A DNA stretch of 61,601 bases from Chloroflexota bacterium (GCA_013151415.1 JAADII010000068.1:1-61601); one strand, 5' to 3'. Numbered from the stretch's first letter, positions 1 to 61,601 are shown. Program-made: numbers and translations. Notes: generated from the letters alone by a model not told the origin.

Positions 1-597
1 CGCGTGCACGCGCTGGTTCTAAATCATCCCCTGGGCGCGGGCGCAGCCGCGTATCGGCGGGCGCGGCGGCCCACCGTGGTGGATAGTCTCTATTTAGGCG
101 CGTATCCCACGAGTTTGCTACGCGAGATCGGCGGATGGGACGAATCGCTGCTGGCCACCGAAGATTTCGAGCTGAACGCGCGTCTACGCTGTCGGGGCGG
201 CGCGTTGTTGGTGGACCCGGCCATTCGCAGCATTTATTTAACGCGAGAATCATTGTGCGAGATCAAACGGCAATACGCTCGATATGGCGCCTGGCGCGCA
301 GCGCTTCTGCGCCGCGCTCGCGAACACATACGACCGCGACACCTGGCCCCGGCCTTGCTGCCCCCAACTCTGGCTTGCTCCCTGGCCCTTGCTATCTGGC
401 GCCCTCACTTCCTGTTCATTCCCGCCGTCTACCTGGCTCTGGCCGCTCTCGCGGGTCTGCAACTCTCTCGAGAGGCCGGCGTTCATGCCTGGCCGCGCCT
501 TTTCGCGACCTTTCTCATCCTCCATCTGGCCTGGGGGCTTGGTTTTTGGCGCGCACTCCTTTCAAGGATTCGTCAGCCAGAGATAAAACTCGTATAA
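1..597 (+). CDS. Glycosyltransferase family 2-like protein, C-terminal part (5' end outside window)
   Basis: Reading frame open from the left edge to TAA at 595-597, so only the C-terminal ~198 residues are seen. The first half has features of the second part of a GT-A fold: a GGWDE segment, an ED pair in 'TEDFELN' and an 'RLRCRGG' stretch, as in processive family 2 enzymes that move a sugar from a nucleotide donor. The last ~80 residues hold two or three hydrophobic segments, suggesting a membrane-bound enzyme facing the cytoplasm and probably making envelope polysaccharide or glycolipid. The true start lies upstream; an in-frame GTG at base 4 is not evidence for a start. Donor and acceptor cannot be told. 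Confidence 0.75.
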   Translation, partial: RVHALVLNHPLGAGAAAYRRARRPTVVDSLYLGAYPTSLLREIGGWDESLLATEDFELNARLRCRGGALLVDPAIRSIYLTRESLCEIKRQYARYGAWRAALLRRAREHIRPRHLAPALLPPTLACSLALAIWRPHFLFIPAVYLALAALAGLQLSREAGVHAWPRLFATFLILHLAWGLGFWRALLSRIRQPEIKLV

Positions 598-640
598 TAG
601 CGTCCAAAGTCCCAAGTCCAAGGTCGGCGGGTTGGCCGAC

Positions 641-711
641 GGACGATAGACGATAAGACGATGGGGGTAGGCTCATCTTTGGTCTCATCGTCCTATCGTC
701 CCATCGTCCTT
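641..711. repeat. Inverted array of GACGATR-type octamers (family A, copy 1)
   Basis: Left half (641-665) is tandem units of the type GGACGATA / AGACGATG. Right half (684-711) carries the inverse complement (CATCGTCC, TATCGTCC). The halves can pair into an imperfect hairpin with a loop of about 18 bases. It lies between the glycosyltransferase and the small ORF at 767. Copy 31,693-31,770 resembles it even in the loop and right flank. Confidence 0.85.
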
Positions 712-766
712 CTCATCCGCATCGGCGGCCGTGGCGCCTGTCCTGAAAAAGGAGTTCTCATTCTAT

Positions 767-973
767 ATGACCAATCCCTCAACCCCTGATCTCGCCGTTC
801 TGGCTACGGAGGCTAAAGCCCTGTACGAAAAGCTCGAAGCTCTCTGGGCCGATGAGGGCGTGGAGCAGCTCGAAATTTTCCTCGACCCCGATATCGTCTC
901 GGTGCTGGCCGAAATCAAGGAGCTCAGCCTCGATTTCGTGCGTCGCGTGGCGGAGATGGATACTGGATATTAG
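767..973 (+). CDS. Small acidic protein of unknown function (68 aa)
   Basis: Not recognised. The ATG at 767 is chosen over an in-frame GTG at 731 because a purine-rich AAAAAGGAG sequence ends 12 bases before it. The product is predicted almost wholly helical, with many Glu and Leu ([20 protein letters not shown]) and no Cys, membrane segment or signal peptide. The last residues (MDTGY) and the TAG stop are already inside the GGATATT repeat array that starts near 955, so the C-terminus may have been set by repeat insertion. It lies upstream of obgE in the same direction, separated only by that repeat. Its coding status is plausible rather than proven. Confidence 0.55.
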
Positions 974-1116
974 GTGTTGGATATTTAGATACTAGATATT
1001 GGATATTGGATATTAGATACTGGATATTGGATACTGGATATAATCGCCAATATCTAATATCCAGTATCCAATACCCCAATAACCAGTATCCAACACCCCA
1101 ATATCCAATACCCCCC
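955..1116. repeat. Inverted array of GGATATT / GGATACT units abutting obgE (family B)
   Basis: Bases ~955-1040 are tandem degenerate units such as TTGGATATT, TAGATACT and TGGATACT. Bases ~1050-1116 are the inverse complement (AATATCC, AGTATCC, CAATACCCC). The two halves meet at a short loop (ATCGCC) and could form a very long imperfect hairpin. A TATAAT sequence occurs at 1039-1044 at the centre. The array ends directly at the obgE ATG (1117), leaving no Shine-Dalgarno sequence. Confidence 0.9.
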
Positions 1117-2391
1117 ATGTTTGTCGATACTGCAAAGATCTATGTGAAAGGCGGCGATGGCGGCAACGGCATCGTGGCGTTTCGACGCGAGAAATTCGTG
1201 CCGCGCGGGGGGCCATCCGGCGGCAATGGCGGACGCGGGGGCAATGTTTATCTGGTGGCCAGCCCGCGGCACAATACGCTTTATCATTTCAAAAAGAAAG
1301 TCCATTTCAAGGCCGGTCGCGGGGGGCATGGCGGCGGCTCCAACAAGCAGGGCGCGCGCGGCAAGGATGTCGAAATCCCGGTTCCGCCGGGCACAGTGGT
1401 TTATGATGCAGAAACCGGGGAATTTTTGGGGGAATTGCTCGAGGTGGGCGACCGCATGCTGGTCGCGCGCGGGGGGCGCGGGGGGCGCGGCAACGCTGCG
1501 TTTCGCTCATCCACCAACCAGGCCCCGCGCTTGGCCGAAAAGGGAGAGCCGGGCCAGGAGCGATGGCTGCGCCTGGAGCTGAAGCTCATCGCGGATGCGG
1601 GCATTATCGGCGTTCCCAACGCGGGCAAAAGCACTCTGCTTTCGGTGGTCACTCGCGCCAAACCAAAGATCGCCGATTACCCCTTCACCACGCTGGCGCC
1701 CAATTTGGGCGTGGCCATCGTCGATCATCAAGACATTGTGTTGGCCGACATTCCCGGTCTCATCGAGGGCGCGCATTCGGGCGTGGGTCTGGGCATTCAG
1801 TTCTTACGTCATATCGAGCGCACTCGCCTGCTCATCCATTTGCTCAACGGTCTCAGCCCTGATCCAATCGGCGATTATCACGCCATCAATCAGGAATTGG
1901 AGTTATTCAAGCCGCATCTGGTTGATAAACCCCAAATCGTGGCCTACAACAAGATGGATTTGCCCGAAGTGCGGGCGCGTTGGCCCGAAATCAAGACCGA
2001 ATTCGAGAACATGGGCGTGGACATCATGGCCATCAGTGCAGTGACGCGTGAAAATGTGGACGCGCTCATGCATCGCGTGGCCCGAACCCTGGCCGAACTT
2101 CCTCCGCCCGAACCCTCGGAAACCCCCATTCCCGTGCTCAGGCCCGTGGACGAAGACGCGTTCACTGTCGAGCGCGAGGAGGACGGCTGGCGCGTGCGGG
2201 GCAAGCGCATCGAGCGCGTGGCCGCCATGACCAATTGGGACTATTACGAAGCCGTCCTGCGTTTCCAACGCATTCTCGAGGCCATGGGCATTGCCGAAGC
2301 CTTGGAAGAGGCCGGCGTCGAAGAAGGCGACGCGGTCCGCATCGGCGATGTCGAGTTGGTGTGGAGCTATGGCTATGAATTCACAGAATAA
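1117..2391 (+). CDS. obgE: GTPase Obg/CgtA
   Basis: Essential ribosome-associated GTPase acting in 50S assembly and the stringent response. The 424-residue product has the usual three parts: glycine-rich Obg fold (~1-157, many GGxGG turns), G domain with P-loop GVPNAGKS at 165-172, DIPGL at 211-215 and NKMD at 278-281, and a C-terminal OCT domain (~345-424), which is variable in the family. Start at 1117 gives the canonical [14 protein letters not shown]-terminus; the frame stays open further upstream only through repeat DNA. No Shine-Dalgarno is visible because the repeat array runs to the start codon. nadD follows after 42 bases on the same strand, a common obg-nadD arrangement. Confidence 0.97.
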
Positions 2392-2433
2392 GGTGCGGTA
2401 AACCGGCCTTGCACTGATATCAACCATGTAATC

Positions 2434-3042
2434 ATGTCACGAATAGGCGTGCTTGGCGGCACATTCGATCCCGTTCATTTGGGCCATCTTATTTTGGCCG
2501 AAACCGCGCGCGACACCTTGCGCCTGGATATTGTTTATTTCGTCCCCGCGGCCGATCCGCCCCATAAGCACGGTCAGGTTATCGCGGCTGCAACCGATCG
2601 TTTGGCCATGCTGGAAATGGCCCTGGCCGACAATCCGAATTTTCGCATTTCGCTGATCGATCTCGAACGTCCCGGCCCTCATTTTACAGCCGACATGGTC
2701 GAGCTCATGCACAGGCAGATGGAGCCGGACGATGAGCTCTGGTTTTTGATGGGTCTGGATTCGGTTATCGATTTCCCCAATTGGCACCAACCGGAGCGCA
2801 TCCGCAACCTGGCTCGGCTGGCCGCAGCCACGCGACCTGGATATGAGATTGACTGGGCGCCCCTGGAAGCTGAGTTGCCCGGCATCAGCCACGAAGTGAC
2901 TCTGCTCCCCATGCCCGGCGTGAGCATTGCTTCCAACACATTACGCCGTCGCGTGCAACATGGCGGCAGCATCCGCTACCTGGTTCCCGAATGCGTGCGA
3001 CAATATATTCTCGAGCATGGATTGTATCGTCGGCTCGATTGA
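2434..3042 (+). CDS. nadD: Nicotinate-mononucleotide adenylyltransferase
   Basis: Transfers AMP from ATP to nicotinate mononucleotide, giving deamido-NAD in NAD biosynthesis. The 202-residue protein has the nucleotidyltransferase signature GTFDPVHLGH at 9-18, with H15 and H18 forming the HxGH-type pair, and the C-terminal SxxxxR-type motif in SIASNTLRRR (164-173). Length is typical. It follows obgE on the same strand and is probably cotranscribed with it. No good ribosome-binding site is visible before the ATG. The rsfS gene that often follows nadD is absent; instead a convergent peptidase gene comes next. Confidence 0.96.
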   Translation: MSRIGVLGGTFDPVHLGHLILAETARDTLRLDIVYFVPAADPPHKHGQVIAAATDRLAMLEMALADNPNFRISLIDLERPGPHFTADMVELMHRQMEPDDELWFLMGLDSVIDFPNWHQPERIRNLARLAAATRPGYEIDWAPLEAELPGISHEVTLLPMPGVSIASNTLRRRVQHGGSIRYLVPECVRQYILEHGLYRRLD

Positions 3043-3078
3043 TGATTGTTTTGAAAATAGACCGCGCCTTTTATCGGC

Positions 3079-3104
3079 GGCGGCTGCTTCGCGAGCGAGC
3101 CGCC
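3079..3104. terminator. Possible bidirectional terminator hairpin between nadD and the M42 peptidase
   Basis: GGCGGCTGCT (3079-3088) can pair with AGC plus AGCCGCC (3094-3104) across a TCGCG loop with one bulged G. It lies between two convergent stop codons. There is no clear T-run on either side, so the role rests mainly on position. Confidence 0.45.
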
Positions 3105-4151
3105 TTAGCTCAGACAATATTCGATAATGAGACGCGTGGTTGCAAGCAGAGCATCCATGTGCGTTCGTTCATAATTGTGGGATGCATCTACGCCGGGACC
3201 GAAAAGCGCCACTTTAACGTCGCCGCCTGCGCGCCAATAAGCTTCGCCGTCTGAGCCATAATAGGGATAGATATCCATTTTATAGGGGATGTGCGCGGCT
3301 TCGGCTAGATTGCGTAACCGGCGCGTAAGCCCATGATGGTAGGGGCCGCCTGAATCCTGGGCGCAGATGGTGACATGAAATTCATCCGAATTCTGACCCT
3401 CGCCGATGGCCGCCATATCAATGGCCACAAGCTCCACAAGATCGGCGGGAAGGCCCGCGGCCGCGCCGTGCCCCACCTCTTCGTAATGGCTGAAGTGGAG
3501 CGTCGTTCGCTGCGCTGGCGCAAGAGAAGCATCGTTCATGGCTTTTATCGCAGCCAACACACAGGCCACGCCGGCTTTATCATCGAGATGCCGCGAACGG
3601 ATGAATCCACTTTCGCTCACCTCGACGCGTGGATCAAAGGCGACGAAATCTCCCACCTCGACGCCCAACTCGCGCGTTTCTTGCGCAGAGCGGGTGCGTT
3701 CGTCCAGTCGCACTTCCATGTTGGCGTCGCTACGTTGGGTTTGATTGACCTCCGAGCTATAGACATGCGTGGACGCATGATGGAAGAGGATGGCGCCTCG
3801 GATGCGCCGGCCTTCGTGCGTGAACACGGTGCAGCCTTCGCCCTCGACCGCGTTCCATGCAAAACCGCCTAATTTGCTGAGCTTGAGACGACCATTGGCT
3901 TTGATCTCTTTCACCATGGCGCCTAGCGTGTCTACATGAGCCGTGAGCGCGCGCGGGGCGTCAGCGGCCCGGCCTTGCCATTTGGCCGTCAACACGCCCT
4001 TCGCGGTGCGACGCGGCTCCAGCCCCAGTTCCACCAACTTCTGCTCCACGTAATCCAGCGCCAGGTCTGTGAAGCCGGTGGGACTGGGGATGTTCAGCAA
4101 CGTCACCAACGTCTCGCGTAGGTAATTTTCATCCAGACGATATGAAGACAT
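3105..4151 (-). CDS. M42 family metallo-aminopeptidase / deblocking peptidase
   Basis: Cytosolic di-zinc aminopeptidase of the FrvX/PepA-like M42 family, releasing N-terminal residues from peptides, usually as a large oligomer. The 348-residue product has the expected ligand order: H72 and D74 (AHVDTLGAM), the bridging D190/D191 (HLDDKAG), catalytic E224 with E225 (EEVGHG), D245 (AIDMAA) and H331 near the C-terminus. Start at the ATG giving MSSYRLDENY is preferred to an upstream TTG in the same frame, since the extra residues do not resemble the family. It is convergent with nadD and downstream of the amino-acid transporter on the same strand, separated by a hairpin-forming repeat, so use on imported peptides is possible but unproven. 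Confidence 0.92.
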   Translation of the reverse strand: MSSYRLDENYLRETLVTLLNIPSPTGFTDLALDYVEQKLVELGLEPRRTAKGVLTAKWQGRAADAPRALTAHVDTLGAMVKEIKANGRLKLSKLGGFAWNAVEGEGCTVFTHEGRRIRGAILFHHASTHVYSSEVNQTQRSDANMEVRLDERTRSAQETRELGVEVGDFVAFDPRVEVSESGFIRSRHLDDKAGVACVLAAIKAMNDASLAPAQRTTLHFSHYEEVGHGAAAGLPADLVELVAIDMAAIGEGQNSDEFHVTICAQDSGGPYHHGLTRRLRNLAEAAHIPYKMDIYPYYGSDGEAYWRAGGDVKVALFGPGVDASHNYERTHMDALLATTRLIIEYCLS

Positions 4152-4195
4152 GGCAAAATCGGGCGGCCGTCCAATGCCTTTCCGCCAAAGAGACG

Positions 4196-4260
4196 CAAAT
4201 AGGGGAGAACACAAATAGAAAAACCGTAACAGAAACCTCGTTTGTGTTTATCCCTATCTG
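4196..4260. repeat. Imperfect inverted repeat upstream of the M42 peptidase
   Basis: CAAATAGGGG... (4196-4215) and ...CCCTATCTG (4241-4260) are inverse complements at 16 of 20 positions, separated by 25 bases. It lies between the ATPase gene stop and the M42 gene start, both on the minus strand. It may serve as a terminator or be another copy-and-invert intergenic element of the type seen elsewhere in the window. Confidence 0.6.
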
Positions 4261-4315
4261 TGTCCGATGGTTTTACGGACGGCGCGAGTCATAAGAAATG
4301 AAGCGCTGTATGCCG

Positions 4316-5056
4316 TCAATGCTGCAATATCTGCGAGAGGAAGAGTTTGGTGCGGTCTTCTTGCGGATGTTCGAAAATTTGTTCGGGCGTGCCGCTTTCC
4401 ACCACCTGGCCTTCGTCGAAGAAATACATGGTGTCGGCCACCGCGCGAGCGAAGCCCATTTCGTGCGTCACCACCATCATGGTCATGCCGCTTTCCGCCA
4501 ACTCTTCCATCACGTCCAAAACTTCTTTGATCATTTCTGGATCGAGCGCCGAGGTGGGCTCGTCGAAGAGCATGATCTTTGGTTGCATGGCCAGCGCTCG
4601 CGCAATAGCCACGCGCTGCTGCTGTCCACCCGAGAGTTGTCCTGGGTATTTGTGGGCTTGCTCCGGGATGCCCACGCGTTCGAGCAGCTGCATGGCAATC
4701 TCTTCGGCCTTGTCCTTATTCCATTTACGAACATAAATCGGCCCCAACGTGATGTTTTGCATCACGGTGAGATGAGGAAAGAGATTGAATTGCTGGAACA
4801 CCATGCCCACTTCGCGACGGATAGCGGCGATATTGCGCACATCATGGCTCAATTCAATGCCATCCACAATGATGGTGCCGCGTTGATGTTCTTCGAGGCG
4901 GTTGATGCAGCGAATAAAAGTGGATTTGCCCGAACCAGAGGGGCCGAAAATGACCACCACCTCGCCCTTTTGCACCTCCATGTCGATGCCGCGTAGGGCG
5001 TGAAACTGCCCATACCACTTATGCACGTCTCGACAGATGATGATGGGTTCACTCAT
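4316..5056 (-). CDS. aapP: Polar amino-acid ABC transporter, ATP-binding protein
   Basis: ATPase subunit driving uptake of polar or general L-amino acids. The 246-residue protein has Walker [10 protein letters not shown] (38-46), signature LSGGQQQR (141-148), Walker B IMLFDE (161-166) and the H-loop histidine H198 ([10 protein letters not shown]). It closely resembles GlnQ/HisP/AapP in length and motifs, including the ELxxPxxxxFxxP-type C-terminal end. It is the last gene of a four-gene minus-strand cluster, 128 bases after the second permease. The spacer holds no obvious terminator, so it is probably part of the same operon. The ligand specificity lies in the binding protein, not here. Confidence 0.96.
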
Positions 5057-5184
5057 GGGTTCACTCCTGTAAAACAGTTATTAGAAGAGTTCTGATGATT
5101 TCGCATTTCAGATGGCGCGTCTGATCGCCAAAAGCTCGTTTTCGGACCGGAAAATCGCTTCAATCATCATACGCGAGGCGTCGG

Positions 5185-6396
5185 TCATCGCTCGCCAACG
5201 CCTAGCGCGGTCTCCAATCGTTCGCTGCCATATGACATCGCATAGCTGAAGACCCAATAGATGAGCGCGATGAAAGCAAAGACCTCGAGCTGGCGACCGA
5301 TGTAGTTGGGGTTGGCCAAAATGCCGCGGGCGATGCCCAGCAGGTCGAGCAGACCAACCAGCGCCACCAGTGATGTGTCTTTGAAAAGACCGATGAACTG
5401 ACCCACGAGCACGGGAATCACGGCTCGCAAGGCCTGGGGCAAGATAATGAAGACCATTTTCTGCACGCCGTTCAACCCAATGGCGTCCGCGGCCTCATAT
5501 TGGCCTTTGGGGATGCTCTGCAGGCCGCCGCGCACATTTTCGGCCATGTAGGCCGCGGCGAACATGATGATGGCCACGGCCGCGCGAATCACCCGATCGA
5601 TGGTGATGCCGGCCGGCAGGAAGAAGGGCAGCATCAATTGTCCCATGAACAAGAGCGTGATCAGCGGCACGCCGCGAATGATCTCGATGTAGACCACGCA
5701 CAGCGTTTTGATGGCCGGCATCCTCGATTGCCGCCCCAGCGCCAGAAGCACGCCAACGGGAAAAGAGAAGACGATGCCAAAAATGGCCAGCAACAGCGAG
5801 AGCAATAACCCGCCCCATAGATTTGTGGTCACTAATGGGAGAAAACCGCTCTCGCCAAAGCCGCGCACAATGAGAATGACCAGCGGCATATAAAGCAAAA
5901 TCAGGATGATGGTGGGTCGTTGTAGCCGTTGCGGATATCGGCGGCCCAAGAAATAGCCAACAATGGCCGCGGCGTCCATGATCAAGAGATTGAGCCACGC
6001 TGCACGCTCCAACTTCACCATCCACAGGGCCAGAATGACGGGAACGGCCAATAAAATCCAGCCCACAGCTTCGGCCCGGCGCAAAAACACGCCCCACATC
6101 AGGCCAATGATTAGGGCGAAGAGATACATGAGAAGCCACAACCGCCAGTCTTCACTCGCGGGATATTGGCCCTTCATATACAGTTGCAAGTTGTCGGTCA
6201 CCGCAGCCCACTGAGCTGTAGTGAGAATCCACCGGAAGCCCATGTACAGCACATAGATGATAAACAGGCCAGAAACTACGGTGAGAATGGCGTCGAACCA
6301 TGTGCCGAACAGGTTTTTCTTTAGCCACCCTAGAATGGTGAATCGTTCGGTGGGCGGCGGCAAGATCTCTTTTTGAGAGGTAAGTGTCGTTGTCAT
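5185..6396 (-). CDS. aapM: Amino-acid ABC transporter permease (AapM/BztC-like)
   Basis: Inner-membrane permease of the His/Glu/Gln/Arg/opine class. The 403-residue length matches the long permeases of AapJQMP/Bzt systems, where an extra N-terminal membrane region of about 190 residues precedes the conserved transport domain. That domain has the EAA-type loop 'GGLQSIPKGQYEAADAIGLNG' region contacting the ATPase, with the ILPQALR motif after it. The ATG at 6396 is chosen since it sits 2 bases after the stop of the preceding permease with GGAG just upstream; a longer frame would overlap that gene. Membrane topology is about eight hydrophobic segments. Works with the gene at 6399-7580 as a heterodimer. 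Confidence 0.94.
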   Translation of the reverse strand: MTTTLTSQKEILPPPTERFTILGWLKKNLFGTWFDAILTVVSGLFIIYVLYMGFRWILTTAQWAAVTDNLQLYMKGQYPASEDWRLWLLMYLFALIIGLMWGVFLRRAEAVGWILLAVPVILALWMVKLERAAWLNLLIMDAAAIVGYFLGRRYPQRLQRPTIILILLYMPLVILIVRGFGESGFLPLVTTNLWGGLLLSLLLAIFGIVFSFPVGVLLALGRQSRMPAIKTLCVVYIEIIRGVPLITLLFMGQLMLPFFLPAGITIDRVIRAAVAIIMFAAAYMAENVRGGLQSIPKGQYEAADAIGLNGVQKMVFIILPQALRAVIPVLVGQFIGLFKDTSLVALVGLLDLLGIARGILANPNYIGRQLEVFAFIALIYWVFSYAMSYGSERLETALGVGER

Positions 6397-6398
6397 GG

Positions 6399-7580
6399 TT
6401 AGCGCTCCACCAGTCTCGTGTGACGATTGTACCAATTCATGAACAGCGAGGTCAGCAAGCTAAAGGTGAGGTACACCGCCATGGTGATGAGGATGACCTC
6501 GACCGCGCGGCCCGACTGGTTGATGATGGTGCTTCCCACCGCGAACAGATCGGGATAGCCCACCGCGATGGCCAAAGATGAGTTCTTGGTTAGATTCAGG
6601 TACTGGCTGGTGAGTGGGGGGATGATCACTCGCATGGCCTGAGGGAAGATGACCAGACGCATGGTTTGAAAACTGGTCAAGCCCACGGCTGTGGCGGCTT
6701 CTCGCTGCCCTTTGGATACGGCCTGAATGCCCGCGCGCACCACTTCGGCGATGAACGCCGATGTATAAATGACAAGGCCGGAGAGAATAGCCATGAACTC
6801 GGGTGTGAGCGATTGCCCTCCCTTGAAGTTGCGCCCGGCCAGATAAGGATAGTCCAGCGCCAGAGGCGCGCCCGGAGCTACAAACCAGGCGATGATGCTC
6901 AGCGCCAGAAAGGTTAGAAAGCCCCAGAGCCAATACAACGGCATGCGTCCTGTGCGCAATCCCTGACGATAAAAGTAAATGGCCACGAGCACGCCTATTA
7001 CAAAACTACCCAGAAGCAGCCACTTGTAAACGTTCCAACCTTCGGCCGGAACCGGCCAAACCGTATAAATCCCTCGATTTGTTAGAAACGCCATCTTGCC
7101 CAGGGCCAACGCTTGTTGCACGCGAGGCAATTTGTGAAAGACGGTGGTGCTCAGAAAAATGAGGAAGACCAGCAGGGGAATATTGCGCAGAACTTGCACA
7201 TAAACGGCGGCTATTCTGCTGACAAGCCAGTTTCTGGAAAGACGGGCGATACCTACGATAACGCCCACAATGGTGGCGAAAATAATGCCAATAAAGGAAA
7301 CCTTGATGGTGTTGAGCAGTCCAACCAGAATGGCTTGGGCGTAGGTGCTGTTTCGGCTGTATTCGATTAACGTTTCCCCAATATCGAATTGCGCTTCGAT
7401 GCCCAGAAATCGGAAACTCAGCGGAATCCCCAGAGCGGCCAGGCCGGTGAGGAGATTATGGATGAGCCAATAAAACAGCGCCACCAGTGCCGCCACCACA
7501 ATGACTTGAGCGATGATTTGAATGTAACGCTCATCTCTCCAAAATGGAACGGCGCCATGCTCAGAAGTGTTGGTGGTCAT
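6399..7580 (-). CDS. aapQ: Amino-acid ABC transporter permease (AapQ/BztB-like)
   Basis: Partner permease of the general amino-acid transporter. The 393-residue protein has the first membrane segment, a large loop, then the conserved transport domain with the EAA loop 'AVSKGQREAATAVGLT' and FPQAMR after it. The ATG at 7580 is preferred to the GTG at 7589 because AGAAGG at 7589-7594 is 8 bases upstream of that ATG. Stop and the next start are separated by 2 bases, indicating tight translational coupling of the two permeases. The spacer to the binding-protein gene holds a strong 14-bp hairpin (7721-7752), which may set lower permease than binding-protein levels. Confidence 0.94.
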   Translation of the reverse strand: MTTNTSEHGAVPFWRDERYIQIIAQVIVVAALVALFYWLIHNLLTGLAALGIPLSFRFLGIEAQFDIGETLIEYSRNSTYAQAILVGLLNTIKVSFIGIIFATIVGVIVGIARLSRNWLVSRIAAVYVQVLRNIPLLVFLIFLSTTVFHKLPRVQQALALGKMAFLTNRGIYTVWPVPAEGWNVYKWLLLGSFVIGVLVAIYFYRQGLRTGRMPLYWLWGFLTFLALSIIAWFVAPGAPLALDYPYLAGRNFKGGQSLTPEFMAILSGLVIYTSAFIAEVVRAGIQAVSKGQREAATAVGLTSFQTMRLVIFPQAMRVIIPPLTSQYLNLTKNSSLAIAVGYPDLFAVGSTIINQSGRAVEVILITMAVYLTFSLLTSLFMNWYNRHTRLVER

Positions 7581-7720
7581 AGACGTCACCTTCTGGAATG
7601 GGAGAGGAGGCGGAAGAGTGCAATGAAAAAGGTCGGATGGACTAGCGATCGCGTCGGCGTGTGGGTGCGCTCCTTTCAGAAAGGCGTCAGGTTAGAGACG
7701 CGAGCAAGTCATTTTATATC

Positions 7721-7752
7721 GAGAAGGGAAGAGCAGGCGCTCTTCCCTTCTC
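7721..7752. promoter_or_regulatory. Perfect intercistronic hairpin between binding-protein and permease genes
   Basis: GAGAAGGGAAGAGC (7721-7734) and its exact complement (7739-7752) form a 14-bp stem with a 4-base AGGC loop, 22 bases after the binding-protein stop. On the minus strand the following bases (GATATAAAATG) lack a U-run, so it is more likely an mRNA-stabilising or partial-termination element than a full terminator. Such hairpins often follow the binding-protein gene in ABC operons. Confidence 0.75.
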
Positions 7753-7773
7753 AGACAGCTTGATGCCATAAGG

Positions 7774-8883
7774 TTAGCGAATGGGAGGTGCGTAGAGCAG
7801 ACCGCCATCAATCCAGGAGGAGTTCAGACCCCGCGCCAGGTTGAAGACGGTGTTCGGGCCCAGGTTGCGATCGTAGATTTCGGCGTAGTTGCCAACCTGC
7901 TTGATAATATTGTAGGCCCAGTCGTTGCTCAGTCCCAGTTTCGCGCCCATGTCGCCTTCCACGCCCAACAGCTTGCGGATGTTGGGATCGGTGGCGTTGG
8001 CCTTCATGTCGTCCACATTTTGCGAATTGACGCCGTATTCCTCGCCGGTGAAGGTGGCGAACACCATCCAGGTGACGATATCGAACCACTGATCGTCGCC
8101 ATGGCGCACCACAGGACCAAGCGGCTCTTTGGACAGGGTCTCCTCCAAAATCATGTGCTCTTCGGGGTTGGGGAAGAGGGACATGCGAGCCACCAAACCG
8201 GATTTATCGGTGGTGTAGGCGTCGCAGCGACCATCCAGATAAGCGCCGGTGGTCTCGTCCGCGGTTTCAAACACAACCGGCGTATACTCGATGCCGCGAG
8301 CCGCCATTTGATCGGCCAGGTTTAGCTCTGTGGTGGTGCCCGCGCTCACGCAAATGGACGCGCCTTCGAGGTCGTCGAGCGTGGTGATGCCGCTATCCTT
8401 GCGCACGGTGATGCCCTGACCATCGTAGAAGGTGGTGGGAGCGAAGTTGGCGCCCAACTCGGTGTCGCGAGTCAGCGTCCAGGTGGTGTTGCGGATCAGG
8501 ACGTCGATTTCACCGGCCTGAAGTGCGGTGAAGCGCTGCTTGGCGGTGAGAGGACGATATTCGACGCTGTCCGTGTTTCCAAAGATAGCCGCCGATAGCG
8601 CTTTACAAAAGTCGATGTCGAAACCAGCAAAGCTGCCATCGGGCTGCAAGAAGCCAAAGCCGGGCACAGCCTGGTTTACGCCGCAAATGAGCTTGCCGCG
8701 TTCTTTGACGACTTCAAGGGTGGTTTTAGCAGCAGGCGCAGGAGTGGGCTCCTCTTGTTGCGCAGGTTGTTCTTGCGCGGGTTGTTCGGCGGGTTGCTCG
8801 GCCGGCTGTTGTCCGGCGCAGGCGGCCACAACCAATACGGCGGCCAGCAAGACCAACAGGATAACGAGAGGCTTACGGAACAT
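7774..8883 (-). CDS. aapJ: Amino-acid ABC transporter substrate-binding lipoprotein
   Basis: Extracytoplasmic receptor for the amino-acid transporter, predicted to be lipid-anchored: the signal peptide ends in a LVVAAC lipobox with Cys22, followed by a Gln/Pro/Glu-rich tether (QQPAEQPAEQPAQEQ...) of ~30 residues. The mature part has the SBP family 3 start 'VVKERGKLICGVN', 'GFDIDFCKAL' and 'LGANFAPTTFYDGQG' segments typical of AapJ/BztA general L-amino-acid receptors. The ATG at 8883 follows an excellent AAAAGGAGGAATC sequence and gives a 369-residue protein. A longer in-frame extension has no signal-like features. First gene of the operon; its promoter should lie in 8,884-9,268 but I could not identify it. 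Confidence 0.95.
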   Translation of the reverse strand: MFRKPLVILLVLLAAVLVVAACAGQQPAEQPAEQPAQEQPAQQEEPTPAPAAKTTLEVVKERGKLICGVNQAVPGFGFLQPDGSFAGFDIDFCKALSAAIFGNTDSVEYRPLTAKQRFTALQAGEIDVLIRNTTWTLTRDTELGANFAPTTFYDGQGITVRKDSGITTLDDLEGASICVSAGTTTELNLADQMAARGIEYTPVVFETADETTGAYLDGRCDAYTTDKSGLVARMSLFPNPEEHMILEETLSKEPLGPVVRHGDDQWFDIVTWMVFATFTGEEYGVNSQNVDDMKANATDPNIRKLLGVEGDMGAKLGLSNDWAYNIIKQVGNYAEIYDRNLGPNTVFNLARGLNSSWIDGGLLYAPPIR

Positions 8884-9268
8884 GTGAGATTCCTCCTTTT
8901 GAATAGGGTGGGGTTGTGAAAAGGGTGAAAAAGGTTGTTTATTGTCAAAAGAGGACAACTTGCACCCGGCTAATAGCCCTCTAGACAAACCAAATTCGGG
9001 GCCCCCTGGTCACCAGCCGCCAAGGCCGCCAAGAGAGACCGTCCAGGACAAACAACTCGCCGCTATGTATGTAATTATGGTCGAGTATGGCAATCGGTGA
9101 GGAATGGCGCATAAACTACCACGAACCACGGCCTATGTCAACTCGTCGTGTTCGCTTTCGAGACGTTGAACACCTCTGTGTAGTTCAAAATGCGCATTGC
9201 ATAAATAACACATAACACATTGCTTTGGGGGCAAGCCGTCGTGCAATACGCATGACCCGATCAAGACT
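8884..9268. other. Intergenic region without a recognised gene
   Basis: About 385 bases between the binding-lipoprotein start and the cupin stop, both on the minus strand. It must hold the transporter promoter, and a TTGACA occurs on the minus strand at 8943-8948, but no matching -10 box is found at normal spacing. A small TTGAAC/GTTCAA inverted repeat is at 9166-9188. No ORF with coding character was found. Confidence 0.5.
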
Positions 9269-9646
9269 TTAAAGATAACGCCCGCCCGCCTGCTGTTGCA
9301 CCTGGCGCAGAAAATGAACCGGTTCAGTGAAACCCCCGGCAACAATGTATTCCACCGGTTTGTCGGTGAGGTTGCTCAACCAGCAATCGGTCCCCTCTTT
9401 GAGCGGCACGGCCGAACCCGCTCGAATCTCCACCTCGTTGCCGCCTGCAAGCAGCATGCGCACCCGCCCATTGATGAGAAAGAAAATCTCCTCGCGCCCC
9501 TGGCCCGGCCGTATCCGCCTTCCCGTTTCTCTCGGAGTGAGGCGACCATAAATAAGATAGGTGGTCAGTGTGCCGGCCTCACTGGGACCGATCGCGACCT
9601 CGCCACTGCCTCGCACGCGTTCTTTCAGGTTGAATATTTCAAGCAT
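9269..9646 (-). CDS. Small cupin-fold protein
   Basis: 125-residue single-domain cupin. The segment from 'RRIRPGQGREEIFFLINGRVRMLLAGGNEVEIRAGSA' to the C-terminus follows the two cupin motifs in spacing. The usual metal-binding histidines of motif 1 (HxH) are absent: the corresponding stretch is PGQGREE. Metal-dependent catalysis is therefore doubtful; it may bind a small molecule or act as a regulator. The ATG at 9646 is preceded by AGGAGGCGAA. It lies 8 bases after tsaD and its ribosome-binding site overlaps the tsaD stop, so the two are cotranscribed, but no functional link is known to me. Confidence 0.75.
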   Translation of the reverse strand: MLEIFNLKERVRGSGEVAIGPSEAGTLTTYLIYGRLTPRETGRRIRPGQGREEIFFLINGRVRMLLAGGNEVEIRAGSAVPLKEGTDCWLSNLTDKPVEYIVAGGFTEPVHFLRQVQQQAGGRYL

Positions 9647-9654
9647 TTCGCCTC

Positions 9655-10743
9655 CTAGATGTGCTTGATATTGGAGACTGGAAAGGGGTGTTGGGATAGC
9701 GATAGATTCGCCGCTACGTCGAAGTCCAGCGCGGTTGTTTCTTGCGCCTGAAAACGATAATATGCAGCGGCCGCGATCATGGCGGCGTTGTCAGTGCAGA
9801 GATAAAGCGGGGGAATGGAAACCGGCTTGGAAGATCGTTCGCGAAAGACGCGACGCAAAACCAGATTAGCGGATACACCGCCACATACGCAAATCTCGGT
9901 GGCCTCGATCGCATCGGCCGCGGCCAGGGTTTTGTCCACCAGAACATCGACCACGGCCTGCTGAAAAGATGCAGCCATGTCTGCTATGAAAGCCTCGGGA
10001 AGCCCCCGACCGGGCGTCAGTTTACGTCTCTCGCTCTCATCGCCTTCGACCTTTTGCACCTTGCGCAACACGGCGGTCTTCAGACCGCTAAAGCTGAAAT
10101 CATAAGGGCCGCGTGGTCGGGCGCGCGGCAACGCAAACGCGGCGGGGTCGCCATGCATGGCCGCTTTTTGAATGGCGGGGCCACCAGGATACCCCAATCC
10201 CAACAATCGCGCAACCTTATCGAAAGCCTCCCCGGCCGCGTCGTCGATGGTTCCGCCCATACGCTCGTATTGGCCGTGCCCATGCATGGCGATGAGTTCG
10301 GTGTGTCCGCCCGAGACAATGAGCACGAGCAGAGGGAATCGTTTGTCCGGCCGGTTGCCCTCGGCCTCAATCCAGTTGGAATAGACATGTCCTTCGAGAT
10401 GATTGATGGGCGCCAACGGCAACCCTCGCGCCCAAGCCATGCCCTTGGCCGCATTCACCCCCACCAGCAACGACCCCGCCAACCCCGGCCCGCGCGTCAC
10501 GGCCAAAGCGTCCACCTGCTCCCACCCTATATCCGCGTCCCTTAGCGCCTGCTCCACCACCGGCATGATGGCGAGCACGTGCTGACGCGAGGCCATTTCG
10601 GGAAACACGCCCCCATATTGGCGATGAAGCTCGATTTGCGATGCGACCACATTGCTGAGCATGAGCCGACCGTCGGCCACCACGGCCGCGGCCGTTTCAT
10701 CGCACGAAGTTTCGACGCCCAGGATGAGGGTCATGTTTGACAT
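9655..10743 (-). CDS. tsaD: tRNA N6-adenosine threonylcarbamoyltransferase
   Basis: Transfers the threonylcarbamoyl group to A37 of ANN-decoding tRNAs with TsaB and TsaE (t6A synthesis). The 362-residue protein begins MSNMTLILGVETSCDETA, with ASKHA-fold phosphate loops, the metal-binding HLEGH motif (H115, H119), the VSGGHTEL loop, and a C-terminal LCTDNAAM aspartate, the third metal ligand. Slightly longer than usual; an alternative ATG three codons later is possible. The gene sits between methylmalonyl-CoA epimerase (21 bases upstream) and a cupin gene (8 bases downstream), all on the minus strand. tsaB and tsaE are not in the window. Confidence 0.96.
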   Translation of the reverse strand: MSNMTLILGVETSCDETAAAVVADGRLMLSNVVASQIELHRQYGGVFPEMASRQHVLAIMPVVEQALRDADIGWEQVDALAVTRGPGLAGSLLVGVNAAKGMAWARGLPLAPINHLEGHVYSNWIEAEGNRPDKRFPLLVLIVSGGHTELIAMHGHGQYERMGGTIDDAAGEAFDKVARLLGLGYPGGPAIQKAAMHGDPAAFALPRARPRGPYDFSFSGLKTAVLRKVQKVEGDESERRKLTPGRGLPEAFIADMAASFQQAVVDVLVDKTLAAADAIEATEICVCGGVSANLVLRRVFRERSSKPVSIPPLYLCTDNAAMIAAAAYYRFQAQETTALDFDVAANLSLSQHPFPVSNIKHI

Positions 10744-10764
10744 AACATGCTGAATAGGCGCGCG

Positions 10765-11172
10765 TCAATCCTCATCGAACGGCTGCAAAAATTCGATGAG
10801 CACGCCATGCGCGGCTTTGGGATGCACGAAAAAGCCCCAACCTTCGGCCGCGCGAATGGGTTCTTCGTTGATCAATTGCAGGCTGCGCTCGGCCATTTCT
10901 TCCAGAGTCCGCTCCACATCATCCACTTCCAGGCAAATGTGGTGCAGGCCTTCGCCTCGCTTGGCCAAATATTTAGCCACGCCCGAATCCTCGGTGATGG
11001 GTTGAATCAGCTCGATCATGCTCTCGCCCGCGGGCAAGAACGCGATCTCCACTTCCTGTTCGGGCATGGTCAGCCGTTTGGCCAATGTCAGACCGATTTT
11101 GTTGCGATAAGTCTCGATGGCCTCATCGAGATCCGCGACGACAATGGCGATATGATTGATGCGGGTGATCAT
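10765..11172 (-). CDS. mce: Methylmalonyl-CoA epimerase
   Basis: Vicinal-oxygen-chelate enzyme that interconverts (2S)- and (2R)-methylmalonyl-CoA. At 135 residues it matches the family length. H7 (INHIAIVV), H77/H78 (GLHHICLEVDD) and E127 (GVLIEFL) occupy the metal-ligand positions of this fold. The ATG at 11172 gives the canonical start MITRINHIAI; AGGA lies about 12 bases before it. It works between the propionyl-CoA carboxylase (17,746-22,424) and the mutase (15,883-17,559) found 5 kb away on the same strand, so the pathway is split by a set of accessory genes. First gene of a probable mce-tsaD-cupin transcript. Confidence 0.94.
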   Translation of the reverse strand: MITRINHIAIVVADLDEAIETYRNKIGLTLAKRLTMPEQEVEIAFLPAGESMIELIQPITEDSGVAKYLAKRGEGLHHICLEVDDVERTLEEMAERSLQLINEEPIRAAEGWGFFVHPKAAHGVLIEFLQPFDED

Positions 11173-11235
11173 GTGTCGAGTGTTTCCTAAACCGAAGCGC
11201 TGTCGAGTCGGAGCCGTTCTTGGCCGTGAGAAAGC

Positions 11236-11269
11236 AAGACGATGAGGACGATAGACGATGGGACGATGC
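11236..11269. repeat. GACGATR octamer array (family A, copy 2)
   Basis: Tandem units AAGACGATG, AGGACGATA, GACGATGG, GACGATG in one orientation only, between mce and the DUF2442 gene. No inverted half is evident, so this is either a half-element or a decayed one. Confidence 0.75.
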
Positions 11270-11360
11270 AGGTTTCCGCTTAAGCAGACTCCCGGTTGCA
11301 ATCGAGTTCGCGTCCAATTCCAACCGACAACGATCCCTCAGGTTTCAGCCAATGTGACGA

Positions 11361-11669
11361 TCAAGCGGCTAACGGAGCGGTCTTTTCGCTCCATCGTTTC
11401 GCCATCTGCGCCATGTCATCGGCATAACGAGGCCATTCATGCAGGGTTTCAGGGTCAAAATCCGCGCCGTTTGGCCACACCAACGTATGAACCTCAGCAT
11501 CGATCTCCACTTGATTGAACAACTGCTCATCCAATAAAGGTCCATATATCGGACCTGCGAGGACAGGGCGAAAATCGATGATCCGTTCGACGCCGTCATC
11601 GAATGACACTCGCAATGTGTAAGGACCGACAATTTCAAAATCGATCACGCGATAAATGGGATGAATCAT
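11361..11669 (-). CDS. DUF2442 domain protein
   Basis: 102 residues with the DUF2442 pattern: 'YTLRVSFDDGVERIIDFRPVL', then 'GPIYGPLLDEQLFNQVEIDAE' and the conserved 'WPNGADFDPETLHEW'. The function is not established. DUF2442 genes are often paired with DUF4160 genes, as here: the DUF4160 gene ends 15 bases before this start and both are on the minus strand. The pair has been viewed as a candidate toxin-antitoxin-like module, which is family context and not shown by this sequence. C-terminus extends ~20 residues past the core domain. Confidence 0.85.
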   Translation of the reverse strand: MIHPIYRVIDFEIVGPYTLRVSFDDGVERIIDFRPVLAGPIYGPLLDEQLFNQVEIDAEVHTLVWPNGADFDPETLHEWPRYADDMAQMAKRWSEKTAPLAA

Positions 11670-11684
11670 GGTGACCTGGCTCTA

Positions 11685-11954
11685 TCAGCGCAATGGCGCT
11701 ATTCGTAAAGGAAGCTTTCCGGCCTGCAAGCGCTCCCAATTTTGCAACAATTCCCTCTGATGCAACTCAGCCCACGCTTCAACAAGGCGGCGTTGTCTTC
11801 GAGGTAGTGAACCGCCGATGATTTCGATGGGCTGGATGCTGTAGACGGCTGCGTGATTCTGATAATACGCATGAAAATGCGGAACATGATGTGGCGCTCC
11901 CAACTCCGCATACATGCGAATGATAATGCCGAAAAAACGTGTGAGTTCAGGCAC
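11685..11954 (-). CDS. DUF4160 domain protein
   Basis: 89-residue protein covering the whole DUF4160 family: 'MPELTRFFGIIIRMY', 'PHHVPHFHAYYQ', 'GGSLPRRQRRLVEAWAELHQRELLQNW'. A GTG at 11954 is used as start because it gives the conserved MPELTRFFG N-terminus; no clear ribosome-binding site is visible. It is translated just before the DUF2442 gene. Conserved histidines and the HFHAYY motif suggest a compact fold that may bind a ligand or nucleic acid, but no activity is known. Probably a small mobile-type two-gene module within metabolic genes. Confidence 0.85.
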   Translation of the reverse strand: MPELTRFFGIIIRMYAELGAPHHVPHFHAYYQNHAAVYSIQPIEIIGGSLPRRQRRLVEAWAELHQRELLQNWERLQAGKLPLRIAPLR

Positions 11955-11992
11955 GCGACAATGGGCTCGGTGAAAATACTAGGGAACAGAGA

Positions 11993-12526
11993 TCATGATT
12001 TCATTATATCATCAACTGTCTCATCCGGCACGATGAAAAGTTCCAGGTTTGGATCGAGTTCGTTGGCGCCGTCGGCGAGGATTTTTTCCAGAGGAATTTT
12101 GATGTATTTGCCGCGAGCTTTCACCGCGACCACGCCCTCCGCGGTGAGCAATTCGCCCTCGGCCTCGAACATGCGGCGATTTTCCTTGACAATGCGGCCC
12201 ACCACCGTGAGCATTTGCCCCAAAGGCACGGGCGCTTTGTAGCGCAAGGTCAGCTCGGCCGTAACGCCCCAGGTTTGCGCATCGCCCCACACCGCGCGGC
12301 CCAACGTCTCATCGAGCATGGCCGCGATGACGCCGCCGTGCACGCGACCGGGGTAGCCCTGATGATTGTCGTCGGGTAGGAAGCGCCCCACGCAGGTGTC
12401 GTCGTCCACCTGATAAAAATGCGCATGAAGTCCGGCCGGGTTCTCGACCCCGCACACAAAGCACATGCGCGAGTTGAATTGCTTCTCGGCCGTGTGTTGG
12501 TTGATGTGGTCGTATGGTGTGGTCAT
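11993..12526 (-). CDS. Hotdog-fold thioesterase (PaaI-like)
   Basis: 177-residue protein with a single hotdog domain. The 'MCFVCGVENPAGLH' segment, 'GYPGRVHGGVIAAMLDETLGRAVW' (helix of the hotdog with the catalytic-region HGG and D/E) and 'LTLRYKAPVPLGQ' are typical of PaaI-type acyl-CoA thioesterases. Cleavage of acyl-CoA in the cytoplasm is the likely reaction; the substrate is unknown. The ATG at 12526 is chosen as a reasonable start, though the core begins near residue 18 and the ribosome-binding site is poor. The frame stays open upstream into repeat DNA, which argues against a longer protein. Confidence 0.85.
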   Translation of the reverse strand: MTTPYDHINQHTAEKQFNSRMCFVCGVENPAGLHAHFYQVDDDTCVGRFLPDDNHQGYPGRVHGGVIAAMLDETLGRAVWGDAQTWGVTAELTLRYKAPVPLGQMLTVVGRIVKENRRMFEAEGELLTAEGVVAVKARGKYIKIPLEKILADGANELDPNLELFIVPDETVDDIMKS

Positions 12527-12603
12527 GAAAGCATTCGACAAAAGGAAGAATTCTATGATAGGATAATAATGCAGATTTATGCTCAAAGCCATGTTACTAT
12601 TCG

Positions 12604-12757
12604 GTGGCTTGAGTTTTGACGCTAGAGTATCGGCGTCTCGCTTGGCGTCCAAGCAAACGAAGATAGACCCTAGGACGAAGGTGGACGAAGCGGAATTTGG
12701 TCTATGTGGTCAGCGTCGGCAAAAGATTCTGCTCAAGTTTCAAATGTATAATCACTT
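12604..12757 (-). repeat. Copy 1 of a ~150-175 bp intergenic element (family C)
   Basis: The reverse complement of this stretch aligns along its whole length with 20,676-20,850. Shared blocks in order: AAGTG..., TTTGAAACTTGAGC, ATCTTTTGCC, ATAGACCAAA-like, GCTTCGTCCA, GGTCTAT, TTCGT-TGCTTG, CGCCGAT, and CTCAAGCCAC. It contains TAGACC/GGACGAA units in direct and inverted order. It lies between a divergent thioesterase and mntA. Confidence 0.8.
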
Positions 12758-12788
12758 ATAACCAACGCGTGCTGAGGTCGGCAATCTT

Positions 12789-13121
12789 ATGACTAAAAAA
12801 GAATCACTGTTGAAGGAGTTAAAAGCGCTGATTGCTCCAGTTCATCCGGTCAAAGCAATTTTGTTCGGGTCTTTCGCTCATGGTGTAGAGGAGCCGGACA
12901 GTGACATTGATTTGCTCGTTGTTCTAAATAAAAAAGGCTTTTCACGCACTTATTCCGAAATGTTGGAAAATCGTCGGGAGCTTTCGCGCAGGCTGAGGAC
13001 ATTGAGAAAAAAAACGCCAATTGACTTGTTCGTATATACAAAAGATGAATGGGATTACATCAAACAATCGGGAAGTTCGTTTTACGAACACATTAATGAA
13101 CATGGGGTTGAGTTGTTATGA
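12789..13121 (+). CDS. mntA: MntA-like minimal nucleotidyltransferase (antitoxin)
   Basis: 110-residue nucleotidyltransferase-fold protein. The GSFAHG sequence at 27-32 and the D39/D41 pair in DSDIDLLV match the GS-x(n)-DxD active-site pattern. In MntA/HepT modules this antitoxin inactivates the HEPN partner by adding AMP to it. The stop overlaps the next start by four bases (ATGA), the usual coupling of the pair. AT-rich codon usage (many AAA, AAT, TTG) differs from the GC-rich neighbours and suggests horizontal acquisition. A family C repeat sits directly upstream. Confidence 0.88.
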   Translation: MTKKESLLKELKALIAPVHPVKAILFGSFAHGVEEPDSDIDLLVVLNKKGFSRTYSEMLENRRELSRRLRTLRKKTPIDLFVYTKDEWDYIKQSGSSFYEHINEHGVELL

Positions 13122-13534
13122 AACGGGCGACGCGCGCCTGGCTAGAATTGGCGGCCAAAGACTTGACCGCGGCTCAAGCACTGGCGGCCGATGAATACGT
13201 TGCCAACATTGTCGTATTTCATTGCCAACAGTGCGTCGAAAAAGCTTTGAAAGCGGTTCTGGAAGAAAGTGATCTCGATGTTCCTCGAATACATGGAATC
13301 CATCGACTTAATGCCATGGTCCAATCCGAAGCAAGCTGCTTCTTGCCATTGAGTGAAGAGGAGATGGATATGTTGGACGATGCCTACATTGATGTTCGAT
13401 ACCCTGGAGTGGGGCTGCTCCCATCGGGATTTCCTTCCAAACATGAAGCGGAACAGTTTCTACAGGTGGCAGAGCGGACATACCAAGCCGTAAAGGCATT
13501 CCTATTGTCTGGCAAAAACGCTCAAGCCCAGTAA
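13118..13534 (+). CDS. hepT: HEPN domain protein (HepT-like toxin)
   Basis: 138-residue all-helical HEPN protein with 'HCQQCVEKALKAVLEESDL', the family's QQ-x2-EK-x2-KA helix, followed by 'RIHGIHRLNAM' and 'DVRYPG'. HEPN toxins are commonly RNases; an RX4H arrangement (RIHGIH) is present, but whether it is the catalytic motif cannot be told. Coupled to the nucleotidyltransferase upstream by ATGA overlap. Its last 33 bases overlap the 3' end of the convergent Nudix gene, leaving no room for a terminator between them. Confidence 0.86.
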   Translation: MKRATRAWLELAAKDLTAAQALAADEYVANIVVFHCQQCVEKALKAVLEESDLDVPRIHGIHRLNAMVQSEASCFLPLSEEEMDMLDDAYIDVRYPGVGLLPSGFPSKHEAEQFLQVAERTYQAVKAFLLSGKNAQAQ

Positions 13535-14053
13535 GAAACACGCGGCCGCGCCGGCCGTGAGCACGGCCCCCTGCATAACGCGTTCATGCAACTCATCTGG
13601 GGTGAGCAACACGGGCGTAACCTGGCCCAGGTCGTTGGCGTTGGGTTCGGCCACCTGGTGTAAACCTGTGGCAAAGAAATAATGACCCAAACTCATGCCG
13701 CGGTTGCCGTCGGTGTGAAAACGACCCATCAAGCGCCACTCGCGGGCCGCGTAGCCGGTTTCCTCCAGCAATTCGCGCTGGGCCGCGACCAGCGGGTTTT
13801 CGTTCGGCTCCAGGAACCCGGCCGGGGGTTGGAGCGCGACGCGACCAGGCCCGTGTTTATACTCCTGCACGGCCACCACCCGGCCATCCTCCCGCACGCC
13901 AAACACGGCCACATAAGCGGGCGCGTCGATCTTCAGGAAACCCTCAACCACCCGACCATCGGGCAGGCGAACCGTCTCTTCGCGCACCACCAACCACGGC
14001 TCGCGCGCCAGTAGCACGCGATCACTGAGGACTTGCCAGACATGATTTTTCAT
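13502..14053 (-). CDS. Nudix hydrolase (ADP-ribose pyrophosphatase-like)
   Basis: 183-residue cytosolic Nudix enzyme. The full Nudix box G-x5-E-x7-RELLEETG-Y is at residues 79-101, and the N-terminal 'YVAVFGVREDGRVVAVQEYKHGPG' resembles ADP-ribose pyrophosphatases with the characteristic upstream EYKHG. Hydrolysis of ADP-ribose or a similar nucleotide sugar is likely. Start at the second of two adjacent ATGs (14053) because AGGA is then at 6 bases spacing. The C-terminal coding end overlaps hepT by 33 bases in antisense orientation. Confidence 0.9.
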   Translation of the reverse strand: MKNHVWQVLSDRVLLAREPWLVVREETVRLPDGRVVEGFLKIDAPAYVAVFGVREDGRVVAVQEYKHGPGRVALQPPAGFLEPNENPLVAAQRELLEETGYAAREWRLMGRFHTDGNRGMSLGHYFFATGLHQVAEPNANDLGQVTPVLLTPDELHERVMQGAVLTAGAAACFLLGLSVFARQ

Positions 14054-14122
14054 CATGATTCCTAACGCAGGCTGGAGTGAAAGGCCCAAGATCCTCCCAA
14101 AACGCCAAACGCATTGGGCCGC

Positions 14123-14917
14123 TCAAGCGCGAAGCTTCTTTTCTCGCAGAAGTGCATCGGCCCAGGCCGCATCCTCCTCTGTCAGTCGCGCCTCCGGCTC
14201 CTTGCCATAATCGACCAGATCTTCATACGCCCCGCGCTCATAGCACTGCTCGAACACAGCTTGCAAGTCCAACGTCGCGTCAGGGTCTGGCTCTGTCAAG
14301 GGAATGGCCACGCGCGGCAAACGTTGACGAAGACCGACGAAATACACCTCGAACTTCTCCCGATTCCCCGCCCGGCTTACGCTGATCAGATAGCGCCAGG
14401 GACGATAGGGGTCCAGCGACGACAAAGGCGCGGCCACGGTCGGCTCACCTTGGCTCAAAAGGTCGATCTCCACCAAATGCACCTCACCGGCCAGCAACTC
14501 CTCTTGCTTGCGAAGATACAACTCCCGACCCTCGCCCGGCATTTTGTTGGCCGGACTCAGCACCTCGATGACCGTCACCAGGCGTCCGCCTTGCGTCAGA
14601 TCCAATATCTCCACAAACGTCTCGCGCACCTCCTGGGGGGGAACGGAAATAATGGTGGGTTCGTCAGGCGCAAGCACGGCCACTCCCCCGGCCAGGGCCG
14701 GCGCAGGCTCAGGCCGACGCCAGGTGATGGAGATATCCGGGTAGATGATCCGATGCGAAGGGATCACATAGATGCGTTCGCCAATGCGCGCGTGATAACG
14801 CGGCCGAATCCGCGGCTGCAACGCGTCTCGGCTGTATGTGATCAAACTCTGATGCAAGTCCGGCCAGATGGCGCGACTTTCGAGATAAGGGTCCATGCCG
14901 GGGAATGGGCTGGGCAT
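14123..14917 (-). CDS. DUF4058 family protein
   Basis: 264-residue protein with the DUF4058 hallmark start MPSPFPGMDPYLE and the conserved 'WPDLHQSLI' and 'VIEVLSPANKMPGEGRELYLRKQEELL' blocks. That second block resembles restriction-like PD-(D/E)xK cores (E...S...K), but catalytic competence is unproven. The family is common in Cyanobacteria and Chloroflexota, and no function is known to me. GGGAGGCGAG about nine bases upstream supports the ATG at 14917. It stands alone between the Nudix gene and two small membrane proteins on the other strand. Confidence 0.88.
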   Translation of the reverse strand: MPSPFPGMDPYLESRAIWPDLHQSLITYSRDALQPRIRPRYHARIGERIYVIPSHRIIYPDISITWRRPEPAPALAGGVAVLAPDEPTIISVPPQEVRETFVEILDLTQGGRLVTVIEVLSPANKMPGEGRELYLRKQEELLAGEVHLVEIDLLSQGEPTVAAPLSSLDPYRPWRYLISVSRAGNREKFEVYFVGLRQRLPRVAIPLTEPDPDATLDLQAVFEQCYERGAYEDLVDYGKEPEARLTEEDAAWADALLREKKLRA

Positions 14918-15208
14918 GGGGCTCGCCTCCCATAAACTGAGGTTCATATGGACGCGGGAATTATATCATACCCCACCGCGGGCCGACAATGCTTTTTTTG
15001 AACCGAATCGCATCTCTATGGACGCGCTGTCTGAGCGCGCCCGAACTTTCACCCGACAGTGGGATTGCACCGCGCTAAGCTGCTTGACATCGATGCTTTG
15101 TTCTCGATATACTCATATTTGGCTCAACAATGTCTTAATAACCATTGGTTGAAGTGTCAGGCATCATATTCCCGACAGGGAGAACCCGCGCGGAATGGAG
15201 GTGAAGCC

Positions 15209-15601
15209 ATGTTTCGCCGCGATTTGGAAACATTTCTAAAAAGTGTGTTTGTCGTTCTCGGAACCGGCATTTTGTTTCTAACACTCGATCCAGATTTGAT
15301 AGCTCGCGTGCAGATATCGCCCGTTCAGTTGCTCGGCCAGACCCTCCTGATCATCGTCTTTATGACCTATTTTCTCTCGGTGGAGACCCTTTTTTCCTCT
15401 ATATGGCGTCATCAACTGCTACCCCAAACGCGGCTTGCCCTCTGGATATTGGGCATGATGGCCATATTCCTTGGCACGGAAGGGTGGCGACGGTCCGAGC
15501 CAACAGTTGGCTACTGGTTATTGACGGCCGCTCTGCTCACCTGGCTTTCGCGAGATGGATGGCGCTGGCTGTTTCTTGGTCAAAGGCGGCAAACTTCATG
15601 A
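15209..15601 (+). CDS. Small integral membrane protein of unknown function (130 aa)
   Basis: Not recognised. The ATG at 15209 follows GGAGGTGAAGCC; the frame is open further up but without a comparable site. The product has three or four hydrophobic segments: FLKSVFVVLGTGILFLTL, LLGQTLLIIVFMTYFLSV, LALWILGMMAIFLG and a shorter one near YWLLTAALLTWL. It ends in a basic tail (RRQTS). The next gene on the same strand is also a short membrane protein, 34 bases on, so they are probably cotranscribed. No motifs suggest catalysis. Confidence 0.7.
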   Translation: MFRRDLETFLKSVFVVLGTGILFLTLDPDLIARVQISPVQLLGQTLLIIVFMTYFLSVETLFSSIWRHQLLPQTRLALWILGMMAIFLGTEGWRRSEPTVGYWLLTAALLTWLSRDGWRWLFLGQRRQTS

Positions 15602-15635
15602 CTCCGACCGCCTCTCGGTAAAAACATTCTGAAAA

Positions 15636-15854
15636 ATGGATATCAACACCCCCTATCTCATTTCACAAATCATCAATTTTGCCGCGTTCGCCTGCTTGCT
15701 CATCTGGCCAATTCTAAGTTTGGCCACGGTGCTCGTTCTCAAGAATCGGGACTTGAGTCCGTTGGTAAAGGCGGTTTGGACGGGCATTGTGCTGATGGTT
15801 CCCATCATGGGCGCGATCGCCTTTTTTATGATCAATCCAGGCAAGACCGAATAA
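15636..15854 (+). CDS. PLDc_N-like small membrane protein
   Basis: 72 residues with two membrane helices and the layout of the phospholipase D N-terminal (PLDc_N) small-protein family: 'LLIWPILSLATVLVLKNRDLSPLVKAVWTGIVLMVPIMGAIAFFM'. The 'KNR..S...K..W..IVL.VPIIG' spacing between the two helices is the basis of the call. Such stand-alone proteins have no defined activity. It follows the 130-residue membrane protein by 34 bases and is convergent with the mutase gene 28 bases beyond. Confidence 0.7.
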   Translation: MDINTPYLISQIINFAAFACLLIWPILSLATVLVLKNRDLSPLVKAVWTGIVLMVPIMGAIAFFMINPGKTE

Positions 15855-15882
15855 AACAAGAAAGATTCGTCCAAATCGATTT

Positions 15883-17559
15883 CTACACCATCACCGCGGG
15901 TTGATATTCGCCAAACACCTCGCGTAATGCGCCGCAGATCTCGCCCAGGGTGACGTAATCTTGCACCGCGCCTACGAACAGAGGCATAAGGGCCGCGTTG
16001 GGATCGCGGGCGGCTTGCTCGATGCGGGTTAGCCAGGCGCTCACGCGGGCCGGGTCCCGCTGCGCGCGCACCTGCTGCAAGCGCCGGATTTGCGCCTCTT
16101 GCACGGCCTCGTCCACGCGCAAGATTTCGGGCGTCGGCTCCTCGTCCACCGTGAAGCGGTTCACCCCGACCACGATCTCCTCTCCGGTCTCGATGCGTTG
16201 CTGCGTTCGATAGGCCGCCTCCTGAATCTCGCGCTGCATGTAGCCCGATTCCACCGCGATCACCGCGCCGCCCATGGCCTCGATGCGGTCGATATACTCC
16301 TCGGCCCGACGCTCGATCTCGTCGGTGAGGCGTTCGATGAAATACGCGCCCGCGAGCGGGTCCACCGTGTCGGCCACGCCCGATTCATAGGCCAGGATTT
16401 GTTGGGTGCGCAATGCGATCTGCGCGGCTTTCTCCGTGGGCAATGAGAGCGCCTCGTCCATGGAGTTGGTGTGCAGACTCTGAGTGCCGCCCAACACCGC
16501 GGCCAGGGCCTGCACGGTCACGCGTACGATATTGTTCTCCGGTTGTTGTGCGGTGAGGGTCGAGCCGCCGGTTTGCGTGTGAAAACGGAGCCGCCAGGAC
16601 GCGGGATTCTTGGCCCCGAAGCGCTCGCGCATGATGCGCGCCCACAAACGCCGCGCGGCCCGGAATTTGGCCACTTCTTCCAAAAAGTGATTGTGCGCAT
16701 TGAAGAAAAAGGACAATTGCCGGGCGAAGGCGTCGATGTCCAGACCCGCATCTTGGGCCGCGCGCACGTAGGCCATGCCGTTGGCCAGGGTGAACGCCAC
16801 CTCCTGCACAGCTGTGCTCCCGGCCTCGCGAATGTGATAGCCGCTGATGCTGATGGTGTTCCACTTGGGGATATGCTCGCCGCAATAGCGGAACAAATCT
16901 GTGATCAGGCGCATGGAATGTTGGGGCGGGAAGATGTAGGCGCCGCGGGCGATGTATTCCTTGAGGATGTCGTTTTGCACCGTGCCCCGTAGTTTCTCCT
17001 GCGGAACGCCCTGTTTCTTGGCCACGCCAATGACCATAGCCAGCATGATGGCCGCGGGCGCGTTGATGGTCATGGAAATGGAGACTTTGTCCAGGGGAAT
17101 GCCGTCGAGCAGGGTCTCCATATCGGCCAGCGACGAGATGGCCACGCCCACCTTGCCCACCTCCCCGCGGGCCAGAGGATGGTCGGAGTCGTAGCCGATC
17201 TGCGTGGGCAGGTCGAAAGCCACGGAAAGACCGGTCTGGCCCTGTTCGAGAAGATACTTGAAGCGTCGATTGGTCTCCTGGGCCGTGCCAAAACCGGCAT
17301 ACTGGCGCATGGTCCAGAAGCGACCCCGATACATGGTGGGCTGCACCCCGCGCGTGTAAGGATATTGACCGGGAAAGCCCAATCGTTCGAGATAAGTTTC
17401 CGCGTCGCACGCGGGCAAGTAGAGCCGTTCCACCGGAATGCCGGAGGCCGTCTCGAAGTGGGGTTTGCGTTCGGGGAAACGCTGAATGACGCGGTTGAGG
17501 GTGGTCTCCTCCCACCGCGCCAGTGCGTTGGCGAGGATTTCCTGGTCTTGTTCAGTCAT
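15883..17559 (-). CDS. mcmA1: Methylmalonyl-CoA mutase, catalytic (large) subunit
   Basis: Catalyses the adenosylcobalamin-dependent conversion of (R)-methylmalonyl-CoA to succinyl-CoA. The 558-residue product covers the TIM-barrel substrate domain only: '[25 protein letters not shown]', '[22 protein letters not shown]', and '[15 protein letters not shown]' are typical. It lacks the C-terminal B12-binding domain (no DxHxxG), so a separate small subunit must come from another locus. The ATG at 17559 gives a family-like N-terminus, though the upstream sequence is a poor ribosome-binding site. Downstream of the carboxylase genes on the same strand, separated by a family A repeat. Confidence 0.95.
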
Positions 17560-17650
17560 GAGGAGCTATGTGCATATTGCGTAGGGGCTTGTTGCAAATC
17601 GAAGGTTAGGAGGGATGGAGATAAAAGAGGTGTCACTTGACGCTTCTTTT

Positions 17651-17680
17651 ATCGTCCCATCGTCCATCGTCTTATCGTCC
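17651..17680. repeat. ATCGTCC array (family A, copy 3)
   Basis: Units ATCGTCCC, ATCGTCC, ATCGTCTT, ATCGTCC in tandem between the mutase start and the biotin-carrier stop. Its inverse complement continues as GGGACGATAAA(A)GMRGC, shared with the copy at 23,402-23,435. GATAAAAGA/TCTTTTATC (17,620-17,652) forms a short inverted pair alongside. Confidence 0.8.
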
Positions 17681-17745
17681 GAAGCTCTTCAGCAAGATTT
17701 CGCCACTCTAAAGATGAACGCATATGATGCATGAACGATTCGCGC

Positions 17746-18243
17746 TCAATGAATCACAAAAAGCTCCGCGCCTTGTTCGACGTTTTCGCCGGGCTTGATC
17801 TTGATTTCGCTGACCACGCCGGCCCGTTGCGCGCGTAGCTCGTTTTCCATCTTCATGGCTTCCAGGATGGCCAGGGGTTGGTCGGCCTCCACCTCGTCGC
17901 CCTCGTTCACCAGGACGCGCGTCACCAGGCCGGGAATGGGCGCCTTGACCACCAGGTCGCCGGTCGGGGCCACCAGAGCGCCCTGCTCACCGGCCAGCCG
18001 CAATTGCCGTTCGTCGGCCACTTTTACATCGAAGATATGGCTGCCCAACATGACGCGATAACCATGTTGCGTTTCCTCCACCACCAATTCCACCGACTCG
18101 TGATCCACCAGCAGCGAATAGAGGCCCAACACCCCCACCTGCAACAGGCTGGCCTCGACCGTTTCGCCATCCACCCTAATGCGGCCATCTTCATCGATAT
18201 CGATTTCGTAGATCGTATCTTCAACTTGGGCTTGATATTTCAT
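17746..18243 (-). CDS. Biotin carboxyl carrier protein of acyl-CoA carboxylase
   Basis: 165-residue carrier subunit. The C-terminal biotinyl/lipoyl domain ('VKAPIPGLVTRVLVNEGDEV' to the end) has the biotin-attachment motif EAMKMENE with Lys131. The first ~90 residues form a less conserved domain found in carriers of propionyl-/acetyl-CoA carboxylases and decarboxylases. It moves carboxybiotin between the biotin carboxylase (18,427-19,935) and the carboxyltransferase (20,874-22,424), both upstream on the same strand. The start MKYQAQVED lacks an evident Shine-Dalgarno. Family A repeats flank the gene on both sides. Confidence 0.93.
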   Translation of the reverse strand: MKYQAQVEDTIYEIDIDEDGRIRVDGETVEASLLQVGVLGLYSLLVDHESVELVVEETQHGYRVMLGSHIFDVKVADERQLRLAGEQGALVAPTGDLVVKAPIPGLVTRVLVNEGDEVEADQPLAILEAMKMENELRAQRAGVVSEIKIKPGENVEQGAELFVIH

Positions 18244-18314
18244 AAGGAATCGTCAACCAAATAGATGGTAAGTTAGAATCACCCCGAAACCACGCGTTCG
18301 TCACTACGAAAGCC

Positions 18315-18420
18315 CGACGATAAGACGATGGACGATGAAGCGCGCCCACAAGTTTGGCGAAACAATGTCTCTTCTCGGCGAAACGCCATATCGTCCTTTC
18401 GTCTCATCGTCTTATCGTCT
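18315..18420. repeat. Inverted GACGATR array (family A, copy 4)
   Basis: Left half GACGATAAGACGATGGACGATGAAG (18,315-18,340, direct units) and right half of inverted units (TATCGTCC, TTCGTCTC, ATCGTCTT, ATCGTCT; 18,389-18,420) surround a 48-base centre that itself repeats GGCGAAAC. It fills the space between the biotin carboxylase stop and the carrier start. Confidence 0.85.
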
Positions 18421-18426
18421 CTTTGC

Positions 18427-19935
18427 TCAGGGCAACACCCGCAGCCCGGCCAGCAACGCGGCGCGGCGCCAGGCGCTCGCGCCCGCGTCTTGCGTTGCGC
18501 CGTGGCTGATGTTGATGGCGCGAAGGCCGCGCTCGTGCATGAGCATCGCGGCCACCACAGCCGCCAGGCGCTGATAGTGCGCGTGGTCGCCCGAGGGTAG
18601 CGGAGTGTAATCGTCCAGGAACTTGGTGTCGAACTGGCCCCATTGGAAACGGGGCGAATCCATGAGCGTGCGATGGAAGGGGATGGATGTCTTGATGCCG
18701 GCGATGCGATACTCGCTCAGCGCCCGTCTCATGCGCAAGATGGCCTCGGCCCGACTTTCGCCATAGGCAATGAGTTTGGCGATCATGGGATCGTAAAAAA
18801 GCGAGACCTCCATGCCCTCATACACGCCCGACTCGACGCGAATGCCAGGGCCGGTGGGTTCGCGCAGGGCCACCACCTTGCCCCCCGAGGGCATGAAATT
18901 ATTCTCCGGGTCTTCGGCCGTGATGCGGCACTCGATGGCCCAACCTTTCATGCGCACATCATCTTGCTTGATGCGCAGGCGTCGGCCATCGGCGATGGAG
19001 ATCATCTCCTTGACGATGTCCACGCCCGTGACCAGCTCGGTGACGGGATGCTCGACCTGAAGGCGGGTGTTCATCTCCAAAAAATAGAAATTCCCCTCTT
19101 TGTCGAGCAAGAATTCAATGGTGCCGGCCGATACGTAATCCACGGCCCTTGCCGCGGCCACCGCGATCGCGCCCATCTTTTGGCGCAGTTCTTCATCCAC
19201 GGCCACCGAAGGCGCTTCCTCCACCAGCTTCTGGTGTCGTCGCTGGATGGAGCACTCGCGTTCGCCCAGGTGAATCACATTGCCGCGCGCGTCGGCCAAA
19301 ATCTGAATTTCCACGTGTCGCGCGCCTTCGATGGCTTTCTCAAGATAAACGCTATCGTTGCCGAACGCGGCCAGGGCCTCGCGCCGCGCCGCACCCAACG
19401 CGGAGATCAGATCATCGGGCCGGTGAACGAGCCTCATGCCCTTGCCGCCGCCCCCCGCGCTGGCCTTGACCAACACCGGATAGCCCAACTGCTCGGCCGC
19501 GCGGATCAGTTCGTCATCGGGCAAGTCGCGCGGGGTTCCGGGAACCAGGGGCACGCCGGCCTTGGCCACGGTCTCGCGCGCGGTCACCTTGTCGCCCATG
19601 GCCTCGATGGCTTCGGGCGAGGGGCCGATGAAGACAATGCCCGCGTCGCGACAATCGGCCGCGAACTGCGCGTTTTCGGCCAGAAAGCCGTAGCCAGGAT
19701 GAATCGCGTCCGCGCCGGCCCGACGAGCAACATCGATGAGTTTATCCCCGCGCAGATAACTATCGCGCGCGGGCGCGGGGCCGATGTGATAGGCTTCATC
19801 CGCGTAGCGGACGTGTAAAGCCGTGCGGTCCGGGTCCGAATACACGGCCACGGTCTTGATCCCGCGCTCCTGGCAGGCTCGGATAATGCGCACGGCTATC
19901 TCGCCGCGATTGGCAATGAGAACTTTCTTGAACAT
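18427..19935 (-). CDS. accC: Biotin carboxylase subunit of acyl-CoA (propionyl-CoA) carboxylase
   Basis: ATP-grasp enzyme that carboxylates biotin with bicarbonate. The 502-residue protein has 'KKVLIANRGEIAVRIIRA', 'YPVLVKASAGGGGKGMRLV' (ATP loop), 'YLEKAIEGARHVEIQIL', 'RRHQKLVEEAPS' and 'EMNTRLQVEHPVTELVTG'. After the standard ~445 residues there is a C-terminal extension of about 55 residues without a biotin domain; the carrier is separately encoded just downstream. The start codon follows CATAATCGCTC, with no Shine-Dalgarno but an AT-rich -10-like box five bases upstream. It could serve acetyl- and propionyl-CoA carboxylases; the mutase and epimerase favour propionyl-CoA. Confidence 0.95.
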   Translation of the reverse strand: MFKKVLIANRGEIAVRIIRACQERGIKTVAVYSDPDRTALHVRYADEAYHIGPAPARDSYLRGDKLIDVARRAGADAIHPGYGFLAENAQFAADCRDAGIVFIGPSPEAIEAMGDKVTARETVAKAGVPLVPGTPRDLPDDELIRAAEQLGYPVLVKASAGGGGKGMRLVHRPDDLISALGAARREALAAFGNDSVYLEKAIEGARHVEIQILADARGNVIHLGERECSIQRRHQKLVEEAPSVAVDEELRQKMGAIAVAAARAVDYVSAGTIEFLLDKEGNFYFLEMNTRLQVEHPVTELVTGVDIVKEMISIADGRRLRIKQDDVRMKGWAIECRITAEDPENNFMPSGGKVVALREPTGPGIRVESGVYEGMEVSLFYDPMIAKLIAYGESRAEAILRMRRALSEYRIAGIKTSIPFHRTLMDSPRFQWGQFDTKFLDDYTPLPSGDHAHYQRLAAVVAAMLMHERGLRAINISHGATQDAGASAWRRAALLAGLRVLP

Positions 19936-20080
19936 GAGCGATTATGGGGCTGAAAAAGGGTCAAGCGCCAGGTGTCAGGTTCAGTAGCTTGATACTTGAA
20001 ACCTGGAACTTGACATCTGTCTCCTCTGTGTTTCTGGTTTGATTGCAGCAGGCCACCGTACGCAATGCGCAACACGCACA

Positions 20081-20653
20081 CTAATACCTCCTCCCCACCA
20101 TCCGAAACGTTAGTTCGACCCGGTCAGGGCCGAGGGGAGCAGGGGGGAGAGCGGTCAGCTCTTGGGTCTGGCCGAAGTGGGGGCCGGGACGGAGGGAAGT
20201 GCGACGAATGGTTCGCAATATCGCCTGCACGGGCGCGGCCAGGGGGATGTCGAGGCTGTCCTCCCATTGTACATGAAGCGCCGCATAACCATAGACCCAA
20301 TCATCGGGCTGAATGACATTCGCGGGGCCGGAGTCGAAGGTGGAGGTGAGCAGGGTGATGGGGGTGGGGGTTTCCAGTTGCAGGTAGGCGATGGTTAGAT
20401 CGGCTTCCTCCAGCGCGAAGGTCTGCGCGACGCGGCCCGCAAACGCGTAATACGCGCCATCCACCGCGACAAAGCGGGCTTGCCGTTGCGAAGGCGCGAG
20501 CAAATCGAACCAACCAGCCGCGTCTTCATACGCGCGGGGTGCGAGCAAGTCGCTAACAATGACAATGTCATACGTCGCGCCGACCTCGACGCCCTGATAA
20601 CTTCGCGCGGCGAACACATGATCCGGCAGACGGAGTTGGAAGATAGCGCTCAT
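20081..20653 (-). CDS. Unknown protein inside the carboxylase cluster (190 aa)
   Basis: Not recognised. The predicted product is beta-rich, has no signal peptide, membrane segment or Cys, and holds several Pro-rich turns (LETPTPITLLTSTFDSG). Codon use is like that of the neighbours, and the frame stays open for 190 codons between biotin carboxylase and carboxyltransferase genes on the same strand. The ATG at 20653 lies within a GACGATG family A unit, with no Shine-Dalgarno, so translation may start elsewhere or the repeat may have replaced the original start. Location suggests an accessory role for the carboxylase, but this is only positional. Confidence 0.6.
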   Translation of the reverse strand: MSAIFQLRLPDHVFAARSYQGVEVGATYDIVIVSDLLAPRAYEDAAGWFDLLAPSQRQARFVAVDGAYYAFAGRVAQTFALEEADLTIAYLQLETPTPITLLTSTFDSGPANVIQPDDWVYGYAALHVQWEDSLDIPLAAPVQAILRTIRRTSLRPGPHFGQTQELTALPPAPLGPDRVELTFRMVGRRY

Positions 20654-20668
20654 CGTCTCATCGTCCGA
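20651..20668. repeat. Short family A remnant overlapping a start codon
   Basis: CATCGTCTCATCGTCCGAG on the plus strand reads CTCGGACGATGAGACGATG on the minus strand, so the final unit supplies the ATG of the 190-residue ORF. Confidence 0.7.
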
Positions 20669-20675
20669 GCATCTT

Positions 20676-20879
20676 AAGTGCTTACTTATTTGAAACTTGA
20701 GCCATATCTTTTGCCTATGCCGACCAAGCTAGACGAAAGTAGACCAAAGTAGACCAGGTTTTGCTTCGTCCATCTTCGTCTTATGGTCTATGTTCGTCTG
20801 CTTGCATGCCAGGCGAAGCGCCGATGCTTTCGCCTCCTATCTCAAGCCACTCAAGTTTCAAGCCATAACTTACTTAAAG
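20676..20879 (+). repeat. Copy 2 of the ~150-175 bp intergenic element (family C), with inverted ends
   Basis: Core 20,676-20,850 matches the reverse complement of 12,604-12,757. This copy is bounded by TGAAACTTGAG (20,691-20,701) and its exact complement CTCAAGTTTCA (20,850-20,860), with weaker pairing beyond (CTTAAGT... and ...ACTTAAAG). The centre has TAGACGAA/TAGACCAA units and inverted TTCGTCT/GGTCTAT units. The carboxyltransferase stop codon (20,874-20,876) lies in the right end. Confidence 0.8.
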
Positions 20880-22424
20880 CGGAATATTGCCGTGCTTCTT
20901 GAAAGGATTCGTGTCGCGCTTGTTGCGCAGCATCTCCAGGGCGTTGATGAGGCGGGGACGGGTTTCGTGCGGCTCGATCACGTCATCCACATAACCGTAA
21001 GAGGCCGCGACATAGGGATTGGCGAACTTTTCGCGATATTCGGCCACCAGGCGGGCGCGTTCGGCTTCGGGGTCCGCGGCCTGGGCCAGCTGACGACGAT
21101 AGATGATGTTGACCGCGCCTTCCGGCCCCATAACCGCAATCTCGGCCGTGGGCCAGGCCAAAACCAGGTCACCGCGAATGTGCTTGGAGTTCATCACGCA
21201 GTACGCGCCGCCATAGGCCTTGCGGGTGATGACCGTGATCTTAGGCACGGTGGCCTCGCAATAGGCGTAGAGCAGCTTGGCCCCGTTGCGGATGATGCCC
21301 CCATGCTCTTGCGCGACCCCCGGCAAAAAGCCCGGCACATCTTCGAAAGTGATGATAGGAATATTGAACGCGTCGCAAAAGCGCACGAAACGACCGCCCT
21401 TGATGGACGCGTCGATGTCGAGCACGCCGGCCAACACCGCGGGCTGCTGCGCCACAACGCCCACGCTACGACCGCCCAACCGAGCGAATCCCACGAGGAT
21501 GTTTTGCGCGTAGTGGCGATGCACTTCCAGGAAACGGCCGTCATCCACCACGCGGCGGATGACCTCGCGCATGTCGTAGGGCTTATTGGGATGGTCGGGG
21601 ACGATCGTGTCCAGTTCGGGGTCCTGGCGCAGGGGGTCGTCGGTGGTGGGTTCGTAGGGCGGGTCTTCGAGATTGTTCTGAGGCAAATAGGAAAGGAGCT
21701 GCTGGGCCAGGAACATGGCGTCCTCTTCGGTGTCGGCCACAAAATGGGCCACGCCGCTCTTGCTGGCGTGCGTGTACGCGCCGCCCAGCTCGTCGAAAGT
21801 GACCTCCTCGTGGGTGACGGTCTTCACCACGTCTGGGCCGGTGACGAACATGTGCGACGTGCCCTGCACCATGATGATGAAATCGGTGATCGCGGGCGAA
21901 TAAACCGCGCCGCCCGCGCACGGTCCCATGATCACCGAGACCTGGGGCACCACGCCCGAAGCCAGGGTGTTGCGCAAAAAGATTTCCGCGTAACCGCCCA
22001 GCGAGACCACGCCCTCCTGAATGCGCGCGCCGCCCGAATCATTGAGACCGATGATGGGCGCGCCGTTCTTCATGGCCATGTCCATGATCTTGCAGATTTT
22101 CTCCGCGTGCGCGCCCGAGAGCGAGCCGCCGAACACGGTGAAATCCTGCGAAAACACATAGACCAGCCGACCGTTGATGGTTCCGTACCCCGTCACCACG
22201 CCGTCACCCAAAGGGCGGTTTTTCTCCATGCCAAAATCATGACACCGATGCACAACAAAGGGATCGAGTTCTCGAAAGGAGCCTTTGTCCAGCAGGAGCG
22301 CCAGCCGCTCGCGGGCCGTATACTTGCCTTTTTGATGTTGGCGACGGATGCGCTCTTCACCGCCGCCCAGTTGCGCCTGTTCGCGTAGTTGGTGCAGATA
22401 TTCGATACGGTTTCGATTGCTCAT
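20874..22424 (-). CDS. pccB: Acyl-CoA (propionyl-CoA) carboxylase carboxyltransferase subunit
   Basis: Transfers CO2 from carboxybiotin to propionyl-CoA (or acetyl-CoA). The 516-residue product has both crotonase-like halves: '[14 protein letters not shown]', '[20 protein letters not shown]', '[14 protein letters not shown]', '[16 protein letters not shown]', and later '[29 protein letters not shown]' and '[15 protein letters not shown]'. This AccAD-fused type is typical of PccB/AccD5 enzymes. It opens the carboxylase cluster; a TTGAGC-17-TATAAT promoter lies just upstream. Its stop codon lies in the family C element. Substrate preference is inferred from the mutase and epimerase nearby. Confidence 0.95.
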
Positions 22425-22478
22425 GCCATTTGCTCACAATTTGAAATGAAGGGCGCGGCGCGATCCGACGCCCATCGA

Positions 22479-22507
22479 ATTATAGTGGAAAGCGCGCCAG
22501 CGCTCAA
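22479..22507 (-). promoter_or_regulatory. Predicted sigma-70-type promoter of the carboxylase cluster
   Basis: On the minus strand TTGAGC (22,507-22,502) and TATAAT (22,484-22,479) are separated by 17 bases. Transcription would start near 22,472, giving a leader of ~48 bases before the carboxyltransferase ATG. Confidence 0.7.
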
Positions 22508-22541
22508 TATTTACAAACAATCTTGGCGACGAAAACGCTCA

Positions 22542-23333
22542 TCAGAGTGGCCGGATCAACCCCAATAGCGTCAGCGCGGCAATAATAATCGGTTGATGAA
22601 TCAAATAGAGCAGCAAGGCGTTTTGGCCCAAGAGTCGTAAGGTTGGAACGCCGGGCCAATGCGAGAGATCAGGAGGCGAAAAACGTCGTCCTTCTGGCCC
22701 ATAGAGCAGATTGCCCAAAAAAATGCCAATGAGAATAACGCCGAACCAGGGAATGAGCGGGAAATAATCAAAAGCGGGGCGCGGCGTCGCGTCCAAACCC
22801 ACCCAGTCCAGCCAGTTGATATTTAGCCCCAGCCAGAGCACGACCCGACCCAAGAAAAGCAGAAAAACTCCCAAAATGAGGTTGAGCCAGCGAAAACGGA
22901 GGAAAGGGTAGGAAATAAGGATGGAGGCGCCGATGAGGTGTAAAATGCCAAAGCGTACATAATAAGCCGGGTCGAACAAAAAGGTGACAACACCGATTAT
23001 CACTCCCCAGGAGAACACCACGAGTCCGCGACGAAAATAGGGGCCGTAACTGACTTTTCCTTTAGCCAACATGCGTTGATAGCGCAAAGCCAGCGAAACG
23101 CCGGCCAGACCAATGAACATGTTGGCCGTCACCTGCTGTTCATAATGCCAAAAACCAGTATAAATCTCAATGTCGAAATCACCCAGGCCTTGCAAATCCC
23201 ACACAACATGGTAAATGGCCATGAGCACAAACGCGATCCCGCGTAGAGCATCCACTTCCCAATAGCGTCCGGTCCGCACCTGCCAGATGGGCCGCACGCT
23301 CGCGCGCATGATTGAGACGTATGTTGAAAGCAT
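22542..23333 (-). CDS. DUF1624 / heparan-alpha-glucosaminide acetyltransferase-like membrane protein
   Basis: 263-residue polytopic membrane protein with about eight hydrophobic segments. The N-terminal 'RYWEVDALRGIAFVLMAIYHVVWDL' is the signature of the DUF1624 family, with DALRG and a histidine in the first helix as in acyltransferases that carry acetyl groups across the membrane. Later GRVVLWLGL, PLIPWFGVILIGIFLGN and NALLLYLIHQP motifs also match. Likely function is O- or N-acetylation of an envelope glycan, but the substrate is unknown. The start at 23333 is uncertain; an ATG eight codons later is also plausible. Confidence 0.82.
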   Translation of the reverse strand: MLSTYVSIMRASVRPIWQVRTGRYWEVDALRGIAFVLMAIYHVVWDLQGLGDFDIEIYTGFWHYEQQVTANMFIGLAGVSLALRYQRMLAKGKVSYGPYFRRGLVVFSWGVIIGVVTFLFDPAYYVRFGILHLIGASILISYPFLRFRWLNLILGVFLLFLGRVVLWLGLNINWLDWVGLDATPRPAFDYFPLIPWFGVILIGIFLGNLLYGPEGRRFSPPDLSHWPGVPTLRLLGQNALLLYLIHQPIIIAALTLLGLIRPL

Positions 23334-23401
23334 AGAAGGTGATTTGAGAGAGATATAAGCCGGGGTTACTTTGTGTCCAGGTGTTCGTTGCGATGAAAGC
23401 C

Positions 23402-23435
23402 GGACGATAAGACGATGGACGATGGGACGATAAAG
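23402..23435. repeat. GACGATR array (family A, copy 5)
   Basis: GGACGATAA, GACGATG, GACGATGG, GACGATAAAG in tandem, nearly identical to the inverse complement of the copy at 17,651-17,680. It lies in the ~340-base gap between the DUF1624 gene start and the oxidase gene stop. No other feature is seen in that gap. Confidence 0.8.
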
Positions 23436-23669
23436 CGCTTCGCCAACCATGAATTCATTGTCCGGCCAAACCTTTCGCCTCAAGTGCAAGTTGGTTCGGT
23501 TGGCTCGATAGTGTAACGGCGTTTGGCCTCAAAGACAAGATCAAATCCTCCCCCTCATAAGAGTTGCCGCTCTCGCCCCATCAAACAATTTGCTTTTCGC
23601 GGGCGGCCTTCCGGCTTGAGACGCGCGTTTTCCAGCCATAGGCAATCGTTGTCTCGAGTGGGGTCCGAT

Positions 23670-25091
23670 TCAAGCGCGGGTTAAAGCCAGCGCGCGTTCG
23701 GCCGCGATGCGGCCCTGGCGGATGCAGTCGGGAACGCCCACCCCGCGATAGGCGCTGCCGATGAGATGAAGGTTGGCCGGACAGGCCGCTTCGAGCGCGG
23801 CTATTCGTTCGAGATGACCTACGTCGTATTGGGCTGAGGCCCGCGGCCATCTATGAATACGCACCAATGTCGGTTCGGCGTAAATCCCCATTATGTCGCG
23901 TAGCTCTTCTCTAACCGCGGCGAGCAGAGCTTCATCGGACAGAGCGAACACATCGGGACGGCGGGAACCTCCGAAGAATACGCGCAACAGTTCATATCCT
24001 TCGGGCGCGCGGCCCGCCCACTTGCGAGAGGTCCAGGTGATGGCGTTGATGCGACGATTTTCCTTGCGCGGGATGAGAATGCCGTAGCCGGTGCGCGGCG
24101 CAGGGATGTCTTCGGTTCGATAGGCCAGCGTCGCTACGCCTGTATCCACATAGCGAATAGCGCGTAGACCCGCCGCCAATTTTGGGCTGAGGTCAGAAAT
24201 CATGGTCGCCGCGGCGTAAGCGGGTGTGGCCAGAAGCGCTTGATCCGCATACGCAACCTGGTTGTGGGCGAGGTGGAGCAAAAATCCCGAACCTTGCGCC
24301 TGTATGCGCTTCACGGGCGTTTGTAAATGCAAATCCGCCTTCAGCGCCTGCATCAGGGCCTGCACCAATGATTCCATGCCCTCGCGAAGACTGATGAACG
24401 CGCCGCGAGGGAGGTTTGGCTGTGCAGAATGGGCCGGAGCCGGCGGCGGGGACGAGCGTCTTCGCATAGCCATCATGCCCCGAATCAAACTCCCATGCTG
24501 TTTTTCCAGGGCGCGAAACCGCGGAAAAGTGGCCATGATGCTCTGTTTTTCAGCATCTGCGTTGTGTATGCCGGCCAGTAGCGGTTCGGCCAAACGTTCT
24601 AAAGCCTCTTCGCCCAAACGCCTTCGGATAAAATCGGCCAAAGTCTCGTCGCCATCATCTTTGCGGGGCGGAATGAACACTTCCAAACCCATGCGCAATT
24701 TCGCCCAAGGTGAAAACAAAGGGCTAAGCGCAAAGGGGATGATGCGAGTAGGAATAATGAGCATCACGCCTTCGGGCAGAGGGACCAAACGCCCGTTTTC
24801 ACGAATATACACGCCTTTATGTTCTGGTCGCGCGCCAATAAGCTCGTGAGCTAAGCCCAATTCTTGAATCAGCTGCGTCGCATCCGGTTTCTGACCAAAG
24901 TAACTGTCAGGGCCGGCTTCGATGATGAAACCATCGATGCGTTCAGTGCGTAGTTTGCCGCCCGGTCGAGCGCTCGCGTCGAAGATGGTGATATGCACGT
25001 CGCGGTCTTGACGGGCGGCCTCCTTTTGTAGGTGGTATGCGGCGCTCAGCCCGGCAATGCCAGCGCCGATGATGGCGATGTGGTGGGTCAT
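23670..25091 (-). CDS. hemY: FAD-dependent protoporphyrinogen/coproporphyrinogen oxidase
   Basis: Oxidises a porphyrinogen to the porphyrin late in heme synthesis, using FAD and oxygen. The 473-residue protein starts with the dinucleotide fold 'HIAIIGAGIAGLSAAYHLQKEA', has 'RPGGKLRTERIDGFIIEAGPDSYF', and the C-terminal 'ANLHLIGSAYRGVGVPDCIRQGRIAAERAL'. Length and motifs fit HemG/HemY/CgoX; whether the substrate is protoporphyrinogen IX or coproporphyrinogen III cannot be read from sequence. GAGAGG precedes the ATG by about 11 bases. It is the last gene of a minus-strand cluster with a radical SAM/SPASM protein and two small membrane proteins; other heme genes are absent from the window. Confidence 0.93.
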   Translation of the reverse strand: MTHHIAIIGAGIAGLSAAYHLQKEAARQDRDVHITIFDASARPGGKLRTERIDGFIIEAGPDSYFGQKPDATQLIQELGLAHELIGARPEHKGVYIRENGRLVPLPEGVMLIIPTRIIPFALSPLFSPWAKLRMGLEVFIPPRKDDGDETLADFIRRRLGEEALERLAEPLLAGIHNADAEKQSIMATFPRFRALEKQHGSLIRGMMAMRRRSSPPPAPAHSAQPNLPRGAFISLREGMESLVQALMQALKADLHLQTPVKRIQAQGSGFLLHLAHNQVAYADQALLATPAYAAATMISDLSPKLAAGLRAIRYVDTGVATLAYRTEDIPAPRTGYGILIPRKENRRINAITWTSRKWAGRAPEGYELLRVFFGGSRRPDVFALSDEALLAAVREELRDIMGIYAEPTLVRIHRWPRASAQYDVGHLERIAALEAACPANLHLIGSAYRGVGVPDCIRQGRIAAERALALTRA

Positions 25092-25194
25092 AAGTCGTCG
25101 TCCTCTCTTGCGCTCGGTCGCTGTCAGACGCTCTCAGCGCTTCACCCCCATCGGTTTTCGGCGGGGTCGAATGATTTCGAAGCGCTTTCTCATG

Positions 25195-25527
25195 TTAAAG
25201 ATGCGGCGCTTTCCAGGTGCGAATCTTATCCGCGAAAGGCGGTTCGATCTTCTTGGCTTTGAAAGGAAACCAACCCAGTTCGGCGCGGATGGCTTGCTCC
25301 TTCAGCTCGGTTGCGCCCCACACCAATGAAGCGCCAATGGCTCCACCCAAAGCCGCGAGCCAATCCGAGGCAAAGAACAGAGAGCCGAGGATGACGAAAA
25401 CGCCCAGGCCCATCACGTAGGGCCACCAAAGGAAGCCGAAATAGCGCTCCCCGCGAATGACCCATACGAAACCCAGGCCGATGATCAAAAAGGTGGCCAG
25501 GCCAATGGCTAGTCCGAATCCATTCAT
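25195..25527 (-). CDS. DUF4491-like membrane protein A
   Basis: 110 residues with three hydrophobic segments. The pattern 'GLAIGLATFLIIGLGFVWVIRGERYFG...WW', then 'ASLVWGATELKEQAIRAELGWFPFKAKKI' resembles DUF4491 proteins, where the conserved E-x2-Q-x2-R-x3-GWFP end is characteristic. The ATG at 25527 follows GGGAGGAAGC and overlaps the previous gene's stop (ATGA). With its upstream neighbour it forms a coupled pair, probably a heteromer or a duplicated gene. Position between radical SAM and porphyrinogen oxidase genes hints at a membrane step in heme handling; this is inference. Confidence 0.65.
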   Translation of the reverse strand: MNGFGLAIGLATFLIIGLGFVWVIRGERYFGFLWWPYVMGLGVFVILGSLFFASDWLAALGGAIGASLVWGATELKEQAIRAELGWFPFKAKKIEPPFADKIRTWKAPHL

Positions 25528-25949
25528 GACGCTTCCTCCCCGGTTGTGACCAGGCGCACCGCTTCCTCCGCATTTACGCGACGCCCCACCGGCTCGCGAT
25601 CGAGCAGGTCGAGCGTGGTCGCGGAGGAATGGGCTTTCAAGATGCGAGCATGTCGCGGGTTGTCGGGGTTGGCGGGCGCGTGGCCATGTTTCACGCGGTT
25701 TTCCTGACGCACAAGTTCGAATGCATCCCACAAAAGCGTTACGCCAATAATGCCCGCGGCCACGGCGATGTGCTTGTTGTCGGTTGTGGCGGCCCATAGT
25801 TCAAGAGCCAGCCCCAACAACAGGGTGAGAAGCACGGCTGGCCAAAGGCGGGGCGAATGACGTTCAATGACGCGCACGCCGACATGCCCCCACCAAATGC
25901 CCAAAAACGCGCTCAAAGCGGCTGTGAGTGCAATAAGATTGAGGGACAT
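25524..25949 (-). CDS. DUF4491-like membrane protein B
   Basis: 141 residues, three hydrophobic helices, then a soluble tail. The segment 'GVTLLWDAFELVRQENRVKHGHAPANPDNPRH' parallels the E-x2-Q-x2-R-x3-G(W)xPxNP end of DUF4491 and of protein A, so the two appear to be paralogs; the tail of ~50 residues is unique to B. It starts 2 bases after the radical SAM stop with a GGGGAGGTG site and its stop overlaps protein A (ATGA), so three genes are translationally coupled. Function unknown. Confidence 0.6.
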   Translation of the reverse strand: MSLNLIALTAALSAFLGIWWGHVGVRVIERHSPRLWPAVLLTLLLGLALELWAATTDNKHIAVAAGIIGVTLLWDAFELVRQENRVKHGHAPANPDNPRHARILKAHSSATTLDLLDREPVGRRVNAEEAVRLVTTGEEAS

Positions 25950-25951
25950 GA

Positions 25952-27124
25952 TCACCACACCTCCCCGCGTTCTCGGGCCTGCGCCACCAGGATGCAGGCC
26001 GGATCGCTTTCCATATAATCGCCGGTCACGCCGTATGCGCGCCCGCGTTGACCACCGCACACCTCGCGATACGCGCAGGTCCGACAGGGCCCCTTGAGAC
26101 GATCGTAGCTGCGCAAATCGCGAAATAGGGGGTGGTTGCGATAGATGTCCACAACGTCGTCGCGACGGACATTGCCGGCCGCGATGGGCAAAAAGCCGGA
26201 GGGTTCGATGTCGCCTATGTGTGAAATAAAGAGAAAGCCGTTTCCGTCATTAACGCCCTTGGTGGGGCGATGCAGACCATCGGCATATTGAAAACCCGCG
26301 CCTTGAAAGGTGATGGGTTCGTCGCCGTTTTGCTCGGCTTTTTTTCGTTCAATGGCCACGCGGCGATACATGGGCGCGGCCGTGGCTTTAATATCGAAAG
26401 GCGCTTTCTTCGACAGATCGTAAAGCCAGTTGAAGATGCGTTCGTGTTCTTCGGCCGAGACCATCCAATCGATCTGCCCGCGTCCTGTTGGCACCAGGAA
26501 AAACACCGACCATTGCACCGCATGCACCTCCTCGATAAAGGGAACCATTTCGGGCAGGATATCGACATTGTGTCGGGCCACGGTCGTGTTGATCTGGACG
26601 CTGAGCCCCACTTCGTGCGCGTTGTGCAAAATGTGCATGGTGCGCTTCCACGATCCCTCCACGCGGCGAAAATCGTCGTGGATGGCGGGGCGGGGCGCAT
26701 CCAGGCTCAATGCGATGCGCCGGATGCCGGCCTCTCTAGCGCGTTTCAACCGTTCCACCGTGGGGAGCGCGGTGGCCGTTGGCGTAAGCGAGCAGCGCAA
26801 TCCCTTTTCGTTGGCGTAGGCAATGAGATCGAAAAGATCGCGACGCATCATAGGATCGCCGCCAGTGAAAATGAGAATGGGATTGCCAAAATCGGCGATG
26901 CGATCGATGAGTTGAAGGGCCTCCTTCGTGGTCAGTTCGCGGGGATCGCGCTGGGGTTGAGCATTGGCGCGACAATGCACGCATGCATAAGCGCAGGCGC
27001 GCGTGACTTCCCAGGCGATGGTGAAGGGGGCTTTGTCGAAGTCGGCGTGCACCATGTTGCGATTATGCAAGGTGCGGTCCGCAGCCGCGGATTCACTTAA
27101 GTGGGGAGAGAGCAAGTCGTTCAT
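25952..27124 (-). CDS. Radical SAM/SPASM protein (heme-cluster type, TIGR04053-like)
   Basis: 390-residue enzyme with the radical SAM CxxxCxxC motif at C44, C48, C51 (TRACAYACVHC), GGDPMMR for SAM binding, and a C-terminal auxiliary-cluster region 'CRTCAYREVCGGQRGRAYGVTGDYMESDPAC'. It resembles radical SAM proteins found next to heme genes (NirJ/AhbC/AhbD relatives), including the 'F.IAWEVT.ACAY.C.HCRA' start; I lean to the TIGR04053 family. Probable target is a porphyrin side chain or a peptide; the neighbouring porphyrinogen oxidase favours the former. First gene of the minus-strand cluster. Start at 27124; no Shine-Dalgarno, and an ATG at 27055 is an alternative. Confidence 0.8.
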   Translation of the reverse strand: MNDLLSPHLSESAAADRTLHNRNMVHADFDKAPFTIAWEVTRACAYACVHCRANAQPQRDPRELTTKEALQLIDRIADFGNPILIFTGGDPMMRRDLFDLIAYANEKGLRCSLTPTATALPTVERLKRAREAGIRRIALSLDAPRPAIHDDFRRVEGSWKRTMHILHNAHEVGLSVQINTTVARHNVDILPEMVPFIEEVHAVQWSVFFLVPTGRGQIDWMVSAEEHERIFNWLYDLSKKAPFDIKATAAPMYRRVAIERKKAEQNGDEPITFQGAGFQYADGLHRPTKGVNDGNGFLFISHIGDIEPSGFLPIAAGNVRRDDVVDIYRNHPLFRDLRSYDRLKGPCRTCAYREVCGGQRGRAYGVTGDYMESDPACILVAQARERGEVW

Positions 27125-27446
27125 GTTGTCTGGGATCCATGATTCGATGAGTGTGTGGAGCGCCGAGTGGGCGACGCATGTGTGGACTTCATTATGGCGT
27201 AAAAGAATCCCGCCTGCCTATGATCGATGTCATGTTTGCTAAATTAGACCAAGTTTCATGAAGGTTTTTGCAATTTTACTCAGATTTATCTCGCGTTGCA
27301 AGTGCCGAAACCCCCTGCACTCCTTTGCTGCAGAGCAACGCATCCCGCGATATCATCCATTTATCATGAACCCCCTAATCGTCCGCTGTTATTTCATCCC
27401 CTCTCCATCCGAATTGAAATATTGGTGGGCGAAATGACGTCGTCCA
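27125..27446. other. Intergenic region without a recognised gene
   Basis: About 320 bases between the radical SAM start and the DUF5667 stop, both minus strand. No ORF with coding character. A TTGCT-GCAG-AGCAA stem is near 27,333 and GTCGTCCATCATCC (family A-like) near 27,440; neither is strong. The radical SAM promoter is expected here but was not identified. Confidence 0.45.
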
Positions 27447-28751
27447 TCATCCACCCATCCCGCCTCCGCCATGTCCCCCTCCGTGGTCGTTGGGAGTTGG
27501 GGTGGGGGCGGGAGTGGCATCGAGCGGAACCGTGGGCGTGGGTTCGGGCGTGCGACGACCGGGCCGATGGGGCGTGCGCGTGGGGCGTGGCGTCATATGG
27601 CCGCCAGGTCGATGAGGCGTGCGGGTGGGTGGCGGCGTCATATGGTCGTCAGGTCGATGAGGCGTGCGCGTTGGCGGCGGCGTCATATGACCCCCGGGTC
27701 GGTGGGGCGTGCGGGTGGGTGACGGCGTCATGTGGCCGGAATCAGGCGTGGGCTCGGGCGTCGAGATATCATCGGGCGTGGCGTGCATGGGCGGCCTGGG
27801 CATGCGATCGCGCTCAGGAATATCGGTGGGTCGAGAGAAGATGGGATGTGGTTTTTCATCCTCATGCCCAGCAGGCGGGGGGGGCGTCGAGGTGGGCGTA
27901 GGCGTGTTCGCGACCGTGGGCGAGGGGGTGGTGGTGGGTGTGACCGACGGCGTGGGTGACGACTCGATAGCGGGAGCGCCTTGAGGCGTTGAGGAAGGTT
28001 GTTCGGGCTGTAAGGCGCGAATGATCTGTTCCAGCCGTTGTATCTGTTCCTGAATCAGCGCCTGTTGGTCGGCTGGCGCGCTTTGGGCCAGTTGTCTGAG
28101 CTGGGCTTGTTGCGCTTCCAATTGCGCCTGAATTTGGGATGGTCGCGCCTGGGCCTGGCGCAAAGCGGCTTCGGCCCAGGCTTGCAACGCCTGCTGATAA
28201 CGCTGCAATGTGGCGGGAACGTAGGCGTATGCGCCTTTGGCCTGCAATGCCTGCGCTTCTTGCAAGCGTCGTTGCGCCTGCATGAACCGAACATCAGGCG
28301 AATATCCTGAAAGCGTGAGTTGCGCCTCTTCGGCGAGCAGTTTGACAGGATAGAGCAGATTATCGGGAAGCGCCTGCTGCGACGCATAAGCCGTGGCGGT
28401 GGCCCCCAGGAAGAGGAAGACCAATACGAGAACCAGCGGCGCCAACGCGGGTTTCATGTGGGGCCATTGCAGCCAGCCCGCCAACGCTTCCCAAACGCCC
28501 AATGATTTTGGTCGGCTTGCATGCGATTGCGAGCGCGGAGTCTCGGCCTGAATGCGTTCGAGCAGCCGGCTGCGCGCGGCCTGGCGGAACTCGGGCGGCG
28601 CGGTGATCTCCTTCGCCGCTTGCAACATGGCCGCGGCGCGCAGCAACGGCTCCAATTCCTGCCTATGCTCGGGATAGCGAGCCAGACAGGCTTGCAGCTC
28701 TTCGCCGGCCGTCAATGCAGTCAGGCATTGTTCGAGAATGCGTTCGTTCAT
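27447..28751 (-). CDS. DUF5667 domain membrane protein with Pro/Thr/His-rich repeat tail
   Basis: 434 residues. An N-terminal cytoplasmic part of ~110 residues (NERILEQCLTALTAGEELQACLARYPEH) precedes one membrane helix (LAPLVLVLVFLFLGATATAYA). Next comes the DUF5667 domain (LPDNLLYPVKLLAEEAQLTLS...), Gln/Ala-rich helices, then a ~150-residue low-complexity tail with four repeats of GHMTPxPTRTPHRPG and a Gly/His-rich end. Start overlaps the sigma-factor stop (ATGA), so it is probably the membrane anti-sigma or sensor partner. The N-terminal part resembles the start of similar Chloroflexota proteins encoded behind ECF sigma factors. Exposed His/Gly residues might bind metal; this is speculative. 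Confidence 0.82.
   Translation of the reverse strand: MNERILEQCLTALTAGEELQACLARYPEHRQELEPLLRAAAMLQAAKEITAPPEFRQAARSRLLERIQAETPRSQSHASRPKSLGVWEALAGWLQWPHMKPALAPLVLVLVFLFLGATATAYASQQALPDNLLYPVKLLAEEAQLTLSGYSPDVRFMQAQRRLQEAQALQAKGAYAYVPATLQRYQQALQAWAEAALRQAQARPSQIQAQLEAQQAQLRQLAQSAPADQQALIQEQIQRLEQIIRALQPEQPSSTPQGAPAIESSPTPSVTPTTTPSPTVANTPTPTSTPPPPAGHEDEKPHPIFSRPTDIPERDRMPRPPMHATPDDISTPEPTPDSGHMTPSPTRTPHRPGGHMTPPPTRTPHRPDDHMTPPPTRTPHRPGGHMTPRPTRTPHRPGRRTPEPTPTVPLDATPAPTPTPNDHGGGHGGGGMGG
27567..27735. repeat. In-frame tandem ~48-bp coding repeats in the DUF5667 gene
   Basis: Four imperfect copies of a unit encoding GHMTPxPTRTPHRPG(D), visible as repeated GGGCGTGCG...GGCGTCATATG blocks. Spacing by multiples of three keeps the frame; copy number could vary between strains. 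Confidence 0.8.
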
Positions 28752-29308
28752 GAGGCGACTCCGGCGGCGAGTTCGAGTTTGCCCGCCAGTTTTTTCAGGG
28801 CCCGGTGTTGCAACACCCGACACGCGCCTTCGCTTTTGCCTAAAATAGAGGCGATCTCTTTGAACGAGAGACCTTCGGTGAAGCGCAGGGTGAGAAGCGT
28901 TTGTTCATCGGGGCTGAGGGTGGCCAGGGCCGTTCGCAGTTGTTGCACATTTTCCTGGGCGATGATCTGGGAGAGCGGCGAGGGATCGCGATCGCGCGGG
29001 TGCCGGCCCGATTCGGTCAGGGCGTCGAGCGAAAGGTTTTGTTGCGCTTTGCGTCGGTGTTCGTCCACGACTCGGTTGTGCGCAATGCGATAGAGCCAGT
29101 GCAAGAAGGGGCGTTCGGGTCGAAAACGACCGATATTTTGCCACGCCCGCAGAAAGACATCCTCCGTCAAGTCCTCGGCCTGCTCTTGTGTTGGGACGCG
29201 CAAAGAGATATAGCGATAAATCGCATTCACGTGCCGGTCATATAGCAGGGCAAAGGCGTTTGCGTCTCCGCGTTGGGCGCGGGCGACAAGGGCGGCGTCG
29301 TCTTCCAT
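28748..29308 (-). CDS. ECF-type RNA polymerase sigma factor
   Basis: 186-residue group 4 sigma factor. Region 2 is 'DANAFALLYDRHVNAIYRYISLRV....QAEDLTEDVFLRAWQNIGRFRPE' with the D/E-rich -10 recognition helix, and region 4 is 'LSPDEQTLLTLRFTEGLSFKEIASILGKSEGACRVLQHRALKKL'. It should redirect polymerase to a small stress or envelope regulon, held in check by the overlapping DUF5667 membrane protein. The ATG at 29308 is preferred to an upstream TTG. A 13-bp perfect inverted repeat lies 80-111 bases upstream and could be the autoregulatory site. The DUF5666 gene just beyond is a likely target or third partner. Confidence 0.93.
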   Translation of the reverse strand: MEDDAALVARAQRGDANAFALLYDRHVNAIYRYISLRVPTQEQAEDLTEDVFLRAWQNIGRFRPERPFLHWLYRIAHNRVVDEHRRKAQQNLSLDALTESGRHPRDRDPSPLSQIIAQENVQQLRTALATLSPDEQTLLTLRFTEGLSFKEIASILGKSEGACRVLQHRALKKLAGKLELAAGVAS

Positions 29309-29387
29309 GCGTGGCAACTGGTGGGGGAATCGAGAATGGCCGTTACCAGATCAACGGTTGAGATGAGAGAATGTTACAATGTCGAAG

Positions 29388-29419
29388 AGATAATCATGCA
29401 CTCTGCTGCATGATTATCT
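29388..29419. promoter_or_regulatory. Perfect 13-bp inverted repeat upstream of the sigma-factor gene
   Basis: AGATAATCATGCA (29,388-29,400), loop CTCTGC, TGCATGATTATCT (29,407-29,419). It lies 80-111 bases ahead of the sigma-factor ATG (29,308) and is AT-rich, unlike the local GC-rich DNA. No U-run follows, so an operator or RNA structure is more likely than a terminator. Confidence 0.65.
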
Positions 29420-29548
29420 TACCCAATGTTTATGACGTAAGCTTGAACCCATTGTGACGTTTTTGTGAATGGCCGCACTACAAGACCTCCCCCATCCCGT
29501 CCCCGATTCGTTTCATCCTCGAATTCGTTGTCATTTTTCCTACGCAGT

Positions 29549-29585
29549 AAACCGCCGGGCGGAAACTCGATCCGCCCGGCGGTTT
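29549..29585 (-). terminator. Strong hairpin after the DUF5666 gene
   Basis: AAACCGCCGGGCGGA (29,549-29,563) and its perfect complement (29,571-29,585) form a 15-bp stem with a 7-base loop, 45 bases beyond the DUF5666 stop. On the minus strand the stem ends in GGTTT then ACTG, a short U-run. It probably ends the DUF5666 transcript before it reaches the sigma-factor region. Confidence 0.7.
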
Positions 29586-29629
29586 GGTTTGCGTGAAGCT
29601 AGACTCGGGCTACGATGGCGTTCGATCTA

Positions 29630-30583
29630 TCAGCTTCCGTGACGACCGCCGCCACCGCCATGGCCACCGCCACCGCCGTGGCCGCCGCCATGACCACCAT
29701 TGCCGCCGCCTTGGCCGCCACCGCCGCCGTGGTCGCCATCACCGCCATGGCCGCCGTGATCGCCCTCTCCACCATGACCGCCATTGCCATCATGGTTGCC
29801 ATCCATGTTGACCACAGCGATCATATAAGCAATGGCGTCGCCGTTATCATTATAGTAACCTGCCACCCGCACGGTCGCGCCCACCTGCAGTTCGCCATGC
29901 CATTCATTGAAGCGAGTCTCGTCGGTGGCCAAGAAGGTTTGCCCGGCCACGGTCCATTCGCCGAGTCGTCCCTCGGGCATTGCCTGGACTTCGCCAAACA
30001 GGCTCCAGGCGGCCTGGTGCGGGCCGCCCATATCTTCGGGCGTGGTCCCGATCATGCGTGCGATGGCCTGGCCGTTTTCGTCAACATAGCCCGCAGCCAC
30101 CACATAAGCGCCCACGGTCAAATCGCCAAAGCGTTCGCGGAAGATGGTCTGATCATCGGCCAAAATGCTCTGACCGGCGATAACCCATTGGCCCACCAGG
30201 CCTTCGGGCATGGCTTCGACCTGGCCAAAAATGCGCCACATATCCGCTTCTTGATGATCGTTCCAATAATCGGGCAAAGTGCGAACCACATAAGCGATCC
30301 GCTGATCGCCATCATAATAACCAACCGCTCGCACATAAGCGCCGATGACAAATTCGCCGTTCGCGTCGTCCAACACCGTGCGTTCGGTGACCGTGAAGGT
30401 TTCACCATCGATGGCCCATTCGCCAAGAGAGCCTTCGTTGGGCAGAGCAGTCAACTGCCCTGTAAGTTGCCAGTTGTTTCTTCCATGCCCTCCACCGCCG
30501 GGGCCGTGCGCACTGACCGCGACAGGGCTGAGCAACAGGGCTAAGGCCAAAACGAGTAGTATCCAACGGGTGTGTTTTTTCAT
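29630..30583 (-). CDS. Secreted protein with three DUF5666-like domains and Gly/His-rich tail
   Basis: 317 residues. A clear signal peptide (KKHTRWILLVLALALLLSPVAVSAHG) precedes three ~65-residue repeats, each opening with GxVxAMPEGxLGEWxIAGQ and ending VGAYVxAxGYYDxxGxAIA; these match the DUF5666 beta-barrel pattern. The last ~60 residues are nearly all Gly, His and Asp (GGHGGEGDHGGHGGDGDH...), a possible metal-binding or flexible tail. AAGGAGGATTTTCCC precedes the ATG at 30583. Probably an extracytoplasmic partner of the sigma/DUF5667 pair next door, as DUF5666 and DUF5667 genes often cluster. Ends with a strong hairpin terminator. Confidence 0.8.
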   Translation of the reverse strand: MKKHTRWILLVLALALLLSPVAVSAHGPGGGGHGRNNWQLTGQLTALPNEGSLGEWAIDGETFTVTERTVLDDANGEFVIGAYVRAVGYYDGDQRIAYVVRTLPDYWNDHQEADMWRIFGQVEAMPEGLVGQWVIAGQSILADDQTIFRERFGDLTVGAYVVAAGYVDENGQAIARMIGTTPEDMGGPHQAAWSLFGEVQAMPEGRLGEWTVAGQTFLATDETRFNEWHGELQVGATVRVAGYYNDNGDAIAYMIAVVNMDGNHDGNGGHGGEGDHGGHGGDGDHGGGGGQGGGNGGHGGGHGGGGGHGGGGGRHGS

Positions 30584-30754
30584 GGGAAAATCCTCCTTGA
30601 GAAAGATTGGGGTGATATTGAAGTGGGTGTTGTTTTGCAATCGGGGATTCTTTGCCATAAAGGCCGGTTGATGAGATGATAGAACGATGAAACTTTATCG
30701 ATACGGCCTTGAGCGTTGCCACTACCCCATTTAACGCATGAGTGGAGGATTTGT

Positions 30755-30760
30755 TACAAT
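30755..30760 (+). promoter_or_regulatory. -10 box directly before a start codon (possible leaderless mRNA)
   Basis: TACAAT at 30,755-30,760 lies only 6 bases before the phosphoesterase ATG (30,767). A weak TTAACG is 18 bases upstream. The GGAGG at ~30,744 is too far from the ATG (about 18 bases) for a normal ribosome-binding site. Confidence 0.5.
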
Positions 30761-30766
30761 AGATTT

Positions 30767-31510
30767 ATGCGCATCGCCGTTATTTCCGACATTCATTCCA
30801 ATCTTGTCGCGCTGAACGTGATTTTAGAAGCCATCGACGCGCTGGCGCCGGACGCGATCTGGTGTCTGGGTGACGTGGTGGGTTATGGGCCAGAGCCGGA
30901 AGCGTGTGTGTGCGTCGTGCGTGAACGCTCCGCCATTTGCCTGACCGGAAATCACGATCGCGCGGTGGCTGGTCAGCTTGCGTTGGAGGATTTCCACCCC
31001 GATGCGGCCGAGGCCGCGCTTTGGCAACGGGAGCATCTCTCGCAAGAAGCCCTGGCTTGGCTGCGCGAGCGGCCCGAGATGCTGGAAGAGGCCGGGATCA
31101 CGCTCGCGCACGGCAGCCCGCGCGATCCTGTGTGGGAATATGTCGTGGACGCGCGCACGGCCGCGCGTAATTTCGAATATTTTGAGACGCGACTCTGCCT
31201 GGTCGGACATAGCCATCTTGCCATCGCCTGGCGCGAAAAGAACCCAGGTTGGTGGACGCCGGGCGCCGATCTTGTGTGGGCAGAACCAAAAACGCCGTTG
31301 AATTTGAACGACGAACGCTGGATTCTCAACCCCGGAAGCGTGGGCCAGCCCCGCGACCACGACCCGCGCGCGTCCTTCGCCCTGCTCGACACGGACGCGA
31401 ACACCTGGACATGGCATCGCCATGAATACGATGTGGAAAGCGTGGCCAAGGCTATCTTCGAGGCCGGGTTGCCGCGACGCATGGGGTTGCGCCTGTTTGA
31501 GGGCTGGTGA
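30767..31510 (+). CDS. Metallophosphoesterase (YfcE/MJ0936-like)
   Basis: 247-residue calcineurin-like phosphoesterase with all five blocks: D-x-H in 'RIAVISDIHSN', GDxxGYGP in 'CLGDVVGYGPEP', 'LTGNHDRA', 'LAHGSPRDP' and 'LVGHSHLA', followed by 'NPGSVGQPRDHDPRASFALLD'. It should hydrolyse phosphodiesters or phosphomonoesters with two metal ions; the natural substrate is unknown. The N-terminus MRIAVISDIHS fixes the start at 30767 although a longer frame is open. A -10 box six bases upstream suggests a leaderless transcript. Stands alone, with a 405-base repeat-rich gap after it. Confidence 0.92.
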   Translation: MRIAVISDIHSNLVALNVILEAIDALAPDAIWCLGDVVGYGPEPEACVCVVRERSAICLTGNHDRAVAGQLALEDFHPDAAEAALWQREHLSQEALAWLRERPEMLEEAGITLAHGSPRDPVWEYVVDARTAARNFEYFETRLCLVGHSHLAIAWREKNPGWWTPGADLVWAEPKTPLNLNDERWILNPGSVGQPRDHDPRASFALLDTDANTWTWHRHEYDVESVAKAIFEAGLPRRMGLRLFEGW

Positions 31511-31915
31511 TGGCCGAAATGCGGAACCCAAATCGGGCTTCCGACGTCTTGAAAAATAGAACCGCAGATTTCACAGATTTTTCTCGTTCGCTTCCTGGAT
31601 GGTCTCCCCCGTCAGATGTTGACGTTTTTTTCGACACAAATGGACACGAATTCTACGAAAAAAGCGAAGAAATTCGTGTCTGCTTTGAAAATAGACGATA
31701 AGACCATAAGACGATAGGACGATGAGGTTAGGTTCGGCCATGGTCTCTTCGTCCTATGGTCCCATCGTCCCTTTCATCGGTGTCAGCGGGCCGCCGCCCG
31801 TGAAGCCCGCATTTTGTGCGAAAATGTGCGTCAATTGCAGTAAAACAAAAAACGTCGGAGCCAGCTTCGAAGTGAGTTTCAATTTGGCATCCCATATCTG
31901 GAGGAGAAAACGGTC
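31511..31915. other. Intergenic gap filled by short inverted repeats
   Basis: No gene seen in ~405 bases. It carries GCAGATTTCACAGATTT direct repeats near 31,563, a perfect 10-bp inverted pair GACACGAATT/AATTCGTGTC (31,643-31,652 and 31,671-31,680), and a family A element (31,693-31,770). The DUF4349 promoter must be in the last ~140 bases but is not evident. Confidence 0.6.
31693..31770. repeat. Inverted GACGATR array (family A, copy 6)
   Basis: Direct units AGACGATA, AGACCATA, AGACGATA, GGACGATG (31,693-31,725) face inverted units (TCTTCGTCC, TATGGTCC, CATCGTCC; 31,741-31,770). Centre and right half (GGTTAGG..., TGGTCTC.TCGTCCTAT.GTCCCATCGTCC) closely match the copy at 641-711, so the whole element, not just its units, was duplicated. 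Confidence 0.85.
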
Positions 31916-32839
31916 ATGAAACGCTATATTGTTGCGGTTGTTCTTGTTGTTCTGTTGATCTCGGCTCTGACCGCGTGCGCCGCGGCTACACGGCAAGAGG
32001 AGGCCCCGGCTCCGGTCATGGAGAGATTGGCCGTGGCCACGGTCGTGGTCGAAAGAGATGTCGCGGCCTGGTCCGTGCAACCCGAAACGGCCGCGGCGGT
32101 TTCCAGCGATGAAGTGCTCCAGGAGATCGCGCAGGCCGAGCGCAAGGTGATCTACAACGCCAATATGACCCTCACGGTCACCGACACGGATGCGACCGCG
32201 CGCAAGATCGAGGAGATGGCCACGAACATGGGCGGCTATGTGGCCAACATGAACGCATGGCGCGGACAGGGGGATATCATGTATTACACCATTACTTTGC
32301 GCATTCCCGCGGATCAGTTTGACGCCGCGCGCGAAGCCCTGCGCCAAATGGCCGTGCGCGTGGACAGCGACAACATCAGCACCGATGATGTCACCGACCA
32401 ATACTACGACATCGAGGCCAGGCTCAAGGCCCTGCGCGCGACCGAGACCGAACTGCTCGAGCTATTGGCCGAAACGCGCGAGCGCGGGGGAAGCGTCGAG
32501 GATATCATGAGCATTCACCGCGAATTAAGCCGCGTTCAGGGGGAGATCGAGTCGTTGCAGGGTCAGCTCAATCGTCTGGACAAACTCGTCGCCTTTTCCA
32601 CCATTAGCGTGGATTTGCGTCCTCATGAACTGGCCCAACCCATCACCACAGACGAATGGCAACCCCTCGAGACCCTGCGCAACAGCATTCGCACCCTGGT
32701 GCGCGCACTGCAAGGATTGCTCGATCTGACCATTTATCTGGTTGTCGTTGTCTTGCCCATTTTGTTGATTCTGGCCATTCCTCTGGCCCTGTTCGTTTTG
32801 CTCATCCGCCGCCTGGCTCGCCGCACAAAGAAAGAGTGA
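31916..32839 (+). CDS. DUF4349 lipoprotein
   Basis: 307 residues. Signal peptide with lipobox-like end (VLLISALTACAAA, Cys21) after a GGAGGAGAAAACGGTC ribosome-binding site. The DUF4349 region runs from 'ERKVIYNANMTLTVTDTDATARKIEEMA' through 'TLRIPADQFDAAREALRQ', 'DDVTDQYYDIEARLKALRATETELLELL' (coiled coil) to 'STISVDLRP'. A C-terminal membrane helix (YLVVVVLPILLILAIPLALFVLLI) and a basic end complete it. The two membrane anchors and central coiled coil suggest an envelope structural or sensory role; no activity is known for the family. Monocistronic. Confidence 0.87.
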   Translation: MKRYIVAVVLVVLLISALTACAAATRQEEAPAPVMERLAVATVVVERDVAAWSVQPETAAAVSSDEVLQEIAQAERKVIYNANMTLTVTDTDATARKIEEMATNMGGYVANMNAWRGQGDIMYYTITLRIPADQFDAAREALRQMAVRVDSDNISTDDVTDQYYDIEARLKALRATETELLELLAETRERGGSVEDIMSIHRELSRVQGEIESLQGQLNRLDKLVAFSTISVDLRPHELAQPITTDEWQPLETLRNSIRTLVRALQGLLDLTIYLVVVVLPILLILAIPLALFVLLIRRLARRTKKE

Positions 32840-33059
32840 AAGGCAGAGCAGAGCGAATCTCGGATGAAGCAGAGGGGAGAAACCAAAAAGCTATACTCGG
32901 GCCGGACGGCATCGCGGTCGTCCGGCCTTCGCCAGGCGTCATTTGGGATTCAAGAAGGTTGCGTGCGCCACAGCCTCGCTGTATCATACCCGGGCCTAAC
33001 CATTTGCGCTCAACCGTGAACGAGACGGTGTTCGCGGTCCGTCATGGATTTCAATTTTT

Positions 33060-34973
33060 ATGCGCCAGCGTCATTTTATCATTGCTCTGATTCTCGGCAT
33101 TGCTGCGTTTTTTGTTTATCGCGGCATGGCTGCGCCGGGCATGTTGCCGGGCGATGCAGGCGAGTTTCAATTCACCATTCCCAATGCGGGCCTTTCGCAT
33201 CCCACGGGCTATCCCTTTTATCATCTCAGCGGCTGGTTGTGGACGCGACTTTACCTGGCCAATCCGGCGCAGGGGGCGAATCACTTTAGTGCATTGTGGG
33301 CGGCCGTGGCTGTGGGGCTGTTTTATTTATTGGCTTACGCGATGTTGCGACGCCTGCTCGATCGTTTGCATTGGCGACGAGGCGCGGGCTGGTTGGCGTT
33401 TCTCGTCGCGTTGGTCTTTGCCGGAAACCCCACCTTCTGGGCCGAGGCCACACGCGCCGAGGTCTACACGCTTATGGCTGCGTTTACGGCTGCGTTGTTG
33501 GGGCTGACGTTGGTTGCGGGGGCGGAGACCGAGCGCGGTTGGGGTCGCGGTTCGTGGCGCGCTTTCTTGCCCTGGCTGGCTTTTGGCATGGGTCTGGCGC
33601 TCACCCATCATCTCACTGCGATATTGCTTTTTCCCGCCATCGCGTTCTACTTGTTGCTCACGCGACCCGCCGCCTTTCGACCCACGGCTCTCTGGCGCTT
33701 GGCCATCATTTTCCTGGCGCCCCTGCTCCTTTACTTATATGTTCCCTTGCGAGCGTCGGCCAGCCCTTGGCTCACGGTGCAACTTACGCCCGATCACGCA
33801 TTGCAACTTTTCGACAATAGTCTGGGCGGAGTCGTTCGTTATATTTTGGGTGTGGGCTTCGCGCCTGCATTACGCGATCCCGCTCAAGCGTTGGAGCAGG
33901 TTCCCGCGGCCGCGAACCTGTTTCTCCAGCATTTTGGATGGCCGGGTTTGATGTTGATCTTGTTGGGGTTGGTTGCGTTGCTGCTGGAAGAGCAGATCGC
34001 GCTTTTGCTACTCACTCTATTGGGTTTTCTGCCCCTCACCATTTTCAATTTGTTTTACGGGATAGACGATATCGCGGCCTTCTATATCCCTTCTTATCTC
34101 ATCGCTACGCTCTGGTTAGGATTGGGTTTGGCCTATGGCGTCGAGCTGCTCTCTCGCCTCATGGGTTCGCGCGTGCGGGATGTGGCGCTATTGGCCATGG
34201 TGGCTGTGGCGGCTATTCCCGTAGTGCAATTCCGCGCCTTTCGACCCGCGTTCGACCGTTCATTGGCCGTTGACACTGCGTATCGCTGGTCGCAAATTCT
34301 TGCTCAAGACTTGCCCGAAAATAGCATCCTGATCAGCAACGATCGCGATGAGATCACGCCCATGCTCTACAAACAATATGTAGAAGGGCAAGCCTTGGGA
34401 ATGACCGGACTCTTCCCTCTCATCAGTCCTGAGCCGGCCTGGCAAGATCTAAACGCCACCCTGGCTTCGGCGCTAAAGACGGGACGGCCTGTATTTCTCA
34501 TCAAACCCATGCCGGGCGTCGAGGTGCGCTATCCCAATGAAGATGCGGGCGCGGGGTTGCGCCGGGTGCTGGGCGCGGTGCAAGCGCCCGAGCCGAGTTT
34601 CGAGTATCCATACAGCGAGAGTTTGCGTTGGTTGAATATCGAATGGGAGGGCGCGCCGCGAGCGGGCGACAACCTAAACGTGGGCGTGTATTGGCGCGTG
34701 TTGGCAACCCCTACGCGAAACTGGCACAGTTTCTTACAACTACTGGACTCGACTGGGGAGAAAGTGGCTCAGGCCAATGATCATCGTCCCGGCGGCGATT
34801 ATCTTCCTCCCACCCTCTGGCGTCCCGGCGATGTGATCCGCGACGCCTTCATACTGCCGTTGCCGGTTGATCTGCCTTCCGGACAATATGCACTTGTGGC
34901 CGGGTTTTACGATCCCACTACTGGCGAGCGTATGACCGATCCCCTGCCTCTGGCGCAAGTGCAGGTGGAATGA
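33060..34973 (+). CDS. DUF2723 membrane protein (possible GT-C type glycosyltransferase)
   Basis: 637 residues. The N-terminal half has about ten to twelve hydrophobic segments with the DUF2723 pattern: 'GMLPGDAGEFQFTIPNAGLSHPTGYPFYHLSGWLW' near the first loop (D/E pair as in GT-C enzymes), 'FWAEATRAEVYTLMAAF' and 'LTHHLTAILLFPAIAFYLL'. The C-terminal ~250 residues form a soluble extracytoplasmic domain ending in a beta-rich 'GVYWRVLATPTRNWHSFLQLLDSTGEKVAQ' module. Family members are linked to protein or lipid glycosylation, but the reaction is not proven. No strong Shine-Dalgarno at the ATG 33060. Followed 42 bases later by an MFS gene. Confidence 0.85.
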   Translation: MRQRHFIIALILGIAAFFVYRGMAAPGMLPGDAGEFQFTIPNAGLSHPTGYPFYHLSGWLWTRLYLANPAQGANHFSALWAAVAVGLFYLLAYAMLRRLLDRLHWRRGAGWLAFLVALVFAGNPTFWAEATRAEVYTLMAAFTAALLGLTLVAGAETERGWGRGSWRAFLPWLAFGMGLALTHHLTAILLFPAIAFYLLLTRPAAFRPTALWRLAIIFLAPLLLYLYVPLRASASPWLTVQLTPDHALQLFDNSLGGVVRYILGVGFAPALRDPAQALEQVPAAANLFLQHFGWPGLMLILLGLVALLLEEQIALLLLTLLGFLPLTIFNLFYGIDDIAAFYIPSYLIATLWLGLGLAYGVELLSRLMGSRVRDVALLAMVAVAAIPVVQFRAFRPAFDRSLAVDTAYRWSQILAQDLPENSILISNDRDEITPMLYKQYVEGQALGMTGLFPLISPEPAWQDLNATLASALKTGRPVFLIKPMPGVEVRYPNEDAGAGLRRVLGAVQAPEPSFEYPYSESLRWLNIEWEGAPRAGDNLNVGVYWRVLATPTRNWHSFLQLLDSTGEKVAQANDHRPGGDYLPPTLWRPGDVIRDAFILPLPVDLPSGQYALVAGFYDPTTGERMTDPLPLAQVQVE

Positions 34974-35004
34974 TCCAACCAAAGGCGCTCTGGTTCGTTC
35001 GGGT

Positions 35005-35010
35005 TAGAAT
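35005..35010 (+). promoter_or_regulatory. -10 box directly before the MFS start (possible leaderless mRNA)
   Basis: TAGAAT at 35,005-35,010 is 5 bases before ATG 35,016; no Shine-Dalgarno and no clear -35 box are visible. Read with the similar sites at 30,755 and 55,903. Confidence 0.4.
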
Positions 35011-35015
35011 TTCTC

Positions 35016-36251
35016 ATGACCATCTCCCATTCTCCCTCTCGGGTGTTGTGGCCTTTGGGGATTGCCGTCACGCTCTCCTTATTTGGTGATCTAACCCTTT
35101 ATGCCGTGCTGGTGACGCAGCTTTCGGTTGTGGGCTTTAGCTTGGCCGCGGCCGGAGTGATGTTGGGCGTAAATCGCTTGGTGCGCATTCCTGGCAACCC
35201 TGTAGGCGGATTGTTGTTGGACCGTTGGGGACGGCGACGCTTGTTTCTGCTCGGCATGGCTTTGGGAGCGATCTCCACTCTGGCCTATGCATTTGTGTAT
35301 GGATTTTGGCCTTTTTTGGCCGCGCGTCTCTTGTGGGGCGCGGCATGGGTGTTGATCAATGTGGGGGGCATGACCATGGCGCTCGATGTCAGCAACGCAT
35401 CGAATCGGGGTCGCGTGTTGGGCGTTTACAACACGTGGGTTTTGCTGGGCTTGGCCGCGGGGCCATTGGCGGGCGGTTTTCTGGTGGATGCGTTGGGTTT
35501 TCGCACGGCCATGATGATCTGCGCAGGGCTTACCGCCGCCGGGTTTGTGGTGGCGTGGGTGGCTTTGCCCGAAACATCGAGCGCGAGCGAACGGCTGGCC
35601 GGCCGCTCCTGGCGACAGCGCCTCGCCCTCAAAAGAATCGCCGCTCGATTCTCCATTTTGCCAACGCTGCGTCAGGGTTCGGCGCTGGCCATAGCGGCCC
35701 TGCTTTTCATGATCGTTATGTTTGTGGGCGAAGGGATCACTCTCTCGACCATTAGCCTTTTGCTTCAACAGCAATTTGGCCATAGCGCGGCTCTTGACGG
35801 CTGGATGATCGGGGTGGCCGCGCTTGGTGGGCTGTTTTTGGGGCTTCGTTCGTTGTTGGCCGGAGCAGCCGGGCCCCTGGCGGGCCATCTTTCCGATAGA
35901 CGCGGCGCGCGTAAACCCCTGATCGGCCTGGGTTTGCTCCTGGGCGCGCTCGGATTCACGCTTCTCGCTTATGCTGCATCGTTGCTTTGGATTGCTGTGG
36001 CCATTGTATTGTTGGCCACAGGAGGCGGCGCGGCCCAGGCCGTCTTGGCTGCGCTCGCGGGCGATGCCGCCCCGGCCCATCGCCAAGGCATGGTCATGGG
36101 CGCGTTCGCGACCGCGGGCGATATCGGCAGCATGGCCGGCCCTTTCGTGGCTTTTGCTCTCGCCGCCTGGGTTGGGTTGCGCCCGGTCTATCTCCTCAGC
36201 GCAGGATTGCTTTTGCTTGGGCTGTGGTTGCTCCGATACATCCGGGCGTAA
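35016..36251 (+). CDS. Major facilitator superfamily transporter
   Basis: 411 residues with twelve predicted membrane segments in two halves. The loop 2-3 signature is 'GGLLLDRWGRRRLFLLGMALG', and its second-half counterpart is 'GHLSDRRGARKPLIGLGLLLGA', both with D-R-x-G-R/x-R/K. This resembles drug/sugar-efflux MFS proteins with proton coupling. A central cytoplasmic loop (SSASERLAGRSWRQRLALKRIAARF) separates the halves. Substrate cannot be told. Start ATG 35016 has a -10-like box but no ribosome-binding site. It follows the DUF2723 gene by 42 bases and may be transcribed from its own or a common promoter. Confidence 0.92.
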   Translation: MTISHSPSRVLWPLGIAVTLSLFGDLTLYAVLVTQLSVVGFSLAAAGVMLGVNRLVRIPGNPVGGLLLDRWGRRRLFLLGMALGAISTLAYAFVYGFWPFLAARLLWGAAWVLINVGGMTMALDVSNASNRGRVLGVYNTWVLLGLAAGPLAGGFLVDALGFRTAMMICAGLTAAGFVVAWVALPETSSASERLAGRSWRQRLALKRIAARFSILPTLRQGSALAIAALLFMIVMFVGEGITLSTISLLLQQQFGHSAALDGWMIGVAALGGLFLGLRSLLAGAAGPLAGHLSDRRGARKPLIGLGLLLGALGFTLLAYAASLLWIAVAIVLLATGGGAAQAVLAALAGDAAPAHRQGMVMGAFATAGDIGSMAGPFVAFALAAWVGLRPVYLLSAGLLLLGLWLLRYIRA

Positions 36252-36307
36252 GCGGCGATGGCGCTCCATGCCCAATATTCGGCGCGGATCGCCCAACCCA
36301 CCCTATT

Positions 36308-36349
36308 CTCAACCTCAACCTTAACCTCAACCTTAGCCTCAACCTCAAC
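36308..36349. repeat. CTCAAC/CTTAAC hexamer tandem array
   Basis: Seven tandem 6-bp units (CTCAAC, CTCAAC, CTTAAC, CTCAAC, CTTAGC, CTCAAC, CTCAAC). The last unit contains the stop codon (TGA, minus strand, 36,345-36,347) of the SH3 protein gene, so the array lies between the MFS and SH3 genes, which are convergent. Confidence 0.85.
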
Positions 36350-36872
36350 CCGCGCCGGGATCAAGGAAATCGCCTGCGACCCAACCTTCGCCTGTGCCGC
36401 CATCGGCCGTGGGAAAGCGAATTTGCCACCAGGTGTAAGTGTCGGCGCGTTCGGGGCCGCCGATGATATCCACCACCGTGCCTGCTGGCAGGGTCGTCAC
36501 CGGATCGTAATTCGTGCCCGGGCCGCTACGCACGCGTAGCCCCGCCTCGGCGTTCACCGTGGCCACGCCGCCCACCCGCAATACATCTTGCACCGGTTCG
36601 GGCGTGGGTGTGGGCGTGGGCGGTTCGGGCGTGGGTGTGGGTGTGGGCGTGGGCGGTTCGGGCGTGGGGCTTGGGGTGACGGCAAGGGTGGGCGTGGGCG
36701 TGGACGGCTCGGGCGTGAGTGGCAAAGGGATCCCGCCGCCGCCCATCATGTTGGCCACCGCGTAAAACAGGCCGCCGGTGAGAATAATGGCGACAAAGGG
36801 AATTAACAGTGCAGCCCAGGGCGAACGTGGGCGTTGTTGGCGTCGGTGCATTTGATATCGTCGTTGACTCAT
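36345..36872 (-). CDS. Membrane-anchored bacterial SH3 domain protein
   Basis: 175 residues. Basic N-terminus (SQRRYQMHRRQQRPRS), one membrane helix (AALLIPFVAIILTGGLFYAVA), a Pro/Thr/Glu-rich spacer of ~50 residues (TPTPTPEPPTPTPTPEP), then a C-terminal SH3b domain: 'ATVNAEAGLRVRSGPGTNYDPVTTLPAGTVVDIIGGPERAD' and 'WWQIRFP...GEGWVAGDFL'. SH3b domains usually bind cell-wall peptides, so an exported wall-binding function is likely. The stop codon arises in the CTCAAC hexamer array, so the C-terminus may have been shaped by repeat expansion. Convergent with the MFS gene. Confidence 0.85.
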   Translation of the reverse strand: MSQRRYQMHRRQQRPRSPWAALLIPFVAIILTGGLFYAVANMMGGGGIPLPLTPEPSTPTPTLAVTPSPTPEPPTPTPTPTPEPPTPTPTPEPVQDVLRVGGVATVNAEAGLRVRSGPGTNYDPVTTLPAGTVVDIIGGPERADTYTWWQIRFPTADGGTGEGWVAGDFLDPGAG

Positions 36873-37309
36873 GAGAATGACGTAGTGCGTTCTGCGTATT
36901 GCATACTGCCTGGATGTCTAGACGCAACCATGCGTTGGAAGAGCGCTGCAAGATGGCGGACAAGAAAGAGAGATGGCACCAGATCGAGACCATCATCCCG
37001 CCGTCTGGCCTCTTTAACAGGAATATTTGCGCTCGATGTCTACGCAGATAGGCCAAAAATCATTGGGCAAGGATAAACCCAAGTATACCACGCGTTGACG
37101 TGTACGCAAGAGTGGGCTTTTGGTCGCGATTCGCCTCGCGCATCGATGGCGCTGACTTCGCCTTTGTTCATCTTGTCTGCTCGGCAAAAACCGTTCATCC
37201 ACGAGTATTCGTTCATGTTGGAGCAGTGCGTAACATGTGTTGTAAAATGCAACATCCCGTCGAAGAGAACTTTGCCTAAATACTCGATTTGAGAGATAAT
37301 TTTGGCATT

Positions 37310-37789
37310 ATGGCTACTGTATATCTTTCTCTTGGCACAAATCTCGGTGATCGAGCTGCGAACCTGGAAGAGGCCAGGCGTCGGCTAGGGCCGCGCGTTC
37401 GCGTGAAGAAGGTCTCGCCCATTTATGAAACCGCGCCTTGGGGCATTCTCGATCAGCCTGATTTTCTGAATCAGGTTGTCGAGGGCGAAACGCGCTTATC
37501 CCCCTTCGATCTGTTGGCCTTTGTCAAGGCCATCGAACGCGACATGGGCCGAGATCCCTCGGAAGTTCGCTACGGTCCGCGCCCCATTGATATCGACATC
37601 CTCTTCTACGACGACCTCGAACAGACATCCGAGACCTTGACCATCCCCCATCCTGAACTGGCCGAGCGGGCTTTCACCCTCGTTCCCTTGGCCGATCTTG
37701 CGCCCGATCTGTACATTCCCGCCGCGGAATGCACTGTGGCCGAGCGCTTGAAGCAACTCGATCTTTCGGGCATTCGCCGATATGATTGA
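37310..37789 (+). CDS. folK: 2-amino-4-hydroxy-6-hydroxymethyldihydropteridine pyrophosphokinase
   Basis: Transfers pyrophosphate from ATP to 6-hydroxymethyl-dihydropterin in folate synthesis. The 159-residue protein has the family blocks 'MATVYLSLGTNLGDRAANLEEA', 'SPIYETAPWGILDQPDFLNQVVEGET', and the signature 'RYGPRPIDIDILFYDDL' carrying the metal-binding D-x-D. Length is typical. The ATG at 37310 gives the conserved start; upstream GATAAT at 37,295-37,300 with TTTGCC 18 bases before it might be the promoter. folB and folP, often adjacent, are not in the window. Convergent with the long GH13-like gene. Confidence 0.95.
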   Translation: MATVYLSLGTNLGDRAANLEEARRRLGPRVRVKKVSPIYETAPWGILDQPDFLNQVVEGETRLSPFDLLAFVKAIERDMGRDPSEVRYGPRPIDIDILFYDDLEQTSETLTIPHPELAERAFTLVPLADLAPDLYIPAAECTVAERLKQLDLSGIRRYD

Positions 37790-37893
37790 GGCTCGCCGCG
37801 CTTTTCTGGATGGTTGGTCGAGCATCTTTGGGGCCCGCCGCGTCATCGGCCGGTTGGTCGCGCGATTGCAACTTGTTTGTCCAACGGTGCAGA

Positions 37894-40800
37894 CTAACGC
37901 GCCACCGCGTCGAGCAGTTTTTGCACTTGATACTCAGATTGTCGCTCGGCCTTAAGTAGGCGGCGGATGAGTTTATATCGTTTTTTCAGGGCTTTGCACA
38001 CGCGTTTGGGCGAGTCCATGGTCTCGCGGGTGACGCGCACCGCGACGGCCGCGAACAACGAGGCCAGCGCGGCCTCGTAGCCCTCTTTGTTGAACCACAA
38101 AACCCCCTCGAAACGATTCACGCCCAGGGCCTGCTGCGCGATGGGGTCTTGCAGCAGGCGGTCGAGCAGGCGATAGCCGCGGGGTTTGGCGCTCATTTCC
38201 TCCGAAACGCGGGGCCTGGCCGTGGCCTCCCACCAATTCTCGTGCGCAATCAGCAGCTGCGTGAGCGCGAGCGCGCGGCCGGCCTGGGCTTCGTCCAGCC
38301 CAAGCGCCTGCAAATGTTCGGCCAGGCGCGGGGCCAGCAGCCATTCGTCCAGCCAGGCCAGAGCGCGTTGTCGCGCGATGTCGTCATCCAGGCTGACCAC
38401 CCGACCCAATTTGGCGATCAAAGCCCAGGCCATGAGCGCGGCCCACACAGTGTCGTCGTTCAGGGCCTCGCTCACATAGGCCGCGGCCCTGGCGTAGCGT
38501 TTGGATGGGCAGGGATAGCGTTCGGGCAGGGCGGGAAGGGCGAGCAAGGCCTCGAGGGTTTGGAGGATGTCGTCGGCGAGGGTCTCGAGAACCGGCTTGG
38601 GCGAGACGGCTTCTGCGCTCTCTTCCGTCTCGGCTTCGAGCGCCTGCAATCGCCGCAGCAGGATGTCATCTCCGGGTTGCGCGCCGGTCGCGGGCGCGGT
38701 TTCTTTTTGGGCGAAGATTTGCGCCTGGCGCAGGAAGGCGATGAGATTTGCGCGCAGCGCGGACCAGTCGGGTTGGGGCTTGCTTTGACCGGCGTCTCGC
38801 AATGACGAGAGGAAACGCCACGTTTCCGGGGCGAGCAGGCGGGCGAAGGTCTCGTGAAGGGGGCGGAAGTATTGCTCTCTCAGCGCCTCGTCCATGCTGG
38901 GAACCCCGCGTCCGGCCAGATGCGCGGCCAGCCGCGCGTAGCGACCGTCCACATCCCGAACCTGGCGGAAGTCGAGCAGCACATGGCGCTGATACGCGCC
39001 CAGCTCGAAATAGAGACCCTGTTCGTAGATTTCGCGGTTGTTGCGGATGTATTCCAGCCCGGTGAGCAGGTCGCGGAAGATGGTGAAGGTCGCGGGGTCG
39101 TGGATCAGGCCCAGCCCCTCGCCCAGGTTTTCTCGTTTCAAGGCCGGGTTCTCGCCCTCGCGCTTGATGGCAAACTCGACCGAAAGATGCACGCGACCGC
39201 GGGTGTCTGCGAATTTGTTGTGGTAAACGATCAACGCCCGCTCTTCGCCCAGGCGATTGGAATAGGCCAGCACGTTTTCATCCACATGACCATCGGGCGT
39301 GACAAAGTCATACAGCCGGAAGCGCTCCACGTCCGCGAAAAGCGCGCGGCGATGCAACAAGGGCGTAATCTCGCGCAAATGACGCTCGATCAACGCTTGA
39401 TCGGGCTGTTCGTCCCAATAGGCGCGACGGTATTCCATGCCATATTTCTCGGCCAAGCCCTCGAACTGGCCATGCCCAAACATGGGCAGGCCCGGAACTG
39501 TGACCATGACCGTGCACACGCCGAAATACTTGTCGCCTTTGCCGAACTGCTGCACGGCCGGGTCTTCGTCGGGGTTGGTCATAAAGTTGACATATCGCTT
39601 GAGGATTTGGGGGTCGAACTGGAGCGTGCTTTTGATCTGGTGGCGATATTTGGCGTTGTCTTCGTCGCGCAGCATGTGCATGAACGCGCTGTTGTAGACG
39701 CGATGCATGCCCAGCGTGCGCACGAAATAACCCTCCAGCAGCCAGAAGGCCTCGGCCAAAAGCAGGGTGTCGGGCGCTTCCTGGGCCACGCGGTCCACCA
39801 CTTCGCGCCAGAATTCGTTGGGCATGGCGCGATCGAACTCCGCTTTGGTCATGGCGAATTCGGCGCGAGAAGGGATCGCGCCGCCCTGGCCCGGCTGGGG
39901 GTGCCACAATCGTTGAATATGACGTTTGGCCAGGGTCATGGCCGCGTCGAAGCGGATGATGGGAAATTGCCGCGCCACGTGGAGGATGGTTTGGATCACG
40001 GCCTCGCGGGTTTCGGGATTGAGGTAGTCCAGTTGGGCCGTGTCGTTCCAGGGCATGGATGTGCCGTCGTTGCCGTGGTAGATGTAGCGCTCATCGCCGG
40101 TGTGATAATCGACGCGTTTGAAAACCACGGCCGCGTCGGTGTGGGTGTAGTAATGGTCTTCGAGGAACACGCCCACGCGCGGGTCGTCGCACAGGTCGGG
40201 GCCGTCGAAGGTGTAGGCCGGGAAGGGGCTATGGTCGAGGCTGAGAAAACGATCGGGGTGCTCGATGACCCAGCGCGAGTCGATGGCCATGTGGTTGGGC
40301 ACCATGTCGCTGGCCAGGCGAATGCCCCGCGCCCAGGCCCGCGCCCGCAAATTGGCCATGGCTTCAGGCCCGCCCAGGTCCGCGGCCACCACATAATCGT
40401 AGAGCGAATAGGCCGAGGCCGCGGCTTCGGGGTTGCCCATCATCTGTTTGATTCGGGCCGAGGCCTTGCTGCGCTCCCACACGCCGATGAGCCAAAGCCC
40501 GGTGATCCCCCAACGCGCGAGCGTGTCCAGCTCTTCGTCCGGGATCTGGTCGAGGGTGGTGATGCTGCGACCATAGCGCCGCGAGAGTTGGTCCAGCCAC
40601 ACGTAAGCATTCTTGGCCAGCAAAATGACGCGCGGCATCCAGTCTTTGTCGGGCGTGTATCGTTCCGGCTCGCCCATGTCCAGGCTGAAATCCGCGATTT
40701 CCACCGGTCCCGGCCCGCCGAAGATGGGTTTTTCCTCTTCGGCGATGAAATCAAGGCTGCTGAGCAAGCGATAGAGGATGGAGCCGAGATAATGGGCCCA

Positions 40801-41478
40801 GGCGCGTCGAATGAAGGCCAGTTGCCCGGCCAGAGAGTGGGGCGCGGCGCGCATGGGGGCCTGCAAGAATTCGATGATGTTTTCGCCCCCCTCACCAAAG
40901 CCGGGCTGCTCGTCGAAGAATTCGTGCAGCGCGGCGATGATCTGGGGATAGGCGCTGCGTTCGGCCAAAGGGTCGTCCCCGAATAGCTCGCGAAAGGGCG
41001 AGAAGGCCGGGTTCTGGTTGGCGAGCCAGAGCATGAGCATTTCTTGCAGCGCGATTTCGCGATGCGAGAGTTCGCCCGATCGCCCTTGCAAGTAGGTTTC
41101 GATATCCATGTCTCCGCGATGCACGGCCAGGGGTGGGAAATGTTCGACAAATGCGCGTAGCGCGTTGTCCAGCGCGTCCCGACCCAGCCGCTCCTCCAGT
41201 GCAGCCAGGGCCTCGCGCAAAAGCGCGGGGTTGGTCTGATGACGATAAAGCTCGAAGATGAGGTGCCAGATTTCGTCGATAAGCCCCAGGGCGTTGATCT
41301 GGCCGGCCCTGACCGCGCCTTCGGGGCGCCGCGCCGCGTCGCGTTTTTCGTTCATTTTTTGCGCGAAGACGCGTGCGGCGTGGAAGTTGGGAAAGATGAC
41401 GTTGCCGTCAAAGCGAAATAACGACTCGTCGAATTGATAGTGTTCGCGCGCGGCGCGGGAGACGTGGAATTCGAACAT
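37894..41478 (-). CDS. Very long GH13-like alpha-amylase family protein (1,194 aa)
   Basis: Residues ~320-700 resemble a GH13 barrel: DMVPNH at 391-396 (region I), RFD with R509 and D511 (region II nucleophile), AEAFW with E576 (region III acid/base). Region IV, normally N-H-D, reads TNPDED around 635-640, so the usual histidine is missing. The ~300-residue N-terminal part has its own helical domain, and the last ~330 residues are helical (FLRQAQIFAQKE...), neither recognised. No signal peptide is seen at the chosen ATG (MFEFHVSRAARE), so it appears cytosolic. It may act on glycogen or a storage alpha-glucan, or transfer glucosyl groups. The frame is open 35 codons upstream; start is uncertain. 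Confidence 0.8.
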   Translation of the reverse strand: MFEFHVSRAAREHYQFDESLFRFDGNVIFPNFHAARVFAQKMNEKRDAARRPEGAVRAGQINALGLIDEIWHLIFELYRHQTNPALLREALAALEERLGRDALDNALRAFVEHFPPLAVHRGDMDIETYLQGRSGELSHREIALQEMLMLWLANQNPAFSPFRELFGDDPLAERSAYPQIIAALHEFFDEQPGFGEGGENIIEFLQAPMRAAPHSLAGQLAFIRRAWAHYLGSILYRLLSSLDFIAEEEKPIFGGPGPVEIADFSLDMGEPERYTPDKDWMPRVILLAKNAYVWLDQLSRRYGRSITTLDQIPDEELDTLARWGITGLWLIGVWERSKASARIKQMMGNPEAAASAYSLYDYVVAADLGGPEAMANLRARAWARGIRLASDMVPNHMAIDSRWVIEHPDRFLSLDHSPFPAYTFDGPDLCDDPRVGVFLEDHYYTHTDAAVVFKRVDYHTGDERYIYHGNDGTSMPWNDTAQLDYLNPETREAVIQTILHVARQFPIIRFDAAMTLAKRHIQRLWHPQPGQGGAIPSRAEFAMTKAEFDRAMPNEFWREVVDRVAQEAPDTLLLAEAFWLLEGYFVRTLGMHRVYNSAFMHMLRDEDNAKYRHQIKSTLQFDPQILKRYVNFMTNPDEDPAVQQFGKGDKYFGVCTVMVTVPGLPMFGHGQFEGLAEKYGMEYRRAYWDEQPDQALIERHLREITPLLHRRALFADVERFRLYDFVTPDGHVDENVLAYSNRLGEERALIVYHNKFADTRGRVHLSVEFAIKREGENPALKRENLGEGLGLIHDPATFTIFRDLLTGLEYIRNNREIYEQGLYFELGAYQRHVLLDFRQVRDVDGRYARLAAHLAGRGVPSMDEALREQYFRPLHETFARLLAPETWRFLSSLRDAGQSKPQPDWSALRANLIAFLRQAQIFAQKETAPATGAQPGDDILLRRLQALEAETEESAEAVSPKPVLETLADDILQTLEALLALPALPERYPCPSKRYARAAAYVSEALNDDTVWAALMAWALIAKLGRVVSLDDDIARQRALAWLDEWLLAPRLAEHLQALGLDEAQAGRALALTQLLIAHENWWEATARPRVSEEMSAKPRGYRLLDRLLQDPIAQQALGVNRFEGVLWFNKEGYEAALASLFAAVAVRVTRETMDSPKRVCKALKKRYKLIRRLLKAERQSEYQVQKLLDAVAR

Positions 41479-41946
41479 GAGATGGGATCTGGATCCTTGT
41501 AACCACCGGCGTTTTCGATCCCTCACGGGGATGATTATGAGTTTTACGAATAAAGATGGAAAAGATTTGACAAATTCGCTCAATTCGCGTCAAAAAAACC
41601 GTGTATCTTGACGCCGACATTGTAGCGGGCAATGCCATGCCAGGCAAGCTGCAACGGTGTTGGGTTCGCTTAAACCGGTCTCTCCACCGAAGCGACCCTT
41701 ACTCAGGGACCCACCGCTCCACAGACGAGAGGCGCTTGCGCCGATCTGAGCGGCGAGCAGCGTTTGCTTACTTGCCGCTTTGCCCCCCACCCTTTGCACA
41801 CCCCTTTCACCCTCGCGCAACATTGACGCATCGGCCCGGCTGTGGTAAACGTTAAGATGCTCGCATGCGTCGAGGCGCGCGTTGTTCTCCAGTGCCATTA
41901 TTTTTGGTCCAACCATCATTCTCCACTCGCACAAATGGAGTCTAAC

Positions 41947-43308
41947 ATGAGTCAAACGAAATTTGTCTTACCCGAATCTGAGCTTCCTCGCAGGTGGTAC
42001 AACATTCAGGCGGATCTCCCCGAACCCCTGCCCCCGGTCATCCATCCCGGCACCAAGCAGCCCATTGGCCCGGACGATCTGGCGCCGCTTTTCCCCATGG
42101 AATTGATCATGCAGGAGGTGAGCCAGGAGCGCTACATCGATATCCCCGAGCCGGTGCTCGACATTTACAGCCTCTGGCGGCCCACGCCGCTTTACCGCGC
42201 CCATAAGCTGGAAGCCGCGCTCCAGACGCCCGCGCATCTCTATTATAAATATGAAGGCGTGTCTCCGGCCGGCTCTCACAAGCCCAACACCTCGGTGCCC
42301 CAGGCTTATTACAACAAGAAGGAAGGCATCAAGGCCCTGACCACCGAGACGGGCGCGGGTCAGTGGGGCAGCGCGCTGGCCATGGCCTGCAATTATTTCG
42401 ACATCGACTGCGAAGTCTACATGGTGAAGATTTCCTATCACCAAAAGCCCTATCGCCGCGTCATGATGCAGACTTGGGGCGCGTCCGTCACGCCCAGCCC
42501 CTCGGATAAGACCCAGGCCGGTCGCGCGGTCCTGGCCGACGACCCCGACTCGCCCGGCTCCTTGGGCATCGCCATCTCTGAGGCTGTGGAGGCCGCGGCC
42601 ACCAGCGGCGGCGCCAAGAAGTATTCGCTGGGTTCGGTGCTCAATCATGTGCTCATGCACCAAACCGTCATCGGCGAGGAAGTGATCAAGCAGATGGAGA
42701 TGGCGGGCGAGTATCCCGACATCATGGTGGGTTGCATTGGCGGCGGCTCCAACTTCGCGGGGTTCGTCTTTCCCTTTGTGCGCGATAAGATCGTCAACGG
42801 CAAGGAGACGCGCATCATTGCGGTCGAGCCAATGGCCGCGCCCAGTCTGACCAAGGGCCTCTATGTGTATGATTTTGGCGACACCGCGCAGACCACGCCC
42901 CTGATGAAAATGTACACCCTGGGCCATTCCTTCATCCCCGCGCCCATTCATGCCGGCGGTTTGCGCTATCATGGCATGGCCCCGTTGGTGTGCCATCTCT
43001 ATGATCTGGGTCTGATCGAGGCCGTGGCCGTGCACCAGATTCCCACATTCGAGGCTGCGGTCACCTTTGCGCGCAGCGAGGGCGTCATCCCCGCGCCCGA
43101 AACCGCGCACGCGATCCGCGTGGCCATCGACGAGGCCCTGAAATGCAAGGAAACGGGCGAAGAGAAGGTCATCGTTTTCAATGTGTCGGGTCACGGTCAT
43201 TTCGACATGGCCGCGTACGAGGCCTATTTCAGCGGCCAGCTCGAGGATTACGAATACTCCGAAGAGGAGATCCAAAAGGCCCTGGCCTCGCTCCCGCAGA
43301 TCGCGTAG
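41947..43308 (+). CDS. trpB2: TrpB2-type tryptophan synthase beta subunit
   Basis: PLP-dependent enzyme converting indole and serine to tryptophan. The 453-residue length and the N-terminal '[25 protein letters not shown]' block are those of the TrpB2 clade rather than classical TrpB. The PLP lysine is in '[18 protein letters not shown]', and the phosphate loop in '[12 protein letters not shown]'. TrpB2 proteins often act without TrpA, perhaps salvaging indole or using phosphoserine. No other trp gene is in the window. The ATG at 41947 follows GGAGTCTAAC; another ATG is four codons upstream. A dispersed repeat and a hairpin lie downstream. Confidence 0.94.
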
Positions 43309-43324
43309 CCGCCTGGTCGTCAGC

Positions 43325-43365
43325 TGTTATTGCGAGACCCGCAAGGGCCGAAGCAATCCCCAGGC
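43325..43365 (-). repeat. GATTGCTTCG...CTCGCAATAAC dispersed repeat (family D, copy 1)
   Basis: The reverse complement reads GGGGATTGCTTCGGCCCTTGCGGGTCTCGCAATAACA, alike in plan to 54,082-54,171 and 55,770-55,863 (GATTGYTTCG, then CTTCRCAATGACR). This motif resembles intergenic repeats common in many bacterial genomes. Confidence 0.65.
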
Positions 43366-43392
43366 CTCAATAGGATTACGCCGACGATGAAA

Positions 43393-43430
43393 GAAACGCG
43401 GATGGAGGTTTCGACCGAAATCCGCGTTTC
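43393..43430 (+). terminator. Hairpin downstream of trpB2
   Basis: GAAACGCGGAT (43,393-43,403) pairs perfectly with ATCCGCGTTTC (43,420-43,430); the 16-base centre contains a further GGT-TTCG-ACC stem. It lies ~85 bases after the trpB2 stop. A strong U-run is missing, so terminator function is likely but not certain. Confidence 0.55.
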
Positions 43431-43478
43431 CTATTCCCATCTCCACCCGACAACTTAAGGGCGCGCATTTCTCTAACA

Positions 43479-43507
43479 TTTACGGGATAGGAGGATTGAG
43501 CTATAAT
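43479..43507 (+). promoter_or_regulatory. Predicted promoter of the first UPF0175/DUF3368 pair
   Basis: TTTACG (43,479-43,484), 17-base spacer, TATAAT (43,502-43,507). Predicted start near 43,514, about 106 bases before the ATG at 43,620. Confidence 0.55.
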
Positions 43508-43619
43508 AGGACAGGATCGAAGAACTTGATGTTCAATTCTCGACCTCGCGTCGTTTGTATGCTCTCGAACTATGGAGATTTGGACTGCGTAACGTAAGCA
43601 CGCGAATGGAGAATGATAA

Positions 43620-43880
43620 ATGACAGGCATCACGCTTGAAGTGCCGGACGAGGTTATCCAGGCTACCCGTTTACCGGCCGATGAAATCGAACGAGAATTT
43701 CGAAAGGAGTTGGCGCTGGCGTTATATCAGCGCGGCGTGCTCTCGCTGGGTAAGGCGCGTCTGTTGGCGCAAATGACGCTCTGGGAATTTGAAGAACTGC
43801 TGGGAAAACGCAAAATCACCCGACATTATTCAGAAGCCGATCTGGAAGAAGATCTGAAATATGCCCTTGGTCATCAGTGA
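43620..43880 (+). CDS. UPF0175 family protein (antitoxin-like), copy 1
   Basis: 86-residue small protein with the UPF0175 pattern 'TLEVPDEVIQATRLPADEIEREFRKELALALYQRGVLSLGKARLLAQMTLWEFEELLGKR', a beta strand followed by a helix-turn-helix-like region. The family is regularly found ahead of PIN-like DUF3368 genes and is regarded as the antitoxin or DNA-binding partner. GGAG precedes the ATG by about eight bases. Its last 20 bases overlap the start of the DUF3368 gene. The protein itself looks complete, while its partner is frameshifted. Confidence 0.85.
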   Translation: MTGITLEVPDEVIQATRLPADEIEREFRKELALALYQRGVLSLGKARLLAQMTLWEFEELLGKRKITRHYSEADLEEDLKYALGHQ

Positions 43881-44362
43881 TTCCTCTACGCTTATCCATC
43901 TGGCAAGCATCGGGCGATTCGACTTGTTGAGAATTTTTTATGAGTCGCTCACCATTCCATCGATGGTGTGGCAAGAGGTTGTTGTTGAAGGGGGAGACAG
44001 GTGGGGAGCAAGCGAAGTAAGAAGGGCGCGGGAAGCGGGCTGGGTGCGCGTCGAATTTGTGCGGAACAGTGCGCTTTTGCGGCTATTGGCGCGCGACCCT
44101 GAACGCTGGGGAAGCGGAAGTGATCGCCCTGGCAATCGAAAGACAAGCCGATCTGGTGTTGCTGGATGAATCTGAAGCCCGCCGGGTCGCGGATTTGTAC
44201 GGTTTAGCCAAAACCGGGGTGATAGGCGTGTTAATACGGGCTAAAGTGGAAGGACAAATTGATTCGCTGCGCAGAGAAATGGACGCCTTACGAAATCAGG
44301 GCGGTTTCTGGATCGCAGAAGATTTGTATCATCGCGTTTTGAAAACGGTTCAAGAAATCTGA
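43861..44362 (+). pseudogene. DUF3368 PIN-like toxin gene, frameshifted
   Basis: The first frame encodes 'LVISDSSTLIHLASIGRFDLLRIFYESLTIPSMVWQEVV...' up to about 44,095. The second frame (+1) continues with 'TLNAGEAEVIALAIERQADLVLLDESEARRVADLYGLAKTGVIGVLIRAKVEGQI', the expected remainder of a DUF3368 protein. Skipping one base near 44,095 in GGCGCGCGACCC restores a ~166-residue protein (ALLRLLARTLNAGEAEV). The shift falls in an alternating GC run, so either replication slippage, a sequencing error or programmed frameshifting could explain it. If real, the predicted RNase is inactive. The domain carries the acidic residues of a PIN fold (D7, E115-E117 region, D of LLDE). Confidence 0.82.
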
Positions 44363-44370
44363 ACAGTCTC

Positions 44371-46134
44371 TCACTCTTCTACAACTGCAATATGCAGTTC
44401 GGCCAGTTGTTGGGGCGAGATGGGGCTGGGGCTGTTGAGCATGAGGTCGGTGGCCGAGGCGGTCTTGGGGAAGGCGATGACATCGCGAATGCTGGCCTCG
44501 TCGGCCAGAATGGCGATTAGGCGGTCGAGACCCAGCGCAATGCCGCCGTGCGGAGGCGCGCCGTATTGGAAAGCCTCCAACATGTGCCCGAATTGAGCCT
44601 GGGCTTGTTGGGGTGAGATGCCCAGAGCCGCGAATATCTTGCTCTGGTGGCCTTGATCGTGAATACGAATGCTGCCGCCGCCGATTTCTGTGCCATTGCA
44701 CACCAGATCGTAGGCCTTGGCCAGCGCCGCGCCGGGGTCGGAATCGAGCAGGGGCCAGTCTTCGTCGCGCGCGCTGGTGAAGGGATGGTGCACGGCCTCC
44801 CAGCGGTTTTCATCCTCGTTCCATTCCAGCAAGGGAAAGTCGATAATCCAGGCGCAGGCCAGCACGTTCGGGTCCATCAGGCCCAATTGCTCGCCCAAGA
44901 CCAGCCGCAGATGCCCCAAACTCGCGGCCGCCACCTCGGCCTGGTCCGCGACGATGAGGATCAGGTCGCCCATTTGCGCCTGACAACGCTCGCGGATGCC
45001 GTTCTTTTCTTCCTCGCTCAGGTATTTGGCAATGGGCGAACGCAAACCCTCGGCCTCCACCTTCATCCACACCAGACCTTTCGCGCCTTTGGCTTTGGCT
45101 TCTTCGGTCAGTTGGTCGATTTGCTTGCGCGAATAACCGCCCGCGCCGGCCGCGCAAATGGCCTTGATGCGTCCGCCCCCGGCCGCGACATTGGCGAACA
45201 CGCCGAATCCGCTCTCGGCCACCAAATCGGTCAGGTCCACAATCTCCATGCCAAAGCGCAGGTCGGGCCGATCGATGCCGTAGCGCTCCATGGCTTCGGC
45301 ATAGGTGAGCACGGGGAAGGGGGTGGTCTGCACCTGCTTGTCGCTAACCGCCGCGAACAGGCTGAGCATGAGCGCCTCGATGATCGCGCGCACATCCTCG
45401 CTTTCCACAAAGGACATTTCCAGATCGAGCTGGGTGAATTCAGGCTGGCGGTCTGCGCGCAAATCTTCGTCGCGGAAGCAACGCGCGATCTGGTAATAGC
45501 GTTCGAATCCCGCGACCATGAGCAACTGCTTCATCTGCTGGGGCGATTGGGGCAAGGCGTAGAACTTGCCGGGATGGATGCGACTGGGCACGACAAAATC
45601 GCGCGCGCCTTCGGGCGTGCTCTTCAGCAGGATGGGCGTCTCGATCTCGATGAAATCGCGCTCGTTGAGAAAGGCGCGAATATGGCTGATGATGCGATGG
45701 CGCAACATAAGATTACGCTGCATCCGTCGCCGTCGTAGATCGAGGTAGCGATACTTGAGACGAACGGCCTCGCCCACCTCGCTCTCTTCGTTGATGGGGA
45801 AAGGCGTTGTGCGCGCAGGGTTCAGAATGGTCAGTTCGTCTGCATAGACCTCGATTTCACCGGTGGCCAGGTTGGGATTTACAAGACCGGCCGGTCGTTC
45901 GGACACGCGACCGCGCACCTGCACCACATATTCGCTGCGCACATCCGATGCCAGCCGATGCGCGTCTTCGGACACGTCGGCATTGAACACCACTTGCACC
46001 AGACCCGAACGGTCGCGCAGATCGAAAAAGATGAGGCCGCCATGATCGCGGCGGCGATGCACCCAACCGGCCAGGGTGACGCGTTGACCCGCGTGTTCTT
46101 TACGAAGTTCGCCGCAGTTGATAGATTTCAACAT
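44371..46134 (-). CDS. aspS: Aspartyl-tRNA synthetase
   Basis: Class II synthetase charging tRNA-Asp (bacterial type, 587 residues). N-terminal OB-fold anticodon domain ([32 protein letters not shown]), catalytic motifs '[25 protein letters not shown]' (motif 1 region), '[24 protein letters not shown]' (motif 2) and '[13 protein letters not shown]' (motif 3), plus the GAD-type insertion (~280-420) specific to bacterial AspRS. The ATG at 46134 follows CTGGAGTCATCC. A divergent promoter and a short terminator-like hairpin lie upstream. Whether it is discriminating or also charges tRNA-Asn cannot be told; no gatCAB is present here. Confidence 0.97.
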
Positions 46135-46173
46135 GGATGACTCCAGGAGAATAATAAAAGCTCAAGGATTAAC

Positions 46174-46198
46174 AAAAAAAGATCGCCGAGACGGCGAT
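46174..46198 (-). promoter_or_regulatory. Terminator-like hairpin in the aspS leader (possible attenuator)
   Basis: On the minus strand ATCGCCG-TCT-CGGCGAT (46,198-46,182) is followed by C and seven Ts (46,180-46,174), the form of an intrinsic terminator. It sits 40 bases ahead of the aspS ATG and begins only a few bases after the predicted transcription start (~46,201). It could stop most transcripts early or cap the 5' end as a stable stem. Confidence 0.6.
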
Positions 46199-46207
46199 GG
46201 CGTGAGA

Positions 46208-46270
46208 ATTATAGTGCTTTCGCTTGTTCGCTGGCAAACGGTGGACAGGACAAGAGCTTACGTGTATAAT
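46208..46270. promoter_or_regulatory. Divergent predicted promoters for aspS and the 1,376-residue protein
   Basis: Minus strand: TTGCCA (46,237-46,232), 18-base spacer, TATAAT (46,213-46,208), toward aspS. Plus strand: TGGACA (46,242-46,247), 17-base spacer, TATAAT (46,265-46,270), toward the gene at 46,361. The -35 boxes are only four bases apart, so polymerases would compete. Confidence 0.7.
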
Positions 46271-46360
46271 GTCAGCAACGTGTAGGACGAGCCACGCATT
46301 GATGAGTCGTCTCACGCTCTTTTGGCGTAGATTTCGCTAACTCAACTAAGGAACCCCATC

Positions 46361-49300
46361 ATGGCCTCGCCTCTCAACGATTCCGAATACCTTTATGGCT
46401 TCCACGATCCCGGCGGCGAACATATCATGCTCGAGAAAGGGATTCCGGGTTGGGTGTTGGTGACCGAAGCCTTGGGCTATGAACCGAACGACCAAAGCGG
46501 TCGGAATTATCGTTTTCTCTCGGATCGGGGTCTGGGCGTGATGGTACGCCTAAACGCGGGCTATGGCGGCGTGGGAACCATTCCTTTTAGTCGCTTCTAC
46601 GATGACTTTGCTCAGCGCTGCGCCAATTTTGTGCGCAATTCCGATGGTTGTCATATTTGGATCATCGGCAACGAGATGAATCATCCCATCGAATGGCCAG
46701 GCGCTGATTGGGATTTCAATGCGGTTCCTCCTCGCCCGCGCAGCCAGGATAAGACGGGGGAAAAGATCACGCCGGAGTTGTATGTTCGCTGTTATCGCAA
46801 AGTGCGCGATGCAATTCGCGCCATTCCTGGCCGTGAAAATGATCAAGTAATCATTGGCGCAGTCGCGCCTTGGAACAATCTCACCACCTATCCGGGCAAT
46901 CCAACGGGCGATTGGATACAATATTTTCAGGATATTTTGCGTTTGTTGGGGCCGCAAAATTGCGATGGCATCGCTTTGCATACGTATACTCATGGCACTC
47001 ATCCTGATCTCATCGACGCCCCCACAAAGATGAGGCCGCCGTTTCAAAATCGGCATTATCATTTCCGCGCCTATCAGGATTTTATGCACGCCATTCCGGC
47101 TGATATGCGCCATTTGCCGGTTTATATAACGGAAACCGACCAGAATGACCCTTGGCGCAATGAAAACACGGGCTGGGTGCGGCGAGCTTATGGCGAGATC
47201 GACTATTGGAACAAAAACAATCCCCAACAGATCCGGGCGCTTATCCTCTATCGCTGGCCAAAACTGGACAAATGGTATATCGAGGGAAAGCAAGGCGTCA
47301 TCGATGATTTTCGCATGGCCCTGGATTGGAAACTGAAGTGGCGACGGGATGTTATTATCCCGCCTGTGGCCGCGCCCGATTATCGGGCGATGATCGATAT
47401 CCAACAGGCGCCGGTGGAAGGGCCGGCCGGCGCCGATGTGACCGTCATTGTCACGGTGCGCAACACCGGCGCGTTGCCTTGGCCCGCGGGCGGACGAAAC
47501 CCGGTGCGCCTGGGTTATCATTGGTATGATCAGGCTGGCGGCCGGGTTGCGGCCGCGGACTATCGCACGCGCTTGCCCAAGGATGTGCAGCCCGGCGAAC
47601 AGGTGACGCTGCGCGCTCGCGTTGGTTTGCCAGGACGGCCGGGCGATTTTGTCCTGGCTTTGGACATGGTGCACGAGGGGATCACCTGGTTTGCAGACCA
47701 GGGTGGCGCGCCCGCGCGTATCGAGATCAAGGTTGTGGGTGAGCCCGTGGTCATCGAGCCGGAAGAGCAATTTTTCCCCGAGACCAAAATTTGGGTGCGG
47801 GGCGTCTTCCTGCAATTTTACCGCCGCTATGGTCTGGATATCTGCGGTTATCCCATCACCGAGGCGTTCGAAGAGAATGGGATGCAGGTGCAGTATTTTC
47901 AACGAGTCGCTCTGGAGGAATATGAGCCGGGGAAGGTGCGCCTGCGCCTCACCGCACAGCAAGCGCTGGAGGCGGCCAAACGCATCGCCGCGCTGGAGCG
48001 ACGCATCAGAGCTTTGGAACAGGGACGTCTCACCGGCATGGCCCCGCGACCCGAGATTACGGATATCACCGAGCGACTCCCGCGCGACCCCGCGGGCATG
48101 TTCACCCGACCCGAAACCGATATCGAGTATATCGTCATCAATCACACCGCAGTGCGACCTGAGGTGCCGGTCGAGCGCATTGCCCGCGCCCACCGTCGCA
48201 CCTGGCCAGCCATAGTCAGCCAATTCTATATCCAAGGCGATGGCGCGATTTTGCAGACGAACCCGCTGGATGAAGTGGTGGATGACAGGCGTCCCTGGCT
48301 GCGCAACGCCATCAACATCCATGTGGCGGGCAATTTTTCCGCGGGCGTGCCCAATGAGGCGCAACTGGACGCGCTCGCGGCCCTGTGCGCGTGGCTGCTC
48401 GATCGCTATGGGCTGGACACCGAGGCCGTAAAGGGCGCCAAGGAGTTTTATAGCACGCAATCGCCCGGCAACAATTGGTTGGACGGCCCGCGCTGGAAAG
48501 ATATGCTCATCCAGCGCATTGAGCCTTTACGCGGCAGCGGCGAACCGCCAAGCCCGGAGGGCGCTGAAGATGAGGCTTTGCGTCAAGAATTAGAGCAAAT
48601 GACGCAAGCGCGCGATCGGTTGGCTCAATTGTTGCAACAGGCGAATGCGCGCATCGAAGAGCTGCAAGAGCAGGTGAGCGAGTTGCAACAAAGTTTGAGA
48701 GAGATAACCGGGGGCGGGGTGGCCGAACCTCGGGTGCGAGACGTGATCACCGACTTGCCTCGAGACCCGAGCAAGATGATTCGTCGTAGCGATGAAGACA
48801 TCAAGTTCATCGTCATCAATCATACGGCCGTGCCGCGCAGTGTGGGCGTGCAACGCGTGGCGCGCGCACATCGCGCGCGTTGGCCCGCCATTGTCTCGCA
48901 GTTTTTCATCGACGGCGAGGGCGCGATCCTGCAAACGAATCCGCTCAACGAGGTCGTGGATGACAAACAGCCCTGGATTTTGAACGGCGTCAACATTCAT
49001 GTGGCGGGCAATTTCAACGACGAGATACCCACCGAGGCTCAGCTAGAGAGCCTGGCCGACCTGGTCGCCTGGTTGCTAGAGAAATATGATCTGGATGAAG
49101 AGAGCGTCAAGGGTGTGCGCGAGTTCATCGTTACGCAGTCGCCGGGCGAGCAGTGGCAAAAGGGGCGAAAGTGGAAAAATACGCTCCTTAAAAAGGTGCG
49201 CGAACGCCGCGTTCAGAGCAAGCCGCTGCCGGGCGGCGTGACGGACGCGGTGAAATTGCGGGCTTTAGAACGCCAGGTGCGCAGTCTTGCAGAAAAAAAT

Positions 49301-50491
49301 GAGCGTTATTTGCAGGAGATCAAGGCGTTGAAGACGCAAGCGAAGCAGCTCGAAAAGGATCTGAAAGCCCGCAACGCGCAGATGACTCGCCTGGAGAGAG
49401 AGAATGAAAAGCTGAAAAAGCAACTGGAAGCGGCGCAAAAAGAAGGGGAGCAGGGTGAAGTGGTTGCGTCGTTGCAGAAGCGCATTCGAGCGTTGGAAAA
49501 GGAGCGGGACGCTCTCGCAGGAGAGCGAGATCAGTTATCGCAGACCGCGTCCGAATTGCAGCGCCGCGTCGAAGAGCAACAGTTGCAGATAGACGAGTTG
49601 CGTCGCCAGCTGGACGCCAGGACGGAGGAGGCGCAGCCCGCGCCTGGCGGCGTATCGAAACCACCTATGCAGGAATTGGTGGACAAGCTGCCCAAACATC
49701 CGACAAAACGCTACGACTCGCGCCCTCTTAGCCAGATCACGCATATTGCCATTCATCACAGCGCCGCGCCGGCCAACGTGCCGCCCGAACGCATTGCCAA
49801 TTATCATGTCAATCATCCCTCGCATCAGTGGCCGGGCATTGGTTATCATTATTACATTGGTCCAGATGGAACCATCTATCACACTCAAGACTTGAAACTG
49901 GCCTCTTGGCACGTATATAAAAACAACAGCTATACGGTTGGCGTGTGTGTGGCCGGCAATTTCACCGACGTGATCCCCACGCCCGCGCAAATCGACGCTG
50001 CCGCTCGGTTGGTCTCCTGGCTCATGCAAGAACTGAACATTCCTCTGGACAATGTGTGGGGGCATAAGGAATTTCCTTATAACGCCACCAGCTGTCCTGG
50101 TAGGCAATGGGTCGAGGACAAAGCATGGCGAAATTTGCTCATGGAGCGTATTCAGGCCGTGTTAGGTGGTGATGCCGGGCCTGCGAGCAAATCCATTTAT
50201 CATTACATGCTCTTCTGGCATCATGGCGATAACTGGGCCAAACAAGATTGGGAAGGCGCGGAAAACTACATTGCTCGCTTCCAGCCCACAGTTGGTTTCT
50301 CGGTCGAGGAGGCGAAGCAAGCCGAATATGTGACCATCGTCGGCGGCCCGGCGGGGGTTAGTCCGCAAGTGGACGATGAACTACGCGCGGCGGGCGTGAA
50401 GGTTGAACGCCTGGCTGGCAAAGATTTTGCCGAGACCAAAGCCATCCTCGATCGTCTGGCCGAGTCCGGACAGCGTTTCTTGAATTTTTAG
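46361..50491 (+). CDS. Multidomain glycosidase with three amidase (PGRP-like) domains (1,376 aa)
   Basis: Domains in order: clan GH-A-like glycosidase (~1-325) with E105 in 'IIGNEMNH' and E258 in 'YITETDQND' as likely acid/base and nucleophile; Ig-like module (~345-465); 'FFPET...GLDICGYPI' module (~470-545); amidase_2 domain 1 (~565-715); coiled coil (~725-775); amidase 2 (~790-950); long coiled coil (~960-1095); amidase 3 (~1105-1265); a CWB2-like end ('VTIVGGPAGVSPQVDDELRAAGVKVERLAGKD'). Only domain 3 keeps the zinc set (H1132/H1133, H1235, C1245). Domains 1 and 2 have A693/S701 and V919/S927 at the last two positions. No signal peptide is seen, although wall substrates are implied. AAGGAAC precedes the ATG. 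Confidence 0.85.
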   Translation: MASPLNDSEYLYGFHDPGGEHIMLEKGIPGWVLVTEALGYEPNDQSGRNYRFLSDRGLGVMVRLNAGYGGVGTIPFSRFYDDFAQRCANFVRNSDGCHIWIIGNEMNHPIEWPGADWDFNAVPPRPRSQDKTGEKITPELYVRCYRKVRDAIRAIPGRENDQVIIGAVAPWNNLTTYPGNPTGDWIQYFQDILRLLGPQNCDGIALHTYTHGTHPDLIDAPTKMRPPFQNRHYHFRAYQDFMHAIPADMRHLPVYITETDQNDPWRNENTGWVRRAYGEIDYWNKNNPQQIRALILYRWPKLDKWYIEGKQGVIDDFRMALDWKLKWRRDVIIPPVAAPDYRAMIDIQQAPVEGPAGADVTVIVTVRNTGALPWPAGGRNPVRLGYHWYDQAGGRVAAADYRTRLPKDVQPGEQVTLRARVGLPGRPGDFVLALDMVHEGITWFADQGGAPARIEIKVVGEPVVIEPEEQFFPETKIWVRGVFLQFYRRYGLDICGYPITEAFEENGMQVQYFQRVALEEYEPGKVRLRLTAQQALEAAKRIAALERRIRALEQGRLTGMAPRPEITDITERLPRDPAGMFTRPETDIEYIVINHTAVRPEVPVERIARAHRRTWPAIVSQFYIQGDGAILQTNPLDEVVDDRRPWLRNAINIHVAGNFSAGVPNEAQLDALAALCAWLLDRYGLDTEAVKGAKEFYSTQSPGNNWLDGPRWKDMLIQRIEPLRGSGEPPSPEGAEDEALRQELEQMTQARDRLAQLLQQANARIEELQEQVSELQQSLREITGGGVAEPRVRDVITDLPRDPSKMIRRSDEDIKFIVINHTAVPRSVGVQRVARAHRARWPAIVSQFFIDGEGAILQTNPLNEVVDDKQPWILNGVNIHVAGNFNDEIPTEAQLESLADLVAWLLEKYDLDEESVKGVREFIVTQSPGEQWQKGRKWKNTLLKKVRERRVQSKPLPGGVTDAVKLRALERQVRSLAEKNERYLQEIKALKTQAKQLEKDLKARNAQMTRLERENEKLKKQLEAAQKEGEQGEVVASLQKRIRALEKERDALAGERDQLSQTASELQRRVEEQQLQIDELRRQLDARTEEAQPAPGGVSKPPMQELVDKLPKHPTKRYDSRPLSQITHIAIHHSAAPANVPPERIANYHVNHPSHQWPGIGYHYYIGPDGTIYHTQDLKLASWHVYKNNSYTVGVCVAGNFTDVIPTPAQIDAAARLVSWLMQELNIPLDNVWGHKEFPYNATSCPGRQWVEDKAWRNLLMERIQAVLGGDAGPASKSIYHYMLFWHHGDNWAKQDWEGAENYIARFQPTVGFSVEEAKQAEYVTIVGGPAGVSPQVDDELRAAGVKVERLAGKDFAETKAILDRLAESGQRFLNF

Positions 50492-50502
50492 AGTCGTCAT
50501 TC

Positions 50503-51273
50503 ATGCCCGATCCCCTGAAATTGCGCCCCGCGGATGATTATATTGTGCAGCTCGACGTGTTCGAGGGGCCTATGGACTTATTGCTGCACCTTATCGAAAA
50601 AGAAGAGTTGCCTATCACTTCGGTCAGTCTCGCCCAAATTACGGGTCAATATTTGGATTATCTTGCTCGCATGGAGGAGCTCAAGCCTGACGGCATTGCC
50701 GAGTTTTTGGTGATGGCCGCAAGGCTGCTTCACATCAAGTCATTGGCGCTGTTGCCGCAGCCTGAATCCGAGAGCGACGAAGAGGAGGAAGATCCGGGCG
50801 AGCGATTGGCGCGACAATTGCGCGAATACAAGCGTTTCAAAGAGGCCGCGGCGTTTTTGCGCGAGTTGGAAGCCGAAGGCAAGCGGGGTTATGTGCGCCT
50901 GGCCCCGCCTCCGAAATTGGAAAAGCGTTTGGACCTCACCGGCATTGATGTGAATGCGCTTTTGCACGCGGTGCGCGAAGTATTACAAGACCTCGACGCG
51001 CCGCCCCTCCCGGCCGCGTCCATTGAGCCGCATCGAATAACTGTGCAAGAGAAAATGGAAAGCCTGCGAGCCACTCTGGCGCGTCGCGGCGTTGTGCGAT
51101 TTCGTCAGTTTCTGCGACGCGCACGCTCGCGCGTCGAGGTCATTGTCAGTTTTATGGCTGTTCTGGAGCTGATCAAGCAAAACGAGGTTCGCGTGCGCCA
51201 GCCAGACTTATTCGGAGAAATTTGGATCGAGCGGCAGGAGGCGTCTGAGGAGCCGCAACCGCAAGTGAATTGA
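50503..51273 (+). CDS. scpA: Segregation and condensation protein A
   Basis: Kleisin subunit of the SMC-ScpAB condensin. The 256-residue protein starts with the ScpA block 'YIVQLDVFEGPMDLLLHLIEKEELPITSVSLAQITGQYLDYL', has an acidic middle (ESESDEEEEDPGERLARQLREYKRFKEAA) and a C-terminal winged-helix region (SRVEVIVSFMAVLELIKQNEVRVRQ). It follows the 1,376-residue gene by 11 bases and may be read from the same transcript. The partner gene scpB, usually next to it, is absent; a convergent flavoprotein gene follows. Confidence 0.95.
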   Translation: MPDPLKLRPADDYIVQLDVFEGPMDLLLHLIEKEELPITSVSLAQITGQYLDYLARMEELKPDGIAEFLVMAARLLHIKSLALLPQPESESDEEEEDPGERLARQLREYKRFKEAAAFLRELEAEGKRGYVRLAPPPKLEKRLDLTGIDVNALLHAVREVLQDLDAPPLPAASIEPHRITVQEKMESLRATLARRGVVRFRQFLRRARSRVEVIVSFMAVLELIKQNEVRVRQPDLFGEIWIERQEASEEPQPQVN

Positions 51274-51293
51274 ATGGCCTATAACGCACACAG

Positions 51294-51344
51294 AGGCGAA
51301 AACGCAAACGACCCTTTGCCGGTCGCGTATTGGCGTTCTTGCCT
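51294..51344. terminator. Imperfect inverted repeat between scpA and the flavoprotein gene
   Basis: AGGCGAAAACGCAAA (51,294-51,308) and TTGGCGTTCTTGCCT (51,330-51,344) are inverse complements at 12 of 15 positions, with an inner ACGACC/GGTCGC match. Both flanking genes converge here, so it probably serves as a bidirectional terminator. Confidence 0.5.
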
Positions 51345-51361
51345 AATTCGGGTTGACTGGT

Positions 51362-52291
51362 TTACATCTCGCATTCTTCACATTCGAGCAGATAATCGAA
51401 TGCGGCCAGCGCGGCTTTCGCGCCTTCTCCCAGGGCGATGAGCACCTGTTCGCCGAAAGTGTCGGTCACATCGCCGGCAGCGAAAATGCCCGGACGAGAA
51501 GTTCGGCAGCGGTCATCCACCTTTACATAACCTTCTTCGTCGAGCTCCACCAGGTTTTTCACCAGGTCGGAGCAGGGTCTCAGGCCTAGTTCGCCGAATA
51601 CGCCGCTTACCGGCGTCTCTTGCTTGCGACCAGCCGGATCTTGAATGGTGATGCTATTGACATAACCATTGCCGTGAATGCCGGTAATGACATGGCGCTC
51701 CAAAATGGTCACATTTTCCATCTGCTCCAATTTGCGACGCAAGGCCGATTTTGTGGGTAATCCTTCGGGCGCAATCAACAGCACTCGGCTGGCCACTGTG
51801 GCCAGCTCGGCCGCAGAGCGTAAAGCCAGGTCTGTGCTTCCCACCACGGCCGCTTCGCGTTCCCAGAACAAAGGGGCGTGGCTGATGGCCGAATAGCTCA
51901 CCCCGCGACCGAGCAAATGCTCCTCTTCAGGCAAATGGAGGCGAATGGGGTCCGCGCCGGTCGCGAGTATGATGGCTTTCGTAGTGTAATGTTTTCCTTT
52001 TTGGGTGAGCACGCGAAAGGTCTCATAGTTTTCGCCTGCAATGGGTTCGATCTTGGCGGCTAAGTCGCGCACGCGCGCGAAATCGAGATATTGCAGACGG
52101 CTGCGAAACGTGCGCACGATCTCTTCACCTGTGATGTGCTCATAGCCCTCCAGGCCGGCCAGATGCATGCGATAATTGGCTTTGCCGCCCAGTTCGGGTG
52201 CGATGAGCAGCACCTCTAGCCGCTTGTGAAGACAATAGTTCGCGGCCGCCAGACCGGCTGGTCCGCCGCCGATAATGATGACATCATACAT
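51362..52291 (-). CDS. Thioredoxin-reductase-like FAD oxidoreductase lacking the CxxC
   Basis: 309-residue flavoprotein with the TrxB fold: FAD loop 'YDVIIIGGGPAGLAAANY' and C-terminal 'GIFAAGDVTDTFGEQVLIALGEGAKAALAAFDYL'. The redox motif that should read CATC is SAIS (134-137, GVSYSAISHAP), and the NADPH-specific HRRxxxR is absent after 'GSTDLALRSAAEL'. The chain ends in LLECEECEM, giving a C304-EE-C307 pair. It may be a ferredoxin/NAD(P)H-type reductase, or the redox pair may have moved to the C-terminus. The ATG at 52291 is 7 bases after GGAGG. It starts 2 bases before the malic enzyme stop, so they are coupled. Confidence 0.85.
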   Translation of the reverse strand: MYDVIIIGGGPAGLAAANYCLHKRLEVLLIAPELGGKANYRMHLAGLEGYEHITGEEIVRTFRSRLQYLDFARVRDLAAKIEPIAGENYETFRVLTQKGKHYTTKAIILATGADPIRLHLPEEEHLLGRGVSYSAISHAPLFWEREAAVVGSTDLALRSAAELATVASRVLLIAPEGLPTKSALRRKLEQMENVTILERHVITGIHGNGYVNSITIQDPAGRKQETPVSGVFGELGLRPCSDLVKNLVELDEEGYVKVDDRCRTSRPGIFAAGDVTDTFGEQVLIALGEGAKAALAAFDYLLECEECEM

Positions 52292-52293
52292 GG

Positions 52294-53682
52294 TCACACC
52301 TCCGGGGGTTCAGGGATGAATCCCTCGCGCATCATCCACTGAGTCATCTCGCGAGAGTTGGCGATGATGTCGCTGGCCTTGCGGAACAGCGCGTCTTCAT
52401 CCATGCGAATACGGGCCAGGCCCTGTTCTTGCGCTTTCATGCCAACCGCGACGGCCTCGCGCGGGAAGACCTCCCAATCGTCCATGGTGGGCAAAATGTG
52501 TTCGTCGTCCAGCCCGCGCTCGCGAGCCGTATCGGCCAAAGCTTGCGCCGCGGCGATGCACATCTCGTCGCTGATGGTGCGAGCGCGCACATCCAGCGCG
52601 CCGCGGAAAATACCCGGGAAACCGAGTGAGTTATTCACCTGGTTGGGAAAGTCGGAGCGACCGGTCGCGAAAATGCGCACGCCGGCGGCCTTGGCTTCCC
52701 AGGGCCAGATTTCGGGAATGGGATTGGCCATGGCGAACACGATCGCGTCATCGGCCATTTTTTCCAACCACGCTTGTTGCAGGGTCCCTGGGCCTGGTTT
52801 GCTGAGAGCAATGCACACATCCGCATCCACCAACGCTTCTGGGATCCCGCCTGTGCGTCTCTCGGCATTGGTGATATTGCATAGTCGCCATTTGTCGACA
52901 AACTCGGCCTTGCGCCGACGCAGGTCCTCGCGCCCAGGGTGAAGAATGCCCTTGCTATCCACGACGATGGCGTTTTCGGGCTTCACGCCCCAGGCGAACA
53001 TGAGTCGGGTGCAGGCCACATTGGATGCGCCCGCGCCAATGAAGGCCACTTTGATTTCATCCGGTCGTTTGCCCACCAGACGCAACGCGTTCATCAGGCC
53101 CGAGAGCGCGACTGTGGCTGTGCCCTGCTGATCATCATGCCAGATAGGAATCTCGGCCTGCTCTCGCAGCGTGTCCAAAATGTAAAAACATTTGGGTTGA
53201 GAGATGTCTTCGAGGTTGACGCCGCCAAAGCAAGGTTGGAGCATGAGCACCGCGCGAATCAGCTCATTGGGGTCTTTCGTATCCAGGCAAATGGGCACAG
53301 CATCGACGCCGCCAAGATATTTATAGAGCAGCGCCTTGCCCTCCATGACCGGAATGGCCGCCTTTGCGCCGATATCGCCCAAACCCAGCACGCGCGTGCC
53401 ATCGGAGATCACGGCCACCATGTTGCCTTTGTTCGTATGTTCATAAACCAACTCGGGCTTCGCCTCGATGGCCCGACAGGGCGCGGCCACGCCGGGCGTA
53501 TACCAGATGGCGAAATCGTTAAAGTCGCGCACCGCGCATTTCAAAGCGATTTGCACTTTGCCCTTATAAAAGGGATGAAGCGCCATGGCGTCGGCCGCGG
53601 GTTTTTTGGCCCTGGCCAGCATCGCCTCCACATCGCGTGGTGAAGAAGCGGTGACCGCCTCTTGCTCTTTTACAGCCGCCAT
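52294..53682 (-). CDS. NAD(P)-dependent malic enzyme
   Basis: Oxidatively decarboxylates malate to pyruvate. The 462-residue protein has 'YKGKVQIALKCAVRDFNDFAIWYTPGVAAPC' with the catalytic Lys region, 'LGDIGAKAAIPVMEGKALLYKYLGG', 'WHDDQQGTATVALSGLMNAL', and the nucleotide-binding 'KVAFIGAGASNVACTRLMF'. This is the short bacterial type, without a C-terminal phosphotransacetylase-like domain. GAGGAGGAAGGAAA precedes the ATG at 53682. A small insertion (~20 residues) at the N-terminus is unremarkable. Coupled to the flavoprotein gene downstream, which might use the NAD(P)H it makes; this is inference from position. Confidence 0.94.
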   Translation of the reverse strand: MAAVKEQEAVTASSPRDVEAMLARAKKPAADAMALHPFYKGKVQIALKCAVRDFNDFAIWYTPGVAAPCRAIEAKPELVYEHTNKGNMVAVISDGTRVLGLGDIGAKAAIPVMEGKALLYKYLGGVDAVPICLDTKDPNELIRAVLMLQPCFGGVNLEDISQPKCFYILDTLREQAEIPIWHDDQQGTATVALSGLMNALRLVGKRPDEIKVAFIGAGASNVACTRLMFAWGVKPENAIVVDSKGILHPGREDLRRRKAEFVDKWRLCNITNAERRTGGIPEALVDADVCIALSKPGPGTLQQAWLEKMADDAIVFAMANPIPEIWPWEAKAAGVRIFATGRSDFPNQVNNSLGFPGIFRGALDVRARTISDEMCIAAAQALADTARERGLDDEHILPTMDDWEVFPREAVAVGMKAQEQGLARIRMDEDALFRKASDIIANSREMTQWMMREGFIPEPPEV

Positions 53683-54081
53683 TTTCCTTCCTCCTCGAGA
53701 AATAAAGAATGACAATGGACCAAAGATCGAGAGAAGCGCGGCTCGACGACTTCTCAATCTCTGATCCACTCGTTTTTGAGTTTTTCATCATGTCTCCGAA
53801 ACGCGTCGAAACCGCGATGAACGCCCCGGATCATCGCTCACCAATTCATTCGCCTCACCTCCTTGTGAGAACATGGCCTCTTGCTTGCAACCAGGTGGAA
53901 AAGTTACAAGAATCGCGCCTTTTCCATTTTCAAGCTTAGATGATCCTTTTCCACGGGGCTATGATCCCGGTCATGTTTAGCGCGAAATCCGGGCGCGCCC
54001 CGGGTGGGTTCCAGAATGAGGGCGCGTGCATAAACGCCATGGCGAGGCCATAGGCCGAAGCCATCCCCAATGTCCATGTGG

Positions 54082-54171
54082 ACGCGGCTAACAGCGTTGG
54101 CGATTGTTTCGCGACTGTGACGTCCCTTCGCAATGACGCGCACTTTTTTCACCCGCAATTGAAACGCACCC
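54082..54171 (+). repeat. Dispersed repeat (family D, copy 2) upstream of hpf
   Basis: AGCGTTGGCGATTGTTTCGCGACTGTGACGTCCCTTCGCAATGACG...ATTGAAACGCACCC matches 55,770-55,863 over most of its length. It ends 15 bases before the hpf -35 box. Confidence 0.75.
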
Positions 54172-54185
54172 GCGCCCTGGTTCGG

Positions 54186-54215
54186 TTGACAGATTGCGCC
54201 GCAAAGGCGTACAAT
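54186..54215 (+). promoter_or_regulatory. Strong sigma-70-type promoter of hpf
   Basis: Consensus TTGACA (54,186-54,191), 18-base spacer, TACAAT (54,210-54,215). The leader would be ~60 bases to the ATG at 54,282. Confidence 0.8.
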
Positions 54216-54281
54216 ACCATCAATCCATCCTCCGGTCCCTGCCCAGGCCGGATATCATTCTCAGAAAGGAGAAGCCCTACG

Positions 54282-54839
54282 ATGAAGCTTACAATTCAGG
54301 CGCACAATGTGGAATTGACCGATTGGTTGAGACAGTATGTGGAAAAAAAGATAGGGAGACTCGAGAGGTACTTGCCTGACATCGATGAAGCTCGCGTGGA
54401 ACTGCGCGAAGAAAAGACGCGCAGCGCCCAGGATCGAGCGGTTGCCCAGGTGACACTACGCGTGCGTGGGACGATTTTGCGTGCGGAGGAGCGCTCTGGC
54501 GATATGTTCGCCTCCATTGACGCAGTGACCGATAAACTGGAGCGCCGCATCGAACGTTTCAAAGGCAAACGCGCGCGTAATAGCAAACGCGCGGTTAGCC
54601 ATGCCGCAGCCGTTTATGAAGCGGTGCTCGCACCCGAGATGGAGGAGACCGCGGCCGCGACCGTCGTCCGCACCAAACGGTTTGAAATCTACCCCATGAG
54701 CGTGGACGAAGCCATTGAGCAAATGGAGTTGCTCGGTCACGACTTTTTCATCTTTCTCAATGCAGATGAAGGTGCGGTCAATGTGGTCTACCGTCGTCGC
54801 GACGGCAATTACGGCTTGTTGCAACCCGAATTGGCTTGA
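54282..54839 (+). CDS. hpf: Long-form ribosome hibernation promoting factor
   Basis: Binds the 30S decoding region in stationary phase and, in the long form, drives 100S dimers. The 185-residue protein has the S30AE N-domain ('MKLTIQAHNVELTDWLRQYVEKKIGRLERYLPDIDEARVEL') and the C-terminal dimerisation domain ('VRTKRFEIYPMSVDEAIEQMELLGHDFFIFLNADEGAVNVVYRRRDGNYGLLQPEL'). AGAAAGGAGAAG is a strong ribosome-binding site and fixes the start at 54282. A consensus promoter and a rho-independent terminator bracket the gene, so it is monocistronic and probably strongly expressed under starvation. Confidence 0.96.
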   Translation: MKLTIQAHNVELTDWLRQYVEKKIGRLERYLPDIDEARVELREEKTRSAQDRAVAQVTLRVRGTILRAEERSGDMFASIDAVTDKLERRIERFKGKRARNSKRAVSHAAAVYEAVLAPEMEETAAATVVRTKRFEIYPMSVDEAIEQMELLGHDFFIFLNADEGAVNVVYRRRDGNYGLLQPELA

Positions 54840-54873
54840 CCATCGGTCTCGATAAGGCGATGCTTGTTTTTCT

Positions 54874-54900
54874 GACCCGCCGGACGAAGGCCGGCGGGTC
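54874..54900 (+). terminator. Rho-independent terminator of hpf
   Basis: GACCCGCCGG (54,874-54,883) and CCGGCGGGTC (54,891-54,900) form a perfect 10-bp stem with a 7-base loop, 35 bases after the hpf stop, followed by GTCTTATT. Confidence 0.75.
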
Positions 54901-55008
54901 GTCTTATTGATTCGCGCGAGATCTTATCCTAACATGGACGGAAGATCTATGGATGAATGCATTCACCGTTTTCCCGCCTTTGAACGTTTTTTCGAGCTCC
55001 ATTGAACC

Positions 55009-55749
55009 ATGATGAACCTTGCGCCTTATCAACGTTTTTGGCTACTTGCGCTGTGGATTGGATGGGCGGCGTTGTTGTTTGGGGGCTTTCTTTTTGGTCG
55101 GTGGGATGCAGCCGAGCAGCGACGCATGCCGTTGTGGACGCGCATGTTCTCCTCGGCTGCATTGGTTCTTGCCGCCTGGAGCCTGTTCATCTTCACGCGA
55201 CAGACTCCTCTCGCCCATTTCAGCTTGTTCATCGCCTTGGGGATGACCTTGGGCTTGCTGGGCGATCTGTTCATGGCCCAAGTCCTTCCTGCTCCCAATC
55301 GGGTCATGGCGGGCATCGCCGCGTTTGGTTTTGGCCACATATTTTATATCATTGCTCTATTGGGGTTTGGCAATCGATTTGGATTGGCAGATCCGATGGC
55401 GAGGTGGGCGGCTTGGTTGGCATGGATGGCGGTGGCGGTGGTGGGCTGGTATATCCTTGTATTTCGCGGTCAAGAGACCAGCGCGCTCCATTGGGCTGCA
55501 TTGCCCTATGCTCTTCTGTTGGCCAGCACGGCCGGCGTCGCCACTGGACTCGCCCTTCAAGCGCCCCTTCTCACTCCCCTTGCGCTAGGCGCGGCCCTTT
55601 TCTTGCTTAGTGATCTCATCCTGGCCGGGCAATTGTTCAGCGGGCTTCGCTTCCCGTTTATCGGTGATGTGGTGTGGCTCACCTATGGGCCAGGCCAAAT
55701 GCTTATTGTTTTTTCGGTCTTGCTCGCTTTCGATCTGGTGCGGCGTTGA
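55009..55749 (+). CDS. YhhN family membrane protein (lysoplasmalogenase-like)
   Basis: 246 residues with about eight membrane helices. Signature pieces of the YhhN/TMEM86 family are 'LGLLGDLFMA' (D in helix), 'FGFGHIFYIIALL', 'ALFLLSDLILAGQLF' and 'TYGPGQMLIVFSV'; the conserved Asp residues lie in membrane helices and are needed for vinyl ether hydrolysis in TMEM86B. The bacterial role is not clear, but lysoplasmalogen or related ether-lipid turnover is possible. Two adjacent ATGs (55009, 55012) are possible starts. Stands between hpf and the propeller gene on the same strand. Confidence 0.83.
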   Translation: MMNLAPYQRFWLLALWIGWAALLFGGFLFGRWDAAEQRRMPLWTRMFSSAALVLAAWSLFIFTRQTPLAHFSLFIALGMTLGLLGDLFMAQVLPAPNRVMAGIAAFGFGHIFYIIALLGFGNRFGLADPMARWAAWLAWMAVAVVGWYILVFRGQETSALHWAALPYALLLASTAGVATGLALQAPLLTPLALGAALFLLSDLILAGQLFSGLRFPFIGDVVWLTYGPGQMLIVFSVLLAFDLVRR

Positions 55750-55769
55750 AACTCGGCGGCTAGAAGATG

Positions 55770-55863
55770 CGGCCGCGTCGTTATGAGCGTTGGAGATTGC
55801 TTCGGGGCTTGACGCCCCTTCACAATGACATGCAGCTTGTTGCCCCGAGATTGAAACGCACCC
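55770..55863 (+). repeat. Dispersed repeat (family D, copy 3) upstream of the propeller gene
   Basis: AGCGTTGGAGATTGCTTCGGGGCTTGACGCCCCTTCACAATGACA...GATTGAAACGCACCCC, parallel to 54,082-54,171. It ends 17 bases before the predicted -35 box. Confidence 0.75.
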
Positions 55864-55879
55864 CATGGTTGCGAGGGCC

Positions 55880-55908
55880 TTGTGTTGCGGGAGTGTCTGG
55901 CGTAAAAT
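55880..55908 (+). promoter_or_regulatory. Predicted promoter giving an almost leaderless mRNA
   Basis: TTGTGT (55,880-55,885), 17-base spacer, TAAAAT (55,903-55,908). The ATG at 55,916 follows the -10 box by 7 bases, so the transcript would start at or beside the start codon. Confidence 0.6.
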
Positions 55909-55915
55909 AGAGAAT

Positions 55916-57295
55916 ATGACTATTCCTCCTGAAAACCCAAGGATGGGAGGGGCCAACGCACTTTGGGCTATTTTGGTTAGCCTCGTTGCATTCACGATTC
56001 TTTGCGGCCTGATTTTGGCCCTCACCGAGACGCTCACTCCCATCAAGCCCATCTCCTTTCTGCTCGAACGCAGCCGGAGCACGAATGAGACCGAGCCAAC
56101 GTTGGGCGTTGCGGTTGGGCGCACGCCCCTGGCTACATTCACCCCCACTCTAACGCCTATTCCCACCGCGACGCCCACTTTCACTCCTCTGCCACCCACC
56201 CCCACCTTTACCGCGACCCCGCTTCCCACTGCCACGCCTACGCCTCTTCCTCCCACACCCACCGCCACACCCGCTCCACCCACCAGCACCGCCACCCCTA
56301 CGCCATCGCTCACTCCCACGCTCACCCCCACCCGACCCACGGCCACGCCCACATCGACGCCCAATCGTTCGGCCACGGCCACGGCTGCGGTTAGGGCCAC
56401 AGCCACGGCCAAAGCCAAACCCAGCCCCACCCCGCGACCCAAGCCCCCCCAAATAACGGGTCAGTTCGCATTTCCTGTCTATCAGCCCGATTCAGGGACT
56501 TTCGACCTGTTCATGGCCAACGCCGATGGCGCCAACATGCGTCGCTTTCTTACCCTGGCTAGCGCCGCCGCCCTTAGCCCCGATGGCTTGCGGTTGACCT
56601 TCCGAAACTGGCGGAATGATCAACGCGGGTTGGCCACCATTGACATCGACGGCAGCGACTATCGGCGGCGCACCCAATATTTGGAAGACGGCGCGGCTGT
56701 TTGGTCGTTCGATGGCGGCGCCCTGGTGTATTTCTCTCGTCGCGAAGGCGATCGAAAACCTCGGATTTACAGGTACGATATTCATTCCAGCCAAGAGCAA
56801 GTGATCATGCAAAATTTTACGGCCATTCATGGTGAGATGCCGGCCTGGCTGCCCGACGGACGCATCGTGTTCCGTCAGGTTTTTCCTGACGTGGGTCTGG
56901 CGGTTATGAACGGGGATGGCTCTGAGGCCGCCCTGCTCCTCTCCGATGAGACTGCAACCGCTCCCTCAGCATCGCCTGATGGCAAATACATTGCTTTTAT
57001 GTCGCAGCGCGATGGCAACTGGGAAGTCCACCGCATCGACGTGACGGGCAAGGGCTTGCGTCGTCTCACCAACAACGCGGCCAACGATGGTCTGCCTGTT
57101 TGGTCGCCCGATGGCAAATCCATCGCCTTTGTTTCAACACGCTCTGGTCGATGGGCCATTTGGGTGATGAATGCCGACGGCGGCAATCAACGCAAATTGT
57201 TCGATCTGCCCGGGCCGCTCGACGGCATGGTAAAAGGCGAGCCCGATTTCGTCAGCCGCGGCTGGACCGAAGAACGCATCACCTGGAGTCGTTGA
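55916..57295 (+). CDS. Membrane-anchored TolB-like beta-propeller protein
   Basis: 459 residues. Short N-terminus, one membrane helix (ALWAILVSLVAFTILCGLILALT), then a ~120-residue Pro/Thr linker (TPTLTPIPTATPTFTPLPPTP...). The C-terminal ~280 residues hold at least five WD40-like PD40 blades, each with a core such as SPDGKYIAFMSQRDGNWEV, SPDGKSIAFVSTRSGRWAIW or LPDGRIVFRQ. Likely exported and acting as a protein-binding scaffold at the cell surface. The start at ATG 55916 lies 7 bases after a -10 box, without a ribosome-binding site. It stops 17 bases before the PflX gene, so the two may be cotranscribed. Confidence 0.85.
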   Translation: MTIPPENPRMGGANALWAILVSLVAFTILCGLILALTETLTPIKPISFLLERSRSTNETEPTLGVAVGRTPLATFTPTLTPIPTATPTFTPLPPTPTFTATPLPTATPTPLPPTPTATPAPPTSTATPTPSLTPTLTPTRPTATPTSTPNRSATATAAVRATATAKAKPSPTPRPKPPQITGQFAFPVYQPDSGTFDLFMANADGANMRRFLTLASAAALSPDGLRLTFRNWRNDQRGLATIDIDGSDYRRRTQYLEDGAAVWSFDGGALVYFSRREGDRKPRIYRYDIHSSQEQVIMQNFTAIHGEMPAWLPDGRIVFRQVFPDVGLAVMNGDGSEAALLLSDETATAPSASPDGKYIAFMSQRDGNWEVHRIDVTGKGLRRLTNNAANDGLPVWSPDGKSIAFVSTRSGRWAIWVMNADGGNQRKLFDLPGPLDGMVKGEPDFVSRGWTEERITWSR

Positions 57296-57312
57296 CAAAA
57301 GGCTGATTTACG

Positions 57313-58257
57313 ATGAGCGCGTTCGAGCCATCTTATCTCAAGCTTTTGCGCAGCGGTGAATTGAAGCAGCGCGTGGAAGCGGCCTATGAACTGCTCTCGG
57401 GCTGCCATGTGTGCGCATGGCATTGCAAGGCCGATCGCCGCGCCGGCAAGCTGGGCGTGTGCAAGACCGGCGTGCGCGCCAGGGTGAGCAGTTACGGTCC
57501 CCACATGGGCGAAGAAGACCCCTTGCGCGGCTGGCGCGGGTCGGGAACCATTTTTTTCAGCCGATGCAATCTCAAGTGCCAGTTTTGCCAGAACCACGAC
57601 ATCAGCCAGACCGACGCGGGCGACGAAGTGGAGCCGGAGGATCTGGCCGCGATCATGTTGGAATTGCAGGAATACGGCTGCCACAACATCAACTTCGTCT
57701 CGCCCAGCCACGTGGCCCCTCAGATCATGGCCGGCGCGCTCATCGCCGCGCAGGCGGGGCTGCGATTGCCGCTGGTCTACAATACGGGCGGCTACGACTC
57801 ATTGGAGATGCTGCGCTTGCTCGATGGCGTCATCGACATCTACATGCCCGACATGAAATACGCCGACGCGGACATCGCCCGGCGCTATTCCAAGATTCGC
57901 GACTATCCCCAGGTGAACCAGGCTGCGGTGAAGGAAATGCATCGCCAGGTGGGCGACCTGGTGTTAGACGAAAACGGGCTGGCCGTGCGCGGATTGCTGG
58001 TTCGACACCTCATCCTGCCCAACAACTTGGCCGGAACCAAAGAGATCATCCGCTTCCTGGCCGAAGAGATTTCGCCCAACACTTATCTCAATCTCATGGA
58101 TCAGTACCGGCCCGCTTATCGCGCGCACCATTATCCCGAACTGAACCGGCCCATCACTCGCGAAGAATACGAAGAGGCCGTGCGCTACGCGCATGAACTC
58201 GGCTTGCACCGGCTGGACCAACGCCGTCGCCGCGTGTTGACGTGGAGCTGGTTTTGA
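57313..58257 (+). CDS. pflX: PflX-type radical SAM protein
   Basis: 314-residue radical SAM enzyme of the PflX family (COG1313), related to pyruvate formate-lyase activases. The SAM cluster motif is C85-x3-C89-x2-C92 in 'FFSRCNLKCQFCQNHDISQ'. An N-terminal Cys set (C31, C34, C38, C50 in 'SGCHVCAWHC...GVCKTG') may hold a second cluster, as in the family. Later 'NFVSPSHVAPQIMAG', 'YNTGGYDSLEML' and 'GVIDIYMPDMKY' are conserved. The target is unknown; no glycyl-radical enzyme gene lies nearby. It follows the propeller gene by 17 bases. Confidence 0.9.
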   Translation: MSAFEPSYLKLLRSGELKQRVEAAYELLSGCHVCAWHCKADRRAGKLGVCKTGVRARVSSYGPHMGEEDPLRGWRGSGTIFFSRCNLKCQFCQNHDISQTDAGDEVEPEDLAAIMLELQEYGCHNINFVSPSHVAPQIMAGALIAAQAGLRLPLVYNTGGYDSLEMLRLLDGVIDIYMPDMKYADADIARRYSKIRDYPQVNQAAVKEMHRQVGDLVLDENGLAVRGLLVRHLILPNNLAGTKEIIRFLAEEISPNTYLNLMDQYRPAYRAHHYPELNRPITREEYEEAVRYAHELGLHRLDQRRRRVLTWSWF

Positions 58258-58269
58258 GATAGAACGACA

Positions 58270-58785
58270 ATGACCAACGACAATCGACAAATCTACCGCC
58301 TTTGGAAACCCCAGCGCATGTTGATGATTGTGGGCGGTGGGACCATGGCCGCTTATGCGCTGACCGCGATGGTCACCACCTATCCCTCGCCGCTCATTGT
58401 GCCGGTTTCTTTGTTCCTTTTCCTCTTTCTTCCCGGGCTTGGCGTTGCGTTTCACGCCATGAAGAGCCACGTCATCACCTCGCGAGAAGGCGTCGAGTAT
58501 CATTCGCTTTTCTATGTGGTGCGCACGGGTTGGAGCAACATCGACCGCATCGGCTTGCGGCGACGACGCCAGGTCGTGCTGTATCTCAAGAAGTCAGGCT
58601 ATGAAGGGCCGAAATGGCTCGGTTTGGTGCTGCGCGGGTCGGGTCGCGACCGTCGCATTCCCATCGGCCTTTACATCGCGGATGCGGGCGTGGGCGAATT
58701 CCACCGCAACCTTCGCCGCTACGCACCCCACCTGTTGAAGAAGGACGCCTCATTCATGGGGCTAGAGGAAGACAGTTATTTGTAA
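58270..58785 (+). CDS. Two-helix membrane protein with PH-like domain
   Basis: 171 residues: two N-terminal membrane helices (MLMIVGGGTMAAYALTAMV and PLIVPVSLFLFLFLPGLGVAF) followed by a beta-rich part ('VITSREGVEYHSLFYVVRTGWSNIDRIGLRRRRQVVLYL') that resembles bacterial PH (YdbT/YvcR-type) domains, and a short C-terminal helix. It starts 12 bases after pflX. A role at the inner face of the membrane is likely, but nothing more specific can be said. Confidence 0.65.
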   Translation: MTNDNRQIYRLWKPQRMLMIVGGGTMAAYALTAMVTTYPSPLIVPVSLFLFLFLPGLGVAFHAMKSHVITSREGVEYHSLFYVVRTGWSNIDRIGLRRRRQVVLYLKKSGYEGPKWLGLVLRGSGRDRRIPIGLYIADAGVGEFHRNLRRYAPHLLKKDASFMGLEEDSYL

Positions 58786-58870
58786 GGCGAAAAATGAATT
58801 GGAGCTTGCAGCCCGCTTGATGTACAATTCGTAAATATGATGTTCGCCTGTATGTAAGCTGAGGAAATCA

Positions 58871-59134
58871 ATGAAACAGTTGGTCATCGAGCTTCCAGAT
58901 GATGTTGCTCGCCAAATAAAGCCATACGAAGATAGGCTCCAAGAAATGGTGTTGCTTGGGTTGTCACAGATCAAAGCCCAAGAAGCGCTTTTACTCTACT
59001 CGCGCGGCCTGATTTCTTTTGCACGGGCAGCGGAATTGGCCGGCATGTCTTATTCGGAAATGGTCCGGCAAGCGCGCGCCCTTGGCATTCAACCCCGATG
59101 GTCTGAGCAAATGGCGGAAGAAGAACTGGCATGA
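58871..59134 (+). CDS. UPF0175 family protein (antitoxin-like), copy 2
   Basis: 87 residues resembling the copy at 43,620 only at the family level: 'LVIELPDDVARQIKPYEDRLQEMVLLGLSQIKAQEALLLYSRGLISFARAAELAGMSYSEMVRQARALGI'. The helix-turn-helix-like 'SFARAAELAGMSYSEMV' is the clearest UPF0175 part. CTGAGG precedes the ATG by six bases. The stop overlaps the start of the DUF3368 gene by four bases (ATGA), as usual for coupled toxin-antitoxin genes. The partner gene carries an in-frame stop. Confidence 0.82.
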   Translation: MKQLVIELPDDVARQIKPYEDRLQEMVLLGLSQIKAQEALLLYSRGLISFARAAELAGMSYSEMVRQARALGIQPRWSEQMAEEELA

Positions 59135-59649
59135 AGGCTGTAGTCAACGCCGGCCCGTTGATCGCTCTGGGCAAGCTCGGGCTCGTTCGATTGTTGAGCC
59201 AGCTTTATGATGTTGTGTTGATTCCTCCTATTGTTCACGAAGAAGTTGTTTCGCGTGGGGTGGAGTTGGGAGAGCCGGATGCATATGTGGTTCAGATGGC
59301 CGTCTTGCGCAACGAGATTACCGTTTCAGATGTAATCCCAGCTTATCTTGAGAAGACGCCGGGACCGCCGAGATTACATGTCGGTGAACAACATGCCATT
59401 GCACTTGCCCTCTAAGAACAGGCTGATTGGATACTCTTGGATGACCTACTGGCGCGTGAAATCGCCCATGAACAGGGTCTGCGCGTGAAAGGAACATTAG
59501 GCGTTCTCGTACAAGCGCATCGCAGCGAAATTCTCGAGGATGTCGAAATCGAGTTCGCTTTCCAATCGATTTTGAACAGAAGCGACATTTGGATCAGCGA
59601 CGCGCTTGTACAACGAGTCTGGGAAGAATGGCGCTTGACCAAAAGGTAG
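59131..59649 (+). pseudogene. DUF3368 PIN-like toxin gene interrupted by an in-frame TAA
   Basis: One uninterrupted frame encodes 'AVVNAGPLIALGKLGLVRLLSQLYDVVLIPPIVHEEVVSRG' through 'PPRLHVGEQHAIALAL', then TAA at 59,413-59,415. In the same frame it goes on with 'EQADWILLDDLLAREIAHEQGLRVKGTLGVLVQAHRSEI'. Together they cover the expected ~172 codons of a DUF3368 protein, and the stop replaces one codon between IALAL and EQADWILLDD. A single point mutation, or a recoded stop, would account for it. The N-terminal fragment lacks the second acidic set (LLDD) and should be inactive. The partner UPF0175 gene is intact. Confidence 0.85.
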
Positions 59650-59683
59650 AACACCGGTTCGGCTATTGCTCAAGCACTGTATC

Positions 59684-60412
59684 ATGTCTGACAAACCCTC
59701 TCCCAAAGACGCAGCCGCGCTGCTGTTTGAACTGCGGCGTCATCGAGAAGTCACTCACCAGCGGGTCCAGGGCAAGGGCCTCTCGCCCGAAATGGCCATG
59801 TTGCGCGCCTGGCAATCGCAGCGCCTGGCCCGCACTCACGCCGACCTTTTGGCCAGCAAACGATATGGCCCGGCCTGCCGCTTCTTTCTCGAAGACATCT
59901 ACGCGCCCAAAGACTTCAGCCAGCGAGACTACGACATCATTCGCATTCACGATTTCATGATGCGCTTTCTGCCGGCCAGGGTCTTGCACACGCTCACCAA
60001 AGCCATCGAATTGCAATCCCTAACCGAGGAGCTAGATCAAAAACTGCTGGATGTTTTGCTAAACCACGTCGGCGTAAGAGATCATATCACCGAAGAGCAA
60101 TACGCGGAAGCCTATCGCCTTTGCGATAACTATGACGAACGAGTGTATCAGATCGAATTGGTCACCCAGATTGGGCGGGGCATCGAACGTCTCGTGCGTT
60201 TGCCGCTCATTGGCTGGACATTGCGCGCCGCGCGTCGTCCCGCGGTCCGCGGCGGATGGGAGGAATTGCAGGGTTTTCTGGAGCGCGGCTATGCCGCCTT
60301 CAAACACATGGGCAAGGCCGATTATTTTTTGAACACCATCGAAAAACGCGAAAAAATACTTTTGGATAATATTTACCAAAACGTTAAAAAGCCTTTCCGA
60401 ATCAATGATTAA
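59684..60412 (+). CDS. FFLEELY-motif-like protein (242 aa)
   Basis: Unknown function. The FFLEDIY sequence at 67-73 within 'YGPACRFFLEDIYAPKDFSQRDYDIIR' resembles the hallmark of the FFLEELY-motif family. The rest is predicted mostly helical with a hydrophobic pocket-like core and no membrane segment or signal peptide. The chain is rich in Arg and Leu, with a C-terminal helix (YFLNTIEKREKILLDNIYQNV). The ATG at 59684 is chosen over an upstream ATG at 59666; there is no clear ribosome-binding site. Stands between the broken DUF3368 gene and rtcA. Confidence 0.75.
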   Translation: MSDKPSPKDAAALLFELRRHREVTHQRVQGKGLSPEMAMLRAWQSQRLARTHADLLASKRYGPACRFFLEDIYAPKDFSQRDYDIIRIHDFMMRFLPARVLHTLTKAIELQSLTEELDQKLLDVLLNHVGVRDHITEEQYAEAYRLCDNYDERVYQIELVTQIGRGIERLVRLPLIGWTLRAARRPAVRGGWEELQGFLERGYAAFKHMGKADYFLNTIEKREKILLDNIYQNVKKPFRIND

Positions 60413-60591
60413 GTGCCGACTATCGATATAATTATGCATTATCGCCGTTTTTGCAAAACGACAATATGCATCGTGCAAAACTCATCTTCATTCCATCGTC
60501 TCATGGTTTCATCGTCTGACCTTGATGATAGAAAACCCTCGGTCTCAGCACGAACTCCGCTAATCCTTGAAGCATTCATCGATATGTCCCC

Positions 60592-61601
60592 ATGATCACC
60601 ATCGACGGCTCGCAGGGCGAAGGCGGCGGGCAAATCCTGCGCAGCAGTTTGACGCTCTCCTTGTTAACGGGCGAAGCGTTGCGCATAAAGCGCATCCGCG
60701 CCGGCCGCAAGAAACCGGGCCTGGCCGCGCAACATCTGGCCGCGGTGGAGGCCGCGCGGCGGATAAGCGACGCCCAGGTCGAGGGCGCGGCCCTGGGATC
60801 GACCTCGCTGCTGTTCCAACCGGGTTCAGTGCGACCAGGCCGATACCGCTTCGACATCGGCACGGCCGGCTCGACTTCCCTCGTGCTCCAAACGATTTTC
60901 TTGCCCCTGGCATTGTGCCCGGCCCCGTCGCAGGTGACCATCACCGGCGGAACGCATGTGCCCTGGAGTCCTTGTTTTCATTATTTACAGCATGTCTGGC
61001 TACCCGCCCTGCAAGAGTTGGGCTTCAAAGCCGAACTCCATTTGGTGTGGGCGGGATTCTATCCCAAAGGCGGGGGCGAGGTCCGCGCCGCCATCCGGCC
61101 GCGGCGAGTGAGCCGAACGTTGAAGATGACGCAACGCGGCGCATTGCGGGGTTTGTGGGGGCTTTCGGCGGTGGCGAATTTGCCCATGAGCATCGCCGCG
61201 CGACAGCGCAAACAGGTGGAGCGACGCTTGAAAGATCGGGTTCCAGAATTGCGGCTGGAGGTGGAATCCCTCCCCGCGCGGGGCAAGGGAACGGTGGTCT
61301 TCCTGAAAGCGTTGGGGGATGGCGTGATGGCCGGGTTCACGGGGTTGGGCGCGCGAGGCAAGCCGGCCGAACGGGTCGCGGACGAGGCCGTGGACGCTCT
61401 GGACGCGTTCCTGGCTACGGACGCGGCCATCGATCCCCATCTGGCCGATCAACTTTTGTTGCCGCTGGCCATCACCGCTGGCGTCTCTTGCTTTTCCACT
61501 TCCCAAATCACGCGACATTTACTCACTCATGCAGACGTGGTGCGCGCCTTTCTTCCGGCCGAGATCGAGATCGAGGGCGAGTTAGGCGAACCGGGATGGG
61601 T
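60592..61601 (+). CDS. rtcA: RNA 3'-terminal phosphate cyclase (3' end outside window)
   Basis: Converts RNA 3'-phosphate ends to 2',3'-cyclic phosphates through a His-AMP intermediate. 336 codons are visible and the frame is open at the right edge, so only a few residues are missing. 'MITIDGSQGEGGGQILRSSLTLSLLTG' is the family start; 'GGTHVPWSPCFHYLQ' and 'GFYPKGGGEVRAAI' follow, and His283 in 'DPHLADQLLLPLAI' matches the catalytic histidine. The usual partner rtcB or a regulator rtcR is not visible. The ATG is preceded by GATATGTCCCC without a good ribosome-binding site. Whether an operon follows cannot be told. Confidence 0.93.
   Translation, partial: MITIDGSQGEGGGQILRSSLTLSLLTGEALRIKRIRAGRKKPGLAAQHLAAVEAARRISDAQVEGAALGSTSLLFQPGSVRPGRYRFDIGTAGSTSLVLQTIFLPLALCPAPSQVTITGGTHVPWSPCFHYLQHVWLPALQELGFKAELHLVWAGFYPKGGGEVRAAIRPRRVSRTLKMTQRGALRGLWGLSAVANLPMSIAARQRKQVERRLKDRVPELRLEVESLPARGKGTVVFLKALGDGVMAGFTGLGARGKPAERVADEAVDALDAFLATDAAIDPHLADQLLLPLAITAGVSCFSTSQITRHLLTHADVVRAFLPAEIEIEGELGEPGW

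Follow-up and report, generated by a model that had tools for sequence, protein, structure and literature searches.

The window, the whole stretch of DNA that was analysed, comprises 61,601 nucleotides of a Chloroflexota bacterium and was found to carry a gene for a predicted leaderless, modular wall hydrolase (Table 1). An earlier note on this DNA had proposed a single open reading frame at positions 46361-50491, which the ORF call and the translation confirmed. The frame is preceded by an AAGGA-like ribosome site. The genome is that of a filamentous-type bacterium of Caldilineales type (Chloroflexota), the nearest named relatives of the gene being found in Caldilineales MAGs. The same note had stated that a signal peptide is absent, and this also held: neither a signal peptide nor a transmembrane segment was found by frame and hydropathy in the 1376-aa protein, because the open frame extends just 10 codons 5' of the ATG and hydropathy averaged over 19 residues peaks at 0.99 in the whole protein. 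An overlooked upstream start or signal peptide was ruled out, as the frame closes at that point, and no signal peptide was present in any homologue read.

From N to C terminus, the protein comprises a GH39-like barrel, an NBR1-like Ig domain, a short module, three amidase domains separated by two coiled coils, and a single CWB2-like domain. The full order of GH, Ig, short module, three amidases and CWB2-like domain is complete in 9 proteins, including that of the window; the remaining homologues are truncated at contig ends or lack one module. The CWB2-like C terminus was recognized in a PDB profile search (best E 4.4e-11), and among 27 members the Pfam CWB2 model matches just two (lowest E 0.0021), the usual CWB2 arrangement being three copies. 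The NBR1-like Ig domain, the CWB2-like C terminus, the conservation across many genera, the phage relatives of the GH domain and the linkage to scpA all go beyond the earlier note.

Table 1. Positions of the wall hydrolase gene, its modules and adjoining features in the window
Feature	Position	Strand	Basis
Promoter-like site TGGACA-17-TATAAT, 91 bp 5' of the ATG	46242..46270	+	11/12 consensus positions; pattern match only
Leaderless modular wall hydrolase, entire gene, 1376 aa	46361..50491	+	ORF, translation, orthologs
GH39-like TIM barrel, aa 4-329	46370..47347	+	AlphaFold model; Z 20-22 to GH39 enzymes, PslG
Presumed acid/base residue Glu105, immediately following strand 4	46673..46675	+	Invariant in 35 rows, including phage copies
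Presumed nucleophile Glu258, located on strand 7	47132..47134	+	Invariant in 35 rows, including phage copies
NBR1-like Ig domain, aa 349-458	47405..47734	+	Pfam N_BRCA1_IG E 0.003, below cut-off; Foldseek match to human NBR1 4ole; conserved
Short conserved module, aa 467-543, LGFP-like by eye	47759..47989	+	Conserved in orthologs; without Pfam match
Amidase domain 1 without a zinc site (Asn594, Ala693, Ser701)	48044..48511	+	Pfam, alignment
Coiled coil 1, about aa 730-785	48548..48715	+	Coiled-coil family matches
Amidase domain 2 without a zinc site (Asn820, Val919, Ser927; Ser846 in place of the Tyr)	48719..49189	+	Pfam, alignment, model
Coiled coil 2, about aa 963-1093	49247..49639	+	Coiled-coil family matches
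Amidase domain 3, intact: His1132, Tyr1162, His1235, Cys1245	49652..50143	+	Pfam, alignment, T7 lysozyme matches
Single CWB2-like domain, aa 1274-1374	50180..50482	+	Profile matches to C. difficile Cwp8, S-layer proteins, Cwp6
scpA-like gene, 11 bp downstream	50503..51273	+	Linkage conserved

The gene downstream is taken to be scpA-like from the features of the family and the gene order. At 18 other loci the wall hydrolase gene lies directly upstream of scpA on the same strand, and among the 30 best scpA loci of the class, 12 show the same order, several of them overlapping with the 18. Upstream, and on the other strand, the window has an aspS-like gene, as do several relatives whose contig reaches that far. 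These aspS- and scpA-like neighbours, shared by the window and its relatives, are not those of a phage lysis cassette, which is phage-encoded and includes a holin. Elsewhere in the window (43620-44362), a small gene pair resembles a toxin-antitoxin pair; its members are UPF0175-like and PIN-like by eye, the latter apparently split over two frames.

Amidase domains and their zinc sites

The presence of three amidase domains, as claimed in the earlier note, was established by Pfam (three Amidase_2 stretches, E 3.8e-53, 179.7 bits for the whole protein against a cut-off of 26) and by the endolysin family phrog_1493, which also matches in three stretches. Domains 1 and 2 share 60% identity and domains 2 and 3 only 34%, in agreement with the proposal that the first two are a duplicated module, closer to each other than to the third. 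The ligand columns were set with the sequence and zinc ligands of T7 lysozyme; together with the residue ranges of the PDB-search matches, this places His17 of T7 lysozyme at His1132. The Amidase_2 zinc ligands His, His and Cys and the catalytic Tyr are present in domain 3 and absent in domains 1 and 2. The residues given earlier for the second and third ligand positions of all three domains are correct, but the first histidine that domains 1 and 2 were said to keep (H595, H821) reflects a register error. The residues in the ligand column are Asn594 and Asn820, and since H595 and H821 sit in the column of the non-ligand His1133, neither domain has any of the three zinc ligands. The column of the catalytic tyrosine (Y46 in T7 lysozyme) is a serine in both domains. 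Thus the inspection of the zinc sites that had been suggested beforehand found all ligands and the tyrosine gone, and the zinc-site residues support the prediction that domains 1 and 2 are inactive and domain 3 is intact.

The AlphaFold model of domain 2 (pLDDT 97) has the PGRP fold, with Z 21 to the endolysin-type amidase LysC and Z 17-18 to animal PGRPs. By model and alignment, domain 2 therefore combines a PGRP fold with the absence of zinc ligands, which is what defines the non-catalytic PGRPs. Among PGRPs the three zinc ligands are kept solely in catalytic members, and in Drosophila PGRP-LB the replacement of Cys by Ser alone abolishes zinc (PMC8124813).

A survey of 87 amidase domains in 47 ORFs, drawn from the window and from relatives and paralogs, revealed a recurrent arrangement of dead and intact domains. 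All 14 three-amidase proteins have the order dead-dead-intact; in two-amidase proteins the first domain is dead (12/12) and the second intact (10/12). Of 50 dead domains, 45 have Ser in place of the Cys and 48 keep the second His. In the maximum-likelihood tree, the 31 dead domains of the protein type form one clade (support 100/98) with no active domain inside; the dead domains taken as a whole require several changes on the tree. The dN/dS values, based on three pairs with high dS, are 0.12, 0.08 and 0.08 for domains 1, 2 and 3 in the closest ortholog pair, 0.26, 0.37 and 0.22 in the second, and 0.44, 0.18 and 0.08 in the third, more distant pair, where domain 1 evolves faster than domain 3; in the first two pairs the dead domains and the active one have similar values. 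Loss of the sites in domains 1 and 2 is not decay, because the dead-dead-intact order is constant, the dead domains form a strongly supported clade, selection is purifying and the PGRP fold is kept. On these alignments, the dead domains appear as an old, constrained clade conserved across many genera. Among 201 genomes of the phylum, the dead-domain profile found few matches, several of them intact, and one dead domain outside the class, which is of the paralog type; it belongs to a 731-aa protein (L204) and has Arg and Ser at ligand positions.

Glycosidase module, phage relatives and paralogs

The N-terminal domain, the glycosidase of the earlier note, could be modelled as a clan GH-A enzyme. 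In the modelled TIM barrel, Glu105 follows strand 4 and Glu258 lies on strand 7; both are invariant in the alignment, which is the pattern expected for this clan. By sequence, the window copy has no Pfam match, and other members show weak DUF5722 and Glyco_hydro_cc matches.

The GH domain was found in 41 IMG/VR contigs at 35-52% identity. Several of the viral GH proteins, which stem from uncultured phages, also carry GH108, M23 and SLT, or muramidase domains. The GH39-like module is N-terminal in many of these proteins, with varied wall-hydrolase partners (L160-L200, IMG/VR). Among the genes near the viral GH genes are those for a major head protein and a large terminase and, on weak matches, holin-like and spanin-like genes; in one uncultured phage, holin-like genes lie beside the GH gene. 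No match to the GH domain was obtained among 50,697 reference phage records, and an origin in a known phage was ruled out on that basis. A tblastn search of the reference phages with domain 2 gave one weak match. Viral and chromosomal copies are intermixed in the GH tree, with weak support. The lysins of uncultured phages hence repeatedly contain this glycosidase module, which has no clear Pfam family.

Several paralogs combine a GH domain with a dead amidase as their only amidase. One contig of the same genome (C6; L009, 7240-12357) encodes tandem paralogs of 1006 and 655 aa. The former comprises GH, a dead amidase, an intact amidase and a CWB2-like domain, and the latter a different GH-like N terminus and a sole, dead amidase. 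The pair adjoins a two-component system and ABC-2-type permeases and recurs in three relatives (L066, L067, L068). The genome also encodes a 935-aa GH-like protein (L011, 4249-7056, minus strand) with repeats and the same CWB2-like C terminus but without an amidase. In a further fusion of the GH barrel with a wall hydrolase (L080, 69-2807, minus strand), a GH25-like end, recognized by eye (WQYSEKGDVPGI...), lies ahead of the same barrel and two Ig domains.

The earlier note had described this combination of domains as not known to its author, which is answered in part: the architecture is common to related Chloroflexota, and its modules are of the kind found in phage lysins. No description of the architecture was found in the open-access literature. 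Overall, the protein is best described as an endolysin-like, modular wall hydrolase with PGRP-like domains in tandem that are predicted to be non-catalytic.

Proposed function and comparison with known systems

With no signal peptide and a predicted active amidase 3, the protein has the sequence features of a leaderless peptidoglycan hydrolase of the phage endolysin type. Our preferred reading, to which we give about an even chance, is a chromosomal, endolysin-like wall hydrolase of Caldilineales and relatives that bears non-catalytic PGRP-like binding modules and acts once the membrane opens. Domain 3 and the GH domain would cut the wall, the former at the MurNAc-L-Ala bond and the latter, the N-terminal barrel, at a wall glycan. 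Domains 1 and 2 may hold peptidoglycan as non-catalytic PGRP-like modules, with the coiled coils as spacers and the CWB2-like domain as a further wall contact. This putative grip is suggested by analogy with the non-catalytic PGRPs and the staphylococcal endolysins, whose amidase domain aids wall binding (PMC6024855), and by the paralogs that have GH and only a dead amidase. The positioning at the wall suggested in the earlier note is also indirectly favoured by the constraint on the dead-domain clade and by its retained PGRP fold. Since no signal peptide is present, the protein would remain in the cytoplasm, like a phage endolysin, until the membrane is breached or some exporter releases it. 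A holin of the LrgA/CidA type was found in none of 21 genomes. Cell breakage of Caldilineae filaments would be a suitable setting; in Litorilinea aerophila (Caldilineae), filament breakage is accompanied by blebs and by end segments that are empty (PMC13319060). A more specific version is rather doubtful: a domesticated lysin of Caldilineae, stored in the cytoplasm, co-produced with scpA and aimed by the non-catalytic PGRP domains, which would destroy the walls of single cells so that filaments break.

Modules of the extracytoplasmic type without a signal peptide are a paradox if the cells must survive. The main alternative, which we regard as less likely, is that the same enzyme leaves living cells by an unrecognized leaderless route and serves as an ordinary autolysin that splits the septum in concert with the expression of scpA. 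The scpA gene that adjoins the hydrolase gene, in the same orientation, at 18 other loci is consistent with such a role, as are the Ig and CWB2-like modules, which are of the surface type. However, no exporter was identified, and a contractile injection system is an unlikely one: a phage-sheath gene is absent from the genome itself, which thus lacks a contractile exporter, and is present in just 2 of 19 family relatives. It is also conceivable, if rather unlikely, that domains 1 and 2 are structural, either spacing or oligomerizing the enzyme or binding to a partner protein rather than to peptidoglycan. The coiled coils adjoin both domains, the position of the former His ligand drifts, and T7 lysozyme, whose fold is the same, is also a binding partner of T7 RNA polymerase (PDB 1aro title). 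The PGRP precedent and the GH proteins with a dead amidase only argue against this explanation, as does the greater conservation of the groove-lining segments compared with the rest (1.15 vs 1.59 bits, P 0.005), these segments being hand-picked and including core strands.

Since a His (H595/H821) and a Glu (E921) are conserved near the site, residual activity of domains 1 and 2 through other ligands could be envisaged, yet all three ligands and the tyrosine are gone and the active domain 3 has the same His and Glu as extras, which makes it very improbable. Cytosolic muropeptide recycling by AmpD- and NagZ-like activities in one chain would account for the missing signal peptide, and AmpD has the same fold. 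AnmK is a marker of anhydro-muropeptide recycling; it is absent from the genome itself and present in 3 of 21 genomes, and a recycling enzyme was rejected because AnmK is mostly absent. The CWB2-like, Ig and tandem dead modules are also ill-suited to soluble fragments, and the phage partners of the GH domain are lysins, so that recycling is improbable. Although the modules are of the phage-lysin type, a prophage remnant or a recent capture of a phage lysin has hardly any likelihood, given that the aspS- and scpA-like housekeeping neighbours are conserved across genera and that amidase and GH were never found in one protein among the viral contigs retrieved.

Bacterial tandem dead amidases inside a wall hydrolase make the idea that a dead amidase acts as a wall grip directly testable, and a leaderless hydrolase beside scpA might bear on filament breakage in Chloroflexota. 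Non-catalytic amidase-fold domains of animals are well known immune receptors. Compared with the non-catalytic animal PGRPs (PGRP-SA, -SD, -LC, -LE and human PGRP-I), domains 1 and 2 share an amidase fold without zinc ligands, the replacement of the Cys and selective constraint. In contrast, they are bacterial and in tandem within a wall hydrolase, they lack the invariant Tyr of PGRPs as well, and their binding is putative.

Domain 3 resembles phage endolysins of the Amidase_2/T7-lysozyme type (LysC, Ts2631, Ph2119; phrog_1493) in fold, zinc ligands and Tyr, and the protein as a whole is likewise leaderless and modular. It differs from them in being chromosomal and encoded beside scpA, in its length, and in having two extra dead amidases and a GH39-like partner; no holin gene was seen near the window gene. 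In the staphylococcal endolysins LysSA12 and LysSA97, the central amidase mainly helps wall binding, as proposed here for domains 1 and 2, whereas their main enzyme is a CHAP domain and their amidase domain is single (PMC6024855). The barrel shares with GH39 and other clan GH-A glycosidases (PslG, beta-xylosidases) the TIM fold and the Glu residues after strand 4 and on strand 7, but at 12-17% identity, and it is fused to wall hydrolases. Finally, the CWB2-like domain is held in common with the Clostridioides CWB2 wall proteins (Cwp6, Cwp8, SlpA), of which Cwp6 also has an amidase; the window protein has a single partial copy where those have three, lacks a signal peptide, and carries Amidase_2 instead of Amidase_3.
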